A DNA stretch of 52,264 nucleotides from the IMG/VR virus record IMGVR_UViG_3300030419_005497, positions 1 to 52,264 of that record; one strand, 5' to 3'. Shown here piece after piece: positions 1 through 52,264 of the stretch. The notes beneath the pieces were generated by a model that was given only the letters and a program-made list of their open reading frames with translations, made no database searches and was not told the DNA's origin. The translations under genes and the position numbers were made by a program. How positions within the stretch are numbered: position 1 is the stretch's first letter; every line of letters begins with the position of its first letter. Source of the DNA: a virus.

Positions 1-53
1 ATGTCTTGGATGTAGCCGCCCTCAATCCATACCATGAATTTAAGATTCTTCAT
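1..53 (-). CDS. Partial hypothetical protein, N-terminus only
   Basis: An ATG at 53 follows a strong GGAGGAG ribosome site, and 17 codons (MKNLKFMVWIEGGYIQD) run off the left edge of the window. It starts directly after the stop of the gene at 54-275, so it continues the same leftward operon. The visible part is too short to assign to a family. Confidence 0.6.
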   Translation of the reverse strand, partial: MKNLKFMVWIEGGYIQD

Positions 54-275
54 TTACTCCTCCAACATCTCTTTTAGTTTCTTATCGCCTTGGGTGATGA
101 TCAAATCATCCTCCATTACATCGTTGTAATAATCTTGCATTTGATAAGTAGCCTCAAAGATTTCATCGCAATCCTCAACGCTTCTTTGATCGGCGGTGCA
201 GAGTCCCATCATACAGGAATCTCCGTAAAGCCGAGCGGCTTCCAATACTATCTCCATTGCTTCTTTATTGGTCAT
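54..275 (-). CDS. Small acidic phage protein, NKEA-type N-terminus
   Basis: This 73-residue acidic protein begins MTNKEAMEIVLEAARL. The same opening recurs in the small genes at 6124-6354 and 14929-15099, so it belongs to a paralogous set inside this genome. The body is predicted helical, with two Met-Cys clusters and no catalytic motif. The start ATG overlaps the region of the upstream stop and sits just after a GGAGGACTAA sequence that also precedes other genes of this kind. Function is unknown. Confidence 0.75.
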   Translation of the reverse strand: MTNKEAMEIVLEAARLYGDSCMMGLCTADQRSVEDCDEIFEATYQMQDYYNDVMEDDLIITQGDKKLKEMLEE

Positions 276-404
276 TTAGTCCTCCAATAAATAGTTTTTT
301 GCTGACTCAATTACTTTTTGATAATACTCATTATCTTCTGGCTCGAAACCATCAAGGCAATCTTGAATAGCACACAAACCGTCGATTGATTCTTCTTTGG
401 TCAT
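276..404 (-). CDS. Small acidic protein (42 aa), NKEA-type relative
   Basis: This 42-residue ORF starts MTKEESIDGLCAIQDCL and ends in TAA immediately before the ATG of the next gene. Its ATG overlaps the TGA of the gene at 401-595 (ATGA). It is acidic, and its N-terminus resembles the MTNKEA proteins. Tight coupling on both sides supports translation. Function is unknown. Confidence 0.6.
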   Translation of the reverse strand: MTKEESIDGLCAIQDCLDGFEPEDNEYYQKVIESAKNYLLED

Positions 405-595
405 TTCGAGTGGTTCCTCATTGCTCCAAATGGTGTCGATACAAGTGGATACTGTAAGTCTCCCTTGGGGGTGTCTGCCTCCGCTTCCTCAACAGAATCG
501 TAAGGGCCGTTTAAGACGCATAACTCATCCTGAATCCAGAACTTCATTTCGCCTTTATGGGGTTTCTCAATGATTTCGTATAACTTGTTTTTCAT
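401..595 (-). CDS. Hypothetical protein (64 aa)
   Basis: I chose the ATG at 595 because it lies just after the TGA (597-599) of the upstream gene. A longer in-frame start at 637 would overlap that gene by 40 bases. The protein begins MKNKLYEIIEKPHKGEMKFW and looks like a small beta-rich domain. No family is recognised. Confidence 0.65.
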   Translation of the reverse strand: MKNKLYEIIEKPHKGEMKFWIQDELCVLNGPYDSVEEAEADTPKGDLQYPLVSTPFGAMRNHSK

Positions 596-596
596 A

Positions 597-806
597 TCAA
601 CTATAAAGATCGTATGCTTTTTTAAGTAAGGTGTCAAGATGTTTTTTTTCGTAATTATTATTCCTTAACATACCAGCCAGTTTAGAAAGTTCTATATACA
701 ATTCAGGGTCAAAATCTGCTCTTGCCACAAGTCTCCACTGTTTATCTCCATCTAGCTTTATCCAAGCAAGGCCCGGTTTTGCCCAAAGCATTATAGAGAG
801 GGTCAT
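597..806 (-). CDS. Hypothetical protein (69 aa)
   Basis: The protein starts MTLSIMLWAKPGLAWIKLDG. Its ATG overlaps the stop of the SprT-like gene by the ATGA arrangement, implying translational coupling. It has a Trp-rich N-terminal half and a basic helical C-terminal half. No family is recognised. Confidence 0.65.
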   Translation of the reverse strand: MTLSIMLWAKPGLAWIKLDGDKQWRLVARADFDPELYIELSKLAGMLRNNNYEKKHLDTLLKKAYDLYS

Positions 807-1294
807 GCTATCTTAATCTCTCCCTTCATTCCTCTGGCGCACCTGTGAAGATAAGTCGCGCCCTTTTTAATTTTATTGGCGACTTTAGTTCCGACATGGA
901 CAGTTGCCCCACAACCTTTGCAAATCGTTTTGATCTTCTTATGCACCCTAGCTGGGGTGGTTTCGTAAGAGTGACAACGGGAGGTAGGCCCACCGAGAAT
1001 CCGCATCACCTTTTTCCAGAATCCATTATGACCACATCTGCCGTAATGTCGCGTTGCGATGATGTGACCCATTTCATGAGTGACGGTTCTTTTGATAAAA
1101 TCTTTTTTATACTTCAAAAGCAAGTCCTTGTTCAGTCGAACTTTATTCTGGTATGAAAAAGCCTGTCCCGCAGTACGACCACGCAGATCATAAAGAACGG
1201 TTGGCATTGGTTTACGCTCGATGCCGTAATGCTCTGCTTCCACATAAAGGCAGCGTTTGATTTCTTCGGTGACTTGTTCGTATAGCGTTTGCAT
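803..1294 (-). CDS. SprT-like zinc metalloprotease domain protein
   Basis: At 163 residues this has the length of a minimal SprT/Spartan-type domain. A zinc-protease HEMGH motif lies at residues 73-77, followed by a GHNGFWKKVMRILGG segment typical of the family. A C-terminal zinc-ribbon-like region (CKGCG then a Cys near residue 154) is also family-typical. SprT domains in phages are common but mostly untested; the eukaryotic relatives cleave DNA-protein crosslinks. The protein is predicted cytoplasmic. It leads a leftward run of small coupled genes. The family assignment is firm and the substrate unknown. Confidence 0.88.
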   Translation of the reverse strand: MQTLYEQVTEEIKRCLYVEAEHYGIERKPMPTVLYDLRGRTAGQAFSYQNKVRLNKDLLLKYKKDFIKRTVTHEMGHIIATRHYGRCGHNGFWKKVMRILGGPTSRCHSYETTPARVHKKIKTICKGCGATVHVGTKVANKIKKGATYLHRCARGMKGEIKIA

Positions 1295-1312
1295 GGTTTT
1301 TTTATATCAAAA

Positions 1313-1444
1313 TTAAAGATCGCCGTCAAGGTTTTTCTTATGTTTTTCTTTTCTATTATAAGAACCCTTGCCCTTCTTTGTCCTATGCTCACGGGATGCA
1401 CTTCCCATGAAGCCTTCGGGGTTTACTCTCGCTTTTGTTTTCAT
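1313..1444 (-). CDS. Small, very basic phage protein (43 aa)
   Basis: The ORF runs from ATG at 1444 to TAA at 1313-1315. It encodes a Lys/Arg-rich peptide starting MKTKARVNPEGFMGSASREH and rich in KKGKGSYNRKEKHKK. Short basic proteins of this style recur in phage genomes and may bind nucleic acid; that is inference. A TTGTAC-type -35 box lies 29 bases before the ATG, the spacing also seen at other genes here. Confidence 0.6.
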   Translation of the reverse strand: MKTKARVNPEGFMGSASREHRTKKGKGSYNRKEKHKKNLDGDL

Positions 1445-1771
1445 GTGTTTATTAAACACTAAAAAAGACTTTAGTACAAGGATTATTTTCGTAAGTTATT
1501 CACACGTTTAGGGTCAATTACATACACTATTCAGGGTCGAAATTTTGAAAAAGTCCCTTTGGAAAATTATAACATGATTTTGTTTCGTATGTCAACACTA
1601 TTTTACTAACAAAAAAAGCCCTTGTTGTTAATAAGTTTATATTGACTATTAAATAAAAGTATGATCCGCGATACGAAAAAAAGTTTTCAAATAATGAAAA
1701 AAAAGCTTGGCATGAAAAGAATCTATGATAAGATTGATCTCAGTTAAGGGAATTACAAACCACTAAACATT
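1445..1771. promoter_or_regulatory. Divergent intergenic region with repeats and promoters
   Basis: This 327-base A+T-rich gap separates the leftward gene starting at 1444 from the rightward DUF932 gene at 1772. It contains two copies of an AGGGTCRA motif (1510-1517 and 1533-1540), a leftward -35-like box at 1474-1479, and the rightward promoter listed separately. No open reading frame of substance lies in it. Confidence 0.5.
1707..1734 (+). promoter_or_regulatory. Sigma70-like promoter for the DUF932 gene
   Basis: TTGGCA at 1707-1712 and TAAGAT at 1729-1734 are separated by 16 bases. This predicts a start near 1741 and a leader of about 30 bases before the ATG at 1772. It is the only obvious signal for this isolated rightward gene. 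Confidence 0.45.
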
Positions 1772-2695
1772 ATGCCAAAAATAATAAATCAAACTACTGA
1801 CTACGACTACGAAGTGACTACCCGTCCTTTGTACGACCTCACCCCTGAGCAAGTCACTTTGCTTCAGGACAATGACGCTGATGCCACTTTTGCTGGTGTC
1901 TACGGCAACTTCCGCGAAGATGTAGATTCTGCCTTGGGCATTGTCACTGAGCGTTACGCCCTAGTTCAAAACTCTGAAGTAGTAGGAAACATCGAGGAAT
2001 CTTTAGATCGCCGTGGACTGTTGGACATGGTTGAAAAGGATTTCAATGTAGTTGACTACGGCAAGCGTTTCTACGCTCGTTACAGCATCAAGAATCCCAA
2101 GTCTGAATTCAACTTCACCCCTGCAAAGGGCGACAATGTTGGAGTCAGTTTCACCTTTCAAAATAGCTTTGATTGCACAAAGCGTTTGAATGTGGCTCTT
2201 GGTTTCTTGCGCTTGGTTTGCACCAACGGCATGACTTCACTCTCTAAACAGTACGAAGTCAATTTCCGCCACCAAAACGGAATCAATGTTGGAGCAATCG
2301 GTGACGGCATCGACGCTGCACTGGACAAGCTCACCGACCAGACAAAGGTATTCCAGCGTCTCGCAAATACCGGAATCGACCATGAGAAGGGTTTGAACAT
2401 CCTTGAAAACCTCACCAAGAAAAAGGTGATCTCTGGCGCGGTACGCGATAACATCGCTGCAATCTGGAACGCGCAAGCTCAAGACGAAACCATTCACGAT
2501 GGTTTGGACAGGGATCGCAACCTGTGGAACCTCTACAACGCCGCGACTCAGCATATCACTCGCGTGATCGAGCCAAAGCGTTTCGAGCAAGCCTCCCGAC
2601 TCAGCGGGTCGATCCTGTCGGCCTTTGATCGGGCGGCGACCACTAAAAAGTTCTTGACTGACATCACCCAAGAGGCTAAAGTCGAGAACAACTAG
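1772..2695 (+). CDS. DUF932 family phage/plasmid protein
   Basis: The 307-residue protein matches the DUF932 pattern. An N-terminal VYGNFREDVDSALGIVTERYALVQN segment is followed by a beta-rich core with a SFDCTKRLNVALGFLRLVCTNGM region, where LVCTNGM is the most characteristic part. A helical C-terminal third follows. The family is widespread in phages and plasmids and its biochemical role is not established. The gene stands alone on the plus strand among leftward genes, has its own promoter, and ends in two tandem terminators. Its codon use is noticeably richer in C-ending codons than that of its neighbours, which would fit high expression. Confidence 0.85.
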   Translation: MPKIINQTTDYDYEVTTRPLYDLTPEQVTLLQDNDADATFAGVYGNFREDVDSALGIVTERYALVQNSEVVGNIEESLDRRGLLDMVEKDFNVVDYGKRFYARYSIKNPKSEFNFTPAKGDNVGVSFTFQNSFDCTKRLNVALGFLRLVCTNGMTSLSKQYEVNFRHQNGINVGAIGDGIDAALDKLTDQTKVFQRLANTGIDHEKGLNILENLTKKKVISGAVRDNIAAIWNAQAQDETIHDGLDRDRNLWNLYNAATQHITRVIEPKRFEQASRLSGSILSAFDRAATTKKFLTDITQEAKVENN

Positions 2696-2718
2696 GGGGA
2701 GCGATCTCCTAGTTTTTT
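2690..2718 (+). terminator. Rho-independent terminator overlapping the DUF932 stop
   Basis: AACTAGG (2690-2696, containing the TAG stop) pairs with CCTAGTT (2708-2714) and is followed by a run of six T residues (2713-2718). Confidence 0.75.
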
Positions 2719-2738
2719 GTACTGCTCATAACATTGGG

Positions 2739-2769
2739 GAGGGGGTCGAAAGATCCCCTCTTCTTTTTG
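2739..2769 (+). terminator. Second tandem terminator after DUF932
   Basis: GAGGGG (2739-2744) pairs with CCCCTC (2755-2760). Three further inner pairs close a GAAA tetraloop, and TTCTTTTTG follows. Two terminators in tandem would isolate the DUF932 transcript from the convergent leftward genes. Confidence 0.7.
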
Positions 2770-2784
2770 TCTAAAATTTTTTTT

Positions 2785-2874
2785 AGGGTCAATATACACA
2801 CACTATTTAGGGTCGAAAAATACTACGTACACGTACTATTTTTTAGGGTCGAAATTTAGTACGTACACGTACTA
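2785..2874. repeat. AGGGTCRAAA repeats with two tandem palindromes
   Basis: AGGGTCRA occurs at 2785-2792, 2809-2816 and 2845-2852. Between and after the copies are two palindromes sharing TACGTACACGTACTA: 2821-2838 (core TACGT-AC-ACGTA) and 2858-2873 (perfect AGTACGT-AC-ACGTACT). The same AGGGTC motif occurs at 1510, 1533 and 4992. The region lies between convergent genes, so it is unlikely to be an ordinary promoter. A protein-binding or replication role is inference. Confidence 0.6.
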
Positions 2875-2957
2875 CCTAGAGCCATTTTTTTTAGTATAAA
2901 AACCTTACGCATTTTTTCCCCCTTTATTTGGCCGAATCCTGAAAAGTGGGCGATTTT

Positions 2958-3314
2958 TTAATCTATGTAGTCATCACACTTCCATTCTAGAAGTTCAAGT
3001 ATATCTGAGAAGGTAGGAGTCGATGGTTTAAATTTTTTTGTAATCAAATCCTCAAGCTCACCCTTCTTTATTATTAGTGATGCCATATTACCAAAGCCAG
3101 TTTTATTTGATGCTATTATTTTTCTTTCTCCAAAATCTAATTCATAATACGTTTCACCCATGCACATTGATAACAATCCAGATTTATATTTAAAGTCAAC
3201 AAGGTAATTATCTGAGTGCGCTATCCAGTGTCCTTCATTCACCTGCATAGCAGAGGAGAAAACCATTCCCCCTCGCAACTGAGATCCAAACTCAACGTCC
3301 ACAAATTGCAGCAT
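2958..3314 (-). CDS. Hypothetical protein (118 aa)
   Basis: A predicted alpha/beta protein starting MLQFVDVEFGSQLRGGMVF. It overlaps the 3' end of the RuvB-like gene by 23 bases, which indicates an operon. No motif is recognised; the C-terminus is helical and acidic. A role linked to the neighbouring ATPase is possible but not shown. Confidence 0.65.
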   Translation of the reverse strand: MLQFVDVEFGSQLRGGMVFSSAMQVNEGHWIAHSDNYLVDFKYKSGLLSMCMGETYYELDFGERKIIASNKTGFGNMASLIIKKGELEDLITKKFKPSTPTFSDILELLEWKCDDYID

Positions 3315-4236
3315 AATCCTTGAGGTACTTCTGACCCGCCTTGGTTAAGCTGCGACCAGTTGGCTTCACTTGCATGAGACTCTTTTTAAGAAGGAAAATC
3401 TCAAGGTTAGTTCTAACGGCAGTTGCCTCCATGTCTAATTTGGAAGCAAGGTGAGTAAGGCTAAATTCAGTCCCACTCCCCAACGCTTGCAGTAACCGAA
3501 TCTCACTTGCGGTAAGGCCAAGGGGCTTTACATTAAGGAAATCACAAAGAGTGTCCCAATCTTTCATGGTCATGCTCTTTTTCTTACGAGCCTTTAGGTA
3601 GCTAAAGATACGATTGGCGTACTGAACCGCTTTGCGAGGCTCGTCACGGAGAACACTCGCGATACTCTCAAGGACTCCTTTCGCGAATTTGATCTTCGGC
3701 AAATTACCCTTGACGATTTTGGCAAGCTGATCGGGAGTGTAATGATCCAAGTCAATCTTCCAAAGGCGACTCATTAAAGCATGGAAAACCTTATGAGGCT
3801 CGGTTGTCGCAAACAAAAACGTGTGGCGAGTAAAATCAATTTGGATGTCAACATCGCCATGAGAATAACTGGTTCGGTTATTCTTATTGTCTGCAAGCAT
3901 AGTCAGAAGGGCAGTCTGAACATCCATCGGAAGCTCATGAGCCTCATCGATAAGGACGCAACACTCCCCGCCCATCACATCTCTGGCAATAACGTCAGCC
4001 ATAAACTGATCGAGGTTACGCCATGAGGAGGCGGTCTTGACCACGAACCTTTTAGTCGTCCGATGTTTCTGCATTGCGACTCCCAGCGCAGTAGCAAAAG
4101 CAGTCTTGCCATGACCGCGAGGCGCAATGAACATCAAATTGGGCAGAAGATTGCTATTCTTCCAATCATCAAACAAGAAGTTTAATGTTTTTCTAGGCCC
4201 ACGTTGACCTATGAACTCGGTGAATATATCTTTCAT
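3292..4236 (-). CDS. RuvB-like AAA+ ATPase with C-terminal winged helix
   Basis: The 314-residue protein has a Walker A APRGHGKTA at residues 39-47 and a Walker B VLIDEAH near 94-100. A sensor-1 FLFATTEPHKV and a sensor-2-like RDEPRKAVQYANRI follow. A C-terminal winged-helix domain ends in GRSLTKAGQKYL, the position where RuvB carries its PRGR...A motif. Domain order and length fit RuvB (about 335 residues). RuvB drives Holliday-junction branch migration with RuvA. No RuvA is visible here, so it may use the host partner or work as a clamp-loader-like ATPase in replication. The resemblance is clear; the exact role is not. Confidence 0.82.
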   Translation of the reverse strand: MKDIFTEFIGQRGPRKTLNFLFDDWKNSNLLPNLMFIAPRGHGKTAFATALGVAMQKHRTTKRFVVKTASSWRNLDQFMADVIARDVMGGECCVLIDEAHELPMDVQTALLTMLADNKNNRTSYSHGDVDIQIDFTRHTFLFATTEPHKVFHALMSRLWKIDLDHYTPDQLAKIVKGNLPKIKFAKGVLESIASVLRDEPRKAVQYANRIFSYLKARKKKSMTMKDWDTLCDFLNVKPLGLTASEIRLLQALGSGTEFSLTHLASKLDMEATAVRTNLEIFLLKKSLMQVKPTGRSLTKAGQKYLKDYAAICGR

Positions 4237-4275
4237 AATGTTATTTTGTATAATCTATTTGTATCAAATTTGAAA

Positions 4276-4563
4276 CTACCAGTCAACCTTATTCTTCTTG
4301 GGTAAGCTACTTACAGCTTCTTCGGTTGCCTCATCGTTCTTGGCATCGACGGTGACTTGGTTGTCCACAACGCTACGAGTTTTGTAGTCGGCGTTCATGG
4401 GCGATGTTTCTAGCTTCAAAACTTCAGCGAACTTCCTACTAATAGGAATCATCGCGTCAGAGCATCCCTTGTTGATCTTATTAAAAAGTTCGTCGGGCTT
4501 AACTAGAACAAAGCTGGTCGCTCCTTTGACCTTGCCTCTGTAATTTCCAGTTCTCTTACTCAT
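4276..4563 (-). CDS. Hypothetical protein (95 aa)
   Basis: The protein starts MSKRTGNYRGKVKGATSFVL and has a basic N-terminus, a central helical part and a polar tail. It has its own promoter-like signals just upstream and no ribosome site, suggesting a leaderless message. No family is recognised; it may be functionally tied to the RuvB-like protein encoded next. Confidence 0.65.
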   Translation of the reverse strand: MSKRTGNYRGKVKGATSFVLVKPDELFNKINKGCSDAMIPISRKFAEVLKLETSPMNADYKTRSVVDNQVTVDAKNDEATEEAVSSLPKKNKVDW

Positions 4564-4569
4564 GGATGT

Positions 4570-4598
4570 ATGTTAATTTATTTCGTAATTGATGTCAA
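4570..4598 (-). promoter_or_regulatory. Promoter giving a leaderless message
   Basis: Read leftward, TTGACA (4593-4598) is followed by a 17-base spacer and TAACAT (4570-4575). The predicted start falls on or next to the ATG at 4563. An A-tract lies upstream of the -35 box. Confidence 0.5.
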
Positions 4599-4610
4599 TG
4601 ATTTTTTTTC

Positions 4611-4802
4611 TTAATCATTAAATCTTTCTTCTGCTAATTCGTTAGTTAGTTTAACTACCTCTTTAGATACTCGATCCCACTGGGGGTCATCGTCTTTATG
4701 ATTGACGATGATTTCGTATTTCCATTTAGGTAGTGATTGAACGACATCGTTCCATGCCTTTTCGTATACTATGGCCGCAGGGGCTTGTCCAGTAGCTTTC
4801 AT
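4611..4802 (-). CDS. Small hypothetical protein (63 aa)
   Basis: The protein starts MKATGQAPAAIVYEKAWNDV. A TTGACT box (4833-4838) lies 30 bases before the ATG, the spacing shared with several other genes here. No motif or family is recognised. It is the first leftward gene after the long non-coding region. Confidence 0.55.
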   Translation of the reverse strand: MKATGQAPAAIVYEKAWNDVVQSLPKWKYEIIVNHKDDDPQWDRVSKEVVKLTNELAEERFND

Positions 4803-5047
4803 CTACATAGATCCTAAATCATTTAAATTTAAAGTCAATGTAAAAACATAATTATTTTCGTAAGTTTATTTAACTATAGAAAAGGATAGGTATAAACGCG
4901 AAAGAACCAAAATAATCCAAATTTAAAATGCAGTTATTCTACTATGAAAATAGCTGTCAAGTCAAGATATTTTTACAATAGAAAAACTTTCAGGGTCGAA
5001 AAATTTTCCTTGCATTTCTCTCTGTGTATATTTAGAATAGAAAAATG

Positions 5048-5381
5048 TTCGGAGTTAAAATGCACATTATTTCGCAGCCCAAAATCTTCGGAGTAATTTT
5101 TTAAAATTATTCAAATTTGGTTTGTCGATCATTTGTGATTGGCTAATTCGTTTGCCGATCATTATGTGCAGTTCTTGATTGGCAACGCATTATTTGGCCG
5201 CTCAAAATCTTCGGAGTATTTCGCGCTCCAGATTCTTCGGAGCTACATTATTTCGAGTGTGAAAATGTTCGGAGTTAATTTAAAATTATTTAAAATAGAT
5301 TCAAACCTAATTAATTTATATTTAAAATGCGGCTTACTTTATATGTATGTGCATTATTTCGAGCTTGTAATTCTTCGGAGT
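5048..5381 (+). repeat. Dispersed TTCGGAGT repeat array
   Basis: TTCGGAGT occurs at 5048, 5087, 5210, 5268 and 5374, with a TTCGGAGC variant at 5236 and an outlying copy at 5888, all in the same orientation. Several copies are preceded 15-25 bases earlier by CATTATTTCG or CATTATTTGG, giving a composite unit of about 35-40 bases. Spacing is irregular, so this is neither a simple tandem repeat nor a CRISPR array. Confidence 0.7.
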
Positions 5382-5861
5382 AAATCTGACCATACAGCAA
5401 GTGTGATAACTAATGAAATATATAATAGAAACAAGAAGGATATATATATAAACTCAAATATATTCCAGATCTTTTTCACTATGTAATCGAATCTAAATAA
5501 ATTAAAATAGGTTTTAGAATCTAATTTGAAATAAATAAAAGTTCGGCACTACCATATTCTAAATAATCCTAATTTAAATGATTAAGGTTAATCTCTTTAT
5601 GTCCCTGTATTACTGTATCTATATGTATATCGAACAATATCAATATATCTGTTCTGCTTGTATGCAATAAGATATGTATAAAAACAAAAATTGTATATTT
5701 TAAAATGCCCAAATTAAGCCTTTCATATATAGAAAAGAAAACAATTAGCCCCGAAATGTCCCTTTCTTATATATACAAAACAAAAAAGGAGAGGAAGTCT
5801 AAATCACCTTTTTAAACCTCCTCCCCTCTTGTCTCCACCCTGTTACCCCTTGGTAAAAGTT

Positions 5862-6075
5862 AAACCCATAGTGTTAAACGTGTGTTGTTCGGAGTTTTCT
5901 TCCGACTCTATTCTATGGGTTTAGTGGGATGCTAATTGGGGGGTCTAGCTATCCCACTTGTATCACTAAAGGAGGATCGCGGTCTACCTTGATGTGATAC
6001 TTTTTACGGTGTTCAATACAGGAATAACATAGTAGTCCCGTGCGCGGCTCTCCCACGCCTCTATTCCGTAAATTT
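5862..6075. ncRNA. Candidate structured RNA: consecutive long inverted repeats
   Basis: AAACCCATAG (5862-5871) pairs with CTATGGGTTT (5913-5922) and encloses TCGGA/TCCGA (5889-5893, 5901-5905). The next base begins AGTGGGAT (5923-5930), which pairs with ATCCCACT (5951-5958). GTATCAC (5960-5966) pairs with GTGATAC (5994-6000). A TTTACGG/CCGTAAA pairing follows. Perfect stems packed end to end are unlikely by chance in A+T-rich DNA. Strand and function are unknown; leftward transcription would match the neighbours. A DNA-level role such as an origin is an alternative. Confidence 0.45.
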
Positions 6076-6082
6076 CAAAGAT

Positions 6083-6114
6083 CAAAAAAACCTACAAATA
6101 TGTAAGATGTAGGT
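6083..6114 (-). terminator. Leftward rho-independent terminator
   Basis: On the minus strand ACCTACA pairs with TGTAGGT across an 11-base loop and is followed by a run of T residues (A residues 6084-6090 on the plus strand). It lies 10 bases past the stop of the gene at 6124 and ends the rIIA-rIIB transcription unit. Confidence 0.75.
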
Positions 6115-6123
6115 TGTGTAATG

Positions 6124-6354
6124 TCAAGCAATAAGTCTCTGTTTAACCTCGTAACACACCAACGAGTTGGGATCACGATAATTGGGATCACTGGGAGTGT
6201 TTTCTTCCATTACCTCATCGTGATAAAATTCCAACTGGTCTATTGCCTGTATCTCCTCGCTAGTTGCTGGCCCCTCTCTATAATCAAACGGATTCATATT
6301 GAGATTTAGCCTAGCAAGATTTAATACAATGCTTAATGCTTCTTTATTGTCCAT
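6124..6354 (-). CDS. Small acidic protein, NKEA-type N-terminus
   Basis: This 76-residue acidic protein starts MDNKEALSIVLNLARLNLNM, a paralogue by its opening of the proteins at 54-275 and 14929-15099. It overlaps the end of the rIIB-like gene by 11 bases and is the last gene before a terminator. Function is unknown. Confidence 0.72.
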   Translation of the reverse strand: MDNKEALSIVLNLARLNLNMNPFDYREGPATSEEIQAIDQLEFYHDEVMEENTPSDPNYRDPNSLVCYEVKQRLIA

Positions 6355-7210
6355 CGCTTAAAAGTCCTTTCACCAAGTCCTCTTTAGCTTGCTTGTAGCC
6401 TTCGTTGTAGCCTTGCTCTTTGCCAGAGTCATAGCCCTCATTGTAGTCGCTATCATCGTCCCAATCTGGATCTTCCTCTCCATCATAGTAATCGTCGGTA
6501 GCTTCAGTTTCGATAATGGTTTTAACCACTCCAACAACCTTATACTTCGCAGTACGCAACTTCTGGCAGTCGCAGTCATGCGGGACGCTAACAACGTCAG
6601 ACGGGTCGATTTGAACCGCCAATAAGTGACCTCCACCGGAGGCGTAACCATTGGCATACTCGTAGCTTCCAGCGTGGAAACCTTCACTACAACCGATGTT
6701 TGCATCGTCGCAGACGGTGTTTCGCGACATTTCGAGGGTTTGGCCGACAGAATTGTCGAATCTACCCGTGTGTCTGTCAGTGAAATTAGAATTCACTCCT
6801 TTATATGCAATAAAATCTCCTTCTGGAGTAATTGGCATATTCTTATGCTCTAAAAAGCGATAAAGCTCGCTTACAGCACGGCGGGAAGGGTTCTGCATCA
6901 GTTTGTCCAGAAAACGGATCAAACGCTTATACATTACCCCTTCAGACATACATCCGAGGATTTTATCGACCAGAACATTGTGAACTGGTTCGCCTTTGTA
7001 TAGAACTACTCCGCTTTCAACGGAAATGTTTCCATCGGTATAATCGACTACTGCTTTGCCTTGATCGAACATCTCTAGCAGACCATCGGTTTCTTCATTT
7101 AGCACTTTTTCCCTAATCTCTTTGAAAAGAGGGTGAGAATCAGTTGCTATATGAGTTTGAGAGTCCCAAAATACTGTGACTTTGGTATCTGTTATATTAT
7201 ATGCGTACAT
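6344..7210 (-). CDS. rIIB: rIIB-like protein
   Basis: The 288-residue protein follows an rIIA-like gene and carries the rIIB pattern: a region with LIRFLDKLMQNPSRRAVSEL, then FLEHKNMPITPEGDFIAYKGV, then a GFHAGSYEYANGYASGG segment near residue 180. The C-terminal tail is unusual: an acidic stretch rich in Asp and Tyr is followed by short repeats of the form YNEGY-x-GK/QA. In T4 the rII proteins act at the membrane in lysis timing and superinfection exclusion, although the precise mechanism is unsettled. Assignment rests on both sequence and adjacency. Confidence 0.85.
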   Translation of the reverse strand: MYAYNITDTKVTVFWDSQTHIATDSHPLFKEIREKVLNEETDGLLEMFDQGKAVVDYTDGNISVESGVVLYKGEPVHNVLVDKILGCMSEGVMYKRLIRFLDKLMQNPSRRAVSELYRFLEHKNMPITPEGDFIAYKGVNSNFTDRHTGRFDNSVGQTLEMSRNTVCDDANIGCSEGFHAGSYEYANGYASGGGHLLAVQIDPSDVVSVPHDCDCQKLRTAKYKVVGVVKTIIETEATDDYYDGEEDPDWDDDSDYNEGYDSGKEQGYNEGYKQAKEDLVKGLLSDGQ

Positions 7211-7281
7211 TTTCTTTTATCCCTTTGTATTACAACCTTTAATAAAGCTCAGAGTAAATTTCCCCTTAATGCCTTAATGCC

Positions 7282-7476
7282 TTAACTGTTTTTAAGATTA
7301 ATGTATTCTACGGTTTCAGTCAAGCACTTTTTTTCGTTATTCTGCCTAAAATAAATTTCGTCGTTCATCTCTCTTATAGTGTCCAAAACTTCAATTCCAT
7401 CTATGTTTTTTTCTACAATCAAAAAATATCCACCAATTTTTTGATAATAAATAAACTTTGCCCCGTTCCCATCCAT
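7282..7476 (-). CDS. Small hypothetical protein (64 aa)
   Basis: A strong AAAGGAGAT ribosome site precedes the ATG at 7476. The protein starts MDGNGAKFIYYQKIGGYFLI and looks like a compact beta-rich domain. It sits between the rIIA-like and rIIB-like genes. No family is recognised. Confidence 0.65.
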   Translation of the reverse strand: MDGNGAKFIYYQKIGGYFLIVEKNIDGIEVLDTIREMNDEIYFRQNNEKKCLTETVEYINLKNS

Positions 7477-7538
7477 TTTAATCTCCTTTTACATTGGTCT
7501 AATTGTTTGTGTTTTAAAATTGTTTAAATTTAAATTTA

Positions 7539-7578
7539 GGGAGGCTCCCCCGCCAACTCCTTAACCGGAGAGCCTCCC
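7539..7578. terminator. Strong hairpin between rIIA-like gene and next gene
   Basis: GGGAGGCTC (7539-7547) pairs perfectly with GAGCCTCCC (7570-7578), with an inner CTCC/GGAG pairing. On the leftward strand it is followed by TAAATTTAAATTTAAAC rather than a clean T run. It may be an attenuator or RNA-stabilising hairpin between rIIA and the downstream genes. Confidence 0.5.
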
Positions 7579-7585
7579 GTTCACT

Positions 7586-9787
7586 CTACTTACCGTTTAG
7601 ATAAGCGGAGAGATACTTTACATCCCCTACTTCTATCCCGTGATAATAGTCATTCGGGTTCATGAACTTAATCATCGGGTATTCTTCAATGAGTTCATCC
7701 ACCTGTTGCAAGTACGGGTTCTCTCCATCAGTATCTTGCTCAGGTTTCATAATTTTTTCAACCTCGTCCCTATCGATACCAAGACGAGCAAGGCCGCAAC
7801 GTAGGTTACTGTAGTGATCTCTAGGGCTACGATTCACTTTCGCAGAATTCGCGGCATCAACTAAATCCATGTATAAATGGTTTTTGTTTTTTAGCTGGCT
7901 TCGCAAAGTATTAATAATCTCATCTTTTGCAATAATGAAATTAGCATGGTAGCGAATTTTATCGCGGTTGCACCAATCTACTGCATCTTCATAGGCGTTG
8001 TTTTCTTCGGCCCATTTTGTCACGATTTGAAAGGTGACATCTTTCAATGCAGTCCAACCCTTACCAAGTTTCTTTATGGCTGAACTTTTAACAGCATAAA
8101 CTTCATCTTCGGAAGGAATGTCCTCTACGACTTCACGCATAGACCTCAGATGCTTGAAATAGACTTGAGGTGTTTCACCATCAATTTTATATCGATTCAT
8201 TTCAATGAAAATTCCATCAGTCTTTTCATTTAGATCGCAGTCAACTGGTTTCCAGTAGTCAGAATCATTACCCGTTTCTCCTGCTGAACCGTCTCTAACG
8301 AATTTGAATACTTTCAGATTGTTTTTTGGATTAGTGGGAGTATAGGAGCGAGTACCACTTGTGGTACGCTTCCCAAAGTCCTCTGGGAGAGAAACCTCCG
8401 ACAAATTTTTAATTTCACAATCAACTTTTGTTTTATCTAAAAACTCCTCCATGCCGTTGACCATCTTGCCCTCATTGTTGGCGTAATGCTCTGGGCAACT
8501 AATAAGGTGAACGTCATTCCCTGCTTCTGCCTCGCTCACGCAACGAGCGTAGAGTCCACGGGGGTTGGGAAGATCATTGTAGTAAAGAACAGTGTTTGGC
8601 TTCACCGCAATGTTGCGAGTTTCAACTCTACGGAACTTTTGAGTGTTTCGAGACTTCTCATAGCGATAAACCTTGAGGGGGCTACTACGCAAGTCCCAGC
8701 AAGAGATATTGGCAGAGTCGATTGCTTGACCATCATAGTCCACCTTTTCCACGATTCGGGAAAGGGTGTAGTATCCACTTCCGTAATCAAAAAGCTCGCC
8801 ATAGAGCAGTTTCGCTCCCCAATAGGACTTTTCGTTGGCAAATTTCTCATGAATTTGCCCAACGATTTCCTCCTTAATCTTGAGCATCTTTTTTACTATG
8901 TTCTTAATCGTAACATCAGTATATTCCAACATCTCGCGAGAGGCGGCGACACTCAATTCCCCGATTTCAAATTCAATATGCAGACATTCGCTGAACATAT
9001 TCTCTAATTCCTCTGGGACGTTTTTGAGGTTACTCTTTTCAATCCGGTAAGCAACATTGCCCATGATCGCAACTGGCTTGTTGTCGGAGTAATAAGTAGA
9101 AGTATTCGATGTGTTCCACTCCCATTCATCCCCAGAAAGAATTGGATCTTTTTGATCTTCAAAAAAAGTTGGTCGGCCCTTTATGACGGGCTTAACCTTG
9201 AAGTAGCGGAAAAACTCTTGAGCCTTTTCCTCAAAGACATTTATATCGTCTGGCTCAACGGGAATAATAACTTCGATCCCGTTTTCCTCATTGGTATCAC
9301 TAACGCCAAGTAAATCGCACTGACCTACCTTACTTGGATCAATAATTGCATTGTAGTGATAGCACTTGCCATCGACGTATGACTTAACCATGAAACTATC
9401 GGAATAGGCAAAGGCAGACTTACAACCGATTCCAAACATACCGATTGCATCATTAGTTCCACGCTTGGTTGACTCACCGTATTGAGTGTAGATATTCCGA
9501 ACCTCATCAGTGGTCAAACCCTTGCCATAATCGCGAACCGAAAACTCAGTCAGTAATCGAGTAGGAAGCCCAATTACAATAGGTCTTTCGGGCTGACCTG
9601 TTTGAACATGAGCATCTACCGCATTGCAAGCATACTCACGCTGAACTGCTAAAATCTTGTCCGAATACATTGAGTTTCGGAGAATATCCAGAAGGTGAGG
9701 CAATCCACTTTCAGAGATTGCGAACGAGACGGATTCCTGTATCCCTTTTTGGGATAAGGCGTTTTCATTAATTGGAGTTGGTTTCAT
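7586..9787 (-). CDS. rIIA: rIIA-like GHKL ATPase-fold protein
   Basis: The 733-residue length matches T4 rIIA (725). The N-terminal GHKL/Hsp90-type ATP-binding domain shows an N box EYACNAVDA (51-59), a G1 motif DYGKGL (86-91) and a G2 motif with GMFGIGCKSAF (116-126). The remainder is a long alpha/beta region without other known motifs. Together with the rIIB-like gene 376 bases downstream it forms the classic rII pair, implicated in membrane integrity and exclusion functions during infection. It has its own promoter (9821-9849) and a hairpin after its stop. Confidence 0.9.
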   Translation of the reverse strand: MKPTPINENALSQKGIQESVSFAISESGLPHLLDILRNSMYSDKILAVQREYACNAVDAHVQTGQPERPIVIGLPTRLLTEFSVRDYGKGLTTDEVRNIYTQYGESTKRGTNDAIGMFGIGCKSAFAYSDSFMVKSYVDGKCYHYNAIIDPSKVGQCDLLGVSDTNEENGIEVIIPVEPDDINVFEEKAQEFFRYFKVKPVIKGRPTFFEDQKDPILSGDEWEWNTSNTSTYYSDNKPVAIMGNVAYRIEKSNLKNVPEELENMFSECLHIEFEIGELSVAASREMLEYTDVTIKNIVKKMLKIKEEIVGQIHEKFANEKSYWGAKLLYGELFDYGSGYYTLSRIVEKVDYDGQAIDSANISCWDLRSSPLKVYRYEKSRNTQKFRRVETRNIAVKPNTVLYYNDLPNPRGLYARCVSEAEAGNDVHLISCPEHYANNEGKMVNGMEEFLDKTKVDCEIKNLSEVSLPEDFGKRTTSGTRSYTPTNPKNNLKVFKFVRDGSAGETGNDSDYWKPVDCDLNEKTDGIFIEMNRYKIDGETPQVYFKHLRSMREVVEDIPSEDEVYAVKSSAIKKLGKGWTALKDVTFQIVTKWAEENNAYEDAVDWCNRDKIRYHANFIIAKDEIINTLRSQLKNKNHLYMDLVDAANSAKVNRSPRDHYSNLRCGLARLGIDRDEVEKIMKPEQDTDGENPYLQQVDELIEEYPMIKFMNPNDYYHGIEVGDVKYLSAYLNGK

Positions 9788-9820
9788 GATTTGTATGTGT
9801 TATTCGTTTAACTTGAGACG

Positions 9821-9849
9821 AGCTTATAGGAATACTTATGCGGAGTCAA
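9821..9849 (-). promoter_or_regulatory. Promoter of the rIIA-like gene
   Basis: Read leftward, TTGACT (9844-9849), a 17-base spacer and TAAGCT (9821-9826) follow an eight-base A-tract that resembles an UP element. The predicted leader to the ATG at 9787 is about 28 bases. Confidence 0.45.
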
Positions 9850-9861
9850 TCTTTTTTTTCG

Positions 9862-12123
9862 TTATTCTCCCCAAAACTTCCACCAAGGCTTTTCCTCTGT
9901 TTTCGGTTCAAATATAGCCCCCTCTTTTTCGGTGGAGGTTTGAACTTCGACTTCAGCTTCCTTGTCTGGCTGTTCGTTAACTTGTTGGTCTACTACTTTC
10001 GATTTTAAATTTGAAAGATTTTGGTTTATGACTTCTGCCGCTACTTTAACCTTATCCAAAAGGCCACTAGGGGTAGAATCATCATCAAGGAGAATATGAT
10101 GTGTTCGCTTCCCCTTCTTCATAAGGTGTTCTGCTCTAGCCTCAAGCACTTTGTCCATATCCTTATCCCCAACGCTTACTGTTTCCCATGTGCAATACTC
10201 TCCCTCTGGCCTTATATTAACTGGTACAGGGAAATCGCTTGGCTTGTAAAAACCCCATCTGCTTTTTGCTTTACCATTCTTAAATTTTTCATGTTTCCTA
10301 ATTCGGATATGAGGCATCGGGGTTTGCCCATTCCCCTTGTTGTAGTCCTTGCGCTTAACCGTGCCATCTGATTCGTCGTAGTAATACTTCTTCTTGTTTC
10401 TCGGAACGCTGATGTTCCTAGCTTCGTATGCTTCAGTTTCTTCGTCGGATACTGGAGGCGCGTTTTCACCTTTGGATCTTTTTTCTTCGCGGTCTTTGTT
10501 CTCTCTTTCTACCCATTCAACCGTCTCTTGATTGATTCGTACTAGATTTTTTATACTAAAAAGGACAAGTCCTATAATGGAATCTTTTAAGACCGCATAC
10601 GTTTCTCGGTGCATCAAATCCTCAAGGACTGTAAAATCGCCGTTATACGAAATAGTTAAGTCTTTGCTTACTGTAATATCAAAAGAAGGATTAAACATAG
10701 TCCAATCATGTTCCGCTACCTTGAATTTTTCAAACTTTTCCTTCGGTACTACTTTTTCAGTGAAAGTATTGCGGTAAAATGTGAACCTCATGACTCCTCT
10801 CCTATCCGAATGACCCTCTCTCTGTTTGTTGATAGAAGCGTTCCATAAAAACTGCCTTTTCGTGAAAAACTTTTGAAAATCTTCTCCATTCTCAAGCGTG
10901 ACCTTTTCCGATTGCTCCCAATACATAGACTTCATGCTACTCAGCATAGTGGGATGCACCAAAGGCAAGCAATGATGCTGGTTCAATGTCACCGGATCAG
11001 TCGCTCCTTCTTTATCACACTTTTCCTTCTCGGTTTGTGAGAAGCAAGTTCCTGACCCAATATGTCTACCTAACCCAAGTAAAGCCTCTTTTTGTGGTTC
11101 TCCAAAAATCTGCTCAAATCTTTTAACGTCATCATCTTCTTCGGTTAATTTCGTTATAGTAAAAGATGGCAATGTTTTATCTTCATGCTCTACGACATAG
11201 GCACTTCTGTTGGAAAAGCATATATCAAACCAATTAGATGGAAGATCATCCCTAAAAACAAAAGGAATAGCAGGGTACAACTCCTGTTTAATTTCCCTGT
11301 CGAAACCGTCAGGATCTTTTTGGTCGCCATCGGCATAGTAACAATCAGTCCAATCGTTTTCATCTGAGCCAATAATTTTTGATCTAGTTTTGCCAATTTT
11401 CCATATCGCCCTACTCTCAGACATGAAAATCTTTTCGCATATCAAATCTTTAAGGTATTGATCCGCTATGCCATACCAGTTTGGGTCATCTACGTTCCCC
11501 ATCTTCCAGTTCAGATCGCTCTTTATCTTTTTTGAGTCTCTTAAATCATCCAATACTTCATTAATGTTATCCATGCACCAATTTACATAAGCAACATAAG
11601 ACTCCATGATCCATTCTTCATCGAGCGGTCTTAACCCCCTGTATCTTTCGTTCAAAATTCCGTCTTTATGCCTACCACTCTTAATTAGCTTGTTAATATG
11701 ATTTCTAAAACTAGGTTGACCAAGGGGGGATTCTTCATCGTGCTTCAGCATGAGAAGTCGATTTTTCAGACAATCTTTTTCTAATGCGTTTGGACTCGCA
11801 ATTTCCCACTTCGGCCTAACCAGTATTTTTTGAACTTCAGACTTATCGTATAAATAACCATTTTTATAGTCAAAGTCACTCATGTCCCTCAAATGACTAG
11901 AAGAAAGGGAATCTTTGGTAATGGAAGAAGATAGAGAGCGATTTGAGTAGGGTTCTCTATCGTAGTTTTCTTGCCTTGAATTAAAATAGGCCCACTGGTT
12001 TTTGTCTCCAGCTTTCGGCGTATTACCGATTTGGTTTGCGTCAGCGGTGAACCCAACGGACTTATTCTTTTTCCGTCTTGGGGTTGGCCCCCTTCCCTTT
12101 TTTCTACCCTTACTCTTTGGCAT
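9862..12123 (-). CDS. Large protein of unknown function (753 aa)
   Basis: One of the three largest products in the window, and not recognised. The first 35 residues are strongly basic (MPKSKGRKKGRGPTPRRKKN), and a Ser-rich linker follows. The central part is Trp- and acidic-rich, with GNVDDPNWYGIADQYLKDL and a LNQHHCLPLVHP segment. There is one hydrophobic helix, SIIGLVLFSIKNLV. The C-terminal region is polar and low-complexity and ends KPWWKFWGE. A basic N-terminus could bind nucleic acid, and the HHC segment could bind metal; neither is demonstrated. It has its own promoter and lies just upstream of rIIA, consistent with an early gene. Confidence 0.85.
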   Translation of the reverse strand: MPKSKGRKKGRGPTPRRKKNKSVGFTADANQIGNTPKAGDKNQWAYFNSRQENYDREPYSNRSLSSSITKDSLSSSHLRDMSDFDYKNGYLYDKSEVQKILVRPKWEIASPNALEKDCLKNRLLMLKHDEESPLGQPSFRNHINKLIKSGRHKDGILNERYRGLRPLDEEWIMESYVAYVNWCMDNINEVLDDLRDSKKIKSDLNWKMGNVDDPNWYGIADQYLKDLICEKIFMSESRAIWKIGKTRSKIIGSDENDWTDCYYADGDQKDPDGFDREIKQELYPAIPFVFRDDLPSNWFDICFSNRSAYVVEHEDKTLPSFTITKLTEEDDDVKRFEQIFGEPQKEALLGLGRHIGSGTCFSQTEKEKCDKEGATDPVTLNQHHCLPLVHPTMLSSMKSMYWEQSEKVTLENGEDFQKFFTKRQFLWNASINKQREGHSDRRGVMRFTFYRNTFTEKVVPKEKFEKFKVAEHDWTMFNPSFDITVSKDLTISYNGDFTVLEDLMHRETYAVLKDSIIGLVLFSIKNLVRINQETVEWVERENKDREEKRSKGENAPPVSDEETEAYEARNISVPRNKKKYYYDESDGTVKRKDYNKGNGQTPMPHIRIRKHEKFKNGKAKSRWGFYKPSDFPVPVNIRPEGEYCTWETVSVGDKDMDKVLEARAEHLMKKGKRTHHILLDDDSTPSGLLDKVKVAAEVINQNLSNLKSKVVDQQVNEQPDKEAEVEVQTSTEKEGAIFEPKTEEKPWWKFWGE

Positions 12124-12129
12124 GGATCG

Positions 12130-12168
12130 ACACTACTATCTAATCAGTAGTTCGTCAATTATTTTTTT
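12130..12168 (-). promoter_or_regulatory. A-tract plus TTGACG promoter of the 753-residue gene
   Basis: TTGACG (12153-12158, read leftward) follows a seven-base A-tract and lies 29 bases before the ATG at 12123. A weak TAGTGT -10 (12130-12135) sits at 17-base spacing, so the message would be nearly leaderless. Confidence 0.4.
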
Positions 12169-12173
12169 CGTAA

Positions 12174-12404
12174 TTATCTATGTATGTAATCAAAACCATC
12201 TGGCCCATCTGTCCTTGTTTCGATTTCAAAATTCTCCAAATAAGATTCGTCTAGCATTTCACTAAAAGGTGTGTCCATAAACATCTCGTAAGCTGCTTTA
12301 TGGGCATCCTCATGAGCGTTAGCTTTTATCACTACGGTTTTTGCAACAGAAAAAACAATCTTAACTGGAACTTCATTATTCTTGTCACCTTGTTCTATTC
12401 TCAT
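12174..12404 (-). CDS. Small hypothetical protein (76 aa)
   Basis: The protein starts MRIEQGDKNNEVPVKIVFSV. A beta-hairpin-like N-terminus is followed by a helix with NAHEDAHKAAYEMF, giving a compact alpha/beta pattern. No family is recognised. It overlaps the small membrane ORF upstream. Confidence 0.6.
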   Translation of the reverse strand: MRIEQGDKNNEVPVKIVFSVAKTVVIKANAHEDAHKAAYEMFMDTPFSEMLDESYLENFEIETRTDGPDGFDYIHR

Positions 12405-12477
12405 ATTTTTTCCACTTTCGCTTTATGTAGTCCCACAACATGATTCCTATTCCCAGTATAAAATAAAGCACCTTCAT
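12385..12477 (-). CDS. Possible membrane micropeptide (30 aa)
   Basis: MKVLYFILGIGIMLWDYIKR begins with one hydrophobic segment and is followed by a Lys-rich tail, typical of a single-pass N-out or inner-membrane micropeptide. No clear ribosome site is seen, and it overlaps the next gene by 20 bases, so confidence is low. Confidence 0.35.
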   Translation of the reverse strand: MKVLYFILGIGIMLWDYIKRKWKKYENRTR

Positions 12478-12502
12478 GTCTATTTTTACACCAAGAAAAA
12501 CT

Positions 12503-12579
12503 TGGTTGGCCCGTAGGGACTTGAACCCTAAACCTTGGAATTATGAGTTCCCTGCTCTAACCGATTGAGCTACGGGCCA
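12503..12579 (-). tRNA. tRNA with CAT anticodon (Met or Ile2)
   Basis: A full cloverleaf folds on the minus strand. The acceptor is TGGCCCG with CGGGCCA (U1-A72), the D stem GCTC/GAGC, the anticodon loop CTCATAA and the T arm TAGGG-TTCAAGT-CCCTA. The discriminator is A and the CCA end is encoded. A CAT anticodon can mean elongator Met or lysidine-modified Ile2; the sequence does not settle it. Its 5' 23 bases overlap the coding sequence at 12557-13033. Confidence 0.92.
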
Positions 12580-13033
12580 TCCAGATTGGTCTGGGGGTCT
12601 TGCCCCATTTGGCAAAATACGATTTCTCTCCGTTGTAGTAATCTCGATATGCTTGAACCGGATCTTCTTTTTTATACTCATCTGGCATCGCTTGAGCAAA
12701 CGGAGTCAAGCCAACGTCAGGTAAATTAAGTTTGTCGTAGTGGTTATCGCACCAATCAATAGCATCAAGAGATTTATGGATTTTACCGTAACGCTCAAAG
12801 TATTCTTCGCACAACTGATATGCGTGAGTAAGTAACCACTCATAGTTGGATTTGGACTCACGCGCCCATTTAGTGCAAGGATGATTATAGTATGCTCTAC
12901 GGTACGGAGCTTTACCATTTTCAAAGGCAGAGCATAACATTTGTGCAGACTCAAGAATCATTTTAACAACGTGCTTATCGCACAACTGACGCGCTGCCGT
13001 CTTGGGGTCTTTATGGACAATGAATATATTCAT
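12557..13033 (-). CDS. Conserved phage protein with CDKHVVKMILE motif
   Basis: I chose the ATG at 13033, giving a 158-residue protein that starts MNIFIVHKDPKTAARQLCDK. This matches the usual start of a phage family with D-DP--AA---CDKHVVKM-LE-AQML. Further conserved pieces are YYNHPCTKWARESKSNYEWL and a C-terminal RDYY---K--FAKW. The function of the family is not known to me. Oddly, the last residues and the TAG stop are read from the 5' part of the tRNA gene, the stop lying in the D-loop. Confidence 0.82.
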   Translation of the reverse strand: MNIFIVHKDPKTAARQLCDKHVVKMILESAQMLCSAFENGKAPYRRAYYNHPCTKWARESKSNYEWLLTHAYQLCEEYFERYGKIHKSLDAIDWCDNHYDKLNLPDVGLTPFAQAMPDEYKKEDPVQAYRDYYNGEKSYFAKWGKTPRPIWMARSSIG

Positions 13034-13392
13034 TCGTAATAGCCGATAGTCTTGACAAAGGCTGGAGTATAATCTCCCACATAAGAACATTCAACATTAT
13101 ATGAAAAGTATTGCTCTGCTTCGTCATACCAAGAAATAAAATCTACGATACCATCCCCCTTGCCTTCGGAGGGGTCACTAGCAATAAAGTCCTCCATCAA
13201 AAGATCAAGGCATTTATAGTAGCAGTAACAAGCTCTTGGGTTATCCCCAAAGGTTTCTGAAACCCCAATGAAAGCCTCATCGAAACCGTCAGCGAGGAGG
13301 ATTTTACCCGAAAGTTCGGGGTAATGCTCCTCGATGTAGCCTTCTATCCTCCTTCTTTCTTTTGAGCTATTCTTTCCCATCGGCAAACTCAT
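13030..13392 (-). CDS. Conserved phage hypothetical protein (120 aa)
   Basis: After a basic start the protein has GFDEAFIGVSETFGDNPRA, then YYKCLDLLMEDF, and a C-terminal FNV-like segment ending VGDYTPAFVKTIGYYE. Proteins with DxFIGxxxxFG and EYTPxF patterns recur in marine and enteric phages without an assigned function. It overlaps the next gene by 4 bases. Two starts are possible (13392 or 13380); neither has a clear ribosome site. Confidence 0.75.
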   Translation of the reverse strand: MSLPMGKNSSKERRRIEGYIEEHYPELSGKILLADGFDEAFIGVSETFGDNPRACYCYYKCLDLLMEDFIASDPSEGKGDGIVDFISWYDEAEQYFSYNVECSYVGDYTPAFVKTIGYYE

Positions 13393-13663
13393 CTTCTACC
13401 GTAGCAAACTGCCCTTCAGCTTGCTTCTCGGATTGATCCATTATGTATTTAACGAGTTCGTGTATTTCATGATATATTTTCAGATGTCGGTTATTTTCGA
13501 CTGCCTTCATCATTACATCTTCTCTTTGCTCGTCGCTCAACTCAGAGAATTTCTCTTTTTCCATTCGACAAGCGAGAGGAGGAAGGAAGTCTATAGAGTC
13601 GTGAGTGATATGAACAACGGCATCGTGTTCGCCAACAGTGATTGTAGTATTATTGTCTTTCAT
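13367..13663 (-). CDS. Hypothetical acidic protein (98 aa)
   Basis: From the ATG at 13663 the product starts MKDNNTTITVGEHDAVVHIT and continues as a helical acidic protein. Longer in-frame starts at 13687 and 13708 exist and would overlap the upstream gene. No motif is recognised. Confidence 0.6.
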   Translation of the reverse strand: MKDNNTTITVGEHDAVVHITHDSIDFLPPLACRMEKEKFSELSDEQREDVMMKAVENNRHLKIYHEIHELVKYIMDQSEKQAEGQFATVEDEFADGKE

Positions 13664-13667
13664 TTTT

Positions 13668-13835
13668 TTAAGATGGTTTGTCGCCATGATATTTTTCGTA
13701 GAGAACATGATATAAACTTTCTTTGTTCTTATACGGCATCTCTTTAATGACTTTCATAGTGACTTCTGGTTCCGATAACAAGGGTAGAATTCTTTTTTCT
13801 AGTCTGGTTAATTTTTCCTTTTCTTCTTTGTTCAT
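13668..13835 (-). CDS. Small helical hypothetical protein (55 aa)
   Basis: The ATG at 13835 is coupled to the TAA of the upstream membrane micropeptide (TAATG). The product starts MNKEEKEKLTRLEKRILPLL, charged and helical. A longer start at 13895 would cover most of that upstream gene and is less likely. Confidence 0.6.
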   Translation of the reverse strand: MNKEEKEKLTRLEKRILPLLSEPEVTMKVIKEMPYKNKESLYHVLYEKYHGDKPS

Positions 13836-13975
13836 TAATGGAATGTGATTGGGTTTACAATACAAAGCTCTATCAAAACTGATAACACCGCCCAAATAAT
13901 AAAGCCCTCAAGAGGATTAAACAAACCAAATAATACGAGGGTAATCGCTATCCCCAAGGCAATGTAAACTCCCAT
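13835..13975 (-). CDS. Small two-helix membrane protein (46 aa)
   Basis: MGVYIALGIAITLVLFGLFN opens the first hydrophobic helix and a second follows (FIIWAVLSVLIELCIV). Both ends are joined to neighbours by TAATG stop-start overlaps, which is strong support for a real gene too short for routine ORF calling. Function is unknown; a holin-like or membrane-modulating role is only a possibility. Confidence 0.6.
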   Translation of the reverse strand: MGVYIALGIAITLVLFGLFNPLEGFIIWAVLSVLIELCIVNPITFH

Positions 13976-14127
13976 TATTTTCTCTCCCTCATTTTTTGAA
14001 GGTTAATCGATTTTACGCCTTCTTCCTTGGAGAATTCTTCCTTCCATAATTTTTTGAGTTCATTCCATTGCTCTAAATCAAGATCTTTTTCTGGCTCCTC
14101 CACTACAATTATTACCTTATACTTCAT
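13975..14127 (-). CDS. Small hypothetical protein (50 aa)
   Basis: MKYKVIIVVEEPEKDLDLEQ starts a short beta strand plus charged helix protein. Its TAA overlaps the ATG of the membrane micropeptide. No family is recognised. Confidence 0.6.
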   Translation of the reverse strand: MKYKVIIVVEEPEKDLDLEQWNELKKLWKEEFSKEEGVKSINLQKMRERK

Positions 14128-14129
14128 TT

Positions 14130-14294
14130 CTATTCCTCTTTGCCTAATTCTTTGGGGATTGTGGGTCGTTCTCTTTCAATCAAATCTATAATATCTTGAC
14201 AACGATCAACGTATTGGTCTGTGGTTAAATGATTGCCGTCTCGCATATCGGGGCATCTGTCGTAAATTGCTTTTATGATTTCGTAGTTTCTCAT
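14130..14294 (-). CDS. Small hypothetical protein (54 aa)
   Basis: MRNYEIIKAIYDRCPDMRDG starts a helical protein with two Cys residues, ending PKELGKEE. It sits tightly between neighbours in the small-gene operon. Function is unknown. Confidence 0.6.
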   Translation of the reverse strand: MRNYEIIKAIYDRCPDMRDGNHLTTDQYVDRCQDIIDLIERERPTIPKELGKEE

Positions 14295-14297
14295 ATA

Positions 14298-14576
14298 TCA
14301 TTTCTCTTTAGAATATAGACCCGACCTTTCATCTATATCTTTAGATTGCTTTGTTAATTTTTTAATTATTGTATCGTAAGCAGGTTTACCCCATTCTCCT
14401 AAATGACTACAATGTTTTGCTAGGGGGTCATTAGGTTGAGGCACTCCGAGTATTTTGTAGCGCGTTTTATTAATTTTTTCCACCTGTTCGCAAGTAGAAC
14501 GAGCTACACAAAAGTTAATAGCGTCCACTACCATCCATATTTCTGCTCTGTTAAGTTCGGCTTCTTCGTCAGTCAT
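14298..14576 (-). CDS. Hypothetical protein (92 aa)
   Basis: The protein starts MTDEEAELNRAEIWMVVDAI and is acidic-to-basic and helical, with Cys at three positions. A GAGGG ribosome site lies 5 bases before the ATG. Its opening loosely resembles the NKEA-type proteins. Confidence 0.65.
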   Translation of the reverse strand: MTDEEAELNRAEIWMVVDAINFCVARSTCEQVEKINKTRYKILGVPQPNDPLAKHCSHLGEWGKPAYDTIIKKLTKQSKDIDERSGLYSKEK

Positions 14577-14720
14577 TTAACCCTCCATGTGTTTTTCAAG
14601 TTGTTCGCGCAAGCGGAGGAACTCATCGTCAGATAAATCCATCTCCTCTGCAATTTCATCTCCTACCATCGCCATGCCAAGGCGAGCTATTTCTAAATAA
14701 GTGATCGCATCTTCTTTCAT
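14577..14720 (-). CDS. Small acidic protein (47 aa)
   Basis: I chose the ATG at 14720 because AGGAGGGAGTTTTAGA precedes it; the start at 14768 would overlap the upstream gene. The product starts MKEDAITYLEIARLGMAMVG, similar in style to the MTNKEA family (helix with IARLGM). Function is unknown. Confidence 0.6.
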   Translation of the reverse strand: MKEDAITYLEIARLGMAMVGDEIAEEMDLSDDEFLRLREQLEKHMEG

Positions 14721-14721
14721 T

Positions 14722-14928
14722 CTAAAACTCCCTCCTTTCCAAATCGTCCATTTGCCCAAGTTGGTCAATAACTTGCCATCCCAACTCGACCATCCGGTCT
14801 TGGATATTTCTCTCGTTCCTACTCAAGAACTCTACTGCTTGCTCCTCGCTCACATTGAACAGGTCTTGCACATCGCTAGTAGTCCAAACTACTTTCGCGT
14901 ATAAATTTTTGCCGTCTTTAATTGTCAT
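14722..14928 (-). CDS. Conserved small phage protein (68 aa)
   Basis: The protein shows VVWTTSDVQDLFNVSEEQAV, then FLSRNERNIQDRM and ELGWQVIDQL. This combination (DV--LF-VS-E-A--FL--NER-I-DRM-E-GW) is one I recognise from many phages and prophages without an assigned role. A GGGAGGACTAA sequence precedes the ATG. Confidence 0.75.
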   Translation of the reverse strand: MTIKDGKNLYAKVVWTTSDVQDLFNVSEEQAVEFLSRNERNIQDRMVELGWQVIDQLGQMDDLERREF

Positions 14929-15099
14929 TTAGTCCTCCCTAATGTTTTCATCGTAGTCAATATAGGCTTCAGCAATTTCAATCGCCTGTCGTTCAAGGCT
15001 GGCTTGCGCTTCCTGTTCAGCATACATGATGTCATGTTCAGCAAGGGTATTAGCTTTTGCCAATTTTAATACAATATCAAATGCTTCTTTGTTAGTCAT
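14929..15099 (-). CDS. Small acidic protein, NKEA-type N-terminus (56 aa)
   Basis: MTNKEAFDIVLKLAKANTLA starts a helical acidic protein paralogous by its opening to those at 54-275 and 6124-6354. It overlaps the upstream gene by 8 bases and its TAA abuts the next ATG. Function is unknown. Confidence 0.65.
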   Translation of the reverse strand: MTNKEAFDIVLKLAKANTLAEHDIMYAEQEAQASLERQAIEIAEAYIDYDENIRED

Positions 15100-15307
15100 T
15101 TAGTTGCCCGTTTGCGTTCAACCAAGTCTCTTGCGTTTCTATATCTTCAATACTCTCAATCTCTGCGTTCTCAACCCAAGCATTACTGACTTCGGTATCC
15201 ATTTGTAATTCTTCTATCGCTGCCTCCTCTGCAAACTTTTTGCTTGGAGCCTCCACATGGTAGGTGCGATAGGTTGTTGATTTAAATTCTACTTCGTATG
15301 TTTTCAT
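15092..15307 (-). CDS. Small hypothetical protein (71 aa)
   Basis: The protein starts MKTYEVEFKSTTYRTYHVEA and continues with PSKKFAEEAAIEEL. The pattern (beta strand, YHVEA, then a helix with EEAA) is common among small phage proteins. The C-terminus is acidic. Function is unknown. Confidence 0.68.
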   Translation of the reverse strand: MKTYEVEFKSTTYRTYHVEAPSKKFAEEAAIEELQMDTEVSNAWVENAEIESIEDIETQETWLNANGQLND

Positions 15308-15335
15308 TTTAATTTAATTCAATTTTGGTTTGATA

Positions 15336-15524
15336 TTAATTCTCCGTTATTCTTTCTTTAACGTGTGTTTCCCAATACTCAATGACACTATCGTCATCCA
15401 TATTCTTCCAACCAGAGCATCCTTCCATCAACAAGCAGTAAGTGTCGTTAATGTCCAGCATTTCATCTTCATGCTCGCAGCACTGTTCGCGCATTTCTTG
15501 TAATTGTTCATGTGTGTATTTCAT
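15336..15524 (-). CDS. Small acidic, Cys-containing protein (62 aa)
   Basis: MKYTHEQLQEMREQCCEHED starts a helical acidic protein with CC and a YCLLMEGCSGW segment. No family is recognised. Confidence 0.6.
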   Translation of the reverse strand: MKYTHEQLQEMREQCCEHEDEMLDINDTYCLLMEGCSGWKNMDDDSVIEYWETHVKERITEN

Positions 15525-15527
15525 AAT

Positions 15528-15695
15528 TTATCTTTCTATCTTTTCAAATTGTTTATCAAGAATACCATAAGCAATATCCTCCGCGATTTGTTGCCCAAAT
15601 TGTGGGTTAATATCGCCATTCTCTATCAATTTATCCATGTAATCAAACACGGCATATTGAATATCTTCTTTTAGGTCTGGTATCTTGTATCCCAT
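15528..15695 (-). CDS. Small hypothetical protein (55 aa)
   Basis: MGYKIPDLKEDIQYAVFDYM starts a helical acidic protein that fits exactly between the genes at 15336-15524 and 15699-15971, with only three-base gaps. Function is unknown. Confidence 0.6.
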   Translation of the reverse strand: MGYKIPDLKEDIQYAVFDYMDKLIENGDINPQFGQQIAEDIAYGILDKQFEKIER

Positions 15696-15698
15696 AAT

Positions 15699-15971
15699 TT
15701 AATTCCCCAATTTGTCTTGGTAATGTTTCTTAACCCAACCGTCATTGTGTCCACCGTTTGCTTCGGCTTTCCATTTCGTTTCTACTTGTTCTTCTATGGA
15801 TCGGTTTCTATTATACGAGGCAATTTCTTCTTCCTCGTCTTGCCTTTGCCATTCTTGATCGATAAAACTTCTTACGCTTTGAATCTCTAGGGTATTATCC
15901 ATTCCTTTGAAATTACCTTCAATGAAACAAAGTCTCCTGTGGGCTTCTTCTAGTATTTCTTTATCTGTCAT
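15699..15971 (-). CDS. Hypothetical acidic protein (90 aa)
   Basis: The protein starts MTDKEILEEAHRRLCFIEGN and continues with a Glu-rich helix and a GGHNDGWVKKHYQDKLGN tail. The opening resembles a helical helper protein, but no family is recognised. Confidence 0.65.
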   Translation of the reverse strand: MTDKEILEEAHRRLCFIEGNFKGMDNTLEIQSVRSFIDQEWQRQDEEEEIASYNRNRSIEEQVETKWKAEANGGHNDGWVKKHYQDKLGN

Positions 15972-15977
15972 TTTAAT

Positions 15978-16094
15978 TTAATTTTTAATATACCAATCTA
16001 AATAAATTTCGTAGCCAATTCCGATTGCTGCTACGCATATAGAGGACGCAATCAATACCCCGATTACTAACATTGTTGAATCTGGCTCTTTCAT
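15978..16094 (-). CDS. Single-pass membrane micropeptide (38 aa)
   Basis: A short polar start (MKEPDSTM) leads into one strong hydrophobic helix (VIGVLIASSICVAAIGIGY) and a polar end. Its ATG overlaps the TGA of the gene upstream (ATGA). Function is unknown. Confidence 0.55.
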   Translation of the reverse strand: MKEPDSTMLVIGVLIASSICVAAIGIGYEIYLDWYIKN

Positions 16095-16246
16095 TTTAGT
16101 CTGTTACCCCATTCAAGTTGTAGTGCTAACATGATTTTTTTCGCAAGCATTTCTCTAGCTGCTTCAGAGGCTAAATTGATTTGACCATCAGCGTAGCCTT
16201 CTAATACTTCCATCACTATTTTCTTTTCGTATTCGTTAACTTTCAT
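16091..16246 (-). CDS. Small hypothetical protein (51 aa)
   Basis: MKVNEYEKKIVMEVLEGYAD starts a helical protein with a C-terminal LALQLEWGNRLK. It is coupled by ATGA to the membrane micropeptide and overlaps the 3' end of the gene at 16236. Function is unknown. Confidence 0.58.
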   Translation of the reverse strand: MKVNEYEKKIVMEVLEGYADGQINLASEAAREMLAKKIMLALQLEWGNRLK

Positions 16247-16601
16247 TTTTCGAGTTCCCTTTTATGTATAGATTCTCTGGAGCCTTATCGTAATACCTAA
16301 ATAAAGCTGGGCATAGCCAGACATCCAAATCTGATCCAGCAACCTTATACCAAGTTCCATTGGTCATATCGAGATCCGTTTTTGAGGTGTGTTTTTTCAA
16401 ATGAAAATCAAATTTGGGTAATTTATTGTCTGAGAAAATTAAATTAAAGTCGCCATACTTCTTAAAAAGTTGAGAGCATAAAATGTCTGCCCCGCAGACC
16501 AAAGGCTCTCGCTCAAGTCCTTTTGACGAATCATCGAAAACCCATTGTCCTTCTATCTTATATGGCGATATTACATATAATGCGTTTTTAGTAGGTGTCA
16601 T
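16236..16601 (-). CDS. Conserved protein of a DUF6717-like type (121 aa)
   Basis: The N-terminal segment YVISPYKIEGQWVFDDSSKG, then LEREPLVCGAD, is a pattern I associate with DUF6717-type proteins of unknown function found in bacteria and phages. The rest is beta-rich and ends in a basic tail. Family naming is tentative. Confidence 0.65.
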   Translation of the reverse strand: MTPTKNALYVISPYKIEGQWVFDDSSKGLEREPLVCGADILCSQLFKKYGDFNLIFSDNKLPKFDFHLKKHTSKTDLDMTNGTWYKVAGSDLDVWLCPALFRYYDKAPENLYIKGNSKNES

Positions 16602-16603
16602 AT

Positions 16604-16789
16604 TTAAGATCCCTTTTTAATTTCGTAGTAAGTATGACCATTCTGGTCTTTGTGTTCGATAGATTCTTCTTCGTCTAATTCGCGGATGCAACTTCCACCG
16701 TACATTAATGCCGTTTCTTTTGCCTCCTCCAAGTTTTCGGCTTGGGTAATGAAGGTTTCGTTGTGTTCAATACATAAATACTTTTTCAT
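16604..16789 (-). CDS. Small hypothetical protein (61 aa)
   Basis: MKKYLCIEHNETFITQAENL starts a beta-alpha-beta-like peptide with AENLEEAKETALMYGG. It is of the same general fold style as the gene at 15092-15307. Function is unknown. Confidence 0.65.
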   Translation of the reverse strand: MKKYLCIEHNETFITQAENLEEAKETALMYGGSCIRELDEEESIEHKDQNGHTYYEIKKGS

Positions 16790-16791
16790 AA

Positions 16792-17430
16792 TTATCTAGT
16801 CATTCCATAAGGTAATTCTTTTAGTCTTTGAATTTTAGCTTCGTACTCTTTAATCTGTAAGGCTTTGTGTGCCTCGTTCATTTCTTTCCTCGTTGCAAAT
16901 TCTTCATAGAGATAAATAGGTTCCAAGTTAAGATCGTCTTGAGTCAGACCGTGTTCCTTAATGAAATCACATGACCGAACTTCATCGCTCAACTTGATTT
17001 GGTATGGATCGGTAAGCCGCTTCCACACGCTTTCCTCCATCTGTGCCTTGGATGACCACCAATCATTGCCTATTGTCCGATTGGTTTTCCAAGCGTCAGG
17101 TTCCCAAAGCATATACTTGTTAGCCTTCTTCCAATAGTTTTTGGACAAGGGATTAAACGGGTAGTCTCCTATACTTTTATCAAAGTAAAGATTATGCTCC
17201 TCGAAATCATAACGAGGACTATGCCACTCGTTACTATTCCAATACTGTTTTATGATACCAAGATTGGCTCCAGCAAACTCTTTCTTGCCCCTTTTGGGGC
17301 CGAGAGTTTTATCGTTGTCCCATTGGTATGTGTACCCCTCAAAAGATACCGCCCATTCATCACCGAGACTCATGTAGAGTAATTCTGATTCGTCTACGCG
17401 AAAGTGATTTGAGTTACAAGTGTATCCCAT
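16792..17430 (-). CDS. Hypothetical protein (212 aa)
   Basis: A Trp- and Tyr-rich soluble protein starting MGYTCNSNHFRVDESELLYM, with a C-terminal charged helix (NEAHKALQIKEYEAKIQRL). Nothing in it matches a catalytic motif I recognise. It overlaps nothing and lies inside the small-gene operon. Confidence 0.72.
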   Translation of the reverse strand: MGYTCNSNHFRVDESELLYMSLGDEWAVSFEGYTYQWDNDKTLGPKRGKKEFAGANLGIIKQYWNSNEWHSPRYDFEEHNLYFDKSIGDYPFNPLSKNYWKKANKYMLWEPDAWKTNRTIGNDWWSSKAQMEESVWKRLTDPYQIKLSDEVRSCDFIKEHGLTQDDLNLEPIYLYEEFATRKEMNEAHKALQIKEYEAKIQRLKELPYGMTR

Positions 17431-17431
17431 G

Positions 17432-17803
17432 CTAAAGTCCCAATGCTCGTTTAACTCTGTTCACAACATCATTGACTTGTTCAAAGTCAAATTCATCATC
17501 TAGCTCGCCGCTCAAGGCGTACCCCTCGAAATCCCTGCCAAATTGAACCCTTGCAGTTTTAGAAAAAGGTTGGGTTGACCCCCAGCTTGTGATTTGCCTT
17601 TTAGACTTGCCGCGAATATGAATAGTAATCCAAGGGCTGCTGGATGCTACATCCTTCATGCGAACCGTAGCTTCATCCTCTGGGAAAAATTGAGTTTGAG
17701 TCCGGTCAATAATCTCTTGAGGCTCTATGTATCCCACTTTGCAAAGATTGACTACCCTGCTGTTCTTCTCCCAATTTAGTTTTATATGTTTGTCAGCTTC
17801 CAT
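17432..17803 (-). CDS. Hypothetical protein (123 aa)
   Basis: The protein starts MEADKHIKLNWEKNSRVVNL and appears beta-rich with an acidic C-terminus (ELDDEFDFEQVNDVVNRVKR). It is tightly packed against both neighbours. No family is recognised. Confidence 0.68.
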   Translation of the reverse strand: MEADKHIKLNWEKNSRVVNLCKVGYIEPQEIIDRTQTQFFPEDEATVRMKDVASSSPWITIHIRGKSKRQITSWGSTQPFSKTARVQFGRDFEGYALSGELDDEFDFEQVNDVVNRVKRALGL

Positions 17804-17805
17804 TT

Positions 17806-17997
17806 CTAATTTGTATCCTTTTGGTTTTCAAACACATCCTTGATGATGTCTTTAATCTCGTTTTCTAGCTCAGACTTCTCAATTTCACCCACATCTTCAC
17901 CGTCCTCGTCAGCAACAAAGATCCTCTTATCCGCGAACGGGTAAGTATGGAAGATGTGAATGATCTCATCAGCCAAGTTTTTCTGTAATTCCTTCAT
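17806..17997 (-). CDS. Small acidic protein (63 aa)
   Basis: MKELQKNLADEIIHIFHTYP starts an acidic helical protein. A TTGACT box (18029-18034) behind an A-tract lies 31 bases before the ATG, so this gene probably starts a transcript running leftward through the small-gene operon. Confidence 0.65.
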   Translation of the reverse strand: MKELQKNLADEIIHIFHTYPFADKRIFVADEDGEDVGEIEKSELENEIKDIIKDVFENQKDTN

Positions 17998-18028
17998 CTG
18001 CTCCGAGGCTACTATTAATCATTCTTTA

Positions 18029-18051
18029 AGTCAATGCTTTTTTTTCGTAAT
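18029..18051 (-). promoter_or_regulatory. A-tract plus TTGACT promoter element
   Basis: TTGACT (18029-18034, read leftward) follows eight A residues and lies 31 bases upstream of the ATG at 17997. This is the recurrent promoter arrangement of the leftward genes; the -10 match is poor. Confidence 0.4.
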
Positions 18052-18065
18052 TAATCGAAATTTTT

Positions 18066-18461
18066 TTAGGGATATAACTCATCTGGTTTATCGGTATCTT
18101 TTGGGTCTTGAAACATCTTTTTTGATATAGCAAAAGGAGAGCATCTACCAATCCACACATCACTTCTACGCTTCAATACGGGAGACTTTTCTAATAGGAA
18201 TCCCCCGTACCAATCGAAAGGCCCAAAGTATTCATTTGGGGTCATATCTGGCTTATGCTCGTATATCCCAGCGATTACACTCAATTCAAGAGTCTCGTCT
18301 GGTTGGTCTTTAAACCATTGAATACCCAATCTAGCGACTTCTTCTCTTATCGCTCTATCTCTCTTGGCAAGAGGGGTTATGTGATCGAACTTGGAAACAT
18401 CGACTTTTATTTTAGTCTCAAATCCCACCCCCTGAAACACAAACTCTCTGATGTCTGACAT
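18066..18461 (-). CDS. Hypothetical protein (131 aa)
   Basis: The protein starts MSDIREFVFQGVGFETKIKV. A basic helical centre is followed by a YFGPFDWYGGFLLEKSPVLK segment. Soluble and single-domain by appearance. No family is recognised. Confidence 0.68.
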   Translation of the reverse strand: MSDIREFVFQGVGFETKIKVDVSKFDHITPLAKRDRAIREEVARLGIQWFKDQPDETLELSVIAGIYEHKPDMTPNEYFGPFDWYGGFLLEKSPVLKRRSDVWIGRCSPFAISKKMFQDPKDTDKPDELYP

Positions 18462-18470
18462 TTCAAAATT

Positions 18471-18764
18471 TTACATTTTAGATTTAAGATCTTTTTTTAG
18501 TTTGAGTATCTCCCTTCTTAATTCTCTTTCCGTGAGTAATAGCCTGTAAGTCCTTTTGGTTACTTTTTTCATAGCGGGGAGATAATCTTCCTCAAAACTT
18601 ATCATGCCATCGTTCTCTAATGACTTAATATACATTATACCATTAGTATAATTACCGCGAAAGGCTTCTTGTCCTTTATTTGTGACTACAAAGGTAGAAG
18701 GCTTGGTGCTGTGATCCCAATACGTATTTAAGTCGGTTGAAGATTCTTCAGTCATTTTACCCAT
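18471..18764 (-). CDS. Hypothetical protein (97 aa)
   Basis: The protein starts MGKMTEESSTDLNTYWDHST (an ATG at 18755 is an alternative). A small beta-rich domain (FVVTNKGQEAFRGNYTNGIM) is followed by a long basic helix, TYRLLLTERELRREILKLKK, that may form a coiled coil. No family is recognised. Confidence 0.65.
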   Translation of the reverse strand: MGKMTEESSTDLNTYWDHSTKPSTFVVTNKGQEAFRGNYTNGIMYIKSLENDGMISFEEDYLPAMKKVTKRTYRLLLTERELRREILKLKKDLKSKM

Positions 18765-18779
18765 TGTTTTATTTAATGT

Positions 18780-18806
18780 AAAAAAGGGGGAGCTTTCGCT
18801 CCCCCC
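18780..18806 (-). terminator. Rho-independent terminator after the ParB-like gene
   Basis: Read leftward, GGGGGAGC pairs perfectly with GCTCCCCC around a GAAA tetraloop and is followed by six T residues. It is among the clearest terminators in the window. Confidence 0.88.
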
Positions 18807-18821
18807 TTGGGTTGGGTTGCC

Positions 18822-19820
18822 CTATTGGGAGTCTTTTAAGGAGTCCCAATCAACTGGTGATCCTTTGTATTCATCAAGCCTTTTCAAGTTCTGGCCTTCC
18901 ATCCATTTAAAAATGGCATTGATCGTTTTCTTATAGATGGTTTTATAGTTCATAGAGCCTCCACGATAGCCTCCTTTGCTTCCAACGGTGAGAATCATAT
19001 TCCTCAACATAAGAATAGGAGAGCCTTCTTGGAGGTTAGTACCTGAAACCAAGCTCTTGGTAAACTCTAACGCCTTCTCTGGGAAATAATAAGCGAACTC
19101 ACAAGTAGCATCTTTTACGGGTGCAAACTTATGCCCATTAACTCCATTCCTTAATTCATCGATTACAGGGATATATTTCTCCCCATGCGTATCCTGAAGG
19201 TTCTTCATGTCTACATCGTTGACGACTCCCTTGTATCTTTGGAGGCCCAAGGTTTTCACCAACTTCTTCGTAGTTGAGCGAACTTGTGGGTCATGACCAA
19301 GAAGTTTCGCGATGTTGTCATTGGTGCGAGACTTGCCCATATCGGCTTTTTGGATGGACTCTTTGTCTAATCCATAAGCAACCACAATAGGCATCTTATA
19401 CTCTTGATCGCCAAGAGACAGCACTGGAACCCCAAGGCTTTGTGCGATTTCCTCATTCGTTTTTACTACAGCAGCAAGGCGATGCTGACCATTGAAAAGC
19501 GTTCCATCTACGTCGATAGAAATACTTTCTCCAGTTAAGCAATAATTGCCATCTCGCATATCAGAGGAATACTTTTTTACAATGCCCAATAAGGGTTTTC
19601 TATTTCCTACATTGTGATAACTCAGCATATTTAATGCTTCACTATATCCTATTTCAGTTACTTCTACTGAGGGGGTGTTTGAGACGAACCTATGAATTGG
19701 AATTTCTGCTCCTTCTTCTCTCAAGGCTTCTCTTTTTTCGTAACAGCCATTACCGCCCTTCTTAAACATGAAGTGCAAGACGGATTTTTGGCTCCTTTTT
19801 TCTTTAGTGTTATTTGCCAT
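18822..19820 (-). CDS. ParB/sulfiredoxin-fold-like phage protein
   Basis: The 332-residue protein has the core ESISIDVDGTLFNGQHRLAA near residues 98-117, the NGQHRL signature of ParB-N-like nuclease or sulfiredoxin-fold domains common in phages. A helical C-terminal region follows, with GKSRTNDNIAKLLG of the kind seen in these proteins. Members are often annotated as ParB-like nucleases, but biochemical evidence is scarce. It is transcribed alone from a TTGACC promoter and ends at a strong terminator, so it is an independently controlled unit. Confidence 0.78.
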   Translation of the reverse strand: MANNTKEKRSQKSVLHFMFKKGGNGCYEKREALREEGAEIPIHRFVSNTPSVEVTEIGYSEALNMLSYHNVGNRKPLLGIVKKYSSDMRDGNYCLTGESISIDVDGTLFNGQHRLAAVVKTNEEIAQSLGVPVLSLGDQEYKMPIVVAYGLDKESIQKADMGKSRTNDNIAKLLGHDPQVRSTTKKLVKTLGLQRYKGVVNDVDMKNLQDTHGEKYIPVIDELRNGVNGHKFAPVKDATCEFAYYFPEKALEFTKSLVSGTNLQEGSPILMLRNMILTVGSKGGYRGGSMNYKTIYKKTINAIFKWMEGQNLKRLDEYKGSPVDWDSLKDSQ

Positions 19821-19830
19821 ATCGGGTGAG

Positions 19831-19859
19831 GTTGTAACACTAATTCATTTCGGGGTCAA
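19831..19859 (-). promoter_or_regulatory. Promoter of the ParB-like gene
   Basis: Read leftward, TTGACC (19854-19859) and TACAAC (19831-19836) are separated by 17 bases. The start is predicted only a few bases before the ATG at 19820. Confidence 0.45.
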
Positions 19860-20346
19860 CGCTTTTCTTTAAAAAAATTCTACGCACCCCTAAATGCTTC
19901 CTCATACTACTTATTTGGCTCACAGATTTTTCGGGGAAAAACTTGGTTTGCAAGTCTCCCCTTGTCATATAAGCACCGTGGTCAATAAGGATTGCTCTCT
20001 GTTCATTTGTCCAAACAGGAGGTTTTTTGAGGCCCATTTGCATTTTCTTTTGATTTATTTGCACGGGAGTTTTAGAGGGTATAAACTTTTCACTTATTTC
20101 CCTTTGGTTGTAGTCTTTCCAAACATTTAAAAGTATTTGGGTTTCTTCTTCAGTCCAAATTTGATGTTTTTGCATTTTAATATAAAGGCCAAGTTTTTGC
20201 CTTTGCTCTCTTATACCTCTTACCGTCCTATGTGGCAAGAATTTTTTTTGTATCTGCTCCTCGGATAAACGAGGCCAGTTATCTTTGATAATATTTAGTT
20301 CATTGGGCTTCCACCTAATGGACTCAAGGTATTTCTCACTGAACAT
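19840..20346 (-). CDS. Protein with three SANT/Myb-like helix-turn-helix repeats
   Basis: Three similar units of about 50 residues are visible. They start near WKPNELNIIKDNW, WTEEETQILLNVW and WTNEQRAILIDHG, and each continues to a segment like F-P-KT--QI---RMGL. This is the pattern of GcrA/SANT-like DNA-binding repeats found in phage regulatory and homing proteins, so sequence-specific DNA binding is likely. Its start overlaps the pyrophosphatase gene by 52 bases; no later start keeps the first repeat. Confidence 0.75.
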   Translation of the reverse strand: MFSEKYLESIRWKPNELNIIKDNWPRLSEEQIQKKFLPHRTVRGIREQRQKLGLYIKMQKHQIWTEEETQILLNVWKDYNQREISEKFIPSKTPVQINQKKMQMGLKKPPVWTNEQRAILIDHGAYMTRGDLQTKFFPEKSVSQISSMRKHLGVRRIFLKKSVDPEMN

Positions 20347-20843
20347 TGTTTGACTATGGATTTGTTTATTATTTGTTTGGCTTTAGTTTTATTGAACCAG
20401 TTTCCCACCCATACTTTCTTGCCTTCTACGTTCTTGTAGTTTTTAAGAAAATCTTTAGTTATCTCAAGAAAATCATCCTTTAAATCTCTCATAGAGTTGA
20501 CGCTATTAATAAACGTAGGAATACCAAGCATCTTATAGTCCATTTTATCATCTTCGGTCATCTCAAGCCCACCTATTATCTTGCACTCTGAAACGCTACC
20601 CATATTGAAGGAGAACCTAGAGTATATAATAACGTCTAAAGGGTCGCCATCATCTGCGATAGTTTGAGGTATAAACCCATAGTTAACTGGGTAATTCATG
20701 GCACTAATCAAACACCTATCTACCTTAAAGACATTTAAGTCTATATCGTATTCGTATTTTACGTTAGTACCCTTTGGTATTTCTACCACGCAGTTAACAA
20801 CACTAGGACATTTATTACCTAGTGGTACTTGATAATAGTTCAT
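20295..20843 (-). CDS. ppa: Family I inorganic pyrophosphatase
   Basis: The soluble pyrophosphatase signature DDGDPLD lies at residues 64-70. The upstream active-site elements EIPKGTNVKYEYD and MNYPVNYGFIPQT are present, as is a C-terminal NWFNKTKAK region. Length (182) fits bacterial enzymes of 160-180 residues. It hydrolyses pyrophosphate to phosphate, pulling nucleotide polymerisation and activated-sugar synthesis forward. Cytoplasmic, with Mg-binding aspartates present. A phage-encoded copy is unusual. It is followed by the SANT-repeat gene and preceded by a cupin gene with a 4-base overlap. Confidence 0.9.
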   Translation of the reverse strand: MNYYQVPLGNKCPSVVNCVVEIPKGTNVKYEYDIDLNVFKVDRCLISAMNYPVNYGFIPQTIADDGDPLDVIIYSRFSFNMGSVSECKIIGGLEMTEDDKMDYKMLGIPTFINSVNSMRDLKDDFLEITKDFLKNYKNVEGKKVWVGNWFNKTKAKQIINKSIVKQCSVRNTLSPLGGSPMN

Positions 20844-21208
20844 CGACTAATTCTACAACTGTCAGAGTCTTTGTGGAAAGTGCTAGATTCAATGATTATT
20901 GTATCTTCTAGCGCAATTAGTTTATGAGGTAATGGGGGATTTACTTCTAGTGATTGACCCTCTTTAATCACGCCTTCGTGTTCCTCGCCTTTTTGAGTGT
21001 CAATAAGTTTTACTTTCAATAACCCGCTTTGGACATAAAGAGTCTCCGCTTTTTCATAATGAAAATGGAGAGATGACTCAAAACCTTTTTTGATAAAAAG
21101 AATCTTGCCGCAGTAATCATTTGCCTCGTTGTTAGCCATCCATATTTCATAGCCCCAATCCTTCTCAACTTTTTTTGGAGTAAATATATTTGGCTTAAAT
21201 GAACTCAT
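20840..21208 (-). CDS. Cupin domain protein, mannose-6-P isomerase type II-like
   Basis: The protein (122 residues) has KVEKDWGYEIWMANNEANDY followed by CGKILFIKKG and a metal-site cupin motif LHFHYEKAETLYVQSG. It ends with a second cupin motif around NPPLPHKLIALED. This is the C-terminal domain of type II phosphomannose isomerase/GDP-mannose pyrophosphorylase or a stand-alone sugar-nucleotide cupin. With the phosphomannomutase at 35720-36430 it points to mannose metabolism; the substrate is not proven. Confidence 0.8.
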   Translation of the reverse strand: MSSFKPNIFTPKKVEKDWGYEIWMANNEANDYCGKILFIKKGFESSLHFHYEKAETLYVQSGLLKVKLIDTQKGEEHEGVIKEGQSLEVNPPLPHKLIALEDTIIIESSTFHKDSDSCRISR

Positions 21209-21230
21209 TTTAAATTTAAATCTTTTTGGT

Positions 21231-21497
21231 TTAGTTATTTGATGGCTGTATCTTCAAATTGAATTTTTTCATTAACCTAGATACCCCGACTATTTCGATA
21301 CCTACCTGAGTGTTTACTTCATCTGTGTCTATCGATACCATGTCTCCTTCGTCTGCATAAACCATTACCGACCCTACTCGGCCTTGCGGTGGAGCTACAT
21401 AAATATACATGGAGTCAGTTTCTTCATCGTAGCTTATACGATTATCAAAGTCGTATTCGTTATACTCTCCGTAGCCCTCTGGAAATTTAGCTTTCAT
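21231..21497 (-). CDS. DUF2283-like small protein
   Basis: From the ATG at 21497 (ATGA overlap with the upstream stop) the 88-residue product shows ISYDEETDSMYIYVAPP and, later, EVNTQVGIEIVGVSRLM. This is the YD-E-D-LYI ... -GIEI--S pattern of DUF2283. The family is of unknown function and is often found in toxin-antitoxin and phage contexts. Confidence 0.75.
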   Translation of the reverse strand: MKAKFPEGYGEYNEYDFDNRISYDEETDSMYIYVAPPQGRVGSVMVYADEGDMVSIDTDEVNTQVGIEIVGVSRLMKKFNLKIQPSNN

Positions 21498-21736
21498 TGT
21501 TTCCAAGCGTCCCAATTAAACCCATCTTCTTCAGGTTCTTCGGCTTCTTCTTGTTTTATTTGCTCGTCTAAAAAATCCATCTTTTTTATTTCTATTTTAT
21601 AATCTTGGCCCTCTATAAGAGGGGAAAAAGATTTCGCGTATACTTCGGCGTATTTTTTATTTAAAAAAAAGCCTACAGACCTCCCCCTGTGAAAAACTTG
21701 ATAGAAATGCTTTATTGGATCTTTATTTACCTTCAT
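21494..21736 (-). CDS. Hypothetical protein (80 aa)
   Basis: The protein starts MKVNKDPIKHFYQVFHRGRS. A basic N-terminal part is followed by an acidic tail with EEAEEPEEDGFNWDAWKQ. It overlaps its upstream gene by 14 bases. No family is recognised. Confidence 0.65.
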   Translation of the reverse strand: MKVNKDPIKHFYQVFHRGRSVGFFLNKKYAEVYAKSFSPLIEGQDYKIEIKKMDFLDEQIKQEEAEEPEEDGFNWDAWKQ

Positions 21737-22046
21737 GATATTTCTTTGCCTCCTCGTAGTCTGAATAATGGTATCTCGGCTGATTATCTATAATTCTATG
21801 AGGCATACTAGGCTCATAGTATTTCCGCTGCTTGGCACAAGTGAGATGCTCGTAAGTTTCTGTACGGGGGCGAACGTGCTTATCCAAATATTTTTGTCTT
21901 TTTCTGCACCTCTCTCGTTCTTCTTCTTCCTCAATGTATTCAAGGTACATATCAAAGATCTTATTTACGCGAGGTCTATCGGGGGCGACCCACCACGTTA
22001 TCCGAAACAAAATCTTAAATAAAAAAATTCTAACTGCTAAAAACAT
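21723..22046 (-). CDS. Hypothetical protein with N-terminal hydrophobic segment (107 aa)
   Basis: A hydrophobic N-terminus (MFLAVRIFLFKILFRITWWV) is followed by an Arg/Glu-rich charged region and a Tyr- and His-rich C-terminus. This suggests an inner-membrane anchor with a cytoplasmic tail. Function is unknown. Confidence 0.62.
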   Translation of the reverse strand: MFLAVRIFLFKILFRITWWVAPDRPRVNKIFDMYLEYIEEEEERERCRKRQKYLDKHVRPRTETYEHLTCAKQRKYYEPSMPHRIIDNQPRYHYSDYEEAKKYHEGK

Positions 22047-22096
22047 TTAATTCTCAAATATACGACTCTCAAATTTAAATGTAAATAAATTAAATG

Positions 22097-22858
22097 CTAA
22101 ATGCCAAAATAGTTTTTCTCATGCTCCCACATTAACTTATTCATATCCTCAAAAGTCTTTATTTCGCTATCTTTTCGACACATATACTCGTATGCCTTTT
22201 TGTCGCTCGACCATTTTTCACCATCCCAAAACTCAAAACCTGTAAAATCTCTTTTGTATATGCAAGTTTCTTCGTATCCCGACATCATATACAGATAATC
22301 CATTCCATTTTCTTTCGCGTATTCTATCTCTTTTATGATGCTATATTTCCCAAGTGAAATTGATGGTTTGTGATAATCCCAACAAAATTGAAGTCCCGTC
22401 ATAGAGTTTGAACCAGAGTAAGTTCTCAATAAGGTGAACGCTCTCAAAACTCCTTCGTCGTAATACTGGAAAACTATCTTCTTATCCTTGTCTATTTCCT
22501 CCTTTAGCGATAAGGCTCCAAGGTCATCGCTAAAGCCTCTGTGCTTCATGTATCTATCGTACAAATCTTGAAGCTCATCAATGTTTGCGTTCTCCAGAGA
22601 CTTTATTTCGTGAGATACGCTTGGACATCGACGTAATATCCTATTTGTTTTTTTGTTATATTTAAGTTCTGAAACCTTGAGTCTTACTTGGCGAGCTTGA
22701 AACCATAATCTGGGAGTTTTTTTAGTCCACTCATCAACTGCCCAGCCATTTTTAAGGGCGTGATCTTCTTCGTTTTCTTCCACTTCTGCATATGCGTTAG
22801 CATAAATCAGACTCATGTCTGTCATCTTGCCAGTGATATGGTGAAAGAATATTTTCAT
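22097..22858 (-). CDS. Aminoacyl-tRNA-protein transferase-like (ATE/Bpt) acyltransferase
   Basis: The 253-residue protein carries the GNAT-type C-terminal layout of arginyl/leucyl-tRNA-protein transferases (ATE1/Bpt). RLKVSELKYNKKTNRILRR corresponds to their SRSQRRVLRRN element. YMKHRGFSDDL follows, then LGKYSIIKEIEYAKENGMDY-LYMMSGYEETCIYKRDF, matching the LGTYSI---IE-A---G--YLYLGY---GC-KM-YK region, and a terminal WDGEKW. These enzymes transfer Arg or Leu from tRNA to protein N-termini to mark them for degradation. The usual N-terminal Cys-containing domain is not evident, so the substrate may differ. Confidence 0.68.
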   Translation of the reverse strand: MKIFFHHITGKMTDMSLIYANAYAEVEENEEDHALKNGWAVDEWTKKTPRLWFQARQVRLKVSELKYNKKTNRILRRCPSVSHEIKSLENANIDELQDLYDRYMKHRGFSDDLGALSLKEEIDKDKKIVFQYYDEGVLRAFTLLRTYSGSNSMTGLQFCWDYHKPSISLGKYSIIKEIEYAKENGMDYLYMMSGYEETCIYKRDFTGFEFWDGEKWSSDKKAYEYMCRKDSEIKTFEDMNKLMWEHEKNYFGI

Positions 22859-22932
22859 TTAGGGCAACAAATTGGACATTGCTCCCCTTTTGATTTATTG
22901 CAGTCGCAGGTTTTATCTTTACTCTTTTTCAT
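22855..22932 (-). CDS. Cys-rich micropeptide (25 aa)
   Basis: MKKSKDKTCDCNKSKGEQCP begins a peptide that ends ICCPK, giving five Cys arranged as C-x-C and C-x-x-C-C, suited to bind zinc or an iron-sulfur centre. Its stop overlaps the ATG of the transferase-like gene (ATGA), so the two are translationally coupled. Confidence 0.5.
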   Translation of the reverse strand: MKKSKDKTCDCNKSKGEQCPICCPK

Positions 22933-23164
22933 TTTTCTTCTTCCAAGGTCTAGGGTTACTTTTTGGACTGGATTGATAGGGGATACCGAAAGTTTCATTT
23001 CCACATACTCTTAAATCGTTAGAATCAAAATGTTTTACCATACCTGAATCGGTAAGGAAAACGACCCAAATGGTATTAAAATCTGGACTGTAATCAATTA
23101 CTATTTGCGCCCACCCCTCCCCCAGAGGGGTTTCGACTGGTATAGGAGGGTTTAGTTGTATCAT
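22919..23164 (-). CDS. Conserved small phage protein (MIQLNPPIPVETPLGEG type)
   Basis: I prefer the ATG at 23164 because related phage proteins begin M-I-x-LNPPIP; a start two codons earlier also exists. The sequence ETPLGEGWAQIVIDYSPDF, then WVVFLTDSGMV and DLRVCGNETFG, is a family I have seen in many phages without a function. It probably forms a small beta-barrel. Confidence 0.75.
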   Translation of the reverse strand: MIQLNPPIPVETPLGEGWAQIVIDYSPDFNTIWVVFLTDSGMVKHFDSNDLRVCGNETFGIPYQSSPKSNPRPWKKKNEKE

Positions 23165-23203
23165 GCTCATTCCATGTATATTTACACGAAAAAAGCTGTG
23201 AAA

Positions 23204-23314
23204 TTACAACGTGAGAAATAAAATAATACCTGTTACAGCAAGAAATACAAACAGTCCGAAAAGTTTTGCGTCTTTTGGAACCTTTCCCTTGTTTGCATCA
23301 TGAGGCAGGATCAT
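23204..23314 (-). CDS. Single-pass membrane micropeptide (36 aa)
   Basis: MILPHDANKGKVPKDAKLFG leads into a hydrophobic helix LFVFLAVTGIILFLTL. Its ATG overlaps the TGA of the 413-residue gene (TGATG), which supports translation. Function is unknown. Confidence 0.55.
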   Translation of the reverse strand: MILPHDANKGKVPKDAKLFGLFVFLAVTGIILFLTL

Positions 23315-24555
23315 CAGATGTCACCATCCGCCTTTCGATAAGAGTCTTTCACTTTGCCGCCTCTTTTCATTTTGAGGAACATATTAACGCGAGCCATCGC
23401 CCAACCTCCTCGGCTCATATTTGGCCGATGACTTTGGGAAAATGCTCCTGCTCCTCTACGGTAAACTTTTTTAAGTTGACCAAGGGTTACTTTTTTAGAG
23501 TGTTTGGCATTGTGTTCTTTGACCTTATTTTTAAGAGAGGTTAAAACTTTCTCAGAGAAAGTAATTGATCCACCGCCTTTGCCAGCACTACCTTTGGGAT
23601 TTTTAGATGATCCTTTTTTTCTTTCGCTAGGCTTTGCTGGGGTTTGTGCTGCGCTTTTAGGGCCAGATCTTTTAGCTGTGGAATCTTCGAGATCTAATTC
23701 CTCGCCAGACATAACTTCATCGTACTCTTCTAAAGACATCTCGTAGTTGGCAGTTACTTTGCCGTAATCTTTTGCCTTTTTTTGAGCTTTCTTGATCTGC
23801 TCTGCTGTTGGCGCACCCTTGTCGCCTTTCTTTCTCATTTTCTCTCCAGAGCCAGACTTAATTCTTTCTTTCTTTTTGCGGATATTCTCCCATAGACTAG
23901 CATAGTTTTGCTTCTCTGTTAAAGCGGATTCTGATGTATTAGCTTCCTCACAGCTACACTCTTCACAGCCACAATCATCTTTTTCAGTTACTTCTTCGGT
24001 CACTGAAGCCAACTCAGGGTTCATGGCAAGAAGTTCATCGTGATTGAAAATAGTCTCTCCATCCCACTCATACTCATTATCGACGGTAGATTGAATGGAG
24101 GCTTCCACCTTTTTGCCTCCGCGCCACTGACGGCAAGACCAATAGCGAGCCTTCGTTTTAGGGCCGGGGTTATCACAGTTGTGTCTAGCTCTAAAATTCT
24201 TTCTGCGATTAGGGTCGTCTCTTTTGATCTCCATATTTGGATCTCCAAAGTTCACTTTCACAACATTCCCTTTTTCGTTTTTTACATAGACCGAAAACTT
24301 TTTCGGGCCTTTTGGAGTTCTAAAGGGTTTATTTAGAGTTTTCTTTTCCTTTTCTGCGAGAATCTCATCAGAGAAATCAATTACATAGCTACCGTCTTGT
24401 ATTTCAACATTAGCACTAGATTTCTCCCATTGAGAGTAGCATACCGCCGCTCTTTGTTCGTCGTCTGGAAACTCCTTCACCATTTTAAGATTATCCATGC
24501 AGATATTTACGAAATCTTTTTTATCCTGTCCTTTTTTTGGTGTCGGTAATGGCAT
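23314..24555 (-). CDS. Modular phage protein, prohead/capsid-maturation-associated type
   Basis: Three modules are visible in 413 residues. The first has PTPKKGQDKKDFVNICMDNL then EFPDDEQRAAVCYSQWEKS. The second has KKFSVYVKNEKGNVVKVNFG, then RRKNFRARHNCDNP and ARYWSCRQW. The C-terminal module is VTLGQLKKVYRRGAGAFS-SHRP---RGGWAMARVNMFL. Modules of these kinds are found as add-ons in phage portal/prohead-protease proteins and some standalone proteins. A CGCEECSC cluster may bind metal. No protease catalytic site is obvious. Role in virion assembly is inference. Confidence 0.7.
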   Translation of the reverse strand: MPLPTPKKGQDKKDFVNICMDNLKMVKEFPDDEQRAAVCYSQWEKSSANVEIQDGSYVIDFSDEILAEKEKKTLNKPFRTPKGPKKFSVYVKNEKGNVVKVNFGDPNMEIKRDDPNRRKNFRARHNCDNPGPKTKARYWSCRQWRGGKKVEASIQSTVDNEYEWDGETIFNHDELLAMNPELASVTEEVTEKDDCGCEECSCEEANTSESALTEKQNYASLWENIRKKKERIKSGSGEKMRKKGDKGAPTAEQIKKAQKKAKDYGKVTANYEMSLEEYDEVMSGEELDLEDSTAKRSGPKSAAQTPAKPSERKKGSSKNPKGSAGKGGGSITFSEKVLTSLKNKVKEHNAKHSKKVTLGQLKKVYRRGAGAFSQSHRPNMSRGGWAMARVNMFLKMKRGGKVKDSYRKADGDI

Positions 24556-24583
24556 AATGTTTCCTGTTTTAGATTACACAATT

Positions 24584-24727
24584 TTATTTCTTCGGTATAA
24601 AAAATACTCTACGGAGAGTCTCTTTAAATGGAATTTCATCTGGAAAATCCTCCAATTTTACCGTTTCCCATCGTAAAATAAACAAAACGCTGAAAAGGAA
24701 AGGTAATGTTAGAGGCAAGTATTCCAT
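24584..24727 (-). CDS. Small membrane protein (47 aa)
   Basis: MEYLPLTLPFLFSVLFILRW forms one hydrophobic helix, followed by a charged tail ending in FFIPKK. It sits in the gap between the 2OG oxygenase gene and the modular gene. No ribosome site is clear. Confidence 0.45.
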   Translation of the reverse strand: MEYLPLTLPFLFSVLFILRWETVKLEDFPDEIPFKETLRRVFFIPKK

Positions 24728-24743
24728 ATATAATATTACACTT

Positions 24744-25346
24744 TTAAGTGATCCAATTATTGAAAGTTATTATTATGTATCTAGAGCCTTTGGTAACTGG
24801 TCGCGCTCCATGATAATGAGTAAACATCCCTTGATGAAACATCATGTAACCAACTTTAGCTTTAACTAATCTTTTAGCGTCCAAAAACCAAGTCCCTCCA
24901 CCTTCAAAGTTATTATTAAGGGTCAGCATCGTCGTGACGCTGCTAAAATCGTGATGTAACCCCAAGTGAGCTTGTTTGTCTGGGGTATATTTGGCTATAA
25001 AACTTTCAGGGGTAAATCTTTGGTCTAGTTTTTGATCCCCCAAAATATCATCAAGGTGATAGGCGTGAATTATAGCTGGGTAAACTATTTTAAATAAAAC
25101 ATGATTGTATAGTACATCTAAATTGCCTATATCACTGAGAAGCATATCATAGGTTGCGTAATCAGTATTCGTTTCTCTCTGACCGCTATCCCAAAGATTT
25201 TTTTCTTCTGCCGCTTTTATTATTTTCTCGCAGATTTCCTCGTTGAATAATTGAAATCCATAGCAACCATAAAAAATCTCGTCTAAAACGAGATCCCATT
25301 CACCTTTTAATACAGGGGGAGATATAAATTTAGAAAAGTCCTCCAT
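24744..25346 (-). CDS. 2OG-Fe(II) dioxygenase, prolyl/lysyl hydroxylase-like (first copy)
   Basis: The double-stranded beta-helix core has H131-x-D133 in LGLHHDFSSV, a GGGTWF strand, and the distal His 179 with Arg 189 in HYHGARPVTKGSRYI. These complete the iron triad and the 2-oxoglutarate anchor. Length (200) is usual for phage members. Such enzymes hydroxylate protein or small-molecule substrates. It lies in a cluster with a coiled-coil membrane protein, a Tat-exported protein and a second 2OG oxygenase. Substrate is unknown. Confidence 0.88.
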   Translation of the reverse strand: MEDFSKFISPPVLKGEWDLVLDEIFYGCYGFQLFNEEICEKIIKAAEEKNLWDSGQRETNTDYATYDMLLSDIGNLDVLYNHVLFKIVYPAIIHAYHLDDILGDQKLDQRFTPESFIAKYTPDKQAHLGLHHDFSSVTTMLTLNNNFEGGGTWFLDAKRLVKAKVGYMMFHQGMFTHYHGARPVTKGSRYIIITFNNWIT

Positions 25347-25714
25347 TATTTATTAGGATCTTCTTTATTTCTCAGATCGAAAAGCTCATCACTTACCTTA
25401 TTATACTCCCCCTTCCAGTATTCGTTAAGTGCATCTATTTGGACTTCTAATTGGAGATTTGTTACCTGTGACCCGCGATACAAAGCCTCCCAATAATCTC
25501 TAGCCTGTTTCATTTTCCATAACTGCTCCTTTATTTCTCTGTTGTCAGAATCTGCCTCATTGAGCATCCTCACATAGATGCTAGTAGACTTATTGTTATT
25601 TTCCAAAGCCTTATCTGTGACGTAATGATAATAAAGCTGATAACAATAAAAAATAATTATCCATAGTGAAATCAGAGCTAAAAATCTTTGATTTATGGTG
25701 AGTCCTTTAAACAT
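25346..25714 (-). CDS. Membrane-anchored coiled-coil protein (122 aa)
   Basis: An N-terminal hydrophobic helix (FLALISLWIIIFYCYQLYYH) is followed by a long charged helix with heptad-like spacing through residue 115. This resembles a spanin-like or scaffold protein anchored in the inner membrane, but there is no lipoprotein partner next to it, so lysis is only one possibility. Confidence 0.65.
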   Translation of the reverse strand: MFKGLTINQRFLALISLWIIIFYCYQLYYHYVTDKALENNNKSTSIYVRMLNEADSDNREIKEQLWKMKQARDYWEALYRGSQVTNLQLEVQIDALNEYWKGEYNKVSDELFDLRNKEDPNK

Positions 25715-26198
25715 ATTCTATCAATGCTCCATCTGCTGTATGGTCAATATAGTCTGGATGAATCCATTTTGTTTCCTTATAGGGATTTAACTTGGCCCAA
25801 TAATTATAAATATGTTTAGGTGCGACCAATGGGTCTTGTGACCTCTCATGAAAAACTTCGTAAGCGATTTCAGTTTCAAACGAAACTACGCGACTATGAA
25901 TATCTATAAAGTCAACCGCTTTCCCAAAACCATAAAAACGTAATTGACCGTTAATCCACTTGTCACCCATATATCCCTCGTCTTTTATGCCTGTATGATC
26001 ACCGCCAAAAATGCCCTTTTTATATTCTTCTAGCGGCCAATATTTTTGGTTTTGAATATAGCAGTTTACAAAGTAAGGATATTTAAGTTTTAAATGATCT
26101 GTGCCTTTTGGGCGGCTATACAGGGTATCTGCTTTAAGAGCTAGGGTCGTTCCCGCTGTGAGTGCTGGGACTGTTTTGATGAATTCTCTCCTGTTCAT
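25707..26198 (-). CDS. Protein with twin-arginine (Tat) export signal
   Basis: The N-terminus MNRREFIKTVPALTAGTTLA is a classical Tat signal: RR followed by EFIK, a hydrophobic stretch, and a likely cleavage after A-L-K-A. The mature part (about 140 residues) is aromatic-rich (YPYFVNCYIQNQKYWPLEEY) with no domain I recognise. Tat exports folded, often cofactor-containing proteins. It is sandwiched between two 2OG oxygenase genes, separated by a membrane protein gene on one side and coupled by TAATG on the other. Confidence 0.78.
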   Translation of the reverse strand: MNRREFIKTVPALTAGTTLALKADTLYSRPKGTDHLKLKYPYFVNCYIQNQKYWPLEEYKKGIFGGDHTGIKDEGYMGDKWINGQLRFYGFGKAVDFIDIHSRVVSFETEIAYEVFHERSQDPLVAPKHIYNYWAKLNPYKETKWIHPDYIDHTADGALIEYV

Positions 26199-26698
26199 TA
26201 TTTGGTTCTTTCATAGCCAAATGGCGCATTTGGCCAAGGGTTTATGCCCACCGAAACTCTTTGCCCTCTAATAACTGGCGAAACCCCATGAAACATAACG
26301 CTAGGAAATATTATCATACTATTTGTTTTTGGCTCGACGGTTAAATGATCCGTGTAAAAAGTACCACCATTTAATTCCTTGATCAAAGGGTAATATACCA
26401 TACTTACCATTGGGTGCTTTTCCTCCCCTGTTTCAAGAAAGCGTACTTCGTCTCTATCTACATGGTAAGAAACATAATCAGTGTAATTATGATGCATCTC
26501 AAAACCAGCCATATCCGACAAATCTACATAATCATTTACTATTTTGAGGATCGCCTTTACAGAATCGAATTTTAAATTTAAAAGATTTTGATTGTACCAA
26601 AAGTCCCCCAAGCCATTTGTTTCTGCATCATCGTAGTTATGATTTAAGATCTCCTCTCTTAGCTCACCACTTAAAACATCATGTAAAATTCGTATCAT
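26198..26698 (-). CDS. 2OG-Fe(II) dioxygenase (second copy)
   Basis: The 166-residue protein has H79-x-D81 in SYHVDRDEV, a YYPLIKELNGGTFYTD strand region, and His 137 with Arg 147 in MFHGVSPVIRGQRVSV. This is a complete Fe(II)/2-oxoglutarate site. It is shorter than the first copy and clearly different in sequence, so it probably has a separate substrate. It follows the AdoMetDC-like gene and is coupled to the Tat protein gene. Confidence 0.85.
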   Translation of the reverse strand: MIRILHDVLSGELREEILNHNYDDAETNGLGDFWYNQNLLNLKFDSVKAILKIVNDYVDLSDMAGFEMHHNYTDYVSYHVDRDEVRFLETGEEKHPMVSMVYYPLIKELNGGTFYTDHLTVEPKTNSMIIFPSVMFHGVSPVIRGQRVSVGINPWPNAPFGYERTK

Positions 26699-26701
26699 GA
26701 A

Positions 26702-27049
26702 CTACTCTTTCCAAGCTATCTCTATTAAGTTTTCCCCAAAAAATTCTTCAGTGTATTTAACAGGTGTTTTAGGATCAAAAGCTCTGCAAGTATAAACATC
26801 CACAGAAAAGAAGCAGGGCTTTCTATCGTCCCAAGCGTAAATGTGCATACCACTTTCCTTCCAATGAACGTAAGCGCACCAACCATAATCGGGATCATAG
26901 TTGCAGAAAGGGGCAGTTGCTTCAGTCATGTTTAGGACTTTAGTGATTTCACGGCAATACCTATCCATATCTTCAGGCTTGAAAGGGTTATGAAGAGTGC
27001 CTTCAATAACAATTCTTTGTCTGCATATGTCAGGAGCTAGGTCTTTCAT
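26702..27049 (-). CDS. AdoMet decarboxylase-like (SpeD-like) protein
   Basis: The 115-residue product matches the SpeD layout. HWKESGMHIYAWDDRKP aligns with the ES-H-x-IHTW segment that contains the self-cleavage site (Glu65-Ser66, Ser giving the pyruvoyl group), and FSVDVYTCRAFDP aligns with the DVFTCG segment carrying the catalytic Cys (Cys88). The His of the IHTW motif appears replaced by Tyr71. SpeD makes decarboxylated AdoMet for polyamines. This family is recurrent in phages, and altered active sites leave activity uncertain. It overlaps the next gene by 4 bases. Confidence 0.72.
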   Translation of the reverse strand: MKDLAPDICRQRIVIEGTLHNPFKPEDMDRYCREITKVLNMTEATAPFCNYDPDYGWCAYVHWKESGMHIYAWDDRKPCFFSVDVYTCRAFDPKTPVKYTEEFFGENLIEIAWKE

Positions 27050-27366
27050 AAATCTTTTAACTTTTTAACATCATACCCATCTTCTTTAGCTAGACCCTTT
27101 TCGAGTAGCTCTACAAAAAACTCCTGTATTCCTTTATTGCTGACTCGCTTACGATTTTTTTCTTTCTTAAAGAGTTCGTCAAAAGCCTTATTAGTAGAAA
27201 TTTCCATAGAGCAGGTATCGTTTGGGTTGTCTTTAATGTCATGTACATAAACCCTTGGAAAATCACTAGACATGACTTCTTCAAAAGATTCGTCGTTTAG
27301 AAAATCATCCGTATCTCCAACGGCCCAGTCTTTTTTCTCTAATCGTTCTTTTTTATTTTTCTTCAT
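27046..27366 (-). CDS. Hypothetical charged protein (106 aa)
   Basis: A basic N-terminus (MKKNKKERLEKKDWAVGDTD) is followed by an acidic central part and a helical C-terminus with QEFFVELLEKGLAKEDGYDV. It is coupled to the neighbouring genes on both sides by 4-base overlaps. No family is recognised. Confidence 0.65.
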   Translation of the reverse strand: MKKNKKERLEKKDWAVGDTDDFLNDESFEEVMSSDFPRVYVHDIKDNPNDTCSMEISTNKAFDELFKKEKNRKRVSNKGIQEFFVELLEKGLAKEDGYDVKKLKDL

Positions 27367-27602
27367 GATTCTATTTCATGGTCTTTAAATTCTATTTCAG
27401 TCGCCACAAGAACTGACGTGTCCTTTATGTCTCTCAATATTTGTTCCGCTTGTTCTACCGCTTCTTCTTCGGTTTCTCCAACGATAGTAATTGGGTCTTC
27501 GGTGTGGGCATAAATACTACCGTCTTCATTATAAAAGACTTCATGTATGCTATACCAAGTAACTCCGTCCTTTTCGTGTTTTATGATTCTATTGTTCCAC
27601 AT
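27363..27602 (-). CDS. Conserved small phage protein (79 aa)
   Basis: The pattern WNNRIIKHEKDGVTWYSIHE, then VFYNEDGSIYAHTEDPITIV, then GETEEEAVEQAEQILRDIKD is one I recognise in phages as a conserved protein of unknown function. It is small and beta-alpha. Coupled by overlap to the neighbouring gene. Confidence 0.75.
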   Translation of the reverse strand: MWNNRIIKHEKDGVTWYSIHEVFYNEDGSIYAHTEDPITIVGETEEEAVEQAEQILRDIKDTSVLVATEIEFKDHEIES

Positions 27603-27793
27603 TTTTTCTTTTTAATCCCGTCGATTTCCACGGGATTGTTTTTTTGTTTTTCGTATTCTCGCCCCGCCTCAAAAGCCTGTCGGCAAAGTTTTTTAGCCAA
27701 CTCTACTACCGCCAAAGTATTTAGGGAAAGGTCTGACTTCAAAGGTCTTGGGCCTTCGCTTTCTTTCCACCATTCTTCAAATTCCATTTTCAT
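27581..27793 (-). CDS. Small hypothetical protein (70 aa)
   Basis: The protein starts [20 protein letters not shown] and contains a helix AKKLCRQAFEAGREYEKQKN of a kind common in phage proteins (AFEAG), ending in a basic Cys-containing tail. It overlaps its downstream neighbour by 22 bases. Confidence 0.62.
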   Translation of the reverse strand: MKMEFEEWWKESEGPRPLKSDLSLNTLAVVELAKKLCRQAFEAGREYEKQKNNPVEIDGIKKKKCGTIES

Positions 27794-28085
27794 TTTCTTC
27801 TTTTTCCATCTCTCTTACCCACTCAGTAACGTGGTCGTATTCATCCTGAATCCACGTACAAAGCTGTCTTGATTCTTCTTTACGTAAAACTAACTGGTCG
27901 TCATAATAATTGCCCTTAAATAAAGCCAAGTAACACAGCTTCAGTCTCATCCACCAAGTTAACTTAACGGGGTTTATACCCTCTCGCCAAAAACTAACAT
28001 AGATTTCTTCTTCGCCGTCAAACTTGGTAAGTAGCATACCTTCGCCGTGACAACTGCATTTTATGAATTTTTCTCGATCAGCCAT
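27777..28085 (-). CDS. Conserved phage protein with CSCHGEGM motif (102 aa)
   Basis: I chose the ATG at 28085, inside the end of guaC, because related phage proteins begin near the CSCHGEGM motif. The rest ([20 protein letters not shown], then [14 protein letters not shown]) fits a recurrent phage family of unknown function. The Cys pair could bind metal. Confidence 0.72.
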
Positions 28086-29238
28086 TCTTTCCAAATACTT
28101 CGTTTGATTGCTGAGTGACTCTAACGAAAGTTGCACATTTGGGCATATCCTTTATCCTCTTAGCCCCAATATAAGTACAAGTAGAGCGCAACCCGCCAAG
28201 AATACTTTCCATAGTGTCTTTAAGTCTTCCGCGATGTTTTATCCTTACTGTTTTTCCTTCTGACGAACGATAGCTCGCAACGCCACCATGATACTTGTTC
28301 ATGGCTGTATCAGAACTCATTCCGTAAAATGCTTTGTAAGTCTCTCCATTTACTATTTCTTCTTGCCCCGCTGATTCATTATGACCAGCCAGCATCCCGC
28401 CCAACATAACAAAATCAGCACCAGCACAAAAGGCCTTGGCCACATCGCCAGCGCACACGCACCCCCCATCAGCCATAATATGCCCACCAATCCCATGTGC
28501 AGCATCCGCGCATTCAATGACCGCGCTGAGTTGAGGATAACCCACACCAGTTTGTATACGAGTAGTACAGACAGACCCGCCGCCAATGCCCACTTTAACA
28601 ATATCTGCTCCACTTAAAAGTATCTCCTCTGTCATTTCGCCAGTAACAACATTGCCAGCGATTATAATAATATGCGGAAATTCTTCACGCACCCTTTTAA
28701 TAAAATCGCAGAACTTGGCACTATAACCATTTGCGATATCAATACAAACAAACTGATTATGGTAAAAATTCCATTGAATGTTTCTAAGATAATCTAAATC
28801 ATCGGTATCTTTTTCGCTATATTTGATTCCAATAGAGGGCGAGAGATGCTTGTAAATTCTGTTTTGCCAACGATCTGAATCTCTATCATATTCCCAATTC
28901 TCTTCATTGGCTTCTTTCTGCTCCTTATTCTTCCAAACTCCATAGCCATTCAATTTGTGCGCCCAAACATCACCATCGTAATGTTTACTTATGCAAGTTA
29001 GGCCGTGATACTGAGCGAGAACTTTACCTGTCTCAAAAGTTCCTACTGTATCCATGTTTGAAGCAACGATAGGAACACCTGTCCAACCGTAACTCGGATT
29101 ACCAGCACCATCTGCCCCAGCGTTCTTGAAGGTGAAAGTACGCATCAAGTCTACCTCACTACGAGACGTAAGCTCTGATCGCTTTGGGCGTAAAAGAACG
29201 TCTTTATAGTCCAGCTTTATATCTGACTCAATTCTCAT
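28078..29238 (-). CDS. guaC: GMP reductase (GuaC)
   Basis: At 386 residues this aligns along its length with bacterial GuaC. The N-terminus [20 protein letters not shown] matches, and the catalytic Cys 224 lies in [24 protein letters not shown] and [16 protein letters not shown] follow, and the C-terminus has [15 protein letters not shown]. It converts GMP to IMP with NADPH and would redirect purines away from GMP. About 40 extra residues near 95-135 replace a shorter loop in the E. coli enzyme. IMP dehydrogenase is the related alternative, but the absence of CBS domains and the GuaC-type motifs favour GMP reductase. Confidence 0.9.
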
Positions 29239-29542
29239 CTAAATCCAGAGTGTTTGTCCCTGCCCTTTTAACTAAGTCTAATCTTTCCTTTAGATCTTCA
29301 GATAGCCATTTTTTAGCCAACTTCTCATTTTTTATCGCTTGGTCATACAGGAAACATATGTATTCAGAATTAATTGACCCAAGTAGCTTATCAAGGGTTA
29401 AGAAATAATTTTGGAGCTTCTTGTCCATGAGCTTGAATTGCCCTTTGTGCTGCCCTTTGGATTCGACAATGCTTCTAACGCAAAATTGCATTGAGGAAAG
29501 TTGCTCGTAAGCAGTTCTTCTATTTCTATGTTTTGTTATCAT
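29228..29542 (-). CDS. Hypothetical helical protein (104 aa)
   Basis: The ATG at 29542 overlaps the TGA of the upstream zinc-ribbon gene, so the longer start at 29611 is unlikely. The product begins [20 protein letters not shown] and is helical throughout, with [20 protein letters not shown]. No family is recognised. Confidence 0.65.
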
Positions 29543-29721
29543 TCGTAATTTTTCCTCATTCTCATCAAGTAATGATGATGCATCCTTACATAAGGAGGGC
29601 AATCGGGGCAATCTCCGTTAATTAATTTGTCGCCGCAAACTTCGCACTTTTCTGTATTTTTATTTTTGAGGGCTTGATCCTCAAGGTCTTTGATTATCTT
29701 TTGCTTCTCTTCCTCCGTCAC
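29539..29721 (-). CDS. Zinc-ribbon micro-protein (60 aa)
   Basis: The GTG start at 29721 overlaps the TGA of the kinase-like gene. A helix is followed by a four-Cys zinc ribbon, CEVCGDKLINGDCPDC, and a His-rich tail (MHHHYLMRMRKNY). It is likely a nucleic-acid or protein-binding accessory; function is unknown. Confidence 0.65.
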   Translation of the reverse strand: MTEEEKQKIIKDLEDQALKNKNTEKCEVCGDKLINGDCPDCPPYVRMHHHYLMRMRKNYE

Positions 29722-30227
29722 CCAAGCTCTTTCAGACCATCAAGCAAACTTTTAAAAGTATCTTCCGAGTCTCTGTCAGTATTTAAAGTCATTGAAGGGC
29801 TGCCGTCCTCAAAGTCTTCAACATGGTATTCCCTTCTCATCTGTCTTTGAGAGGTTAGCAAGATGCTGAACACTTGTCCAGCATTATTTTTCGTAAGTTC
29901 ATCCCTCAGTTCCTCATAAGGGTTAACAAGGCATAACACCACATCTGTATTGTCTTTTACTGGGCGACCTTGAATACTATTCCCGCCATCTGATTTACAG
30001 TAAATCGCAACCCAATCATTTTTGACTGATTTTTTATTTAGGTATGTTGCTACGGCGTTGGCATTTCTAATATTCTCCACTCGCCCTTCTTTGCCGTAAT
30101 TTTTGTTAGTAAACATTTCTCTAAATTCATCTCCGTCAATGATGAAGGGGGTATTTAGATGGTCGGCAAGCATTTTGCCTAAAGTGGTCTTTCCTGAAGC
30201 TGGTTGACCATATAAAACGTATATCAT
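29718..30227 (-). CDS. APS kinase-like P-loop kinase
   Basis: I chose the ATG at 30227; an in-frame TTG at 30236 is the alternative. The protein opens MIYVLYGQPASGKTTLGKML with the Walker A close to the N-terminus. FIIDGDEFREMF and GRVENIRNANAVA follow, matching the DGD--R and NI-R elements of adenylylsulfate (APS) kinase, which makes PAPS. The later part diverges from classical CysC and the lid is not obvious, so a related small-molecule kinase is possible. A sulfotransferase-like gene at 33424 would use PAPS. Confidence 0.68.
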   Translation of the reverse strand: MIYVLYGQPASGKTTLGKMLADHLNTPFIIDGDEFREMFTNKNYGKEGRVENIRNANAVATYLNKKSVKNDWVAIYCKSDGGNSIQGRPVKDNTDVVLCLVNPYEELRDELTKNNAGQVFSILLTSQRQMRREYHVEDFEDGSPSMTLNTDRDSEDTFKSLLDGLKELG

Positions 30228-30232
30228 TTCTC

Positions 30233-30436
30233 TCAACTTTCGGCTTCTGGCCCCCTTGGCCCCTTCACTCCATAAGATCCATTCACTCTTTTCCCTTTGC
30301 TATCCACCATCATTTCCCCACATCCCTCGCACAAAACTATAATGACCTCACCATCTTTACAAAGGTCTTTAAAATCATTTAATTCCGCCTCTACGCCAAG
30401 CACCTCGTATACGCAATCCCAACAAAAATCGGCCAT
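30233..30436 (-). CDS. Small Cys-containing protein, putative zinc-binding (67 aa)
   Basis: The ATG at 30436 gives MADFCWDCVYEVLGVEAELN, then CKDGEVIIVLCEGCG. Two CxxC pairs make a treble-clef or zinc-ribbon-like site likely. The C-terminus is Gly-rich and polar. A start 8 codons upstream is less likely because the upstream gene ends there. Confidence 0.65.
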   Translation of the reverse strand: MADFCWDCVYEVLGVEAELNDFKDLCKDGEVIIVLCEGCGEMMVDSKGKRVNGSYGVKGPRGPEAES

Positions 30437-30438
30437 GA

Positions 30439-30603
30439 CTATATATCCCAATCGTCGCAAGCCATATCCATAATTACTTCGGGCGAATAATCTGGATTAG
30501 CTTGTGCTATCCTTATAGCGGAAAGAACAACCTCTTGAGTCAAGCCCCATTGCTCTGCTTGTTGGAGGTAATACCCTATGTCTGGGCTAATCTCATCTGA
30601 CAT
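30439..30603 (-). CDS. Small hypothetical protein (54 aa)
   Basis: MSDEISPDIGYYLQQAEQWG starts an acidic helical protein that fills the gap between its neighbours with only two- to three-base spacing. Function is unknown. Confidence 0.6.
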   Translation of the reverse strand: MSDEISPDIGYYLQQAEQWGLTQEVVLSAIRIAQANPDYSPEVIMDMACDDWDI

Positions 30604-30606
30604 AAT

Positions 30607-30774
30607 CTAGTAATATGTTAAGTGTTCAATCCTTGCCAGAAATTCGTCCACATCTTCAATTGCCATTCTTTGTTTTACGGTGAGATCCCAATGAGTTTTG
30701 GGAGGGTTCTTTTTCATCTCCTCAACGACAATAAAGGATTCTTCTAGCGTTAAATAATCTTCTTTCCAATTCAT
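30607..30774 (-). CDS. Small hypothetical protein (55 aa)
   Basis: MNWKEDYLTLEESFIVVEEM starts an acidic helical protein. It sits three bases before the next gene's start. No motif is recognised. Confidence 0.58.
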   Translation of the reverse strand: MNWKEDYLTLEESFIVVEEMKKNPPKTHWDLTVKQRMAIEDVDEFLARIEHLTYY

Positions 30775-30801
30775 TTTTTCCTCTCGAAAGAATGTTTTTA
30801 C

Positions 30802-31338
30802 TTACCTCAATTCTTTCCTTAGTAGCCTCCAACGGTCACTATCGATCTTCTTTTCCCCAGAGTCAATCTTCTTAATCATATCTAGGACTTCATCTATGCT
30901 ATCATAGATATACTTGTCTATTTTCATACCCATCATCCAAAGAGGTGTTTGAGATTTGCCGCCCTGCATGGAAATAAAAATAGGCTTTTTCATCCTGACT
31001 GCGGTAACGATTTCTTCCGCACTTCCCCAACTTGCAACTTCGGGGAGTAAATGAGCTATAATGAAATCAGATCTATCAACAAGATTAAGGTCGTAGCTTC
31101 TAACGATACTCATTCTTTCTACTACATCGCTATAATGACCATTGGTCATATCTTCAGCCATTCTAAGGCGAGCAGACTCATCCTCGTCTACATCCTTAAC
31201 AAAAGGTTTTCGATAGGGGTTAAACGTAATAATATTTAATTTTTGAAGCTCGTCTTCGACTTTGACCCTCCAATCTTGGCCATCTGCATACTGCATATGG
31301 CCGACTAAATACGTTCTGGTTCTTTCTAATAGGTTCAC
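30802..31338 (-). CDS. Nucleoside 2-deoxyribosyltransferase-like protein
   Basis: The GTG start at 31338 is supported by a GGAGGTAAT ribosome site. The product (178 residues) has TRTYLVGHMQYADGQDWRVK at the start and DRSDFIIAHLLPEVASWGSAEEI around residue 95. This is the Rossmann-like pattern of nucleoside 2-deoxyribosyltransferases and related DUF4406/RCL proteins. The family exchanges bases or hydrolyses deoxynucleosides, and a nucleotide-salvage role fits the other nucleotide enzymes here. The substrate is not certain. Confidence 0.7.
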   Translation of the reverse strand: MNLLERTRTYLVGHMQYADGQDWRVKVEDELQKLNIITFNPYRKPFVKDVDEDESARLRMAEDMTNGHYSDVVERMSIVRSYDLNLVDRSDFIIAHLLPEVASWGSAEEIVTAVRMKKPIFISMQGGKSQTPLWMMGMKIDKYIYDSIDEVLDMIKKIDSGEKKIDSDRWRLLRKELR

Positions 31339-31339
31339 A

Positions 31340-31540
31340 TTACCTCCAGAGTCTATCTTCTGCCGCTTGTTGCTTGGCTGCGTACTTGGCCTTTCTTTTC
31401 TTCTCGTAATTCACTCGACTCTTCTTTTGGTAAAACTTTCTATCTCTTACCTCTATCAGAGTTTTTTCCTTCGCTGTTTTTCTTCTCAGGGCTTTTAAGG
31501 CTAGTTCTAGATGGCCTCCTTTTACGTTTACTTCTGTCAT
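31340..31540 (-). CDS. rpsU: Ribosomal protein bS21-like
   Basis: The 66-residue basic protein matches bS21: a start MTEVNVKGGHLELALKALRR, then LIEVRDRKFYQKKSRVNYEK, then a Lys/Arg/Ala-rich helix. The family length is 65-75 residues. bS21 binds the 30S platform near the Shine-Dalgarno helix and helps translation initiation. Phage-encoded copies are known from environmental and pelagic phages and may replace or supplement host bS21. It overlaps the next ORF upstream by 101 bases and is followed after three bases by the transferase-like gene. Confidence 0.88.
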   Translation of the reverse strand: MTEVNVKGGHLELALKALRRKTAKEKTLIEVRDRKFYQKKSRVNYEKKRKAKYAAKQQAAEDRLWR

Positions 31541-31709
31541 AATTTTTCTTTAATATTTTGGTTATATCTAATTTTATACTTTTCACCGCCTGAAATCCAT
31601 AAAGACCCACCCTCTTTGAATGTGTGTCTTCTGACTCGGCAAGGTTTTTGTAGTAGATTAATTTGTCATCCACCACCTTTATTATGTCTAATACCGTTTT
31701 CTGGTTCAT
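31440..31709 (-). CDS. Hypothetical basic protein overlapping bS21
   Basis: The protein starts MNQKTVLDIIKVVDDKLIYY and ends in a Lys/Arg/Ser tail. The last 33 codons lie over the beginning of the bS21 gene in another frame, and the first 44 bases overlap the upstream gene. The N-terminal half looks like a real helical protein; the C-terminal part may exist only because the reading frame is open over the bS21 gene. Function is unknown. Confidence 0.5.
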   Translation of the reverse strand: MNQKTVLDIIKVVDDKLIYYKNLAESEDTHSKRVGLYGFQAVKSIKLDITKILKKNYDRSKRKRRPSRTSLKSPEKKNSEGKNSDRGKR

Positions 31710-32025
31710 ATCTTTGGTATAGTTCAGTCAAGGCTTTGTCTGTATGCATTTTAAAATCTTCATATTTTATTTCATGAATGGATCTTAGCTCTATTACCTT
31801 CCCGTATAAATCGCCATCAAAATCGCAAATATAGACTTCAATTACTTCAGGGGAAGTTGCAAAAACTGAAATCATACATATTCCAAGAATGTCGCCCTCT
31901 GTAAGACATTCCCCTATATAACTACCAATTGAGAGTTTTGGGCTAGACTGTGAAATATTTGCGGTGGGCAGAAGCCTCCAATTTTTATATTTGCCCTGAC
32001 CGAAAATAACCTTTCCCTTTATCAT
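31666..32025 (-). CDS. Riboflavin kinase-like protein
   Basis: The 119-residue protein matches the RibF C-terminal (flavokinase) domain. KVIFGQGKYKNWRLLPTANI carries the G-G-..PTAN motif (PTAN at 20-23). VIEVYICDFDGDLYGKVIEL then matches the VE-HI-DF---LYG--I segment. The expected third element (Glu/Asp in IKYEDF) is also visible. Flavokinase converts riboflavin to FMN. Because the FAD synthetase domain is absent, only the kinase reaction or a derived function is possible. Phage copies appear unusual. Confidence 0.7.
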   Translation of the reverse strand: MIKGKVIFGQGKYKNWRLLPTANISQSSPKLSIGSYIGECLTEGDILGICMISVFATSPEVIEVYICDFDGDLYGKVIELRSIHEIKYEDFKMHTDKALTELYQRYEPENGIRHNKGGG

Positions 32026-32948
32026 TTTATCAAGCTTCTGACTTTTCTTATAATGTAATCTTCATCCGACTTTAGTACCCAACTCGGATTATATTTCATT
32101 GAGTTATTGTTTAAGTCGTAATCTATATCGTAGATTTTCAAATCGTGAATCATTTTCACCTTAGAAATACCAGCAAAAGCAAAAATCTCTAAAGTCTTTT
32201 TGAGTTTAATAACTGCCCTGAAAGCAAAGTCTACTTCGGCTGCTCTCTGCTTCGCGTCTTTAGCCTTATCTTCCTTGAATAGCTTTTTATCCATTATTTC
32301 CTTGGCTGCTCCTTGGATACTTTTAGATTCAAGACCTATTAATTTACTTTTATACTCGCGGATTATTTTCCCTTTTTTCTCGCAAGCTGGCTTTTCCAAG
32401 ATTGAGGCTTTAGTCCAAACTTTTCTGCCGTCTCCGCTCCACCTTGGACTTGGAGAACAATCGCCTCTCTTACCTTTTCTCCACTTCGTCCCTACTGTTT
32501 TTTGAGTTTGAGTAATCACTCTGTAAAACAGCTTCCCCTTGTTATTGGTAAATATATGAGGGACGATATTCACCGCTCTAGGAATATCATCAGTTCTATC
32601 TCTTTTAATCCAATCTAGTTGTTTTAATTGTCCCACCTTGCTTTCTCTTTTTTTTAGGTCTTGCTTAGATATAGGCTTTAAATACCCATTAGATTCCGAA
32701 ATAATTCTTTTGATATCTTTCTTTAGGAGATAGTTATTCTTATCTATCATGGTGTCGAAAGATGGAGAGTATCTGCACTCTTTTTTGGGGTCTGAAACAG
32801 ACAAGACAATCCTCGCCTTTCCCGAAAGCTCCCCCTTTTTTATTCTTCCGTAATACCACCTTTTGATTTTCTTTACGGCTTCTTCTCTAGTTCTACAAGA
32901 AACCTTCTTAACCTGTTTGTTATTATAATATGCTGTGTACTCTGTCAT
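32022..32948 (-). CDS. Basic protein of unknown function (308 aa)
   Basis: I chose the ATG at 32948 (the longer start overlaps the lipoprotein gene). The product begins MTEYTAYYNNKQVKKVSCRT and is rich in Lys and Arg. It includes a helical segment AKEIMDKKLFKEDKAKDAKQ and a FGQ-free hydrophobic stretch TLEIFAFAGISKVKMI. A DNA- or RNA-binding role would fit the charge but no motif supports it. Its stop overlaps the riboflavin-kinase-like start by 4 bases. Confidence 0.72.
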   Translation of the reverse strand: MTEYTAYYNNKQVKKVSCRTREEAVKKIKRWYYGRIKKGELSGKARIVLSVSDPKKECRYSPSFDTMIDKNNYLLKKDIKRIISESNGYLKPISKQDLKKRESKVGQLKQLDWIKRDRTDDIPRAVNIVPHIFTNNKGKLFYRVITQTQKTVGTKWRKGKRGDCSPSPRWSGDGRKVWTKASILEKPACEKKGKIIREYKSKLIGLESKSIQGAAKEIMDKKLFKEDKAKDAKQRAAEVDFAFRAVIKLKKTLEIFAFAGISKVKMIHDLKIYDIDYDLNNNSMKYNPSWVLKSDEDYIIRKVRSLIK

Positions 32949-32949
32949 A

Positions 32950-33390
32950 TTAGTTAAACTCTCCGATATTAAGGGAGTCGTATAACTTTCTAGTTTTCTC
33001 ATCGAGGTAAATTTCCTCGACGAATTCTAACATGGTCGGACCATCTGAGTCATTAAAATGGTCAAATTTCATCTCCCTAGTTTTCCATAGAATGGACATC
33101 ACATTTGAAGCCCCTTGATTGTCTTTATCTAGCTTATAGTAAACTTTATCTTCCGCTTTTATTTTGGATATAAAAACTTCGCACTCAAACTTTCTGCTCA
33201 GGATGATTCCCTTAATAATCGCAGCATAAAGCTGTGGGTTATTCTCACCCATGTGATCCATCCATTTCTTTCTAGCTTCTTTTTTTGATACTAAAATACC
33301 CTGTTCGAACATTATTGTCGTGTTCGGAGGGGGCGTAGAAGAGCAGCCTGAGAAAATAATGAGTAGACAAATTGGGAACAAATTCTTCAT
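32950..33390 (-). CDS. Lipoprotein (146 aa)
   Basis: A Lys-starting signal with a lipobox (MKNLFPICLLIIFSGCSSTP, cleavage before Cys16) is followed by a polar alpha-helical domain with LYAAIIKGIILSRKFECEVF. It predicts an outer- or inner-membrane lipoprotein made by the phage. It has its own promoter with a near-leaderless start. Function is unknown. Confidence 0.75.
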   Translation of the reverse strand: MKNLFPICLLIIFSGCSSTPPPNTTIMFEQGILVSKKEARKKWMDHMGENNPQLYAAIIKGIILSRKFECEVFISKIKAEDKVYYKLDKDNQGASNVMSILWKTREMKFDHFNDSDGPTMLEFVEEIYLDEKTRKLYDSLNIGEFN

Positions 33391-33398
33391 TTGCCTCG

Positions 33399-33427
33399 AT
33401 ATTATTTATGGAAATTAATTAAGTCAA
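33399..33427 (-). promoter_or_regulatory. Promoter of the lipoprotein gene
   Basis: Read leftward, TTGACT (33422-33427), 17 bases and TAATAT (33399-33404) precede an ATG only 8 bases further on, so the message is predicted to be leaderless or nearly so. Confidence 0.55.
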
Positions 33428-34203
33428 GGATTTTTAGCTTTATACCTCAAGGTTTCATCTACCTCAAGCCATGCTGATGGGTCGGGGTCATCTAAGAAGC
33501 TCGCTATATCTTCATAAAAATTACCACGATCCATCCAATCCATTGCTTTATAGGTGTAAGTTTCCAGTAATTTTTTGACCTGTTTAACTTCATCGAAGGC
33601 TATATGGCCCCCATGAATATTTGATTTTTTGTCCATTTCATCAAATTCTTTGAAGTTTTCTTGAATCTTTTTATTGGACTCTCTGCTGGTAGAAGAAATC
33701 ATATCTAACTTAATATCTTCATCTATTTTTAGATCTAAAAAACCTTCCAACTCGGAAAATATATAATCGTAGTCGTAAGCAAATTTTTCATAAAGTAAAA
33801 CTAATTGTGGCCCCCTGTACTTCTTCTTAAATTCATCCATGTAGATAAGTTGTTTCTTGTAATGATAAGAGTCTGTCCACAGAAGTGCTTCATGTTTTAA
33901 TCTAAGTTGTGTTCCGTCAGGCATTACAACTTCAAATTGATTGTCTGGATCTTCAAAGTGAGTCACAAATTTTTCTGTATCCCCCTTGAATCTAGTGACC
34001 CTAATATAAGATAGTAAAGATTCCATAGTATCGCGCTCAGTAATAACGCATGGAGATTTACCATCTAACACATCCTGCGTGGTTCCCATAACGTGGAGCT
34101 TTTTTACATCTTCATTCTTTAGAATCTTTTTAATGCATTGCCATATTAAAGTAGATCCTGTGCGACTTGCACTCATTACGAAAACCTCTTCTTTGTTATT
34201 CAT
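33424..34203 (-). CDS. Sulfotransferase-like protein
   Basis: The 259-residue protein opens with FVMSASRTGSTLI at residues 8-20, the PAPS 5'-phosphosulfate loop of the sulfotransferase family. It ends the core with LLYEKFAYDYDYIFSELEGF-LDLKI, matching the YEDL---P---L---FLGL element. Between them is a helical and polar region. This class transfers sulfate from PAPS to carbohydrates or proteins. It may modify a phage or host surface sugar. An APS-kinase-like gene is found 3.2 kb away. Catalytic base not certain. Confidence 0.75.
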   Translation of the reverse strand: MNNKEEVFVMSASRTGSTLIWQCIKKILKNEDVKKLHVMGTTQDVLDGKSPCVITERDTMESLLSYIRVTRFKGDTEKFVTHFEDPDNQFEVVMPDGTQLRLKHEALLWTDSYHYKKQLIYMDEFKKKYRGPQLVLLYEKFAYDYDYIFSELEGFLDLKIDEDIKLDMISSTSRESNKKIQENFKEFDEMDKKSNIHGGHIAFDEVKQVKKLLETYTYKAMDWMDRGNFYEDIASFLDDPDPSAWLEVDETLRYKAKNP

Positions 34204-35042
34204 GACTTCTTATCCAAATATACTTTCTTTTTTCTTTTATATAGGTCTTTGACTTTAAGCATGGCTATCCTTTCTATCTGCCTTATTCTTTCTCTAGTGA
34301 CGCTAAAAATCTTCCCTATCTCTTCCAAGGTCTGGGGTTCGTCTCCATCGATGCCAAATCTTCTTTCTAGGATTCTTCTTTCTCTTAAAGATAGCTCATG
34401 TAAAATTTTGTGTATTTCTCTAACGTGATTCTCGCCTTCTATTTTCTCAGAGGGGTCTTGAGTATTATTGTCTTTTATTACCTCGTTGAAGCTGTCGCTA
34501 TCCTCATCCTCTCCTACTTTAGAATCTAAAGAGATTATAGCAGATCCAGCCTCTATCATCTCGTTAACCTTCCTAACCGAAATGCCTAGCTCCTTTGAAG
34601 CCTCATTCGGGGTAGGCTTTCTGTCGTGTTTTTCTTGGAAAGCTTCGGCATATTTTAGATAATTTAAATAAATTTGCTTAAGGTAGCATGGCATCCTTAT
34701 CATAGACCCATGATTGCTCAAGGCTCTCATTATCTTTTGCCTTATCCAAAACCCTGCATAAGTAGAAAATTTTGCACCCTTTTGGGGATTGAATCTATCG
34801 ACTGCTTGAATTAAGCCTAGGTTTCCTTCGCTAACTAAATCTTCTAAATCCATGCCTAATCTTTCATAGGATCTAGCTATCTTGATAACTAGCCTTAAAT
34901 TACAGGCGATGAATTTGTTTTTGGCTTTTAGTCTTTCTTTCGGCTTGCCATTTTTTATCTTCAAATAAAGTTCGTTCTCTTCTTTTACCGTAAGAAGGTT
35001 TGGCAATTTTTGCTCTCCGTAAAAACTATACTCCGATTTCAA
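34200..35042 (-). CDS. RpoD-type sigma factor encoded by the phage
   Basis: Sigma70 regions are complete. Region 1.2/2 has RLVIKIARSYERLGMDLEDL, then SEGNLGLIQAVDRFNPQKGAKFSTYAGFWIRQKIMRAL split across the helices. Region 3 follows, with RMPCYLKQIYLNYLKYAEAF. Region 4 has LSLRERRILERRFGID and TLEEIGKIFSVTRERIRQIE. The N-terminal region 1.1 is absent, as in group 2 sigmas. The start codon is a TTG at 35042 overlapping the TGA of the dCMP deaminase gene and preceded by GGGGGTGG. It would redirect host RNA polymerase to phage promoters. Confidence 0.9.
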   Translation of the reverse strand: MKSEYSFYGEQKLPNLLTVKEENELYLKIKNGKPKERLKAKNKFIACNLRLVIKIARSYERLGMDLEDLVSEGNLGLIQAVDRFNPQKGAKFSTYAGFWIRQKIMRALSNHGSMIRMPCYLKQIYLNYLKYAEAFQEKHDRKPTPNEASKELGISVRKVNEMIEAGSAIISLDSKVGEDEDSDSFNEVIKDNNTQDPSEKIEGENHVREIHKILHELSLRERRILERRFGIDGDEPQTLEEIGKIFSVTRERIRQIERIAMLKVKDLYKRKKKVYLDKKS

Positions 35043-35464
35043 ACCACCCCCTTTGAGTTTATCTTGATTAATTCAATGCTATAAAAATCAAAAATGTCTT
35101 TGGCCTTAGTGTCTCTATCGTAATCTTCTGAATATATTACTCTAGGGATTTCATAGGCAGCTATTGCTGTGGCGCAAGCAGAACATGGAAGTAGCGTAAC
35201 CGCTAATATCTTACATTCTCCAGCTTTAAAGAGGGATAAGCAATTAGCTTCAGCGTGTATCATGTAAGGTCTGCGTAGGTCTCTATCTTCCCAAAAGACA
35301 TCTGAGACTTCTTTACCAGAAGCTAGTCCATTATATCCTACTCCAAGAACCTTATTGCTATAATCAAGCGCACACGCACCGACCTTTTTATGAGGATCTT
35401 CACTCCTCAAAGACGCAGTACGGGCAAGTTCTATCGCATACTCTTCCCAAGAAAGGCGACTCAT
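35039..35464 (-). CDS. dCMP deaminase
   Basis: The zinc deaminase motifs are present: HAEAN (70-74) and PCSAC (93-97). The N-terminus SWEEYAIELARTASLRSEDP-HKKVGACALD matches dCMP deaminases, with VGYNGL after it. The product (141 residues) converts dCMP to dUMP, feeding thymidylate synthesis. It overlaps the sigma factor gene by 4 bases. Confidence 0.88.
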   Translation of the reverse strand: MSRLSWEEYAIELARTASLRSEDPHKKVGACALDYSNKVLGVGYNGLASGKEVSDVFWEDRDLRRPYMIHAEANCLSLFKAGECKILAVTLLPCSACATAIAAYEIPRVIYSEDYDRDTKAKDIFDFYSIELIKINSKGVV

Positions 35465-35733
35465 TTGGTCTGGTTTTTAATATAATAGAATAATAAGGTC
35501 AAGTATAAAAGATTAATTATCGAAACAAATCCATAAGACAATTGAGTCCAAACAAAATCAGTAGTTGCGATAAAAAAATAGAAAGTCCAAAAATTCCAAC
35601 AAGAGAAAAAAACAATACTTAATTTGCTGATACCTTTTACATCTTTGTCTTTCCACAGTTTAAAAAGATTTAAAATGTAAAAGAAGCCAGCTATAAATAT
35701 AAACGAGCTATTAATTATATCATAAGTCTGCAT
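35461..35733 (-). CDS. Small three-helix membrane protein, SemiSWEET-like
   Basis: About three hydrophobic helices fill the 90 residues, with a central FFSCWNFWTFYFFIATTDFV and a C-terminal IINLLYLTLLFYYIKNQTK. Length and helix layout resemble SemiSWEET/PQ-loop proteins seen repeatedly in marine phages. Transport function is unproven. Confidence 0.62.
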   Translation of the reverse strand: MQTYDIINSSFIFIAGFFYILNLFKLWKDKDVKGISKLSIVFFSCWNFWTFYFFIATTDFVWTQLSYGFVSIINLLYLTLLFYYIKNQTK

Positions 35734-36430
35734 TCTCTAAAATGGATAAAGTGCTCCTATATTCCCCCACTTCGAACACTGTACCTCCATTTTCTAAAAC
35801 GTCCACTTTTACATCATAATCATTGCCGCCCTCAAAGCACTTATCCCCAAAAAATACCATGTCCTTCGTTTTATTTTTTCTTATCCATTTACTAGCCAAA
35901 GACTTATTGTTGCCTTTGGGCTGTATATCTATGCTTATTTGGCCCCCTAGCTTTGCTTCTAGGTCTGGAAATTTTTCCTCTATTTCTGAAGTTATTCTTT
36001 GCCTCTCTAAATTCTCAATGTCCCACTCTTCGTAAGCGGATCTTTCATGATTACTTGAAGATCTACCAGCGGTAGTATAATTCATCATTCCTATCCTGCT
36101 CTCCCACCAAACAGCCTTCTTGTTTGGGTAAGAGGAGTTATTTCTTTGCTCGGATAAATATTTTAGAAGTTTTAAATTTGGCTTCCACAAATTTTCATAA
36201 ATTATTTTGTTATCAATAGTAAATTTGTTGCCCATATTAGAAAAAATACCCGCACATCTGCCCAGTAAGCTGGTGGGTAGCTGCTCTTTTATTTTCTTTT
36301 CGTTACTGCCAGTAACCAGATAAACATTTTTATCTTTCATCCAGCCCAAAAAAAACATCAGAAAACTGGCATCAATCTTCTGACGGGGAGGGGTTAATGT
36401 ATTATCTATATCGAAAAGAAAGGCCGTCAT
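35720..36430 (-). CDS. Eukaryotic-type phosphomannomutase (HAD superfamily)
   Basis: The start at 36430 fits an ATGA overlap with the gene before. The product (236 residues) has the HAD DxD motif FDIDNTLT (Asp7 and Asp9), then VYLVTGSNEKKIKEQL and CAGIFSNMGN, then the phosphomannomutase signature GGQISIDIQPKGNNKS, and FFGDKCFEGGNDYD. It interconverts mannose-6-P and mannose-1-P. This PMM class is mainly eukaryotic, so a phage copy is noteworthy. It pairs with a type II PMI-like cupin at 20840. Confidence 0.88.
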   Translation of the reverse strand: MTAFLFDIDNTLTPPRQKIDASFLMFFLGWMKDKNVYLVTGSNEKKIKEQLPTSLLGRCAGIFSNMGNKFTIDNKIIYENLWKPNLKLLKYLSEQRNNSSYPNKKAVWWESRIGMMNYTTAGRSSSNHERSAYEEWDIENLERQRITSEIEEKFPDLEAKLGGQISIDIQPKGNNKSLASKWIRKNKTKDMVFFGDKCFEGGNDYDVKVDVLENGGTVFEVGEYRSTLSILENADL

Positions 36431-36735
36431 TTTATCTTGCGCCAGCCGCATTTGTTAAAAAGTAGCCTACTCATATTGTTCGCAAATTGAGTCACTTTTG
36501 CTTCTGGAGCATCCCAAAAGTATGCATGACATACCTCATGGATGCAAGTATTTAACTCTGACTGCTGGGTAAGAGTCGGATTTATATATATTTTGGGCTC
36601 CTCCTCTTTTGGGTTCAAACAAAGACCATCTGCATCGCCATAACATTTATGAGGCTTACGAAAAAAAAGTGTATATTCTACTCCATCGTAGTTTTTGAAA
36701 GTGAAAGTTTTATTCTTTTCTTTTCTCCCCTTCAT
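36427..36735 (-). CDS. HExxH metalloprotease-like phage protein
   Basis: From the ATG at 36735 the product (102 residues) contains TCIHEVCHAYFWDAPEAKVT, an HExxH zinc-binding motif in a short helical domain, and a C-terminal FANNMSRLLFNKCGW. This is a small phage family of putative zinc peptidases. The longer start at 36762 would be TTG and overlaps the upstream gene. Confidence 0.72.
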   Translation of the reverse strand: MKGRKEKNKTFTFKNYDGVEYTLFFRKPHKCYGDADGLCLNPKEEEPKIYINPTLTQQSELNTCIHEVCHAYFWDAPEAKVTQFANNMSRLLFNKCGWRKIK

Positions 36736-36991
36736 GGCTATCTCGCAATTCGAGAATATCAAAACCTGTCCAAGTATAAGAGGGGTCGTATTCTCTAACT
36801 ACTTTTACACCTTTTTTCTCGATAAAGCGCAATTCACCAGAAACCCCCAATAATGTGTCAACATCCTGAATGGGAACACGGGCTATTTGTGTCCTATTTG
36901 GGGTATTTACTGTTAATTTGAAGGCGTTGGCCTTTTTGGGAGGGGTGGGGATAAGTATATGTTCGCCGTTTTTTGACCGTATTTTTCTCAT
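36710..36991 (-). CDS. Hypothetical protein (93 aa)
   Basis: The ATG at 36991 is coupled to the TGA of the upstream gene. The product starts MRKIRSKNGEHILIPTPPKK and is beta-rich with a charged C-terminal tail. No family is recognised. Confidence 0.65.
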   Translation of the reverse strand: MRKIRSKNGEHILIPTPPKKANAFKLTVNTPNRTQIARVPIQDVDTLLGVSGELRFIEKKGVKVVREYDPSYTWTGFDILELRDSHEGEKRKE

Positions 36992-37263
36992 TCGAAAACA
37001 GTTTGTATTAGTTCTTTGGATAACTCGTCTTGGCATTCTTTTCTTTTCCTAAGTTCGTATTCGCCTTTAGTAGCTAAATAAATTAGATTTTGTTTCGAAT
37101 ATTCCAAGCAGGAAGCAATTGATCCATCTTCATCTTCGTTTGTCTCTAGTAATTCATTAAAGAAGTAAACTTCCTCTATCGCTTTTCGGCTCTCTTTTCC
37201 CCACCATTTAAGGACGTCATCTGAGTCTTTGAGCTTAGTTTGTATAGAGGATATTCCATTCAT
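36988..37263 (-). CDS. Hypothetical protein (91 aa)
   Basis: A helical acidic protein starting MNGISSIQTKLKDSDDVLKW, with ECQDELSKELIQTVFE at the C-terminus. It overlaps its neighbours by 4 bases on both sides. Function is unknown. Confidence 0.65.
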   Translation of the reverse strand: MNGISSIQTKLKDSDDVLKWWGKESRKAIEEVYFFNELLETNEDEDGSIASCLEYSKQNLIYLATKGEYELRKRKECQDELSKELIQTVFE

Positions 37264-37559
37264 AACTCAAGAGATTCATCGTCTTTAAAGGGTTGTATTT
37301 CCATTAGTGATTTCTTCCTGCCGTTTATAAATGATATTTGATAAGTGTTTTTTTTGGTTCTCGAAATTTTATTTATATATTTAAATAAACACTCATGACA
37401 AATAATAGAAGTTTTCTTCCCGCTACTTACATCAAAATAAGCAATTTTTTTTCTATCGAAAAGTATTTTGTAATGGGGCTTTGGGTAGTCAATGCCGCAC
37501 TCACTACAGGATACCTCCTTAGTACATTTATACGGTCTTAAAACCTTAACCTCTATCAT
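37260..37559 (-). CDS. Putative zinc-binding protein (99 aa)
   Basis: MIEVKVLRPYKCTKEVSCSE continues with CGIDYPKPHYKIL, then ICHECLFKYINK. Two CxxC-type pairs (SCSEC and ICHEC) suggest one zinc site. The rest is basic and beta-rich. Function is unknown. Confidence 0.65.
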   Translation of the reverse strand: MIEVKVLRPYKCTKEVSCSECGIDYPKPHYKILFDRKKIAYFDVSSGKKTSIICHECLFKYINKISRTKKNTYQISFINGRKKSLMEIQPFKDDESLEL

Positions 37560-37613
37560 ATTTTATTTTACACTATTTATAGAGGACCACGCAAAGACCT
37601 AAAGCATAAAAAT

Positions 37614-37781
37614 TTACTTCACCTCCTTTATAAAAAAATTATCGTTATTCTTTTTCTTGAGATCTCTTAAGTATCTCTTAGCTTTTCTAAGCCCTTCGTC
37701 ATTATAATCAAATGCTCCAAACGTAAAGTTTTTTTCATTTGTTATGACGTAGTAGCTTTTTTTATCTTTTATTTTGGGCAT
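37614..37781 (-). CDS. Small hypothetical protein (55 aa)
   Basis: MPKIKDKKSYYVITNEKNFT starts a basic alpha/beta peptide that includes YNDEGLRKAKRYLRDLKK. It overlaps the stop region of the gene at 37762, which supports it. No family is recognised. Confidence 0.55.
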   Translation of the reverse strand: MPKIKDKKSYYVITNEKNFTFGAFDYNDEGLRKAKRYLRDLKKKNNDNFFIKEVK

Positions 37782-37959
37782 TACTACTTTCTTTTAGTTC
37801 TTCATCTAGTAACTCTTTAACTAATTTTAAGTTGTGTGTAATCCAGCCGTCTCCGTCCTGAGAAATATCAGGATTGTTTTTAGATTCCATTTTGTCATCA
37901 ATGGATGATTTTTCTATTATTTGGTCTAGTAAGTCCACAGCTTGTTGAACTCTTTTCAT
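37762..37959 (-). CDS. Small hypothetical protein (65 aa)
   Basis: The protein starts MKRVQQAVDLLDQIIEKSSI and is a helical polar protein with a conserved-looking GDGWITHNLKLVKELLDEE. No family is recognised. Confidence 0.62.
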   Translation of the reverse strand: MKRVQQAVDLLDQIIEKSSIDDKMESKNNPDISQDGDGWITHNLKLVKELLDEELKESSNAQNKR

Positions 37960-37990
37960 GAAGAAATTTTATATGATTTTTTCTGCGTGT

Positions 37991-38623
37991 CTAGCTTTTT
38001 TTGCTAATATACTCTGACTCTCTCACCCATTTTACCCCAATCCATTTAACTCCTTTTTTTACGGGTAACGATGAGTGTATGCTTTTTTCTTCGGGCTTGT
38101 TGTCGGAAAAATTAGACCAAAATAAAACCCTACCTATCCTTGGCTCTATTTTAAAATTATCTAATTTAGGAAATTCAGTTTCGCCCCCATCATAAGAATT
38201 ATTAAGGTAAAATAAAATGCTATAAACCCTTTGTCCTCCCCTGCTAATGGATTCATCGTAATTTTCCGACCCCTTTATAAAAAAGTCGTAATGCGGAACA
38301 TAGTGTCCACCTTCAGAATATCTTATTATGTTTAAATGTTCTTGGTTTTCTACAGGTAAGCAAGTAACGGTTGAAGTTATCTTTTCTATTTTTTCTATTA
38401 CGTCATAGATCTCTTGTTGAGAGTTGTAATGAGATTTTACAAGAAGTCTTTCCTTGGCCTCCCTAGACTTGGAGTCTTTCGTTGGTCCCTTGTCGTAGTC
38501 TAGAACCGTTACCTCTTCTAAATGTGGGCGAGCTTCTTTAGTAAGAAGAGAGCACTCCTCTGTTGACAGTAAGCCGTCGCATACCCAGAGAAATTCTCCT
38601 ATTTGAGAAAAATTATGAAGCAC
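37991..38623 (-). CDS. Prolyl 4-hydroxylase-like 2OG-Fe(II) dioxygenase (third copy)
   Basis: The product (210 residues from a GTG start) has the P4H core. H111-x-D113 lies in YVPHYDFF, the GGQRVYSILFYLNNSYDGGE strand follows, and His 183 with Lys 193 lie in SIHSSLPVKKGVKWIGVKW. This is a full Fe(II) and 2-oxoglutarate site and matches phage and algal-virus P4H domains better than the other two oxygenases here. It lies next to a Cys-rich lipoprotein and a secreted protease gene. Substrate is unknown. Confidence 0.88.
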   Translation of the reverse strand: MLHNFSQIGEFLWVCDGLLSTEECSLLTKEARPHLEEVTVLDYDKGPTKDSKSREAKERLLVKSHYNSQQEIYDVIEKIEKITSTVTCLPVENQEHLNIIRYSEGGHYVPHYDFFIKGSENYDESISRGGQRVYSILFYLNNSYDGGETEFPKLDNFKIEPRIGRVLFWSNFSDNKPEEKSIHSSLPVKKGVKWIGVKWVRESEYISKKS

Positions 38624-38629
38624 TAAGGT

Positions 38630-38755
38630 CTACTTAGCGCAACTACATGGTGCTTTGCAAGAACATTTTTCCACGCAAGGGCATGAGCTTTGGCATGGTA
38701 AACACACACATCCCGCGATAAAAACAGAGGCAGTAGCAATTAGTAAATATTTCAT
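38630..38755 (-). CDS. Cys-rich small lipoprotein (41 aa)
   Basis: MKYLLIATASVFIAGCVCLP has a lipobox (IAGC, Cys16), and the mature part holds nine Cys in 26 residues, in pairs such as CVC, CPC, CSC and CSC. This could bind metal or form disulfides in the periplasm. It is encoded immediately after the secreted protease gene, with two bases between. Function is unknown. Confidence 0.6.
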   Translation of the reverse strand: MKYLLIATASVFIAGCVCLPCQSSCPCVEKCSCKAPCSCAK

Positions 38756-38756
38756 A

Positions 38757-39746
38757 TTAGTGTTTCTCCATTGTCTTGAACTGTTGGGGGCTAGTCTTTA
38801 GAAAATCTGGGCGACCATCGTTATACTTTTCGTAAACCCTAAGCATGAATGGGAACATTTTTTCTGCATCGGCTGCATCTTCTGCATCCGCAGTTGGGTC
38901 TTCCTTGTCCTTCTTGGTTCGAGGCTCATTTTCTATGGGCATCTTTTTGATTTCTTCCTCTGAGGGCATCTTTTCATTTGGGTCTAAGGCCCACATGATT
39001 TTATGCTGCTTGCAATATTCTTTAACTCTGCGAACAGGCACAATAAGATTGAAGCCTTCTCCTGCTCCTCTAACTAGCATTCCTACATATTTTGCATCTT
39101 CTTTTCTATAAACGCCTCCTCCAGAACTCCCCGGAAAAGCGGTGCAAGTGGTCTGATCGAAGATCCTTTTATTTATTTGTTTTAGAATCCTACCGTGCTG
39201 AGAATAAATTCCATCCGTCATGGAATTAGCTCCTTGCTGGCCAAGTAGGCTTCCAACGTGTAGTAGGTCTGATCCTAGCGGTGGAATTTTTTCTTCTAAG
39301 TAAAATGTTACGGTGTCTTTAACAAAATTAAATTTGCGAACCCTCAAAAGAGCCAAGTCATGCCCGTCAGACGCATCGCTGTATTTTAAAACTTCGGCAT
39401 CCATTTGGAGTCTTCCCACGGTTCTTCCGTCCTGTCTTATCTCTTTGACTACCATAGGGTCTTTAAATTCTACGATAGTCTTTGACACTCCACCTATTAG
39501 GGTCTTTCTCTCTTTCCTCAAATTGTCTATGACATGACCCGCTGTCCAAACAAAATTGACTTGGTTCCCTTCTGCGTCTTTTCTCGTGAAAATAACTCCT
39601 GAACCCTCACCATTAGAAAATGATCCTTCAGAGCGAATCGTCACAGAAACATTTTGAAGATGTTCTGCCGTGGTTGGTTTTTTGGGCTTTTCCGCTCCGA
39701 AAACGAGACAGGAAGTGAGAAGTAGGGCAAATAAAGGTTTTTTCAT
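38757..39746 (-). CDS. Exported trypsin-like serine protease
   Basis: A signal peptide (MKKPLFALLLTSCLVFGAEK) leads into a chymotrypsin-fold domain with the catalytic triad. His71 is in WTAGHVID, Asp130 is in GHDLALLRV, and Ser208 is in FPGSSGGGV. The C-terminal 100 residues are a polar, acidic extension (PTADAEDAADAEKMF) not part of the fold. Phage-encoded exported proteases are rare and may act in the periplasm or on the cell surface, for example on a receptor or envelope. Membership in the trypsin family is solid; target unknown. Confidence 0.88.
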   Translation of the reverse strand: MKKPLFALLLTSCLVFGAEKPKKPTTAEHLQNVSVTIRSEGSFSNGEGSGVIFTRKDAEGNQVNFVWTAGHVIDNLRKERKTLIGGVSKTIVEFKDPMVVKEIRQDGRTVGRLQMDAEVLKYSDASDGHDLALLRVRKFNFVKDTVTFYLEEKIPPLGSDLLHVGSLLGQQGANSMTDGIYSQHGRILKQINKRIFDQTTCTAFPGSSGGGVYRKEDAKYVGMLVRGAGEGFNLIVPVRRVKEYCKQHKIMWALDPNEKMPSEEEIKKMPIENEPRTKKDKEDPTADAEDAADAEKMFPFMLRVYEKYNDGRPDFLKTSPQQFKTMEKH

Positions 39747-39800
39747 CGTAATTTTCCTCTTAAGAATTTACACTGTTTTAACAGCGCAAAATGAGGAAAA

Positions 39801-40235
39801 CTACTTCAACCCAGTAAATTCGGAGGAAGATCTGATTTTTTCCCCTAAACCATCTACTATTTCTATACCAAGATTCGAGCAAACTGCATTCTCTGGTATC
39901 TCGTGAGATGTTCTGTCTCCCCCCTTTGCAAAAATATCAGGCTTTAAAAAAGCCAAACTAAGAGCAACTGTCGGGTCTATGTCTATAGATGTGAAGACTT
40001 CATCCACCACCCTTAAAGAGCTAACTATTTTAAGTCTGTCTTCTAAGGGCATAAAAGACTTTCCTTTCTTTAGGGAGGCTTGCTTGTCGTTATTAACTAT
40101 CACTATCAGCTTATCTCCAAGGCTCCTTGCCTTTTCTAGATATTCTATATGCCCTACATGGATAGGGTCAAAATACCCACTAGCGGCGACGACCTTACCT
40201 AAATGCAAAGGCTTAAAGTCTACGTTTGGATTCAT
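39801..40235 (-). CDS. HxGH nucleotidyltransferase, RfaE/TagD-like
   Basis: The 144-residue protein opens with VVAASGYFDPIHVGHIEYLE, the HxGH nucleotide-binding motif, and has IVIVNNDKQASLKKGKSFMP and VDEVFTSIDIDPTV. The layout matches the RfaE C-terminal domain (ADP-heptose synthesis) and glycerol-3-phosphate cytidylyltransferases. It would activate a sugar or alcohol phosphate with a nucleotide. The exact substrate is not determined. Confidence 0.82.
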   Translation of the reverse strand: MNPNVDFKPLHLGKVVAASGYFDPIHVGHIEYLEKARSLGDKLIVIVNNDKQASLKKGKSFMPLEDRLKIVSSLRVVDEVFTSIDIDPTVALSLAFLKPDIFAKGGDRTSHEIPENAVCSNLGIEIVDGLGEKIRSSSEFTGLK

Positions 40236-40457
40236 CTAGGCGGTTGACCTTGTAATTTTCTTGGAGACGGAATTATATTCGTCGCTAACATAATGCTCAT
40301 TTCCGCTATCGGTGGTAATCATAGTACCCCCTTTACCTTTAATTCTGAAAGACTCAATAGTGGCAATATTCTTAGGGTTAATAGAAAACTCTTGAGTCGC
40401 TGACCTTGGCGTTCCGAGCTTGGTGAAGTTATATTTATTTAGTTTTATCATTCTCAT
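40236..40457 (-). CDS. Small hypothetical protein (73 aa)
   Basis: The protein starts MRMIKLNKYNFTKLGTPRSA (an ATG two codons later is also possible) and is a polar beta-rich domain with TMITTDSGNEHYVSDEYNSV. It overlaps the gene upstream by about 20 bases. No family is recognised. Confidence 0.62.
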   Translation of the reverse strand: MRMIKLNKYNFTKLGTPRSATQEFSINPKNIATIESFRIKGKGGTMITTDSGNEHYVSDEYNSVSKKITRSTA

Positions 40458-40578
40458 TTTTTGCCTTTTTGTTGCTTTCCTTTTTCCAATCTATTTTATC
40501 GTAGTTATCCTTAAACTTTTTAGAGAAGCAGCTTCGGGGGTTATCCCCTTTCCCTGCTCCACTGGATTTCTTTGCCAT
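40435..40578 (-). CDS. Small basic phage protein, GKGDNPR type (47 aa)
   Basis: MAKKSSGAGKGDNPRSCFSK continues with KFKDNYDKIDWKKESNKK. The GKGD-PR....F--NYD-I-W pattern is one I recognise as a widespread small phage protein of unknown function. A TTGACT box lies upstream at 40604-40609. The gene overlaps the next one. Confidence 0.7.
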   Translation of the reverse strand: MAKKSSGAGKGDNPRSCFSKKFKDNYDKIDWKKESNKKAKNENDKTK

Positions 40579-40612
40579 TTATTGGACTAAAAAGAAAATA
40601 ATTAGTCAAGCT

Positions 40613-41047
40613 TTAAACGCCAGAGCTTCCGAAACCTCCTTGGCCTCTTTCGCTGTCATTAAGATCTTCGACTTCATCAAACTCTACAGAAAAGCAAACT
40701 TCGAAAATTATTTGAGCGATTCTATCCCCAGCGTCTATGTCAATAGGTTTAGATCCCAAATTAATCAGAACTACCCCAATCTCATTCCTATACCCACTAT
40801 CAATTACGCCAGCCAATACATCCACTCCTTTTTTAACGGCCAAGCCACTCCTTGGCGCAATTCTTCCATAAAAGCCATTAGGGATGGAGATGCAAATTCC
40901 AGTTTTGATTACTCTCCTTTCGGAAGGTTTTATATGGTGGTCTTCCACGGAATAAAGGTCATATCCCGCATCTGAGTCATTTGCTTGAGTGGGAGTAATT
41001 GCTTTATCTGATATTTTTTTTATTTGTACAGGCCAATCTGTTTTCAT
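40613..41047 (-). CDS. dut: dUTPase (trimeric)
   Basis: All five motifs are visible in the 144 residues: motif 1 DAGYDLYS, motif 2 RIAPRSGLAVKKGVDVLAGV, motif 3 IDSGYRNEIGVVLIN, motif 4 DAGDRIAQIIF, and motif 5 RGQGGFGSSG at the end. The enzyme hydrolyses dUTP to dUMP, preventing uracil incorporation, and complements the dCMP deaminase. It stands three bases from the HNH gene. Confidence 0.95.
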   Translation of the reverse strand: MKTDWPVQIKKISDKAITPTQANDSDAGYDLYSVEDHHIKPSERRVIKTGICISIPNGFYGRIAPRSGLAVKKGVDVLAGVIDSGYRNEIGVVLINLGSKPIDIDAGDRIAQIIFEVCFSVEFDEVEDLNDSERGQGGFGSSGV

Positions 41048-41049
41048 CG

Positions 41050-41652
41050 CTAGTCAATTTTATACCCATGATGGCTTAAAACTTCAATACATAAATTTAT
41101 AAATTCCCCCGTTGTCATGTCGCCTTTTGCCATATTAGCTTCCTTGCAAGTTACCCCAAGATTGTCTAGCTCGTTAGATCCACCTTTTGATACTGGATGT
41201 ATATGGTCTAACTGGTATTCGGCTTTATTTGAAAGGTCTACTGGCCTACCTGTAAGATAACATTCTGGATTTTCTCCAACTTTTTCCAAGAAGTCTTTAA
41301 CGCCAAAATTTCTTTTGCACCTATTCCTTCTGACTCCATCGTTAGCTCTTGATTTATACATCTGAACTTTCCTTTGTTGGGGGGAATGCTTTGTTACTTT
41401 CTTTTTCTTCTCTCTCTTTAGCTTATAAGCTGGAATATGATTTCTTACTTGAAGATAGTTTGTTATTTTATCGCCTACAACGCCAGCAATTGTTGAGCTT
41501 CTCCTTTTCAGGTTTCTTTTCAGCTGCTTTCTTTTAACTTCGGGATTACAATGATAAGCTATTGTTCCTTTAGAGCATCCTAACTCTGCAACTATTTGAT
41601 TATAGTTGTACCCTTTTCTTCTGAGTTCAAAAATTTGAGTTTTTAAATCCAT
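41050..41652 (-). CDS. HNH endonuclease with N-terminal helix-turn-helix
   Basis: The N-terminal 35 residues form a HTH-like segment (FELRRKGYNYNQIVAELGCS-KGTIAYH), a typical DNA-binding element. A basic linker follows. The C-terminal HNH core reads ECYLTGRPVDLSNKAEYQLDHIHP, then KGGSNELDNLGVTC and NMAKGDM. It probably nicks or cuts DNA and could be a mobile homing-like element. It begins two bases after the CCA end of the tRNA-Arg. Confidence 0.85.
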   Translation of the reverse strand: MDLKTQIFELRRKGYNYNQIVAELGCSKGTIAYHCNPEVKRKQLKRNLKRRSSTIAGVVGDKITNYLQVRNHIPAYKLKREKKKKVTKHSPQQRKVQMYKSRANDGVRRNRCKRNFGVKDFLEKVGENPECYLTGRPVDLSNKAEYQLDHIHPVSKGGSNELDNLGVTCKEANMAKGDMTTGEFINLCIEVLSHHGYKID

Positions 41653-41654
41653 AA

Positions 41655-41731
41655 TGGTACGTCCAGAGGGATTCGAACCCCCGACCCCAAGTTTAGAAGA
41701 CTCGTGCTCTATCCAACTGAGCTATGGACGC
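41655..41731 (-). tRNA. tRNA-Arg (TCT)
   Basis: A complete cloverleaf folds on the minus strand: acceptor GCGTCCA with TGGACGT (one G-U), D stem GCTC/GAGC, anticodon loop CTTCTAA, T arm GGGGG-TTCGAAT-CCCTC and an encoded CCA end. Anticodon TCT reads AGA, and AGA/AGG codons are frequent in the genes here, so a codon-usage role is plausible. Confidence 0.95.
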
Positions 41732-41737
41732 ACAATT

Positions 41738-42619
41738 TTAAACTACTGCGCGGCCCTTGTCCTGCATCCAATCAAGTTCTGATCTATCTATAGTGTTGTT
41801 CCTACGAATAGCCGCCTCGATTAGAATTGGCGGTCGATCTTTCTCTGCCATTTGGTGAAGGAGGGAGTTCATGTCCTTGGGAAAGCAAGTACCTCCAAAA
41901 CCGCCTTTGCCATCTGGACCCGGAACAGTAGTGTGGCTCTCTCCAACTCTTTTATCAAGAGTCACCAATTCTCTAAGTTCATTATAATTCACCCCGCAAA
42001 CCTGAGAAAACTTTTCTATTTCATTAAAAAAAGAAACCTTTGTTGCCAAAAAACAATTCCTTGTTATTTTAACTAATTCAGCCATAGAGCTAGAAGTGGA
42101 ATGAATGTTTGGGGCGTTCTTAATCTTTCCGTCTTCTTTCGCAAACTTAATGATATGCTTCATTATCTGAGGCAAATTGGAATCATCAGTATCAAAAGAA
42201 CCTATTATCCAGTCTTTCTGTTCGTAAAAATCGTTTTGCCAGTTTTGCTCAGTTAAGAACTCTGGCATAAAATTCACGCCCATTTCCCCACAAAAACCAA
42301 CCGGAACCGTAGACCTAACTACTATATAGGGGCCATCATCGAGACCCTTCAGGTCTGAAATGACTTTTTCTACTATTTCAGTGTGGCACTCCCCGTTATG
42401 TTTCATGGGAGTAGGTACGCAAACAAAAACCACGTTGCAATATTTTAAAGATTCAAAATCAAAACCTTTGGGAGAACATTTGTCTGGATCAACATCATAG
42501 ATCACCACCTCCGTTCTTTTGGATTGGAGTAATGCCGTCGCTTTTCCGACGTATCCATTTCCAACGATTCCAATTCTTACATTCTTTATTTGAGATGGGG
42601 ATATATATTGTCTTTGCAT
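41738..42619 (-). CDS. UDP-glucose/GDP-mannose dehydrogenase-like protein
   Basis: The N-terminal Rossmann domain has GIVGNGYVGKATAL, and the central domain has AELVKITRNCFLATKVSFFN with the catalytic Lys. The Cys of GGFGGTCFPKDMNSL is the catalytic nucleophile. This assigns it to the UDP-sugar dehydrogenase family (nucleotide-sugar to uronic acid). At 293 residues it lacks the C-terminal UDP-binding domain of the usual 430-residue enzymes, so activity or substrate may differ. It ends near a terminator and is close to the tRNA gene. Confidence 0.85.
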   Translation of the reverse strand: MQRQYISPSQIKNVRIGIVGNGYVGKATALLQSKRTEVVIYDVDPDKCSPKGFDFESLKYCNVVFVCVPTPMKHNGECHTEIVEKVISDLKGLDDGPYIVVRSTVPVGFCGEMGVNFMPEFLTEQNWQNDFYEQKDWIIGSFDTDDSNLPQIMKHIIKFAKEDGKIKNAPNIHSTSSSMAELVKITRNCFLATKVSFFNEIEKFSQVCGVNYNELRELVTLDKRVGESHTTVPGPDGKGGFGGTCFPKDMNSLLHQMAEKDRPPILIEAAIRRNNTIDRSELDWMQDKGRAVV

Positions 42620-42633
42620 TTTAATACGTAATT

Positions 42634-42658
42634 AAAAAACCCCCATTTGCATGGGGGT
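42634..42658 (-). terminator. Leftward rho-independent terminator
   Basis: ACCCCCAT pairs with ATGGGGGT around a 4-base loop, followed on the leftward strand by a run of six T. It separates the Lys-Ala-Pro protein gene from the dehydrogenase gene. Confidence 0.8.
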
Positions 42659-42666
42659 GTGATTTG

Positions 42667-42942
42667 CTACTGTGGAAGATCAGGAACTTCAGGGGTTTCC
42701 TTTGGTATCTGTCCTTCTTCAGAGGTCAAAATAGCATCTTGTAATTGGATGACTGAATGCACCAAATACCCAGTAAAAAGAAAATTAAATGCAAGCAGCA
42801 TGATCACAATCCTTTGCCGAAGTAGTCCTCCGTCTTGGTTGCAAGTTTCTCCATGTGCTTCGCACTCCTTCTTTTTAGGGGCTGCTTTTTTCGTTGGGGC
42901 CTTTTTAGGGGCTGCTTTCTTTGCTGTTTTCTTAGCTGGCAT
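42667..42942 (-). CDS. Membrane protein with histone-H1-like Lys/Ala/Pro N-terminus (91 aa)
   Basis: From the ATG at 42942 the protein starts MPAKKTAKKAAPKKAPTKKA, with repeated AKKAAPKK/APTKKAAPKK units. ECEAHGETC follows, then one hydrophobic helix (IVIMLLAFNFLFTGYLVHSV) and an acidic tail. The Lys/Ala/Pro tract resembles histone H1-like tails and may bind DNA or be membrane-proximal. A TTGACT box lies 33 bases upstream. Function is unknown. Confidence 0.65.
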   Translation of the reverse strand: MPAKKTAKKAAPKKAPTKKAAPKKKECEAHGETCNQDGGLLRQRIVIMLLAFNFLFTGYLVHSVIQLQDAILTSEEGQIPKETPEVPDLPQ

Positions 42943-42989
42943 AGATTTTTTATCTTTAAGGTAATAAATACTAAAAGTCAACCGGATTT

Positions 42990-43253
42990 TTATTTAAAAG
43001 TAGAATTTTCGAAAATAAAGTCCGCTAAATCTCTAACGGTTATTATATCGTTAAAATCCATCATGTAATTGTTTATTTTTATGGAGTGAATTTCTTCCAT
43101 CGCCATCATCATATCTACGGTATCTAAGGAATCTATCTCTAATTGAGAAACGGGGGTATCAAGCGTCACTTCCAAGTCTCCAACTGCCGTGGCATCACTT
43201 ACTTCTTCAAGGACTATTTTATAAATTTTTTCTTTCTTCTCCTTGTCTTCCAT
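42990..43253 (-). CDS. acpP: Acyl carrier protein
   Basis: The 87-residue acidic protein (from the ATG at 43253) has the ACP core EIDSLDTVDMMMAMEEIHSI with Ser42 in DSLD, the site of the 4'-phosphopantetheine, followed by ITVRDLADFIFE. Length and charge fit ACP. It carries acyl intermediates of fatty acid or polyketide-like synthesis. A holo-ACP synthase is encoded two genes upstream in the same operon, so the ACP is probably activated by a phage enzyme. No acyl-transfer or ketosynthase gene is visible in the window. Confidence 0.9.
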   Translation of the reverse strand: MEDKEKKEKIYKIVLEEVSDATAVGDLEVTLDTPVSQLEIDSLDTVDMMMAMEEIHSIKINNYMMDFNDIITVRDLADFIFENSTFK

Positions 43254-43254
43254 T

Positions 43255-43482
43255 TTATATCTCCAATTCAAACTTTAAGCATAGTCCTTTATAAAGCTCC
43301 CTGTGTTCATCTTTTATGTTTTCGCCGCCAATCTTTAATATGTGGTGGATAAAGCCAAGTTTGTAAAACGGGAGAAACTCTATGTCAACCTTTATTTGGC
43401 TTTTAGATAAGCTTACGAGCAAAAACATTAAAACGTCTAGCTCTTCTTCAGATAAAGAATTTATTATATGTCTATAAATCAC
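43255..43482 (-). CDS. Hypothetical protein between AcpS and ACP (75 aa)
   Basis: The GTG start at 43482 lies within the end of acpS, and the stop is one base before the ACP ATG. The product starts MIYRHIINSLSEEELDVLMF and continues as a helical domain. No family is recognised. Its position between the two ACP-pathway genes suggests a role with the carrier protein, which is inference. Confidence 0.6.
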   Translation of the reverse strand: MIYRHIINSLSEEELDVLMFLLVSLSKSQIKVDIEFLPFYKLGFIHHILKIGGENIKDEHRELYKGLCLKFELEI

Positions 43483-43852
43483 CTAAGTTTTTATTCTCTA
43501 TAATGCAAACAGCCGTAGCGTACCCCCCAGAATGACTTATACTTAAAGAGGAGGTAAGTCCTTTCGGTAAGTTATTGTTGGGAAAATAAATTACAGGCTT
43601 TCCTTTTTCGTCCCTCATGATCTCCATTTCCGTAAAAGGAATCATCTCTTTGACGTTGCCTGTTAACGCTTTATGCGCTGCTTCTTTGGCTGCCCATCTA
43701 CCCGCTATAGAGTGAGAGCTATACCCTTTATTAAGGCAGTACTCTTTTTCTCTTTGGGTTAAAAACTTATCTAAAAAACGCTCACCAAAAGAAGACAATA
43801 AGGATTCTATTCTTGGAATATCTTGAATGTCAGTACCAATGCCAACTATCAT
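43472..43852 (-). CDS. acpS: Holo-ACP synthase (AcpS-type phosphopantetheinyl transferase)
   Basis: The 126-residue protein matches AcpS along its length. MIVGIGTDIQDIPRIESLLS has the catalytic Asp8, FLDKFLTQREKEYCL follows, IAGRWAAKEAAHKALTG holds Glu57, and HSGGYATAVCI is near the end. AcpS transfers the phosphopantetheine arm of CoA onto ACP Ser. It overlaps the preceding gene by 4 bases and the following one by 11. A phage copy of AcpS is uncommon. Confidence 0.92.
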   Translation of the reverse strand: MIVGIGTDIQDIPRIESLLSSFGERFLDKFLTQREKEYCLNKGYSSHSIAGRWAAKEAAHKALTGNVKEMIPFTEMEIMRDEKGKPVIYFPNNNLPKGLTSSLSISHSGGYATAVCIIENKNLGDL

Positions 43853-44124
43853 ATTTTTAGAATTTCTTTCTCGTCCATTTTAACGGAGATATTCTCTGAG
43901 CCATAAACGGAAAGAATTAAAGCCTTATCCTCATTGGATAGCTTTCCATCGATGGCGGAAACAAAATTTTTAAATTCTTGAGCTTTTTGAGATTTATGGC
44001 ATTTACAGCAAGATAAAAAAGCCTTCCTTAGCAAATCAGCGCTTTTAAAAAACGGGATTTCCTTCAAGACTTCGTTAGACAATGCAAAATCCATAAAATT
44101 TCTGTAATCAATCTCCGTTGGCAT
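43849..44124 (-). CDS. Hypothetical protein with CCKCH segment (91 aa)
   Basis: A strong AGGGAGG ribosome site precedes the ATG at 44124. The protein starts MPTEIDYRNFMDFALSNEVL and has a SCCKCHKSQKAQEF segment, which could bind one metal, then an acidic helical region. It is coupled to AcpS by overlap. No family is recognised. Confidence 0.68.
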   Translation of the reverse strand: MPTEIDYRNFMDFALSNEVLKEIPFFKSADLLRKAFLSCCKCHKSQKAQEFKNFVSAIDGKLSNEDKALILSVYGSENISVKMDEKEILKI

Positions 44125-44467
44125 AAAAAAACCTCCCTATTAATAAATACACTAAAAGGGAAACTAAATTAACTAACGGAAAAAAATAAATGAGGTCAAA
44201 CACTAAGCAAAAAACAAGACTTAACCACACGGACAAACAAGTCTGACAGGTGACGAGGGCCACTACAAAAGAATGTTCTTTATATTTAACTCTTAGAAAA
44301 GAAAGATAGTCTAAAATGTGGTCAGGATCTTCTTTGTCGTAAATATGAACTCCAAACCAAGTATGAAGATTAAAGTATCTGACATAATATTCAAAAGCGT
44401 CACTTTCAAACCAAATCACCATAATCAGAACTATCCAACCACAGCAAAGTGAAAAACTCTCAATCAT
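44108..44467 (-). CDS. Membrane protein, DUF1360-like (119 aa)
   Basis: Three hydrophobic helices are visible, with a conserved-looking TCQTCLSVWLSLV between the second and third. The phage family with such a C-x-x-C-x-S-x-W motif is of unknown function (DUF1360-type resemblance). It overlaps its neighbours. Confidence 0.62.
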   Translation of the reverse strand: MIESFSLCCGWIVLIMVIWFESDAFEYYVRYFNLHTWFGVHIYDKEDPDHILDYLSFLRVKYKEHSFVVALVTCQTCLSVWLSLVFCLVFDLIYFFPLVNLVSLLVYLLIGRFFYANGD

Positions 44468-44879
44468 ATTTTAGGTCCATTTCCTCTGTCTTAGTAAACA
44501 GCAGTCTAGCTACTTCATCCCCTTTTTCAATAAAGAAAGTATTAGTATCGCCAAAAAAATGAGCCGAAGCTAAGGACGTTTTATTTTTTATAAATAAAAA
44601 GTCAGGTAAAGAATTATTAATAAAAACCACCTCTATGTTTTGGCCACTAGAAAAATAACTTACCGGAAAGAGGGCTCCGCTTGTATAGAGTAAATCCGGT
44701 ATGGGCAATACCTGCGCCATGATCCCGCTTGGCATCGTCAAAGAAATATCGAAAGACACCGCTGTTCTTTCGCATGGGTCTATTCTGAATCTTCTAGGAG
44801 AAAGAAGATGAAAGATATTGCCATCAACCCTAGCTGGGTCAATGGCTTGCTTGGACAGTTTTTTTACTGTGAAAAACAT
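44460..44879 (-). CDS. Degenerate dUTPase-fold protein (139 aa)
   Basis: The overall beta-strand pattern follows dUTPase (start VKKLSKQAIDPARVDGNIFH, central TMPSGIMAQVLPIPDLL, late KGDEVARLLFT). The catalytic motifs PRSG and IDSGY are not preserved and no Gly-rich C-terminal motif is present. A second dUTPase-like protein with lost active-site residues suggests a non-enzymatic role, such as regulation or structure. A hairpin covers its ribosome-site region. Confidence 0.55.
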   Translation of the reverse strand: MFFTVKKLSKQAIDPARVDGNIFHLLSPRRFRIDPCERTAVSFDISLTMPSGIMAQVLPIPDLLYTSGALFPVSYFSSGQNIEVVFINNSLPDFLFIKNKTSLASAHFFGDTNTFFIEKGDEVARLLFTKTEEMDLKYD

Positions 44880-44881
44880 GA

Positions 44882-44897
44882 CCTAGCGTAAGCTAGG
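44882..44897 (-). promoter_or_regulatory. Hairpin covering the ribosome-site region
   Basis: CCTAGC (44882-44887) pairs with GCTAGG (44892-44897) around a four-base loop, ending only two bases before the ATG at 44879 on the minus strand. It could block ribosome access and control translation. Confidence 0.45.
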
Positions 44898-44901
44898 ACT
44901 T

Positions 44902-45207
44902 TCACCCAGTAAACTTACCTGTGCTTAGATCCACTCCAGCGTCATCGACTGTAGGGCAACACTTCCTGTAAGTGTAAAGCGGTCTGCCAACTGAATCTGC
45001 CTTTTTGCCAGTTCTAAAGATTACGCCATCTTTTACTGCTTTCCTCATTTTTACTCGAATGGCAGTTGGGGTTATCTCTTTTCCGGTGCTCTTCTTAAGT
45101 TCTGCAAGTACGTCTCTCGCAGTAAACTCTACGTTTGGCCATTCAACATCAATAGAGGGGCGTCCTCTTTTTTTAGCTATGGTTTTATTAGTTGTATTAT
45201 CTTTCAT
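44902..45207 (-). CDS. Winged-helix-like DNA-binding protein (101 aa)
   Basis: From the ATG at 45207 a basic N-terminus precedes a winged-helix pattern: FTARDVLAELKKSTGKEITP-TAIRVKMRKAVKDGVIFRTG. This is a plausible DNA-binding protein. As the first leftward gene after the divergent junction it is well placed to act as a regulator. The exact family is not known. Confidence 0.65.
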   Translation of the reverse strand: MKDNTTNKTIAKKRGRPSIDVEWPNVEFTARDVLAELKKSTGKEITPTAIRVKMRKAVKDGVIFRTGKKADSVGRPLYTYRKCCPTVDDAGVDLSTGKFTG

Positions 45208-45284
45208 CCGCCCCAAGTCTACTAATCAGAATCTCAATTACAAGCTTTTTTTTGATTTTTTTGATTTATCCGGTAACTTGAAGG
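45208..45284. promoter_or_regulatory. Divergent promoter region
   Basis: This A+T-rich gap separates the leftward gene at 45207 from the rightward gene at 45285. For rightward transcription TTGATT (45252-45257) lies 27 bases before the GTG start, with a TAACTT -10 candidate. T-rich runs lie between. It marks the global switch of gene direction. Confidence 0.45.
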
Positions 45285-45707
45285 GTGACTGTTTTTGATG
45301 CAAGCGTAACGCTTTTCGAGTGGTTCAAGAATAACGATAATTTTTCCATAAAATCGGATTTCAAGTCTGCTTTCCCTATTTCCTTAGAGGAAGAGAAAGA
45401 TAAGGCTGTAATCATGGCCGCTCTGAAGGATATGACAAATGCGGAAATGCTGGTCGAAGGGGAGGCTGATGGATCTGAAATTTGGCTGCTAAAAAGAAAA
45501 TTAGACCAAATGAACCAAACCATAGAGATAACTTACGACACCGCATCTCAGGTGTCTCTCCTCGTAAACACCTTTTGCGATGTAGCCGGAATGAGTCAAT
45601 ACACTTGCGATGCAAGCGAGATAAAGGAGCAGGATATAAAATCTTTGTGCTTTATAGCTCAAACTATGGCCGCCGGACAAGAAAGCCTTGACGAAGACAC
45701 CGAATAA
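45285..45707 (+). CDS. Hypothetical protein (140 aa), first rightward gene
   Basis: A GTG start at 45285 gives MTVFDASVTLFEWFKNNDNF. The N-terminal half is likely a helical DNA-binding-like domain (FSIKSDFKSAFPISLEEEKD-KAVIMAALKDM, resembling winged helix), and the C-terminal half is acidic with Cys residues. It is followed by the structured RNA region. Function is unknown. Confidence 0.7.
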   Translation: MTVFDASVTLFEWFKNNDNFSIKSDFKSAFPISLEEEKDKAVIMAALKDMTNAEMLVEGEADGSEIWLLKRKLDQMNQTIEITYDTASQVSLLVNTFCDVAGMSQYTCDASEIKEQDIKSLCFIAQTMAAGQESLDEDTE

Positions 45708-46045
45708 TGCAAGCTTCAGTTCAAAAGGTAGCCAATCCTTTTAAGCTCGCTGAGAGCAATCAGTGGAGTTTCCTGAGATAACCGAAGAAAAGTAGGGTGG
45801 GATCAAGGCTTGTTCCCTATCAAAAGGATACCACCTGTTATGCGACAGGAAAAAGGACTCGTAGTTAATTACTGCGGCAATGCCCCGGCGTGTTGTGGTA
45901 GACGAACGTAAGTAGAGTTTTTAAGCACAGTCCCTCTCGCCTCCATGTGGGGTAGTTTGTCGCAGATGTCATGTCTGCTCGCATTTTGTCGCGCTCCCCA
46001 CGCATTATAATTAAGGGGCTTCAAAGAAGATTCGCATTTAGACAA
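45708..46045 (+). ncRNA. Candidate structured non-coding RNA (about 330 nt)
   Basis: Multiple helices are visible. AAAAGG/CCTTTT occurs at 45723-45742 and GCTC/GAGC at 45745-45757. GGTGG/CCACC (45796-45800 with 45831-45835) encloses two small hairpins. GGACT/AGTCC (45855-45859 with 45929-45933) is a long-range pairing. GTGGGG/CCCCAC (45947-45952 with 45996-46001) encloses GCAGA/TCTGC. No ORF fills the region and a strong terminator follows. It does not match RNase P, tmRNA, 6S or group I intron cores that I know. The class is unknown. Confidence 0.5.
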
Positions 46046-46050
46046 AATAA

Positions 46051-46079
46051 GATACCCCTTTTTTTAAGGGGGTATTTTT
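46051..46079 (+). terminator. Terminator of the first rightward unit
   Basis: ATACCCC (46052-46058) pairs with GGGGTAT (46069-46075), then TTTTTG follows. It lies past the structured RNA and in front of the next promoter. Confidence 0.85.
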
Positions 46080-46121
46080 GTCCTTATAGCTTAAAGAAAA
46101 GTTCCCATTTCTCAATAAAAC

Positions 46122-46150
46122 TTGTAATAAAAAAGTAACAAGTCTATAAT
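46122..46150 (+). promoter_or_regulatory. Promoter of the dNMP kinase gene
   Basis: TTGTAA (46122-46127), a 17-base spacer and a perfect TATAAT (46145-46150) place the start on or next to the ATG at 46158, so the message is predicted leaderless. Confidence 0.7.
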
Positions 46151-46157
46151 CATTATC

Positions 46158-46805
46158 ATGCCGAAAAAATTTTTTATTGGAATTGGAGGGGTAGCTGGAT
46201 GCGGGAAAGATACCTTTTATCAGATAACAAAAGATATTCTCCAAGAAGAGGGGATTTCCGTGGAAAGACTGTCATTAGCCGACCACCTTAAAGAAGATTT
46301 AAGGAAATTCATAATAGACAAGTTTGATATTGACCCGACCAACTGCACCCGCAACGAAAAAGACAAAATAAGACCCCTCCTCGTTGCCTACGCAAAACTA
46401 AAAAGGGAAACTTCAAGAGGTAGATATTGGATTGAAAAAGTAGATGATTACATAAAAACTTTATCTATTACAAAAAAGACTTTATTTATGGTTACGGATC
46501 TCAGGTTTAGTTTTTATGAAAAAGACGAAGTTTACTGGATTCAAGAACAAAAAAAGGGAATAGTTGTGCATTTAAGTAGATTTGAGGAGGATACAGACTC
46601 CGAAGGAAAAGCAATTAAAAGTACGATTACTCCAGCGAACGAGGAAGAAAGAATGCACGACCCGCTAGTTAAAGTTCGTGCTGATTACAAATTTAATTTC
46701 CCAACAATTGACGCCAATGATGATCAATTTATGAATAATTTAAAACCAAAAATTAAAAGCGCCCTTAATAAGATTAAAAAAGATCACGGACACTTTTTTA
46801 ATTGA
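46158..46805 (+). CDS. Deoxynucleoside monophosphate kinase-like (T4 gp1 type)
   Basis: The P-loop GVAGCGKDTF lies at residues 11-20, and the following SLADHLKEDLRKFIIDKFDI-DPTNCTRNEKDK, GRYWIEKV and VTDLRF elements are those of phage dNMP kinases of the T4 gp1 family. The enzyme phosphorylates dNMPs for the phage DNA polymerase, feeding on the same pools as NrdAB. It has its own strong promoter. Confidence 0.8.
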   Translation: MPKKFFIGIGGVAGCGKDTFYQITKDILQEEGISVERLSLADHLKEDLRKFIIDKFDIDPTNCTRNEKDKIRPLLVAYAKLKRETSRGRYWIEKVDDYIKTLSITKKTLFMVTDLRFSFYEKDEVYWIQEQKKGIVVHLSRFEEDTDSEGKAIKSTITPANEEERMHDPLVKVRADYKFNFPTIDANDDQFMNNLKPKIKSALNKIKKDHGHFFN

Positions 46806-46841
46806 CAAGGATAATAACGACATGCTAGATACGAGGTGATT

Positions 46842-47117
46842 ATGTCAGACGATAATAACCAAAATAAAGAAAAAAACGAGTGGCAAGAGCGAGAGCTTGG
46901 AGCACTCTGGGTAAGAGAAGGCAAATCCGGTAAATATTTTTACGGGAAATTTGGCGATCAAGCATGTGTTATTTTTAGGAATAAACACAAAACCTCGGAT
47001 AAGCATCCAGACTTTATAGTATATAAGTCTGAAGACAGAAAATCCTTTACTCAAGAAAAAAGTAAAAGCGAAGAAACAGTATCTACCGCCGAAAACAACG
47101 ACGAAGATTTGTTTTAA
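46842..47117 (+). CDS. Conserved small phage protein, DUF736-like (91 aa)
   Basis: The ATG at 46842 follows GAGGTG. The product has WQERELGALWVREGKSGKYF then YGKFGDQACVIFRNKHKTSD and a polar tail ending EDLF. The GALW---G-SGKYF-G---CVIF pattern resembles DUF736-type phage proteins. Function is unknown. Confidence 0.72.
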   Translation: MSDDNNQNKEKNEWQERELGALWVREGKSGKYFYGKFGDQACVIFRNKHKTSDKHPDFIVYKSEDRKSFTQEKSKSEETVSTAENNDEDLF

Positions 47118-47120
47118 GAG

Positions 47121-48197
47121 ATGAACTTCGCCCTTCACTTACCACTCAATTCCGTTTCCTTTGGTCAAGTATCGGTTCAGATACTTAGGGAGATGTATAA
47201 GCGCTCCTTGGAGCCTTCAATTTTCACCATAGGAAACGGGGTTGATCTTTCTTCCCAACAAATCGACAAAGAATTTGGAGAATGGATACAAAACGGTATC
47301 AATAAATCTCTAACGTCTCACGACAGGAAGACCCCCACAATAAAACTTTGGCATCTAAACGGATCTTTAGAGTCCTTTAGTGAAAAGCAAATCTTAGTTA
47401 CTTTTTACGAATTGGATAACCCAACCCCTCACGAGCAAAATATAGCTAAAAACAATACTACAGTATTAACATCTAAATACGCTCAAGAAGTTTTCAATGT
47501 GAAAGGGGTGAAATGCGATTACGTACCCTTAGCATTCGATCACGATAACTTTAATACCACCAAAAAGAATTATTTCACTGATGGAAGAATCACTTTTAAT
47601 GTGGTGGGGAAACTAGAAAAAAGAAAAAGACACCAAAAGACTATACGGGCATGGGCTAAAAGATTTGGAAATGATAAAAAATATTTTTTGCAATGCTCTG
47701 TATACAATCCTTTCATCTCCGAACAAGACAACAACACCCTAATCAATCAAATCTTAGACGGTAAAGGATACTTTAATATAAACTTCTTGGGACACATGCA
47801 AAAAAACAGTGTCTACAACGACTTTCTTAACTCTGCTGATATAATTTTAGCCATGTCCGGAGGAGAAGGTTGGGGCTTACCTGAATTTCACTCTGCGGGA
47901 TTAGGCAAACACGCTGTAGTCATGAACGCTCACTCATATAAAGAATGGGCGAACGAAGAAAACTCTATCCTAGTAGAGCCCAAAGAAAAAATAGATTGCT
48001 ATGATGGAATGTTCTTTAAACCCGACCAACCATTCAATCAAGGGCAGATCTTTGATTACGACGAAGATGAATTCATCCATGCGTGTGAGGAAGTCATCAA
48101 AAAAGTTGAGTCAAGCAAAACAAACGAAGCTGGCCTAAAAATTCAAGAGAACTTCAAAATAGACAAAACTGTTGACACTCTCCTTGGCCTAATATAA
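47121..48197 (+). CDS. GT4-type (GT-B fold) glycosyltransferase
   Basis: The 358-residue protein has an N-terminal MNFALHLPLNSVSFGQVSVQ and a C-terminal GGEGWGLPEFHSAGLGKHAVVMNAH segment. The latter is the nucleotide-sugar-binding E-rich loop of family GT4 enzymes. KLEKRKRHQKTIRAWAKRF sits in the middle, as in such enzymes. It would transfer a sugar to an unknown acceptor, possibly modified DNA or a surface. Note the other sugar-nucleotide genes on the opposite strand. Confidence 0.82.
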   Translation: MNFALHLPLNSVSFGQVSVQILREMYKRSLEPSIFTIGNGVDLSSQQIDKEFGEWIQNGINKSLTSHDRKTPTIKLWHLNGSLESFSEKQILVTFYELDNPTPHEQNIAKNNTTVLTSKYAQEVFNVKGVKCDYVPLAFDHDNFNTTKKNYFTDGRITFNVVGKLEKRKRHQKTIRAWAKRFGNDKKYFLQCSVYNPFISEQDNNTLINQILDGKGYFNINFLGHMQKNSVYNDFLNSADIILAMSGGEGWGLPEFHSAGLGKHAVVMNAHSYKEWANEENSILVEPKEKIDCYDGMFFKPDQPFNQGQIFDYDEDEFIHACEEVIKKVESSKTNEAGLKIQENFKIDKTVDTLLGLI

Positions 48198-48201
48198 GCT
48201 C

Positions 48202-48555
48202 ATGCCCTGTTACGTATTCGAGCACCCCACCTCAAAGGAAACGATTGAAGTTATTCAATCCATGAAGGAAGAGCACGTTTACGTTGACGAAGAAGGAGTT
48301 GAATGGAATAGAGTGTTTGCAGTCCCGAATGCGTCCGTAGACACTACTCCGCTTAACGCAAATCAGTTCGTAGAAAAAACGAGACATCAAAAAGGTTCGA
48401 TGGGGGATCTCTTTGATCAAGCTAAAGAAGCAAGCGATAAAAGAGCAAAAGAACGCGGGGGGGAAGACCCCGTAAAGAAAGACTATTACAAAAAGTGGAG
48501 CAAGGATCGAAACGGCAAAAGGCATCCAAACCAAGGGGGATCAGGACTTTACTAG
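48202..48555 (+). CDS. FmdB-like conserved phage protein (117 aa)
   Basis: The protein starts MPCYVFEHPTSKETIEVIQS and continues with EEHVYVDEEGVEWNRVFAVP, then TRHQKGSMGDLFDQAKEASD and DYYKKWSKDRNGKRHPN. The first part resembles FmdB zinc-ribbon proteins without the Cys pairs. The whole pattern is one I recognise in marine phages; its function is unknown. Confidence 0.78.
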   Translation: MPCYVFEHPTSKETIEVIQSMKEEHVYVDEEGVEWNRVFAVPNASVDTTPLNANQFVEKTRHQKGSMGDLFDQAKEASDKRAKERGGEDPVKKDYYKKWSKDRNGKRHPNQGGSGLY

Positions 48556-48621
48556 GCCTATCCGTACACCTTTTTTCTTCTCTTCAAATTAAAAGTTCTT
48601 CTGAGTTACTTTTTGTGAAAC

Positions 48622-48649
48622 TTGTCACTAAAAAGCTGTAAATTCTATT
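48622..48649 (+). promoter_or_regulatory. Possible promoter of nrdA
   Basis: TTGTCA (48622-48627) and TCTATT (48644-48649) have a 16-base spacer and would place the start close to the ATG at 48655. The -10 match is only partial. Confidence 0.35.
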
Positions 48650-48654
48650 ACATC

Positions 48655-51123
48655 ATGAAACAAGATTCTCAGATCATACACGTAAAAAAAAGAAACGGGA
48701 GACTACAAAAACTAAACATAGATAAGATAAACCTTTGCGCCACATGGGCTTGTAGCGACCTAGAGAATGTATCAGCAAGTGAGGTAGTGCTAGATGCTCA
48801 CGTTCAAATTTATGATAAAATCACCACTGATGAGATAGACAAGGCTCTCATCATGAGTGCTCGCCAAAAAATAGAAAAGGAGCCCAACTATTCTTATGTA
48901 GCGGCTAGGCTTTTATTGTCTTCTCTATATAAGGAAGTATTTGGAGAAAGCGTAGATAAAGATACATACGATCATCAATATAAAATATCTTTCATAAGGA
49001 ATACTAAAAAACTAGTCAAAGAAGAAATCCTCGATGAGAAGTTACTAGACTTCGACTTAAAGCATCTTTCAGAACACCTAAAACTAGAAAGAGATTACAA
49101 ATTTAAATACCTTGGGCTTCAGATACTAAGTGATAGATATTTACATCACATTAATGAAAGAATAATGGAGACACCCCAAGCTTTCTGGATGCGTGTATCT
49201 ATGGGGCTTGCTCTTAACGAAGAAAACAAAAATGAAAAAGCTATTGAGTTTTATAATACGTTGTCTCAGTTTTATCTGTGTTGCTCTACTCCTACCCTCT
49301 TTAATAGTGGTAGTACTCACAGTCAGCTTTCCAGTTGTTATCTTAATACTTTTGACGATTCAATTGATGGAATTTTTGAGGGTTTGTGGCAAGAAGCTAG
49401 AAAGTCCAAATTTGCTGGAGGCCTAGGCTTTGACGTAAGCAGCTTTAGGGCGGCTAATTCTTACGTAAAAGGAACCAACGGCAAGTCTTCTGGCTTAATC
49501 CCTTGGCTTAAAATTTATAACGACACCTTAATTGCAGTAGACCAAGGAGGCAAAAGGCCGGGAGCAGGGTGCGCTTATCTTGAACCTTGGCACTTAGATA
49601 TAGAAGATTTTCTAGACCTCAAGAAAAACACCGGAGACGAACGCAGAAGGTGTCATGATATGAACACCGCAAACTGGATTCCCGATTTATTTATCAGAAG
49701 AGTTCAAGAGGATGGCGATTGGTATTTATTTTCCCCATCCGATGTAAGAGACCTTCACGAAATGCATGGGGATAAATTTGATAAAAGGTACAAAAAATAC
49801 TGCAAGCTCGCAGACAATGGCGAACTCGAAAATTTCAAGGTCATAAAGGCTAAAGACCTATGGAAAAGAATGCTAAGGGCTCTTTTTGAAACGGGGCATC
49901 CTTGGATGACCTTTAAAGATAACGCTAACATGCGGTACTCTAACAGTCATGAAGGAGTAGTTCATAGTTCAAATCTTTGCACCGAGATATTCCTACACAC
50001 AAAACCTTCTAGATTTAACGAGGGTGAAAAAACAGAGGTTGGGGAAACTGCCGTGTGCAACCTAAGTTCTGTAAATTTAAAACAGCATATTAAAGAGGAT
50101 AATACATTAGACTTTGATCAGTTGGCAAAAACCATAGAAGTCCAAATGCGTATGCTGGACAATGTAATCGATTTAAATTTTTACCCAACCAAAGAGGCCG
50201 AAAACTCGAACTTAAAACATAGACCCGTTGGCGCTGGAAGCATGGGGTGGGCAGATGTATTTCATGCTTACGAGGTAGACTTTTCAAGCGATGACGCAGT
50301 TAAGTTCTCTGATGAACTCTACGAATTCATTTCTTATCATTGCATCTTAAATTCTAATAAACTATCCAAAGAAAGAGGCTCTTATTCTACATACGATGGA
50401 TCTTTATGGAGTAAGGATATACTTCCCATAGATACATATAAAAACCTAATGGATTACCTAGGCGAAAAACCCTTAATTCATAGAGGAAAAAAGTTTTGCC
50501 CAGAACTAGACTGGAAAACTCTAAGAGGCGACATAAAAGAGCACGGTATGCGTAACAGTAACACTATGGCAATTGCCCCAACGGCAACTATCTCTTACAT
50601 TCAAGGATGTTCTCCTTGTATCGAGCCAGACTTCTCAGTTCTTTTTGTCTACGAAAACAAAAGCGGCAATCTAACCATTGTTAATGAATGGTTTATAAAA
50701 GAATGCAAAAAAAGAGGAATTTGGAATCAAGGCTTAATTGACGCCATAAAATCAGTAGATGGAGACATATCCCTACTTAACGGAGACATACCAGAAGACT
50801 TAAAGCATAGATTTTCAACTTGCTTCGAAAGAGATCAGTTCAAACTTATAGATTCAGCAGCAGCTAAACAAAAGTGGATTGATATGGGGCAATCTTTGAA
50901 CCTATTCAACAAAGAGACATCACTAAAATACTTGAATGACTTATATATTCATGCTAGAAACAGAGGCTTGAAAAGCACCTACTACCTGAGAAACCTATCA
51001 GCTAGTAAAATAGAGAAATCGACGAATACACCCATGCAAGAAATAGAGGGCAAGCACGAAGCAATAGGGGAAATGGCAAAGGCTTGCAGTATTCTAGATC
51101 CAACATGCGAAAGCTGCCAATAA
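48655..51123 (+). CDS. nrdA: Ribonucleotide reductase alpha subunit, class I (NrdA)
   Basis: The ATG at 48655 starts MKQDSQIIHVKKRNGRLQKL, an ATP-cone domain. Catalytic features follow: the Cys in SQLSSCYLNTF, the NLCTEIFL loop (Asn-Cys-Glu) and the second redox Cys in ETAVCNLSSVNL. STYYLR carries the radical-transfer Tyr pair, and CESCQ is the C-terminal redox tail. Length (822) fits. It reduces ribonucleotides to deoxyribonucleotides with the small subunit encoded directly downstream. A TTG start 33 bases upstream is unlikely. Confidence 0.95.
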   Translation: MKQDSQIIHVKKRNGRLQKLNIDKINLCATWACSDLENVSASEVVLDAHVQIYDKITTDEIDKALIMSARQKIEKEPNYSYVAARLLLSSLYKEVFGESVDKDTYDHQYKISFIRNTKKLVKEEILDEKLLDFDLKHLSEHLKLERDYKFKYLGLQILSDRYLHHINERIMETPQAFWMRVSMGLALNEENKNEKAIEFYNTLSQFYLCCSTPTLFNSGSTHSQLSSCYLNTFDDSIDGIFEGLWQEARKSKFAGGLGFDVSSFRAANSYVKGTNGKSSGLIPWLKIYNDTLIAVDQGGKRPGAGCAYLEPWHLDIEDFLDLKKNTGDERRRCHDMNTANWIPDLFIRRVQEDGDWYLFSPSDVRDLHEMHGDKFDKRYKKYCKLADNGELENFKVIKAKDLWKRMLRALFETGHPWMTFKDNANMRYSNSHEGVVHSSNLCTEIFLHTKPSRFNEGEKTEVGETAVCNLSSVNLKQHIKEDNTLDFDQLAKTIEVQMRMLDNVIDLNFYPTKEAENSNLKHRPVGAGSMGWADVFHAYEVDFSSDDAVKFSDELYEFISYHCILNSNKLSKERGSYSTYDGSLWSKDILPIDTYKNLMDYLGEKPLIHRGKKFCPELDWKTLRGDIKEHGMRNSNTMAIAPTATISYIQGCSPCIEPDFSVLFVYENKSGNLTIVNEWFIKECKKRGIWNQGLIDAIKSVDGDISLLNGDIPEDLKHRFSTCFERDQFKLIDSAAAKQKWIDMGQSLNLFNKETSLKYLNDLYIHARNRGLKSTYYLRNLSASKIEKSTNTPMQEIEGKHEAIGEMAKACSILDPTCESCQ

Positions 51124-51124
51124 G

Positions 51125-52135
51125 ATGAGTAAAACCGGATTATTACTTGATGAAAACACAACTGGCGTAAACCAGATCCTCCCTCATAAACATCAATACG
51201 CTTGGGACCTATTTCTTAAAGGGGTAGCGAATAATTGGTCTCCAGCCGAAATAAACATGTCGGATGACGTAAAACAATGGAAAGGAGATGATTTATCCAA
51301 AGATGAAAAACTACTGGTTAAAAGATGCCTTGGCTTTTTCGCTGGAAGTGAGTCCTTGGTTGGCAATAATTTACTTCTTAATGTCGCGAAATGGATAACT
51401 GATGCGGAGTGCGGTCAATATATAATGAGACAAGCTTATGAAGAGTCTCTTCACAACTGGACAGTTGTAACTTGCTGCGATAGCTACTCATTGAAAATAT
51501 CAGAGGTATACGAAGCATACATTAATGTCCCCTCAATAAAAGCCAAAGACGAGTTTTTAATGGGGATAACCTCAGATATCAACAGGCAAGACTTCACTAC
51601 TAAGACGATAGAAGGGAAAAAAGAATTCCTCAGAAACTTAATTACATACTACATCGTATGCGAGGGAACCTTTTTCTTTAGTGGATTTGCTATGCTCTTG
51701 GCTCTTGGCAGACAAAACAAACTCCCCGGACTTTCTGATCAAATCAGATACACGTTAAGAGATGAAAGCCTACATATTCAATTTGGTACGTACCTAATCA
51801 ACACGATCAAAGAACAATACCCATCGGTGTGGACTAAAAAATTCGAAGAAGAAACAATTGAGCATATTAAAAAAGCCGTAGAGCTTGAGATACAATATGC
51901 CCACGACGTTCTTCCACGAGGCATTCTTGGCTTAAACGCCGAGATGTTTGTTGATTATATGCAGTATATTGGAAACAGAAGGCTTGAAGGTATTGGAATT
52001 GACTTTTCTTTCGAGAACGCTCAAAATCCGTTTCCTTGGCTGTCCGAAGTTGTTGACACTACAGCAATGACGAACTTCTTCGAAAGGAAAGTTAAAGATT
52101 ATCAAAGCTCTGGAGTTCTAGAGGATGATTTTTAA
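51125..52135 (+). CDS. nrdB: Ribonucleotide reductase beta subunit, class Ic-like (NrdB)
   Basis: The 336-residue protein has the metal ligands Glu76 (in GSESLVGNN), Glu107, His110, Glu180, Glu214 and His217, and the Trp of NNWSPAEI. At the tyrosyl radical position (His110 + 4) there is Val114 instead of Tyr, and the first ligand is Glu instead of Asp. Both changes match class Ic enzymes such as that of Chlamydia trachomatis, which use a Mn/Fe cofactor without a protein radical. Residues around the site (RQAYEESLHNW) also resemble Chlamydia. It follows nrdA after one base and precedes the tmRNA. Confidence 0.93.
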   Translation: MSKTGLLLDENTTGVNQILPHKHQYAWDLFLKGVANNWSPAEINMSDDVKQWKGDDLSKDEKLLVKRCLGFFAGSESLVGNNLLLNVAKWITDAECGQYIMRQAYEESLHNWTVVTCCDSYSLKISEVYEAYINVPSIKAKDEFLMGITSDINRQDFTTKTIEGKKEFLRNLITYYIVCEGTFFFSGFAMLLALGRQNKLPGLSDQIRYTLRDESLHIQFGTYLINTIKEQYPSVWTKKFEEETIEHIKKAVELEIQYAHDVLPRGILGLNAEMFVDYMQYIGNRRLEGIGIDFSFENAQNPFPWLSEVVDTTAMTNFFERKVKDYQSSGVLEDDF

Positions 52136-52152
52136 AGTGTAATGAATTTTAC

Positions 52153-52264
52153 GGGAGCGTACTGGTTTCGATTTAGAACCTTACGCAAGATTGCAAGCAG
52201 AGGATGATAGTCGGCCTCTTAAATCATCTATCAAGGTATTCAACTGCCAATAATGTTGATATGG
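52153..52264 (+). ncRNA. ssrA: tmRNA (ssrA), 5' part, truncated at the window edge
   Basis: The sequence opens GGGAGCGTACTGGTTTCGAT, a tmRNA 5' acceptor and D-loop like start. It has TGCAAGC, then AGAGG/CCTCT interleaved with GATGAT/ATCATC, forming the H-type pseudoknot PK1 before the tag. After CAACT comes GCCAATAATGTTGATATG, which reads A-N-N-V-D-M and resembles the start of a tmRNA peptide tag. The 3' tRNA-like half is beyond the window. tmRNA rescues stalled ribosomes and tags proteins for proteolysis. Confidence 0.9.

What the first reader, a model, noticed from the sequence alone, without database searches (positions are those of the whole stretch)
42990..43852. A phage acyl carrier protein with its own phosphopantetheinyl transferase
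AcpS (43472-43852), an unknown 75-residue protein, and ACP (42990-43253, Ser42 in DSLD) are adjacent and overlapping. This is a self-sufficient carrier-protein activation unit. No fatty-acid synthase gene is visible, so the ACP may serve an unusual acylation, such as modification of a toxin, lipid, sugar or DNA, or it may divert host fatty-acid synthesis. The linking protein at 43255 is a candidate partner.
Basis: partly seen in the sequence, partly recalled or inferred. Interest (0 to 1): 0.85.

Follow-up and report, generated by a model that had tools for sequence, protein, structure and literature searches.

The report
Phage acyl carrier protein with activator
A marine virus of bacteria carries a three-gene unit that makes an acyl carrier protein, the enzyme that arms it with its sulfur-bearing arm, and a small unknown companion protein; such pairs are rare in phages but not unheard of, and what the armed carrier is used for is still open.

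Summary
On the minus strand, 43852-42990, an AcpS-type phosphopantetheinyl transferase (PF01648 and TIGR00516, both over cut-off), a 75-residue protein and an acyl carrier protein (PF00550 over cut-off, Ser42) lie in one tightly packed row. Seven phage records share AcpS-75aa-ACP at the same place; three of them are near-copies. An eighth (G053) keeps AcpS with two ACPs but lacks the 75aa gene. All carriers keep Asp-Ser-Leu, AcpS keeps its active-site residues, and dN/dS in the one informative pair is 0.06-0.22. The 75aa gene occurs only with the cassette; the other neighbours also occur in relatives that lack it. No ketosynthase, acyl-activating ligase or tested acyltransferase family was found in the cassette records, and no ligase in a 158-kb relative with AcpS. 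Best reading: a working, FAS-type holo-ACP loaded by host enzymes, with the 75aa protein as adaptor; the acceptor is unknown. Phage ACPs are well known, and ACP plus a PPTase was reported in Prochlorococcus phages P-HM1/P-HM2 in 2010, but there with an unrelated PPTase 22 kb away (P-HM1). So this is a new variant of a known kind. Other viral contigs show carrier-plus-AcpS in an amino-sugar acylation cluster and an NRPS-like loading module.

The parts
43472..43852 (-). AcpS-type holo-ACP synthase (4'-phosphopantetheinyl transferase), 126 aa
   Evidence: PF01648 and TIGR00516 over cut-off; D8, E57, K61 conserved in all five aligned phage copies; dN/dS 0.06 in the G022/G031 pair
43255..43482 (-). 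75-aa all-helical protein of unknown family, GTG start; candidate ACP adaptor
   Evidence: no Pfam or PHROG match over cut-off; model pLDDT 83, five helices, no significant PDB match; found only in ACP+ records among those held; dN/dS 0.22
42990..43253 (-). acyl carrier protein, 87 aa, pI 4.1, phosphopantetheine site Ser42 (DSLDTVDMMMAMEE)
   Evidence: PF00550 over cut-off; Ser conserved in all 8 aligned copies; ACP fold
43849..44124 (-). upstream neighbour, 91 aa, CCKC motif; clade background, not part of the cassette
   Evidence: homologues also in records without ACP, e.g. L047, and weaker in L037, whose record has only a lone ACP elsewhere
44108..44467 (-). upstream neighbour, 119-aa membrane protein; conserved throughout the clade
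   Evidence: 39 hits in ACP-less loci
42667..42945 (-). downstream neighbour, Lys/Ala-rich protein with one probable membrane segment; background
   Evidence: 15 hits in ACP-less loci
41738..42619 (-). downstream neighbour, UDP-glucose/GDP-mannose dehydrogenase family; background
   Evidence: PF00984 E=4.7e-22; also in ACP-less relatives

Best explanation
The unit makes a working (holo) fatty-acid-type acyl carrier protein inside the infected cell. AcpS moves the phosphopantetheine arm from host coenzyme A onto Ser42 of the phage ACP (inferred from family and intact active-site residues; not assayed). Because the phage seems to bring no ketosynthase or acyl-activating ligase, the holo-ACP is most likely loaded by host enzymes, that is, fed malonyl or acyl groups by the host type II fatty-acid synthase, and so draws part of the host acyl pool to a phage-chosen use (inferred). 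The 75aa protein is most likely an adaptor that binds the phage ACP and directs it (inferred from strict co-occurrence and position). The final acceptor is not known.
For: Same gene order in seven records, with AcpS in all four nrdA-relative hits lying beside an ACP. Ser in 8/8 ACPs, AcpS active-site residues in 5/5. dN/dS for G022/G031: AcpS 0.06, 75aa 0.22, ACP 0.09. The window ACP's best NCBIfam scores go to general acyl-carrier-protein models, above the siderophore-type one, and DltC is not among its matches; the helix-II stretch DSLDTV is of the type in solved FAS ACPs. No PF00109 in the ACP+ records, no PF00501 in the window's cassette type or in the 158-kb relative G062. The 75aa family: 10 hits in ACP+ loci, 0 in ACP- loci. 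Prochlorococcus phages P-HM1/P-HM2/MED4-213 pair a FAS-like ACP with an unrelated PPTase, which suggests that such phages need the carrier in its holo form.
Against: All cassette records of the window's type are fragments of 20-70 kb, so a ligase or acyltransferase may lie elsewhere. The ACP scores stay below NCBIfam equivalog cut-offs. G053 lacks the 75aa gene but keeps AcpS and two ACPs, so the adaptor is not essential everywhere. No binding, loading or expression data. The 75aa-ACP interaction is inferred from gene neighbourhood alone.
Confidence: 0.5

Rival explanations
1. The ACP is the acyl donor for acylation of a sugar in a phage-made glycan, as in the V. cholerae O1 system where RfbL is thought to load a hydroxy acid onto CoA or carrier RfbK; the phage decorates host surface polysaccharide or its own particle.
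For: A different phage contig, G054 (T4-type terminase), has an RmlA-like nucleotidyltransferase, 4,6-dehydratase-like gene, DegT aminotransferase, hexapeptide acyltransferase, ACP, AcpS, AMP-ligase, SDR and glycosyltransferase close together on one strand. Cassette phages G031 and G053 carry large glycan clusters; the window has a UDP-glucose dehydrogenase family gene, phosphomannomutase and a glycosyltransferase-like gene. RfbL/RfbK precedent: PMC12208996.
Against: No AMP-ligase or hexapeptide acyltransferase in any record of the window's cassette type. The dehydrogenase and the glycosyltransferase also occur in relatives without the cassette, so they do not track the ACP. The G054 ACP has a different helix-II sequence (DSLALAELAVRIE).
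Confidence: 0.25
2. The ACP works as a competitor or decoy for host proteins that bind ACP (for example SpoT, MukBEF or Fab enzymes) and so alters host stress response, chromosome organisation or lipid synthesis during infection.
For: ACP is known to bind such host proteins (SpoT: PMC3340395; MukBEF: cited in PMC11705849). No acyl-using phage enzyme found by the families tested.
Against: A plain decoy would not obviously need its own AcpS, yet AcpS and the Ser are under strong constraint; a holo-specific decoy is not excluded. No host target is indicated by the sequence.
Confidence: 0.15
3. Plain metabolic support: the phage tops up the host ACP pool to keep phospholipid synthesis going while host genes are shut off.
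For: FAS-type ACP; prophages with fabG-acpP-fabF are described (PMC8224337).
Against: Does not explain the dedicated 75aa protein or an AcpS of the phage's own, since host AcpS should serve a pool ACP. A 245-aa ACP with long tails in G022/G031 is unlike a pool ACP.
Confidence: 0.1

Closest known systems
ACP and 4'-phosphopantetheinyl transferase of Prochlorococcus T4-like phages P-HM1, P-HM2 (also MED4-213 by similarity), reported by Sullivan et al. 2010 (PMC3037559)
   Same: Marine T4-type phages that encode both a carrier protein with a FAS-like DSLDMVELVMFLEE stretch and a PPTase; no fatty-acid synthase gene in the 50 kb of P-HM1 annotation read
   Different: Their PPTase is only a partial PF01648 match (34 bits, residues 73-125 of 152) with no detectable similarity to the window AcpS; in P-HM1 it lies 22 kb from the ACP
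Phage acyl carrier proteins of PHROG 5934 and 4154, and those reported in e.g. Vi01-like PhiSH19, Erythrobacter R6L, Erwinia jumbo phages, Alteromonas R22Y
   Same: Stand-alone PP-binding protein in a phage, function unclear (PMC3220722, PMC5463345, PMC7760394, PMC11705849)
   Different: No PPTase is reported with the ACP in the passages read; phage AcpS had no PHROG match at E<0.01
Bacterial AcpS (holo-ACP synthase)
   Same: Full-length family match, conserved active-site residues
   Different: At most 48% identity to the 80 nearest bacterial AcpS kept; no ACP of the phage type found beside AcpS in those 80 loci
Vibrio cholerae O1 RfbK/RfbL carrier-ligase pair of O-antigen acylation
   Same: Carrier protein used outside fatty-acid synthesis; close in gene content to phage contig G054
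   Different: The window cassette has no ligase or sugar acyltransferase

Membership tests
AcpS / holo-ACP synthase (PF01648, TIGR00516) | full-length profile match over curated cut-off | tested here: met
   65.7 bits vs 25; 89.1 vs 59.8
AcpS / holo-ACP synthase (PF01648, TIGR00516) | conserved Asp8, Glu57, Lys61 of the active site | tested here: met
   invariant in five phage copies; that these are the catalytic residues is from general knowledge of AcpS
AcpS / holo-ACP synthase (PF01648, TIGR00516) | transfers phosphopantetheine to ACP Ser | not testable with these tools
   needs an enzyme assay
Acyl carrier protein (PF00550) | profile over cut-off with Ser in D-S-L | tested here: met
   32.8 bits vs 20.8; Ser in 8/8
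Acyl carrier protein (PF00550) | helical ACP fold with Ser at the start of helix II | tested here: met
   helix 42-55 starts at Ser42; the 50 Foldseek rows listed are carrier proteins or complexes holding one, best E 0.008, no hit at E<0.001
Type II fatty-acid or polyketide synthase module | ketosynthase gene | tested here: not met
   no PF00109 in 11 records; window and cassette relatives are fragments
Carrier-ligase acylation system (RfbK/RfbL, DltA/DltC, NRPS loading) | AMP-forming ligase (PF00501) with the carrier | tested here: not met
   none in the window's cassette type nor in G062; present in G054 and G055 only
ACP + PPTase pair of the P-HM1 kind | homologous PPTase | tested here: not met
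   BLASTP E=0.38, no real alignment; both touch PF01648, P-HM1's only in part, so a remote kinship of the superfamily remains

The most novel reading that the evidence does not exclude
A phage-specific acyl-transfer module in which AcpS arms a dedicated ACP and the 75aa protein, a new family, acts as adaptor or as a minimal acyl-ACP receiver, steering host-made acyl groups to a phage target (glycan, virion or host protein).
Probability: 0.3. Interest if true: 0.75.

Novelty: new variant of a known kind. Interest (0 to 1): 0.5.

Why it matters
Phage ACPs have been listed for years as of unclear function. A minimal three-gene cassette that brings its own activating enzyme and one dedicated small protein gives a concrete system to test. 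Carrier-plus-PPTase pairs turn up in phages or viral contigs with two very different PPTase types and in four gene settings (this cassette, P-HM1, the G054 sugar cluster, the G055 NRPS-like module), which suggests that phages gain from a working carrier of their own.

Tried and rejected
GenBank 'phage' records with AcpS as precedents: rejected. Two of the unverified wastewater contigs were opened and have acpS beside alanine racemase, a chromosomal arrangement; MaAM05 carries smc-scpAB and secDF and looks bacterial. The CCKC protein, the membrane protein, the Lys/Ala-rich protein and UDPGDH as cassette parts: rejected, they also occur without the cassette. Fold match for the 75aa protein: nothing significant, weak saposin-like rows at E>5. 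75aa in bacterial genomes: none by the pattern scan. Toxin acylation by HlyC-type enzyme: no hit, but the control also stayed silent, so this is no proof. PlsC-type acyltransferase: none. First viral scan with AcpS alone found nothing; the first ACP alignment was too divergent to scan. Two separate origins of the cassette AcpS: the free tree splits them, but one clade is not rejected (p-AU 0.318). Literature searches for a phage PPTase found only PMC3037559, by way of a side search.

Full report
What is there. The window is a 52,264-base virus record of IMG/VR, a fragment. Its gene content is that of a large T4-type phage (RIIA, clamp loader, ribonucleotide reductase). At 43852-42990 on the minus strand lie AcpS (126 aa), a 75-aa protein and an ACP (87 aa). 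AcpS passes Pfam and NCBIfam cut-offs, the ACP passes Pfam's. AcpS and the 75aa gene overlap by 11 nt; the 75aa gene and the ACP are 1 nt apart; the 75aa gene starts with GTG in the window and ATG in relatives.

Is it conserved? A scan with the window's NrdA gave 80 related viral loci. Of 50 of their records searched whole, four hold AcpS and five hold an ACP; every AcpS has an ACP close by. Further scans with AcpS, 75aa and ACP queries added more. The order AcpS-75aa-ACP, downstream of a 91-aa CCKC gene and upstream of the dehydrogenase, is found in the window, G001, G002, G051 (three near-copies), G052 (L099), G022 and G031. G053 keeps AcpS and has two ACPs, another gene between them and no 75aa gene; G062 (158 kb) has AcpS and a weak ACP-like gene (found by our own ACP profile at E=5e-5, not by Pfam) about 6.6 kb apart. 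In G022/G031 the ACP domain sits in a 245-aa protein with long charged tails; P-HM1's ACP also has a C-terminal tail.

Which genes belong to it? Profiles run over the ORFs of the held loci show that the 75aa family occurs only in ACP+ loci (10 hits against 0), whereas the CCKC, membrane and Lys/Ala-rich proteins also occur without the cassette. The hit counts include the same record fetched more than once. So the cassette is AcpS-75aa-ACP, and the 75aa protein is the only neighbour that tracks it.

Is it functional? The Ser is kept in 8 of 8 ACPs and Asp8/Glu57/Lys61 in 5 of 5 AcpS. For G022 against G031, dN/dS is 0.06 (AcpS), 0.22 (75aa) and 0.09 (ACP); the other pairs are too close or too far to tell much. 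The ACP model has carrier proteins or carrier-bearing complexes in the 50 rows listed, though no hit is below E=0.001. The 75aa model (pLDDT 83, six sequences) is all helical and matches nothing.

Where did it come from? The nearest bacterial AcpS are at most 48% identical. AcpS of G022/G031/G053 branches beside Verrucomicrobiota with high support; the window's copy is on a long branch whose place is unsure; a single origin is not rejected. A verrucomicrobial donor or host is therefore a lead, not a result.

What could use the ACP? No ketosynthase, PlsC-type acyltransferase, hexapeptide acyltransferase or AMP-ligase was found in the records of the window's cassette type, and no ligase in G062. 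These are family searches of fragments. I scanned only about 30 window proteins with Pfam, not all. Inference: the carrier is loaded by host enzymes. The glycan genes around it are common in the clade and do not track the cassette, so glycan acylation is possible but not singled out.

Other viral settings of a carrier with its own AcpS. G054, a phage contig with a T4-type terminase, has ACP and AcpS inside a group of sugar genes with an AMP-ligase, a DegT aminotransferase and a hexapeptide acyltransferase, which reads as amino-sugar acylation. G055 (316 kb) and two short relatives have an adenylation-domain protein, a short carrier (weak match) and AcpS close together, next to a gene that by eye resembles a 2OG-oxygenase but has no Pfam match.

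What is known. Phage ACPs are in PHROGs and in several papers, with function unclear. ACP together with a PPTase was reported for P-HM1 and P-HM2 in 2010; I opened P-HM1 and found the two genes 22 kb apart, with a PPTase that has no detectable similarity to the window AcpS. Among 50,697 GenBank phage records, window AcpS found only nine places at E<0.01; the two unverified contigs opened are chromosomal, and MaAM05 looks bacterial. So the pair as such is not new; the operon of an AcpS-type enzyme, a new small protein and an ACP is a new variant.

Limits.

Noticed in passing
L106 (G055, 316-kb viral contig) 6009-8402, and L107, L108: Adenylation-domain protein (PF00501 E=1e-46), a 72-aa carrier-like protein and AcpS close together: an NRPS-like loading module in a very large viral contig.
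   Followed up: partly
L097 / L127-L128 (G054): Phage contig with a probable amino-sugar acylation cluster: RmlA-like, dehydratase-like, DegT aminotransferase, hexapeptide acyltransferase, ACP, AcpS, AMP-ligase, SDR, glycosyltransferase.
   Followed up: partly
L127:7888-9051 (G054) and L225:12745-13908 (G062): Tubulin/FtsZ-family protein (PF00091, tested in G054; the G062 one is similar by eye) next to a probable portal gene in T4-type phages.
   Followed up: no
window 22097-22858: Match to the C-terminal domain of arginine-tRNA-protein transferase (PF04377 E=2.4e-9) in a phage that also carries tRNA-Arg and tRNA-Met genes.
   Followed up: no
L037 / L092 (G020), between nrdA and nrdB: A lone ACP-like gene with a small 80-aa gene inserted between the ribonucleotide reductase genes; no AcpS found in this 89-kb record.
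   Followed up: partly
L126:4130-11645 (G053): NeuB-type synthase, TPP enzyme, dehydroquinate-synthase-like enzyme and DegT aminotransferase near each other: unusual sugar or cyclitol pathway in a phage contig.
   Followed up: no
L230:10752-11888 (G062): SET-domain protein (PF00856 E=1.7e-8) in a 158-kb phage contig.
   Followed up: no
GenBank MW495066.1 (Microcystis phage MaAM05), 115861-146235: Record holds smc, scpA, scpB, secD/F and glyS and looks like bacterial chromosome rather than phage.
   Followed up: partly

What the first reader, a model, noticed from the sequence alone, without database searches (positions are those of the whole stretch)
52153..52264. Phage-encoded tmRNA directly after nrdB
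The last 112 bases of the window read as the 5' end of a tmRNA. They carry a family-typical start (GGGAGCGTACTGGTTTCGAT), interleaved AGAGG/CCTCT and GATGAT/ATCATC pairings forming a pseudoknot, and a plausible resume codon with tag beginning A-N-N-V-D-M. Phage tmRNAs are known but uncommon. Together with bS21, two tRNAs and a transferase-like protein this suggests the phage takes over ribosome rescue and protein fate.
Basis: partly seen in the sequence, partly recalled or inferred. Interest (0 to 1): 0.85.

Follow-up and report, generated by a model that had tools for sequence, protein, structure and literature searches.

The report
Phage tmRNA with long conserved tag
A group of uncultured phages carries its own ribosome-rescue RNA (tmRNA), and the peptide tag this RNA adds to stalled proteins is about three times the usual length, with a conserved middle not found in the bacterial genomes or cultured phages searched.

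Summary
The last 112 bases are the 5' end of a one-piece tmRNA, cut by the contig end. Rfam finds it as a 3'-truncated tmRNA (E 5.9e-10). Complete orthologues lie at the same place, 14-15 bases after nrdB, in two other IMG/VR contigs. All 39 distinct full-length relatives keep a paired acceptor stem with the alanine determinant G3-U70 and an encoded CCA.

A phage tmRNA alone is a known kind. What is new is the tag: 29-35 codons in complete long-tag relatives (published range 8-35, commonest 10), with a core around S-[LV]-x-E-A-D-[AE]-[IV]-L-A-x-x-G. The core stays 73-100% identical while the surrounding RNA falls to 40-57%, and its frame is under purifying selection (dN/dS 0.19, against 1.70 and 0.84 in the other frames). 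A tag search found 79 viral loci, all in tmRNA genes, and none in GTDB genomes (one pattern tested), cultured phages or plasmids. The C-terminus, normally the ClpX signal, varies more than the core. No SmpB was found in 36 related contigs. Most likely it works with host SmpB and adds a tag with a helical docking motif. Host and recognising protein are unknown.

The parts
52153..52264 (+). 5' part of a one-piece tmRNA gene, cut by the contig end
   Evidence: RF00023 truncated hit E 5.9e-10; clade profile E 3.4e-29
52153..52159 (+). 5' strand of the acceptor stem, GGGAGCG; relatives with this strand end CGCTTCC-ACCA
   Evidence: 13 of 13 relatives with GGGAGCG pair with CGCTTCC; G3-U70 in 39 of 39
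52199..52219 (+). PK1 stem 1: 52199-52203 AGAGG with 52215-52219 CCTCT
   Evidence: 100% of cells paired, 4 of 5 pairs changed on both sides
52205..52233 (+). PK1 stem 2: 52205-52210 TGATAG with 52228-52233 CTATCA
   Evidence: 93% of cells paired, 4 of 6 pairs changed on both sides
52246..52264 (+). resume codon GCC and first six tag codons A-N-N-V-D-M, then G of the next codon
   Evidence: aligned with complete tags of 29-35 codons in relatives
52138..52146 (+). GTGTAATGA, promoter-like element before the tmRNA (inferred)
   Evidence: GTGTA[AT] at -30 to -5 in 34 of 51 relatives, 0-1 of 51 in other stretches
51125..52135 (+). nrdB, gene directly upstream; synteny marker
   Evidence: tblastn relatives; same junction in L014 and L016

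Best explanation
This is the 5' end of a phage one-piece tmRNA gene. Shown by sequence: it belongs to a phage tmRNA family that keeps the tRNA-like domain with the alanine identity pair G3-U70, PK1, a resume codon with A at -4, and a tag reading frame under purifying selection. Inferred: it is transcribed in infection, probably from its own promoter element, is charged with alanine by the host, binds host SmpB (none found in 36 related contigs), enters ribosomes stalled on cut or non-stop mRNA and adds a tag of about 30-36 residues. The tag core (S-x-x-E cap, E-A-D-x-I-L-A helix, G plus aromatic end) probably folds as a short capped amphipathic helix that serves as a docking signal for a host or phage proteolysis adaptor or protease, in addition to or instead of the usual C-terminal ClpX signal. 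The tmRNA identity is near certain (about 0.97); the docking role is a guess (about 0.4).
For: tmRNA identity. Orthologous nrdB-tmRNA junctions L014 and L016. Translated tag: one open frame of 29-35 codons in complete relatives of the long-tag clade; dN/dS 0.19 in frame against 1.70 and 0.84 out of frame, and the invariant Ser uses both TCN and AGY codons. Core conserved beyond the RNA: 73-100% aa identity while flanking RNA is 40-57% identical in distant members. A tag-only search of IMG/VR returned 79 loci, all in tmRNA genes. SmpB not found in 36 contigs. Upstream motif.
Against: The gene is cut in this contig; its 3' half and most of its tag were not read. No transcription, charging or tagging data exist. 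Many tags still end in -AA like ordinary tags, so classical ClpXP recognition may be enough. The host is unknown.
Confidence: 0.8

Rival explanations
1. Host-copied tag: the phage tmRNA was taken from its host, whose own tmRNA has the same long tag; the phage copy only boosts ordinary ribosome rescue and proteolysis in infection.
For: Many tags end in -AVAA, -ALAA or -QLAA as in ordinary bacterial tags; phage tmRNAs can be of host origin (PMC9004378).
Against: The core was not found in 84,980 GTDB genomes with the pattern A[PL]S[LV]AEAD[EA]. That is one pattern, contigs under 3 kb are not held, and the true host may be missing.
Confidence: 0.25
2. The long tag redirects or protects: tagged products are spared from ClpXP, or sent to a phage-chosen fate, and not degraded by the usual route.
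For: Some groups have ends unlike a ClpX signal (-ELELV, -LVE) while the core is kept.
Against: Most tags still end in small residues such as AA, which fits degradation; there is no functional evidence.
Confidence: 0.15
3. Non-working remnant or SmpB sponge, as suggested for the tag-less tmRNA of mycobacteriophage DS6A.
For: No phage SmpB found.
Against: Acceptor stem, G3-U70, CCA, PK1 and the tag frame are all kept under selection.
Confidence: 0.04
4. Chance resemblance or a chimeric contig end.
For: The window match is short and below the Rfam gathering score.
Against: Profile match E 3.4e-29; same nrdB-tmRNA junction in two independent contigs.
Confidence: 0.01

Closest known systems
Bacterial one-piece tmRNA (ssrA, Rfam RF00023)
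   Same: tRNA-like domain with G3-U70 and CCA, PK1, resume codon, tag frame with stop; nearly all full-length members tested score 73-154 bits, over the 47-bit cut-off
   Different: tag of 29-35 codons with a conserved core; the commonest tag length is 10 aa (PMC11915505) and the quoted range is 8-35 aa with barely conserved positions (PMC11431127); carried by a phage without a detected SmpB
tmRNAs of mycobacteriophages (PegLeg; Bxz1 group) and Bacillus phage G
   Same: phage-borne one-piece tmRNA
   Different: PegLeg's tag reads as AAFVDADYAVAA or AFVDADYAVAA and phage G's as AKLNITNNELQVA, both short, without the EAD-ILA core; Bxz1 was not held and not tested
Two-piece tmRNAs of marine phages (Melnitz and pelagiphages; PMC9004378)
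   Same: marine phage tmRNA; 2.3% of 18,146 phage genomes carried a tmRNA of some form
   Different: those are permuted two-piece and alphaproteobacterial in kind; this one is one-piece
tmRNAs of more distant nrdB relatives (L127, L128, L129)
   Same: one-piece phage tmRNA, CCA encoded
   Different: tags of 19-21 aa (AKNINSVESFSQEGLALAA, AESSQRVVDLDSIELGLEMAA; L129 read by hand as GKNKNRVQAFSPVAEKLALAA), without the core

Membership tests
one-piece tmRNA (RF00023) | overall match to the covariance model | tested here: met
   window part E 5.9e-10, truncated and below the gathering score; complete near relatives 123-154 bits
one-piece tmRNA (RF00023) | acceptor stem closing with the 3' end, G3-U70, CCA | tested here: met
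   in relatives only: 39 of 39 distinct genes, with compensatory changes at pairs 4, 5 and 6; the 3' strand is beyond the window end
one-piece tmRNA (RF00023) | pseudoknot PK1 upstream of the tag | tested here: met
   96% of cells paired, 8 of 11 pairs with changes on both sides, best of all slides
one-piece tmRNA (RF00023) | resume codon and short tag frame ending in a stop | tested here: met
   start seen in the window; full frame and stop in relatives; dN/dS 0.19
one-piece tmRNA (RF00023) | alanylation and tagging of stalled proteins with SmpB | not testable with these tools
   needs experiment; no phage SmpB found in 36 contigs
ssrA degron tags recognised by ClpX at the C-terminus | conserved C-terminal small or hydrophobic residues (LAA type) | tested here: inconclusive
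   many end in -AA, but others in -VA, -TA, -AV, -LVE, -ELELV; the core is more conserved than the end
two-piece (permuted) tmRNA | permuted order of the two pieces | tested here: not met
   contiguous 1-374 matches to the standard model

The most novel reading that the evidence does not exclude
A phage-specific class of tmRNA whose long tag carries a folded docking element for a dedicated (phage or captured host) partner, so that phage trans-translation sends stalled proteins to a fate different from the host's ssrA pathway.
Probability: 0.35. Interest if true: 0.82.

Novelty: new variant of a known kind. Interest (0 to 1): 0.62.

Why it matters
Phage tmRNAs are rarely catalogued (79 unique bacteriophage sequences in the 2025 tmRNA database, PMC11915505) and what they do is not known. 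Here a whole uncultured phage group keeps a tmRNA whose tag peptide is under clear selection in its middle and not mainly at its end. This gives a defined peptide that can be made, fused to a reporter and used to pull out its partner, which makes the question 'why do phages carry tmRNA?' directly testable. It also gives a new candidate degron or anti-degron module.

Tried and rejected
Second PK1 stem as GATGAT/ATCATC: rejected, 71% paired against 93% for TGATAG/CTATCA. Search for the 3' half in the window, including the other contig end, to test circularity: none. blastn of the nrdB-tmRNA region in INPHARED: no match; blastn of a complete relative: only the T-arm end. Tag in INPHARED and PLSDB by tblastn: no relative. 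Tag in GTDB genomes: none by tblastn (one pattern only). nrdB in GTDB genomes to find a host: one contig filed under a Woesebacteria MAG, likely a mis-binned phage contig, not used. Phylum-wide host search could not be run because a genome handle is required. Structure prediction switched off. Resemblance of the tag to UBA-like or other domains: dropped, no credible Pfam or PDB match. ClpP-like protease near the tmRNA: present in 13 of 36 contigs, but also in one with no detected tmRNA and at varying distance, so not claimed as a partner. MFE folding of a whole relative: z -1.46, not informative.

Full report
What was checked. The window is a 52,264-base IMG/VR virus record. Its last complete gene is nrdB (51125-52135), and the contig stops at 52264. 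Rfam's standard tmRNA model matches 52153-52264 as positions 1-115 with the 3' end cut off, 28.6 bits, E 5.9e-10. It is missed at the gathering score and by ARAGORN because most of the gene is absent. Nothing like the missing 3' half was found by pattern elsewhere in the window.

Orthologues. An exact search for the first 20 bases found three other viral contigs. An nrdB search gave 80 related loci and a conserved 23-mer gave 39 stretches. In L014 and L016 a complete tmRNA starts 15 and 14 bases after nrdB, as in the window (17 bases). In other relatives it sits elsewhere: 0.8 kb away in L008, over 4 kb in L052 and L059, much further in others. The closest nrdB relatives (L005-L007) have no tmRNA at that spot. 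Of 36 contigs searched whole, 25 hold a complete tmRNA over the Rfam cut-off; many records are fragments.

It is a real tmRNA. In 39 distinct full-length genes the acceptor stem is fully paired with compensatory changes, G3-U70 (the alanine determinant; established knowledge) is present in all, and CCA is encoded. PK1 is supported by covariation: 96% of cells paired and 8 of 11 pairs changed on both sides, against at most 2 of 11 when slid. The resume codon G and the A at -4, a position known to matter in E. coli (own knowledge), are invariant across the 30 aligned sequences.

The tag is the unusual part. The window shows only A-N-N-V-D-M. Complete relatives of its clade have tags of 29-35 aa, for example ADNNVDMAPSLAEADAILAKFGWTEEVAVAA (L016), ANDNVDMEFAPSVAEADEILAKFGYVEEEALQLAA (L167) and AEDNFDMAMSLEEADAILAQYGFEDAEAELELV (L201). 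For a few distant members (such as L154) the resume codon could not be placed. The commonest length in the tmRNA database is 10 aa (PMC11915505) and the quoted range is 8-35 aa with barely conserved positions (PMC11431127). Searching IMG/VR with the tag alone gave 79 loci; every one has a match to the tmRNA profile at or next to the tag, and the distant ones tested are tmRNAs by Rfam, one of them (L190's contig) below cut-off.

Selection. Across 62 distinct core DNA sequences, third positions vary most (mean entropy 1.17 against 0.34 and 0.47). dN/dS is 0.19 in frame and 1.70 and 0.84 in the other frames, and the invariant serine is coded by both TCN and AGY. These are pairwise averages over related sequences, not a tree-based test. 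In L193 the core is 100% identical to L016 while the RNA on either side is 52% and 40% identical. Part of the core DNA can form a small hairpin (GCGATTCTCGC), so RNA constraint may add to the nucleotide conservation.

Shape and role, inferred. Invariant or nearly invariant residues are S and E (S-x-x-E capping box), A-D, I/V-L-A and G followed by an aromatic residue (Schellman-type end; one exception in L214). This fits a short capped helix with hydrophobic residues on one face. No structure could be computed and no Pfam or PDB sequence matched credibly. The ends vary: -AA in most, -VA, -TA, -AV, -LVE, -ELELV in others. In E. coli the last residues bind ClpX and the first half binds SspB (own knowledge). 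Here the middle is what selection keeps most, so a docking role is the best guess, with redirection or protection as rivals.

Partners. SmpB was not found in 36 related contigs while the same search found it in ten control bacteria, so host SmpB is probably needed. A ClpP-like protease occurs in 13 of 36. An arginyl-transferase-like protein (ATE_C) is in the window and three others. Neither tracks the tmRNA closely enough to be called a partner.

Origin. No relative of the tag was found in GTDB genomes with one 9-residue pattern (variants such as LEEAD were not covered), in INPHARED or in PLSDB. More distant nrdB relatives (about 74% identity) carry tmRNAs with 19-21 aa tags and no core, so the core looks gained or lost within this phage lineage. 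Two of the cultured phages with the best nrdB matches (Pseudomonas phage Voja-6, Acinetobacter phage MD-2021a) have no tmRNA by Rfam. The host is unknown.

Transcription. GTGTA[AT] lies 5-30 bases before the tmRNA in 34 of 51 relatives and in 0-1 of 51 control stretches of the same length. The same motif stands just before several window genes. This suggests the tmRNA carries its own phage-type promoter as it moves between sites. It is a motif count only.

Verdict. Observation confirmed; interpretation partly supported. Phage tmRNA as such is known (402 of 18,146 phage genomes, PMC9004378). The long, core-conserved tag family is a new variant of a known kind.

Noticed in passing
window 22097-22858 (-): Arginyl/leucyl-tRNA-protein transferase-like protein (Pfam ATE_C, E 2.4e-9) in a phage; also in three related contigs. 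Could tag N-termini for degradation, a second protein-fate gene beside the tmRNA.
   Followed up: partly
window 42990-43271 (-) and 43472-43852 (-): An acyl carrier protein gene and a holo-ACP synthase-like gene (ACPS, E 4.6e-18) close together in a phage genome.
   Followed up: no
window 34200-35042 (-): Sigma-70 family factor with regions 2, 3 and 4; might read the GTGTAAATA-like motif found upstream of several window genes and the tmRNA.
   Followed up: no
window 39773, 37573, 24741, 23187 (-) and 52138 (+): Repeated GTGTAA(A/T)-type motif just before gene starts, probably a phage promoter element.
   Followed up: partly
L016 9811-10569 (+): ClpP-like protease about 3.4 kb downstream of the tmRNA, with Ser/His/Asp seemingly kept by eye and an extra N-terminal coiled-coil-like stretch; ClpP-like genes in 13 of 36 related contigs.
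   Followed up: partly
window 28078-29238 (-), 20295-20843 (-): IMP dehydrogenase/GMP reductase and inorganic pyrophosphatase carried by the phage.
   Followed up: no
L206, L210, L212 tmRNA region: Group of phage tmRNAs whose tags end in ELELV and not in the usual AA, with what looks like the end of a tRNA gene (T-arm) directly upstream.
   Followed up: partly
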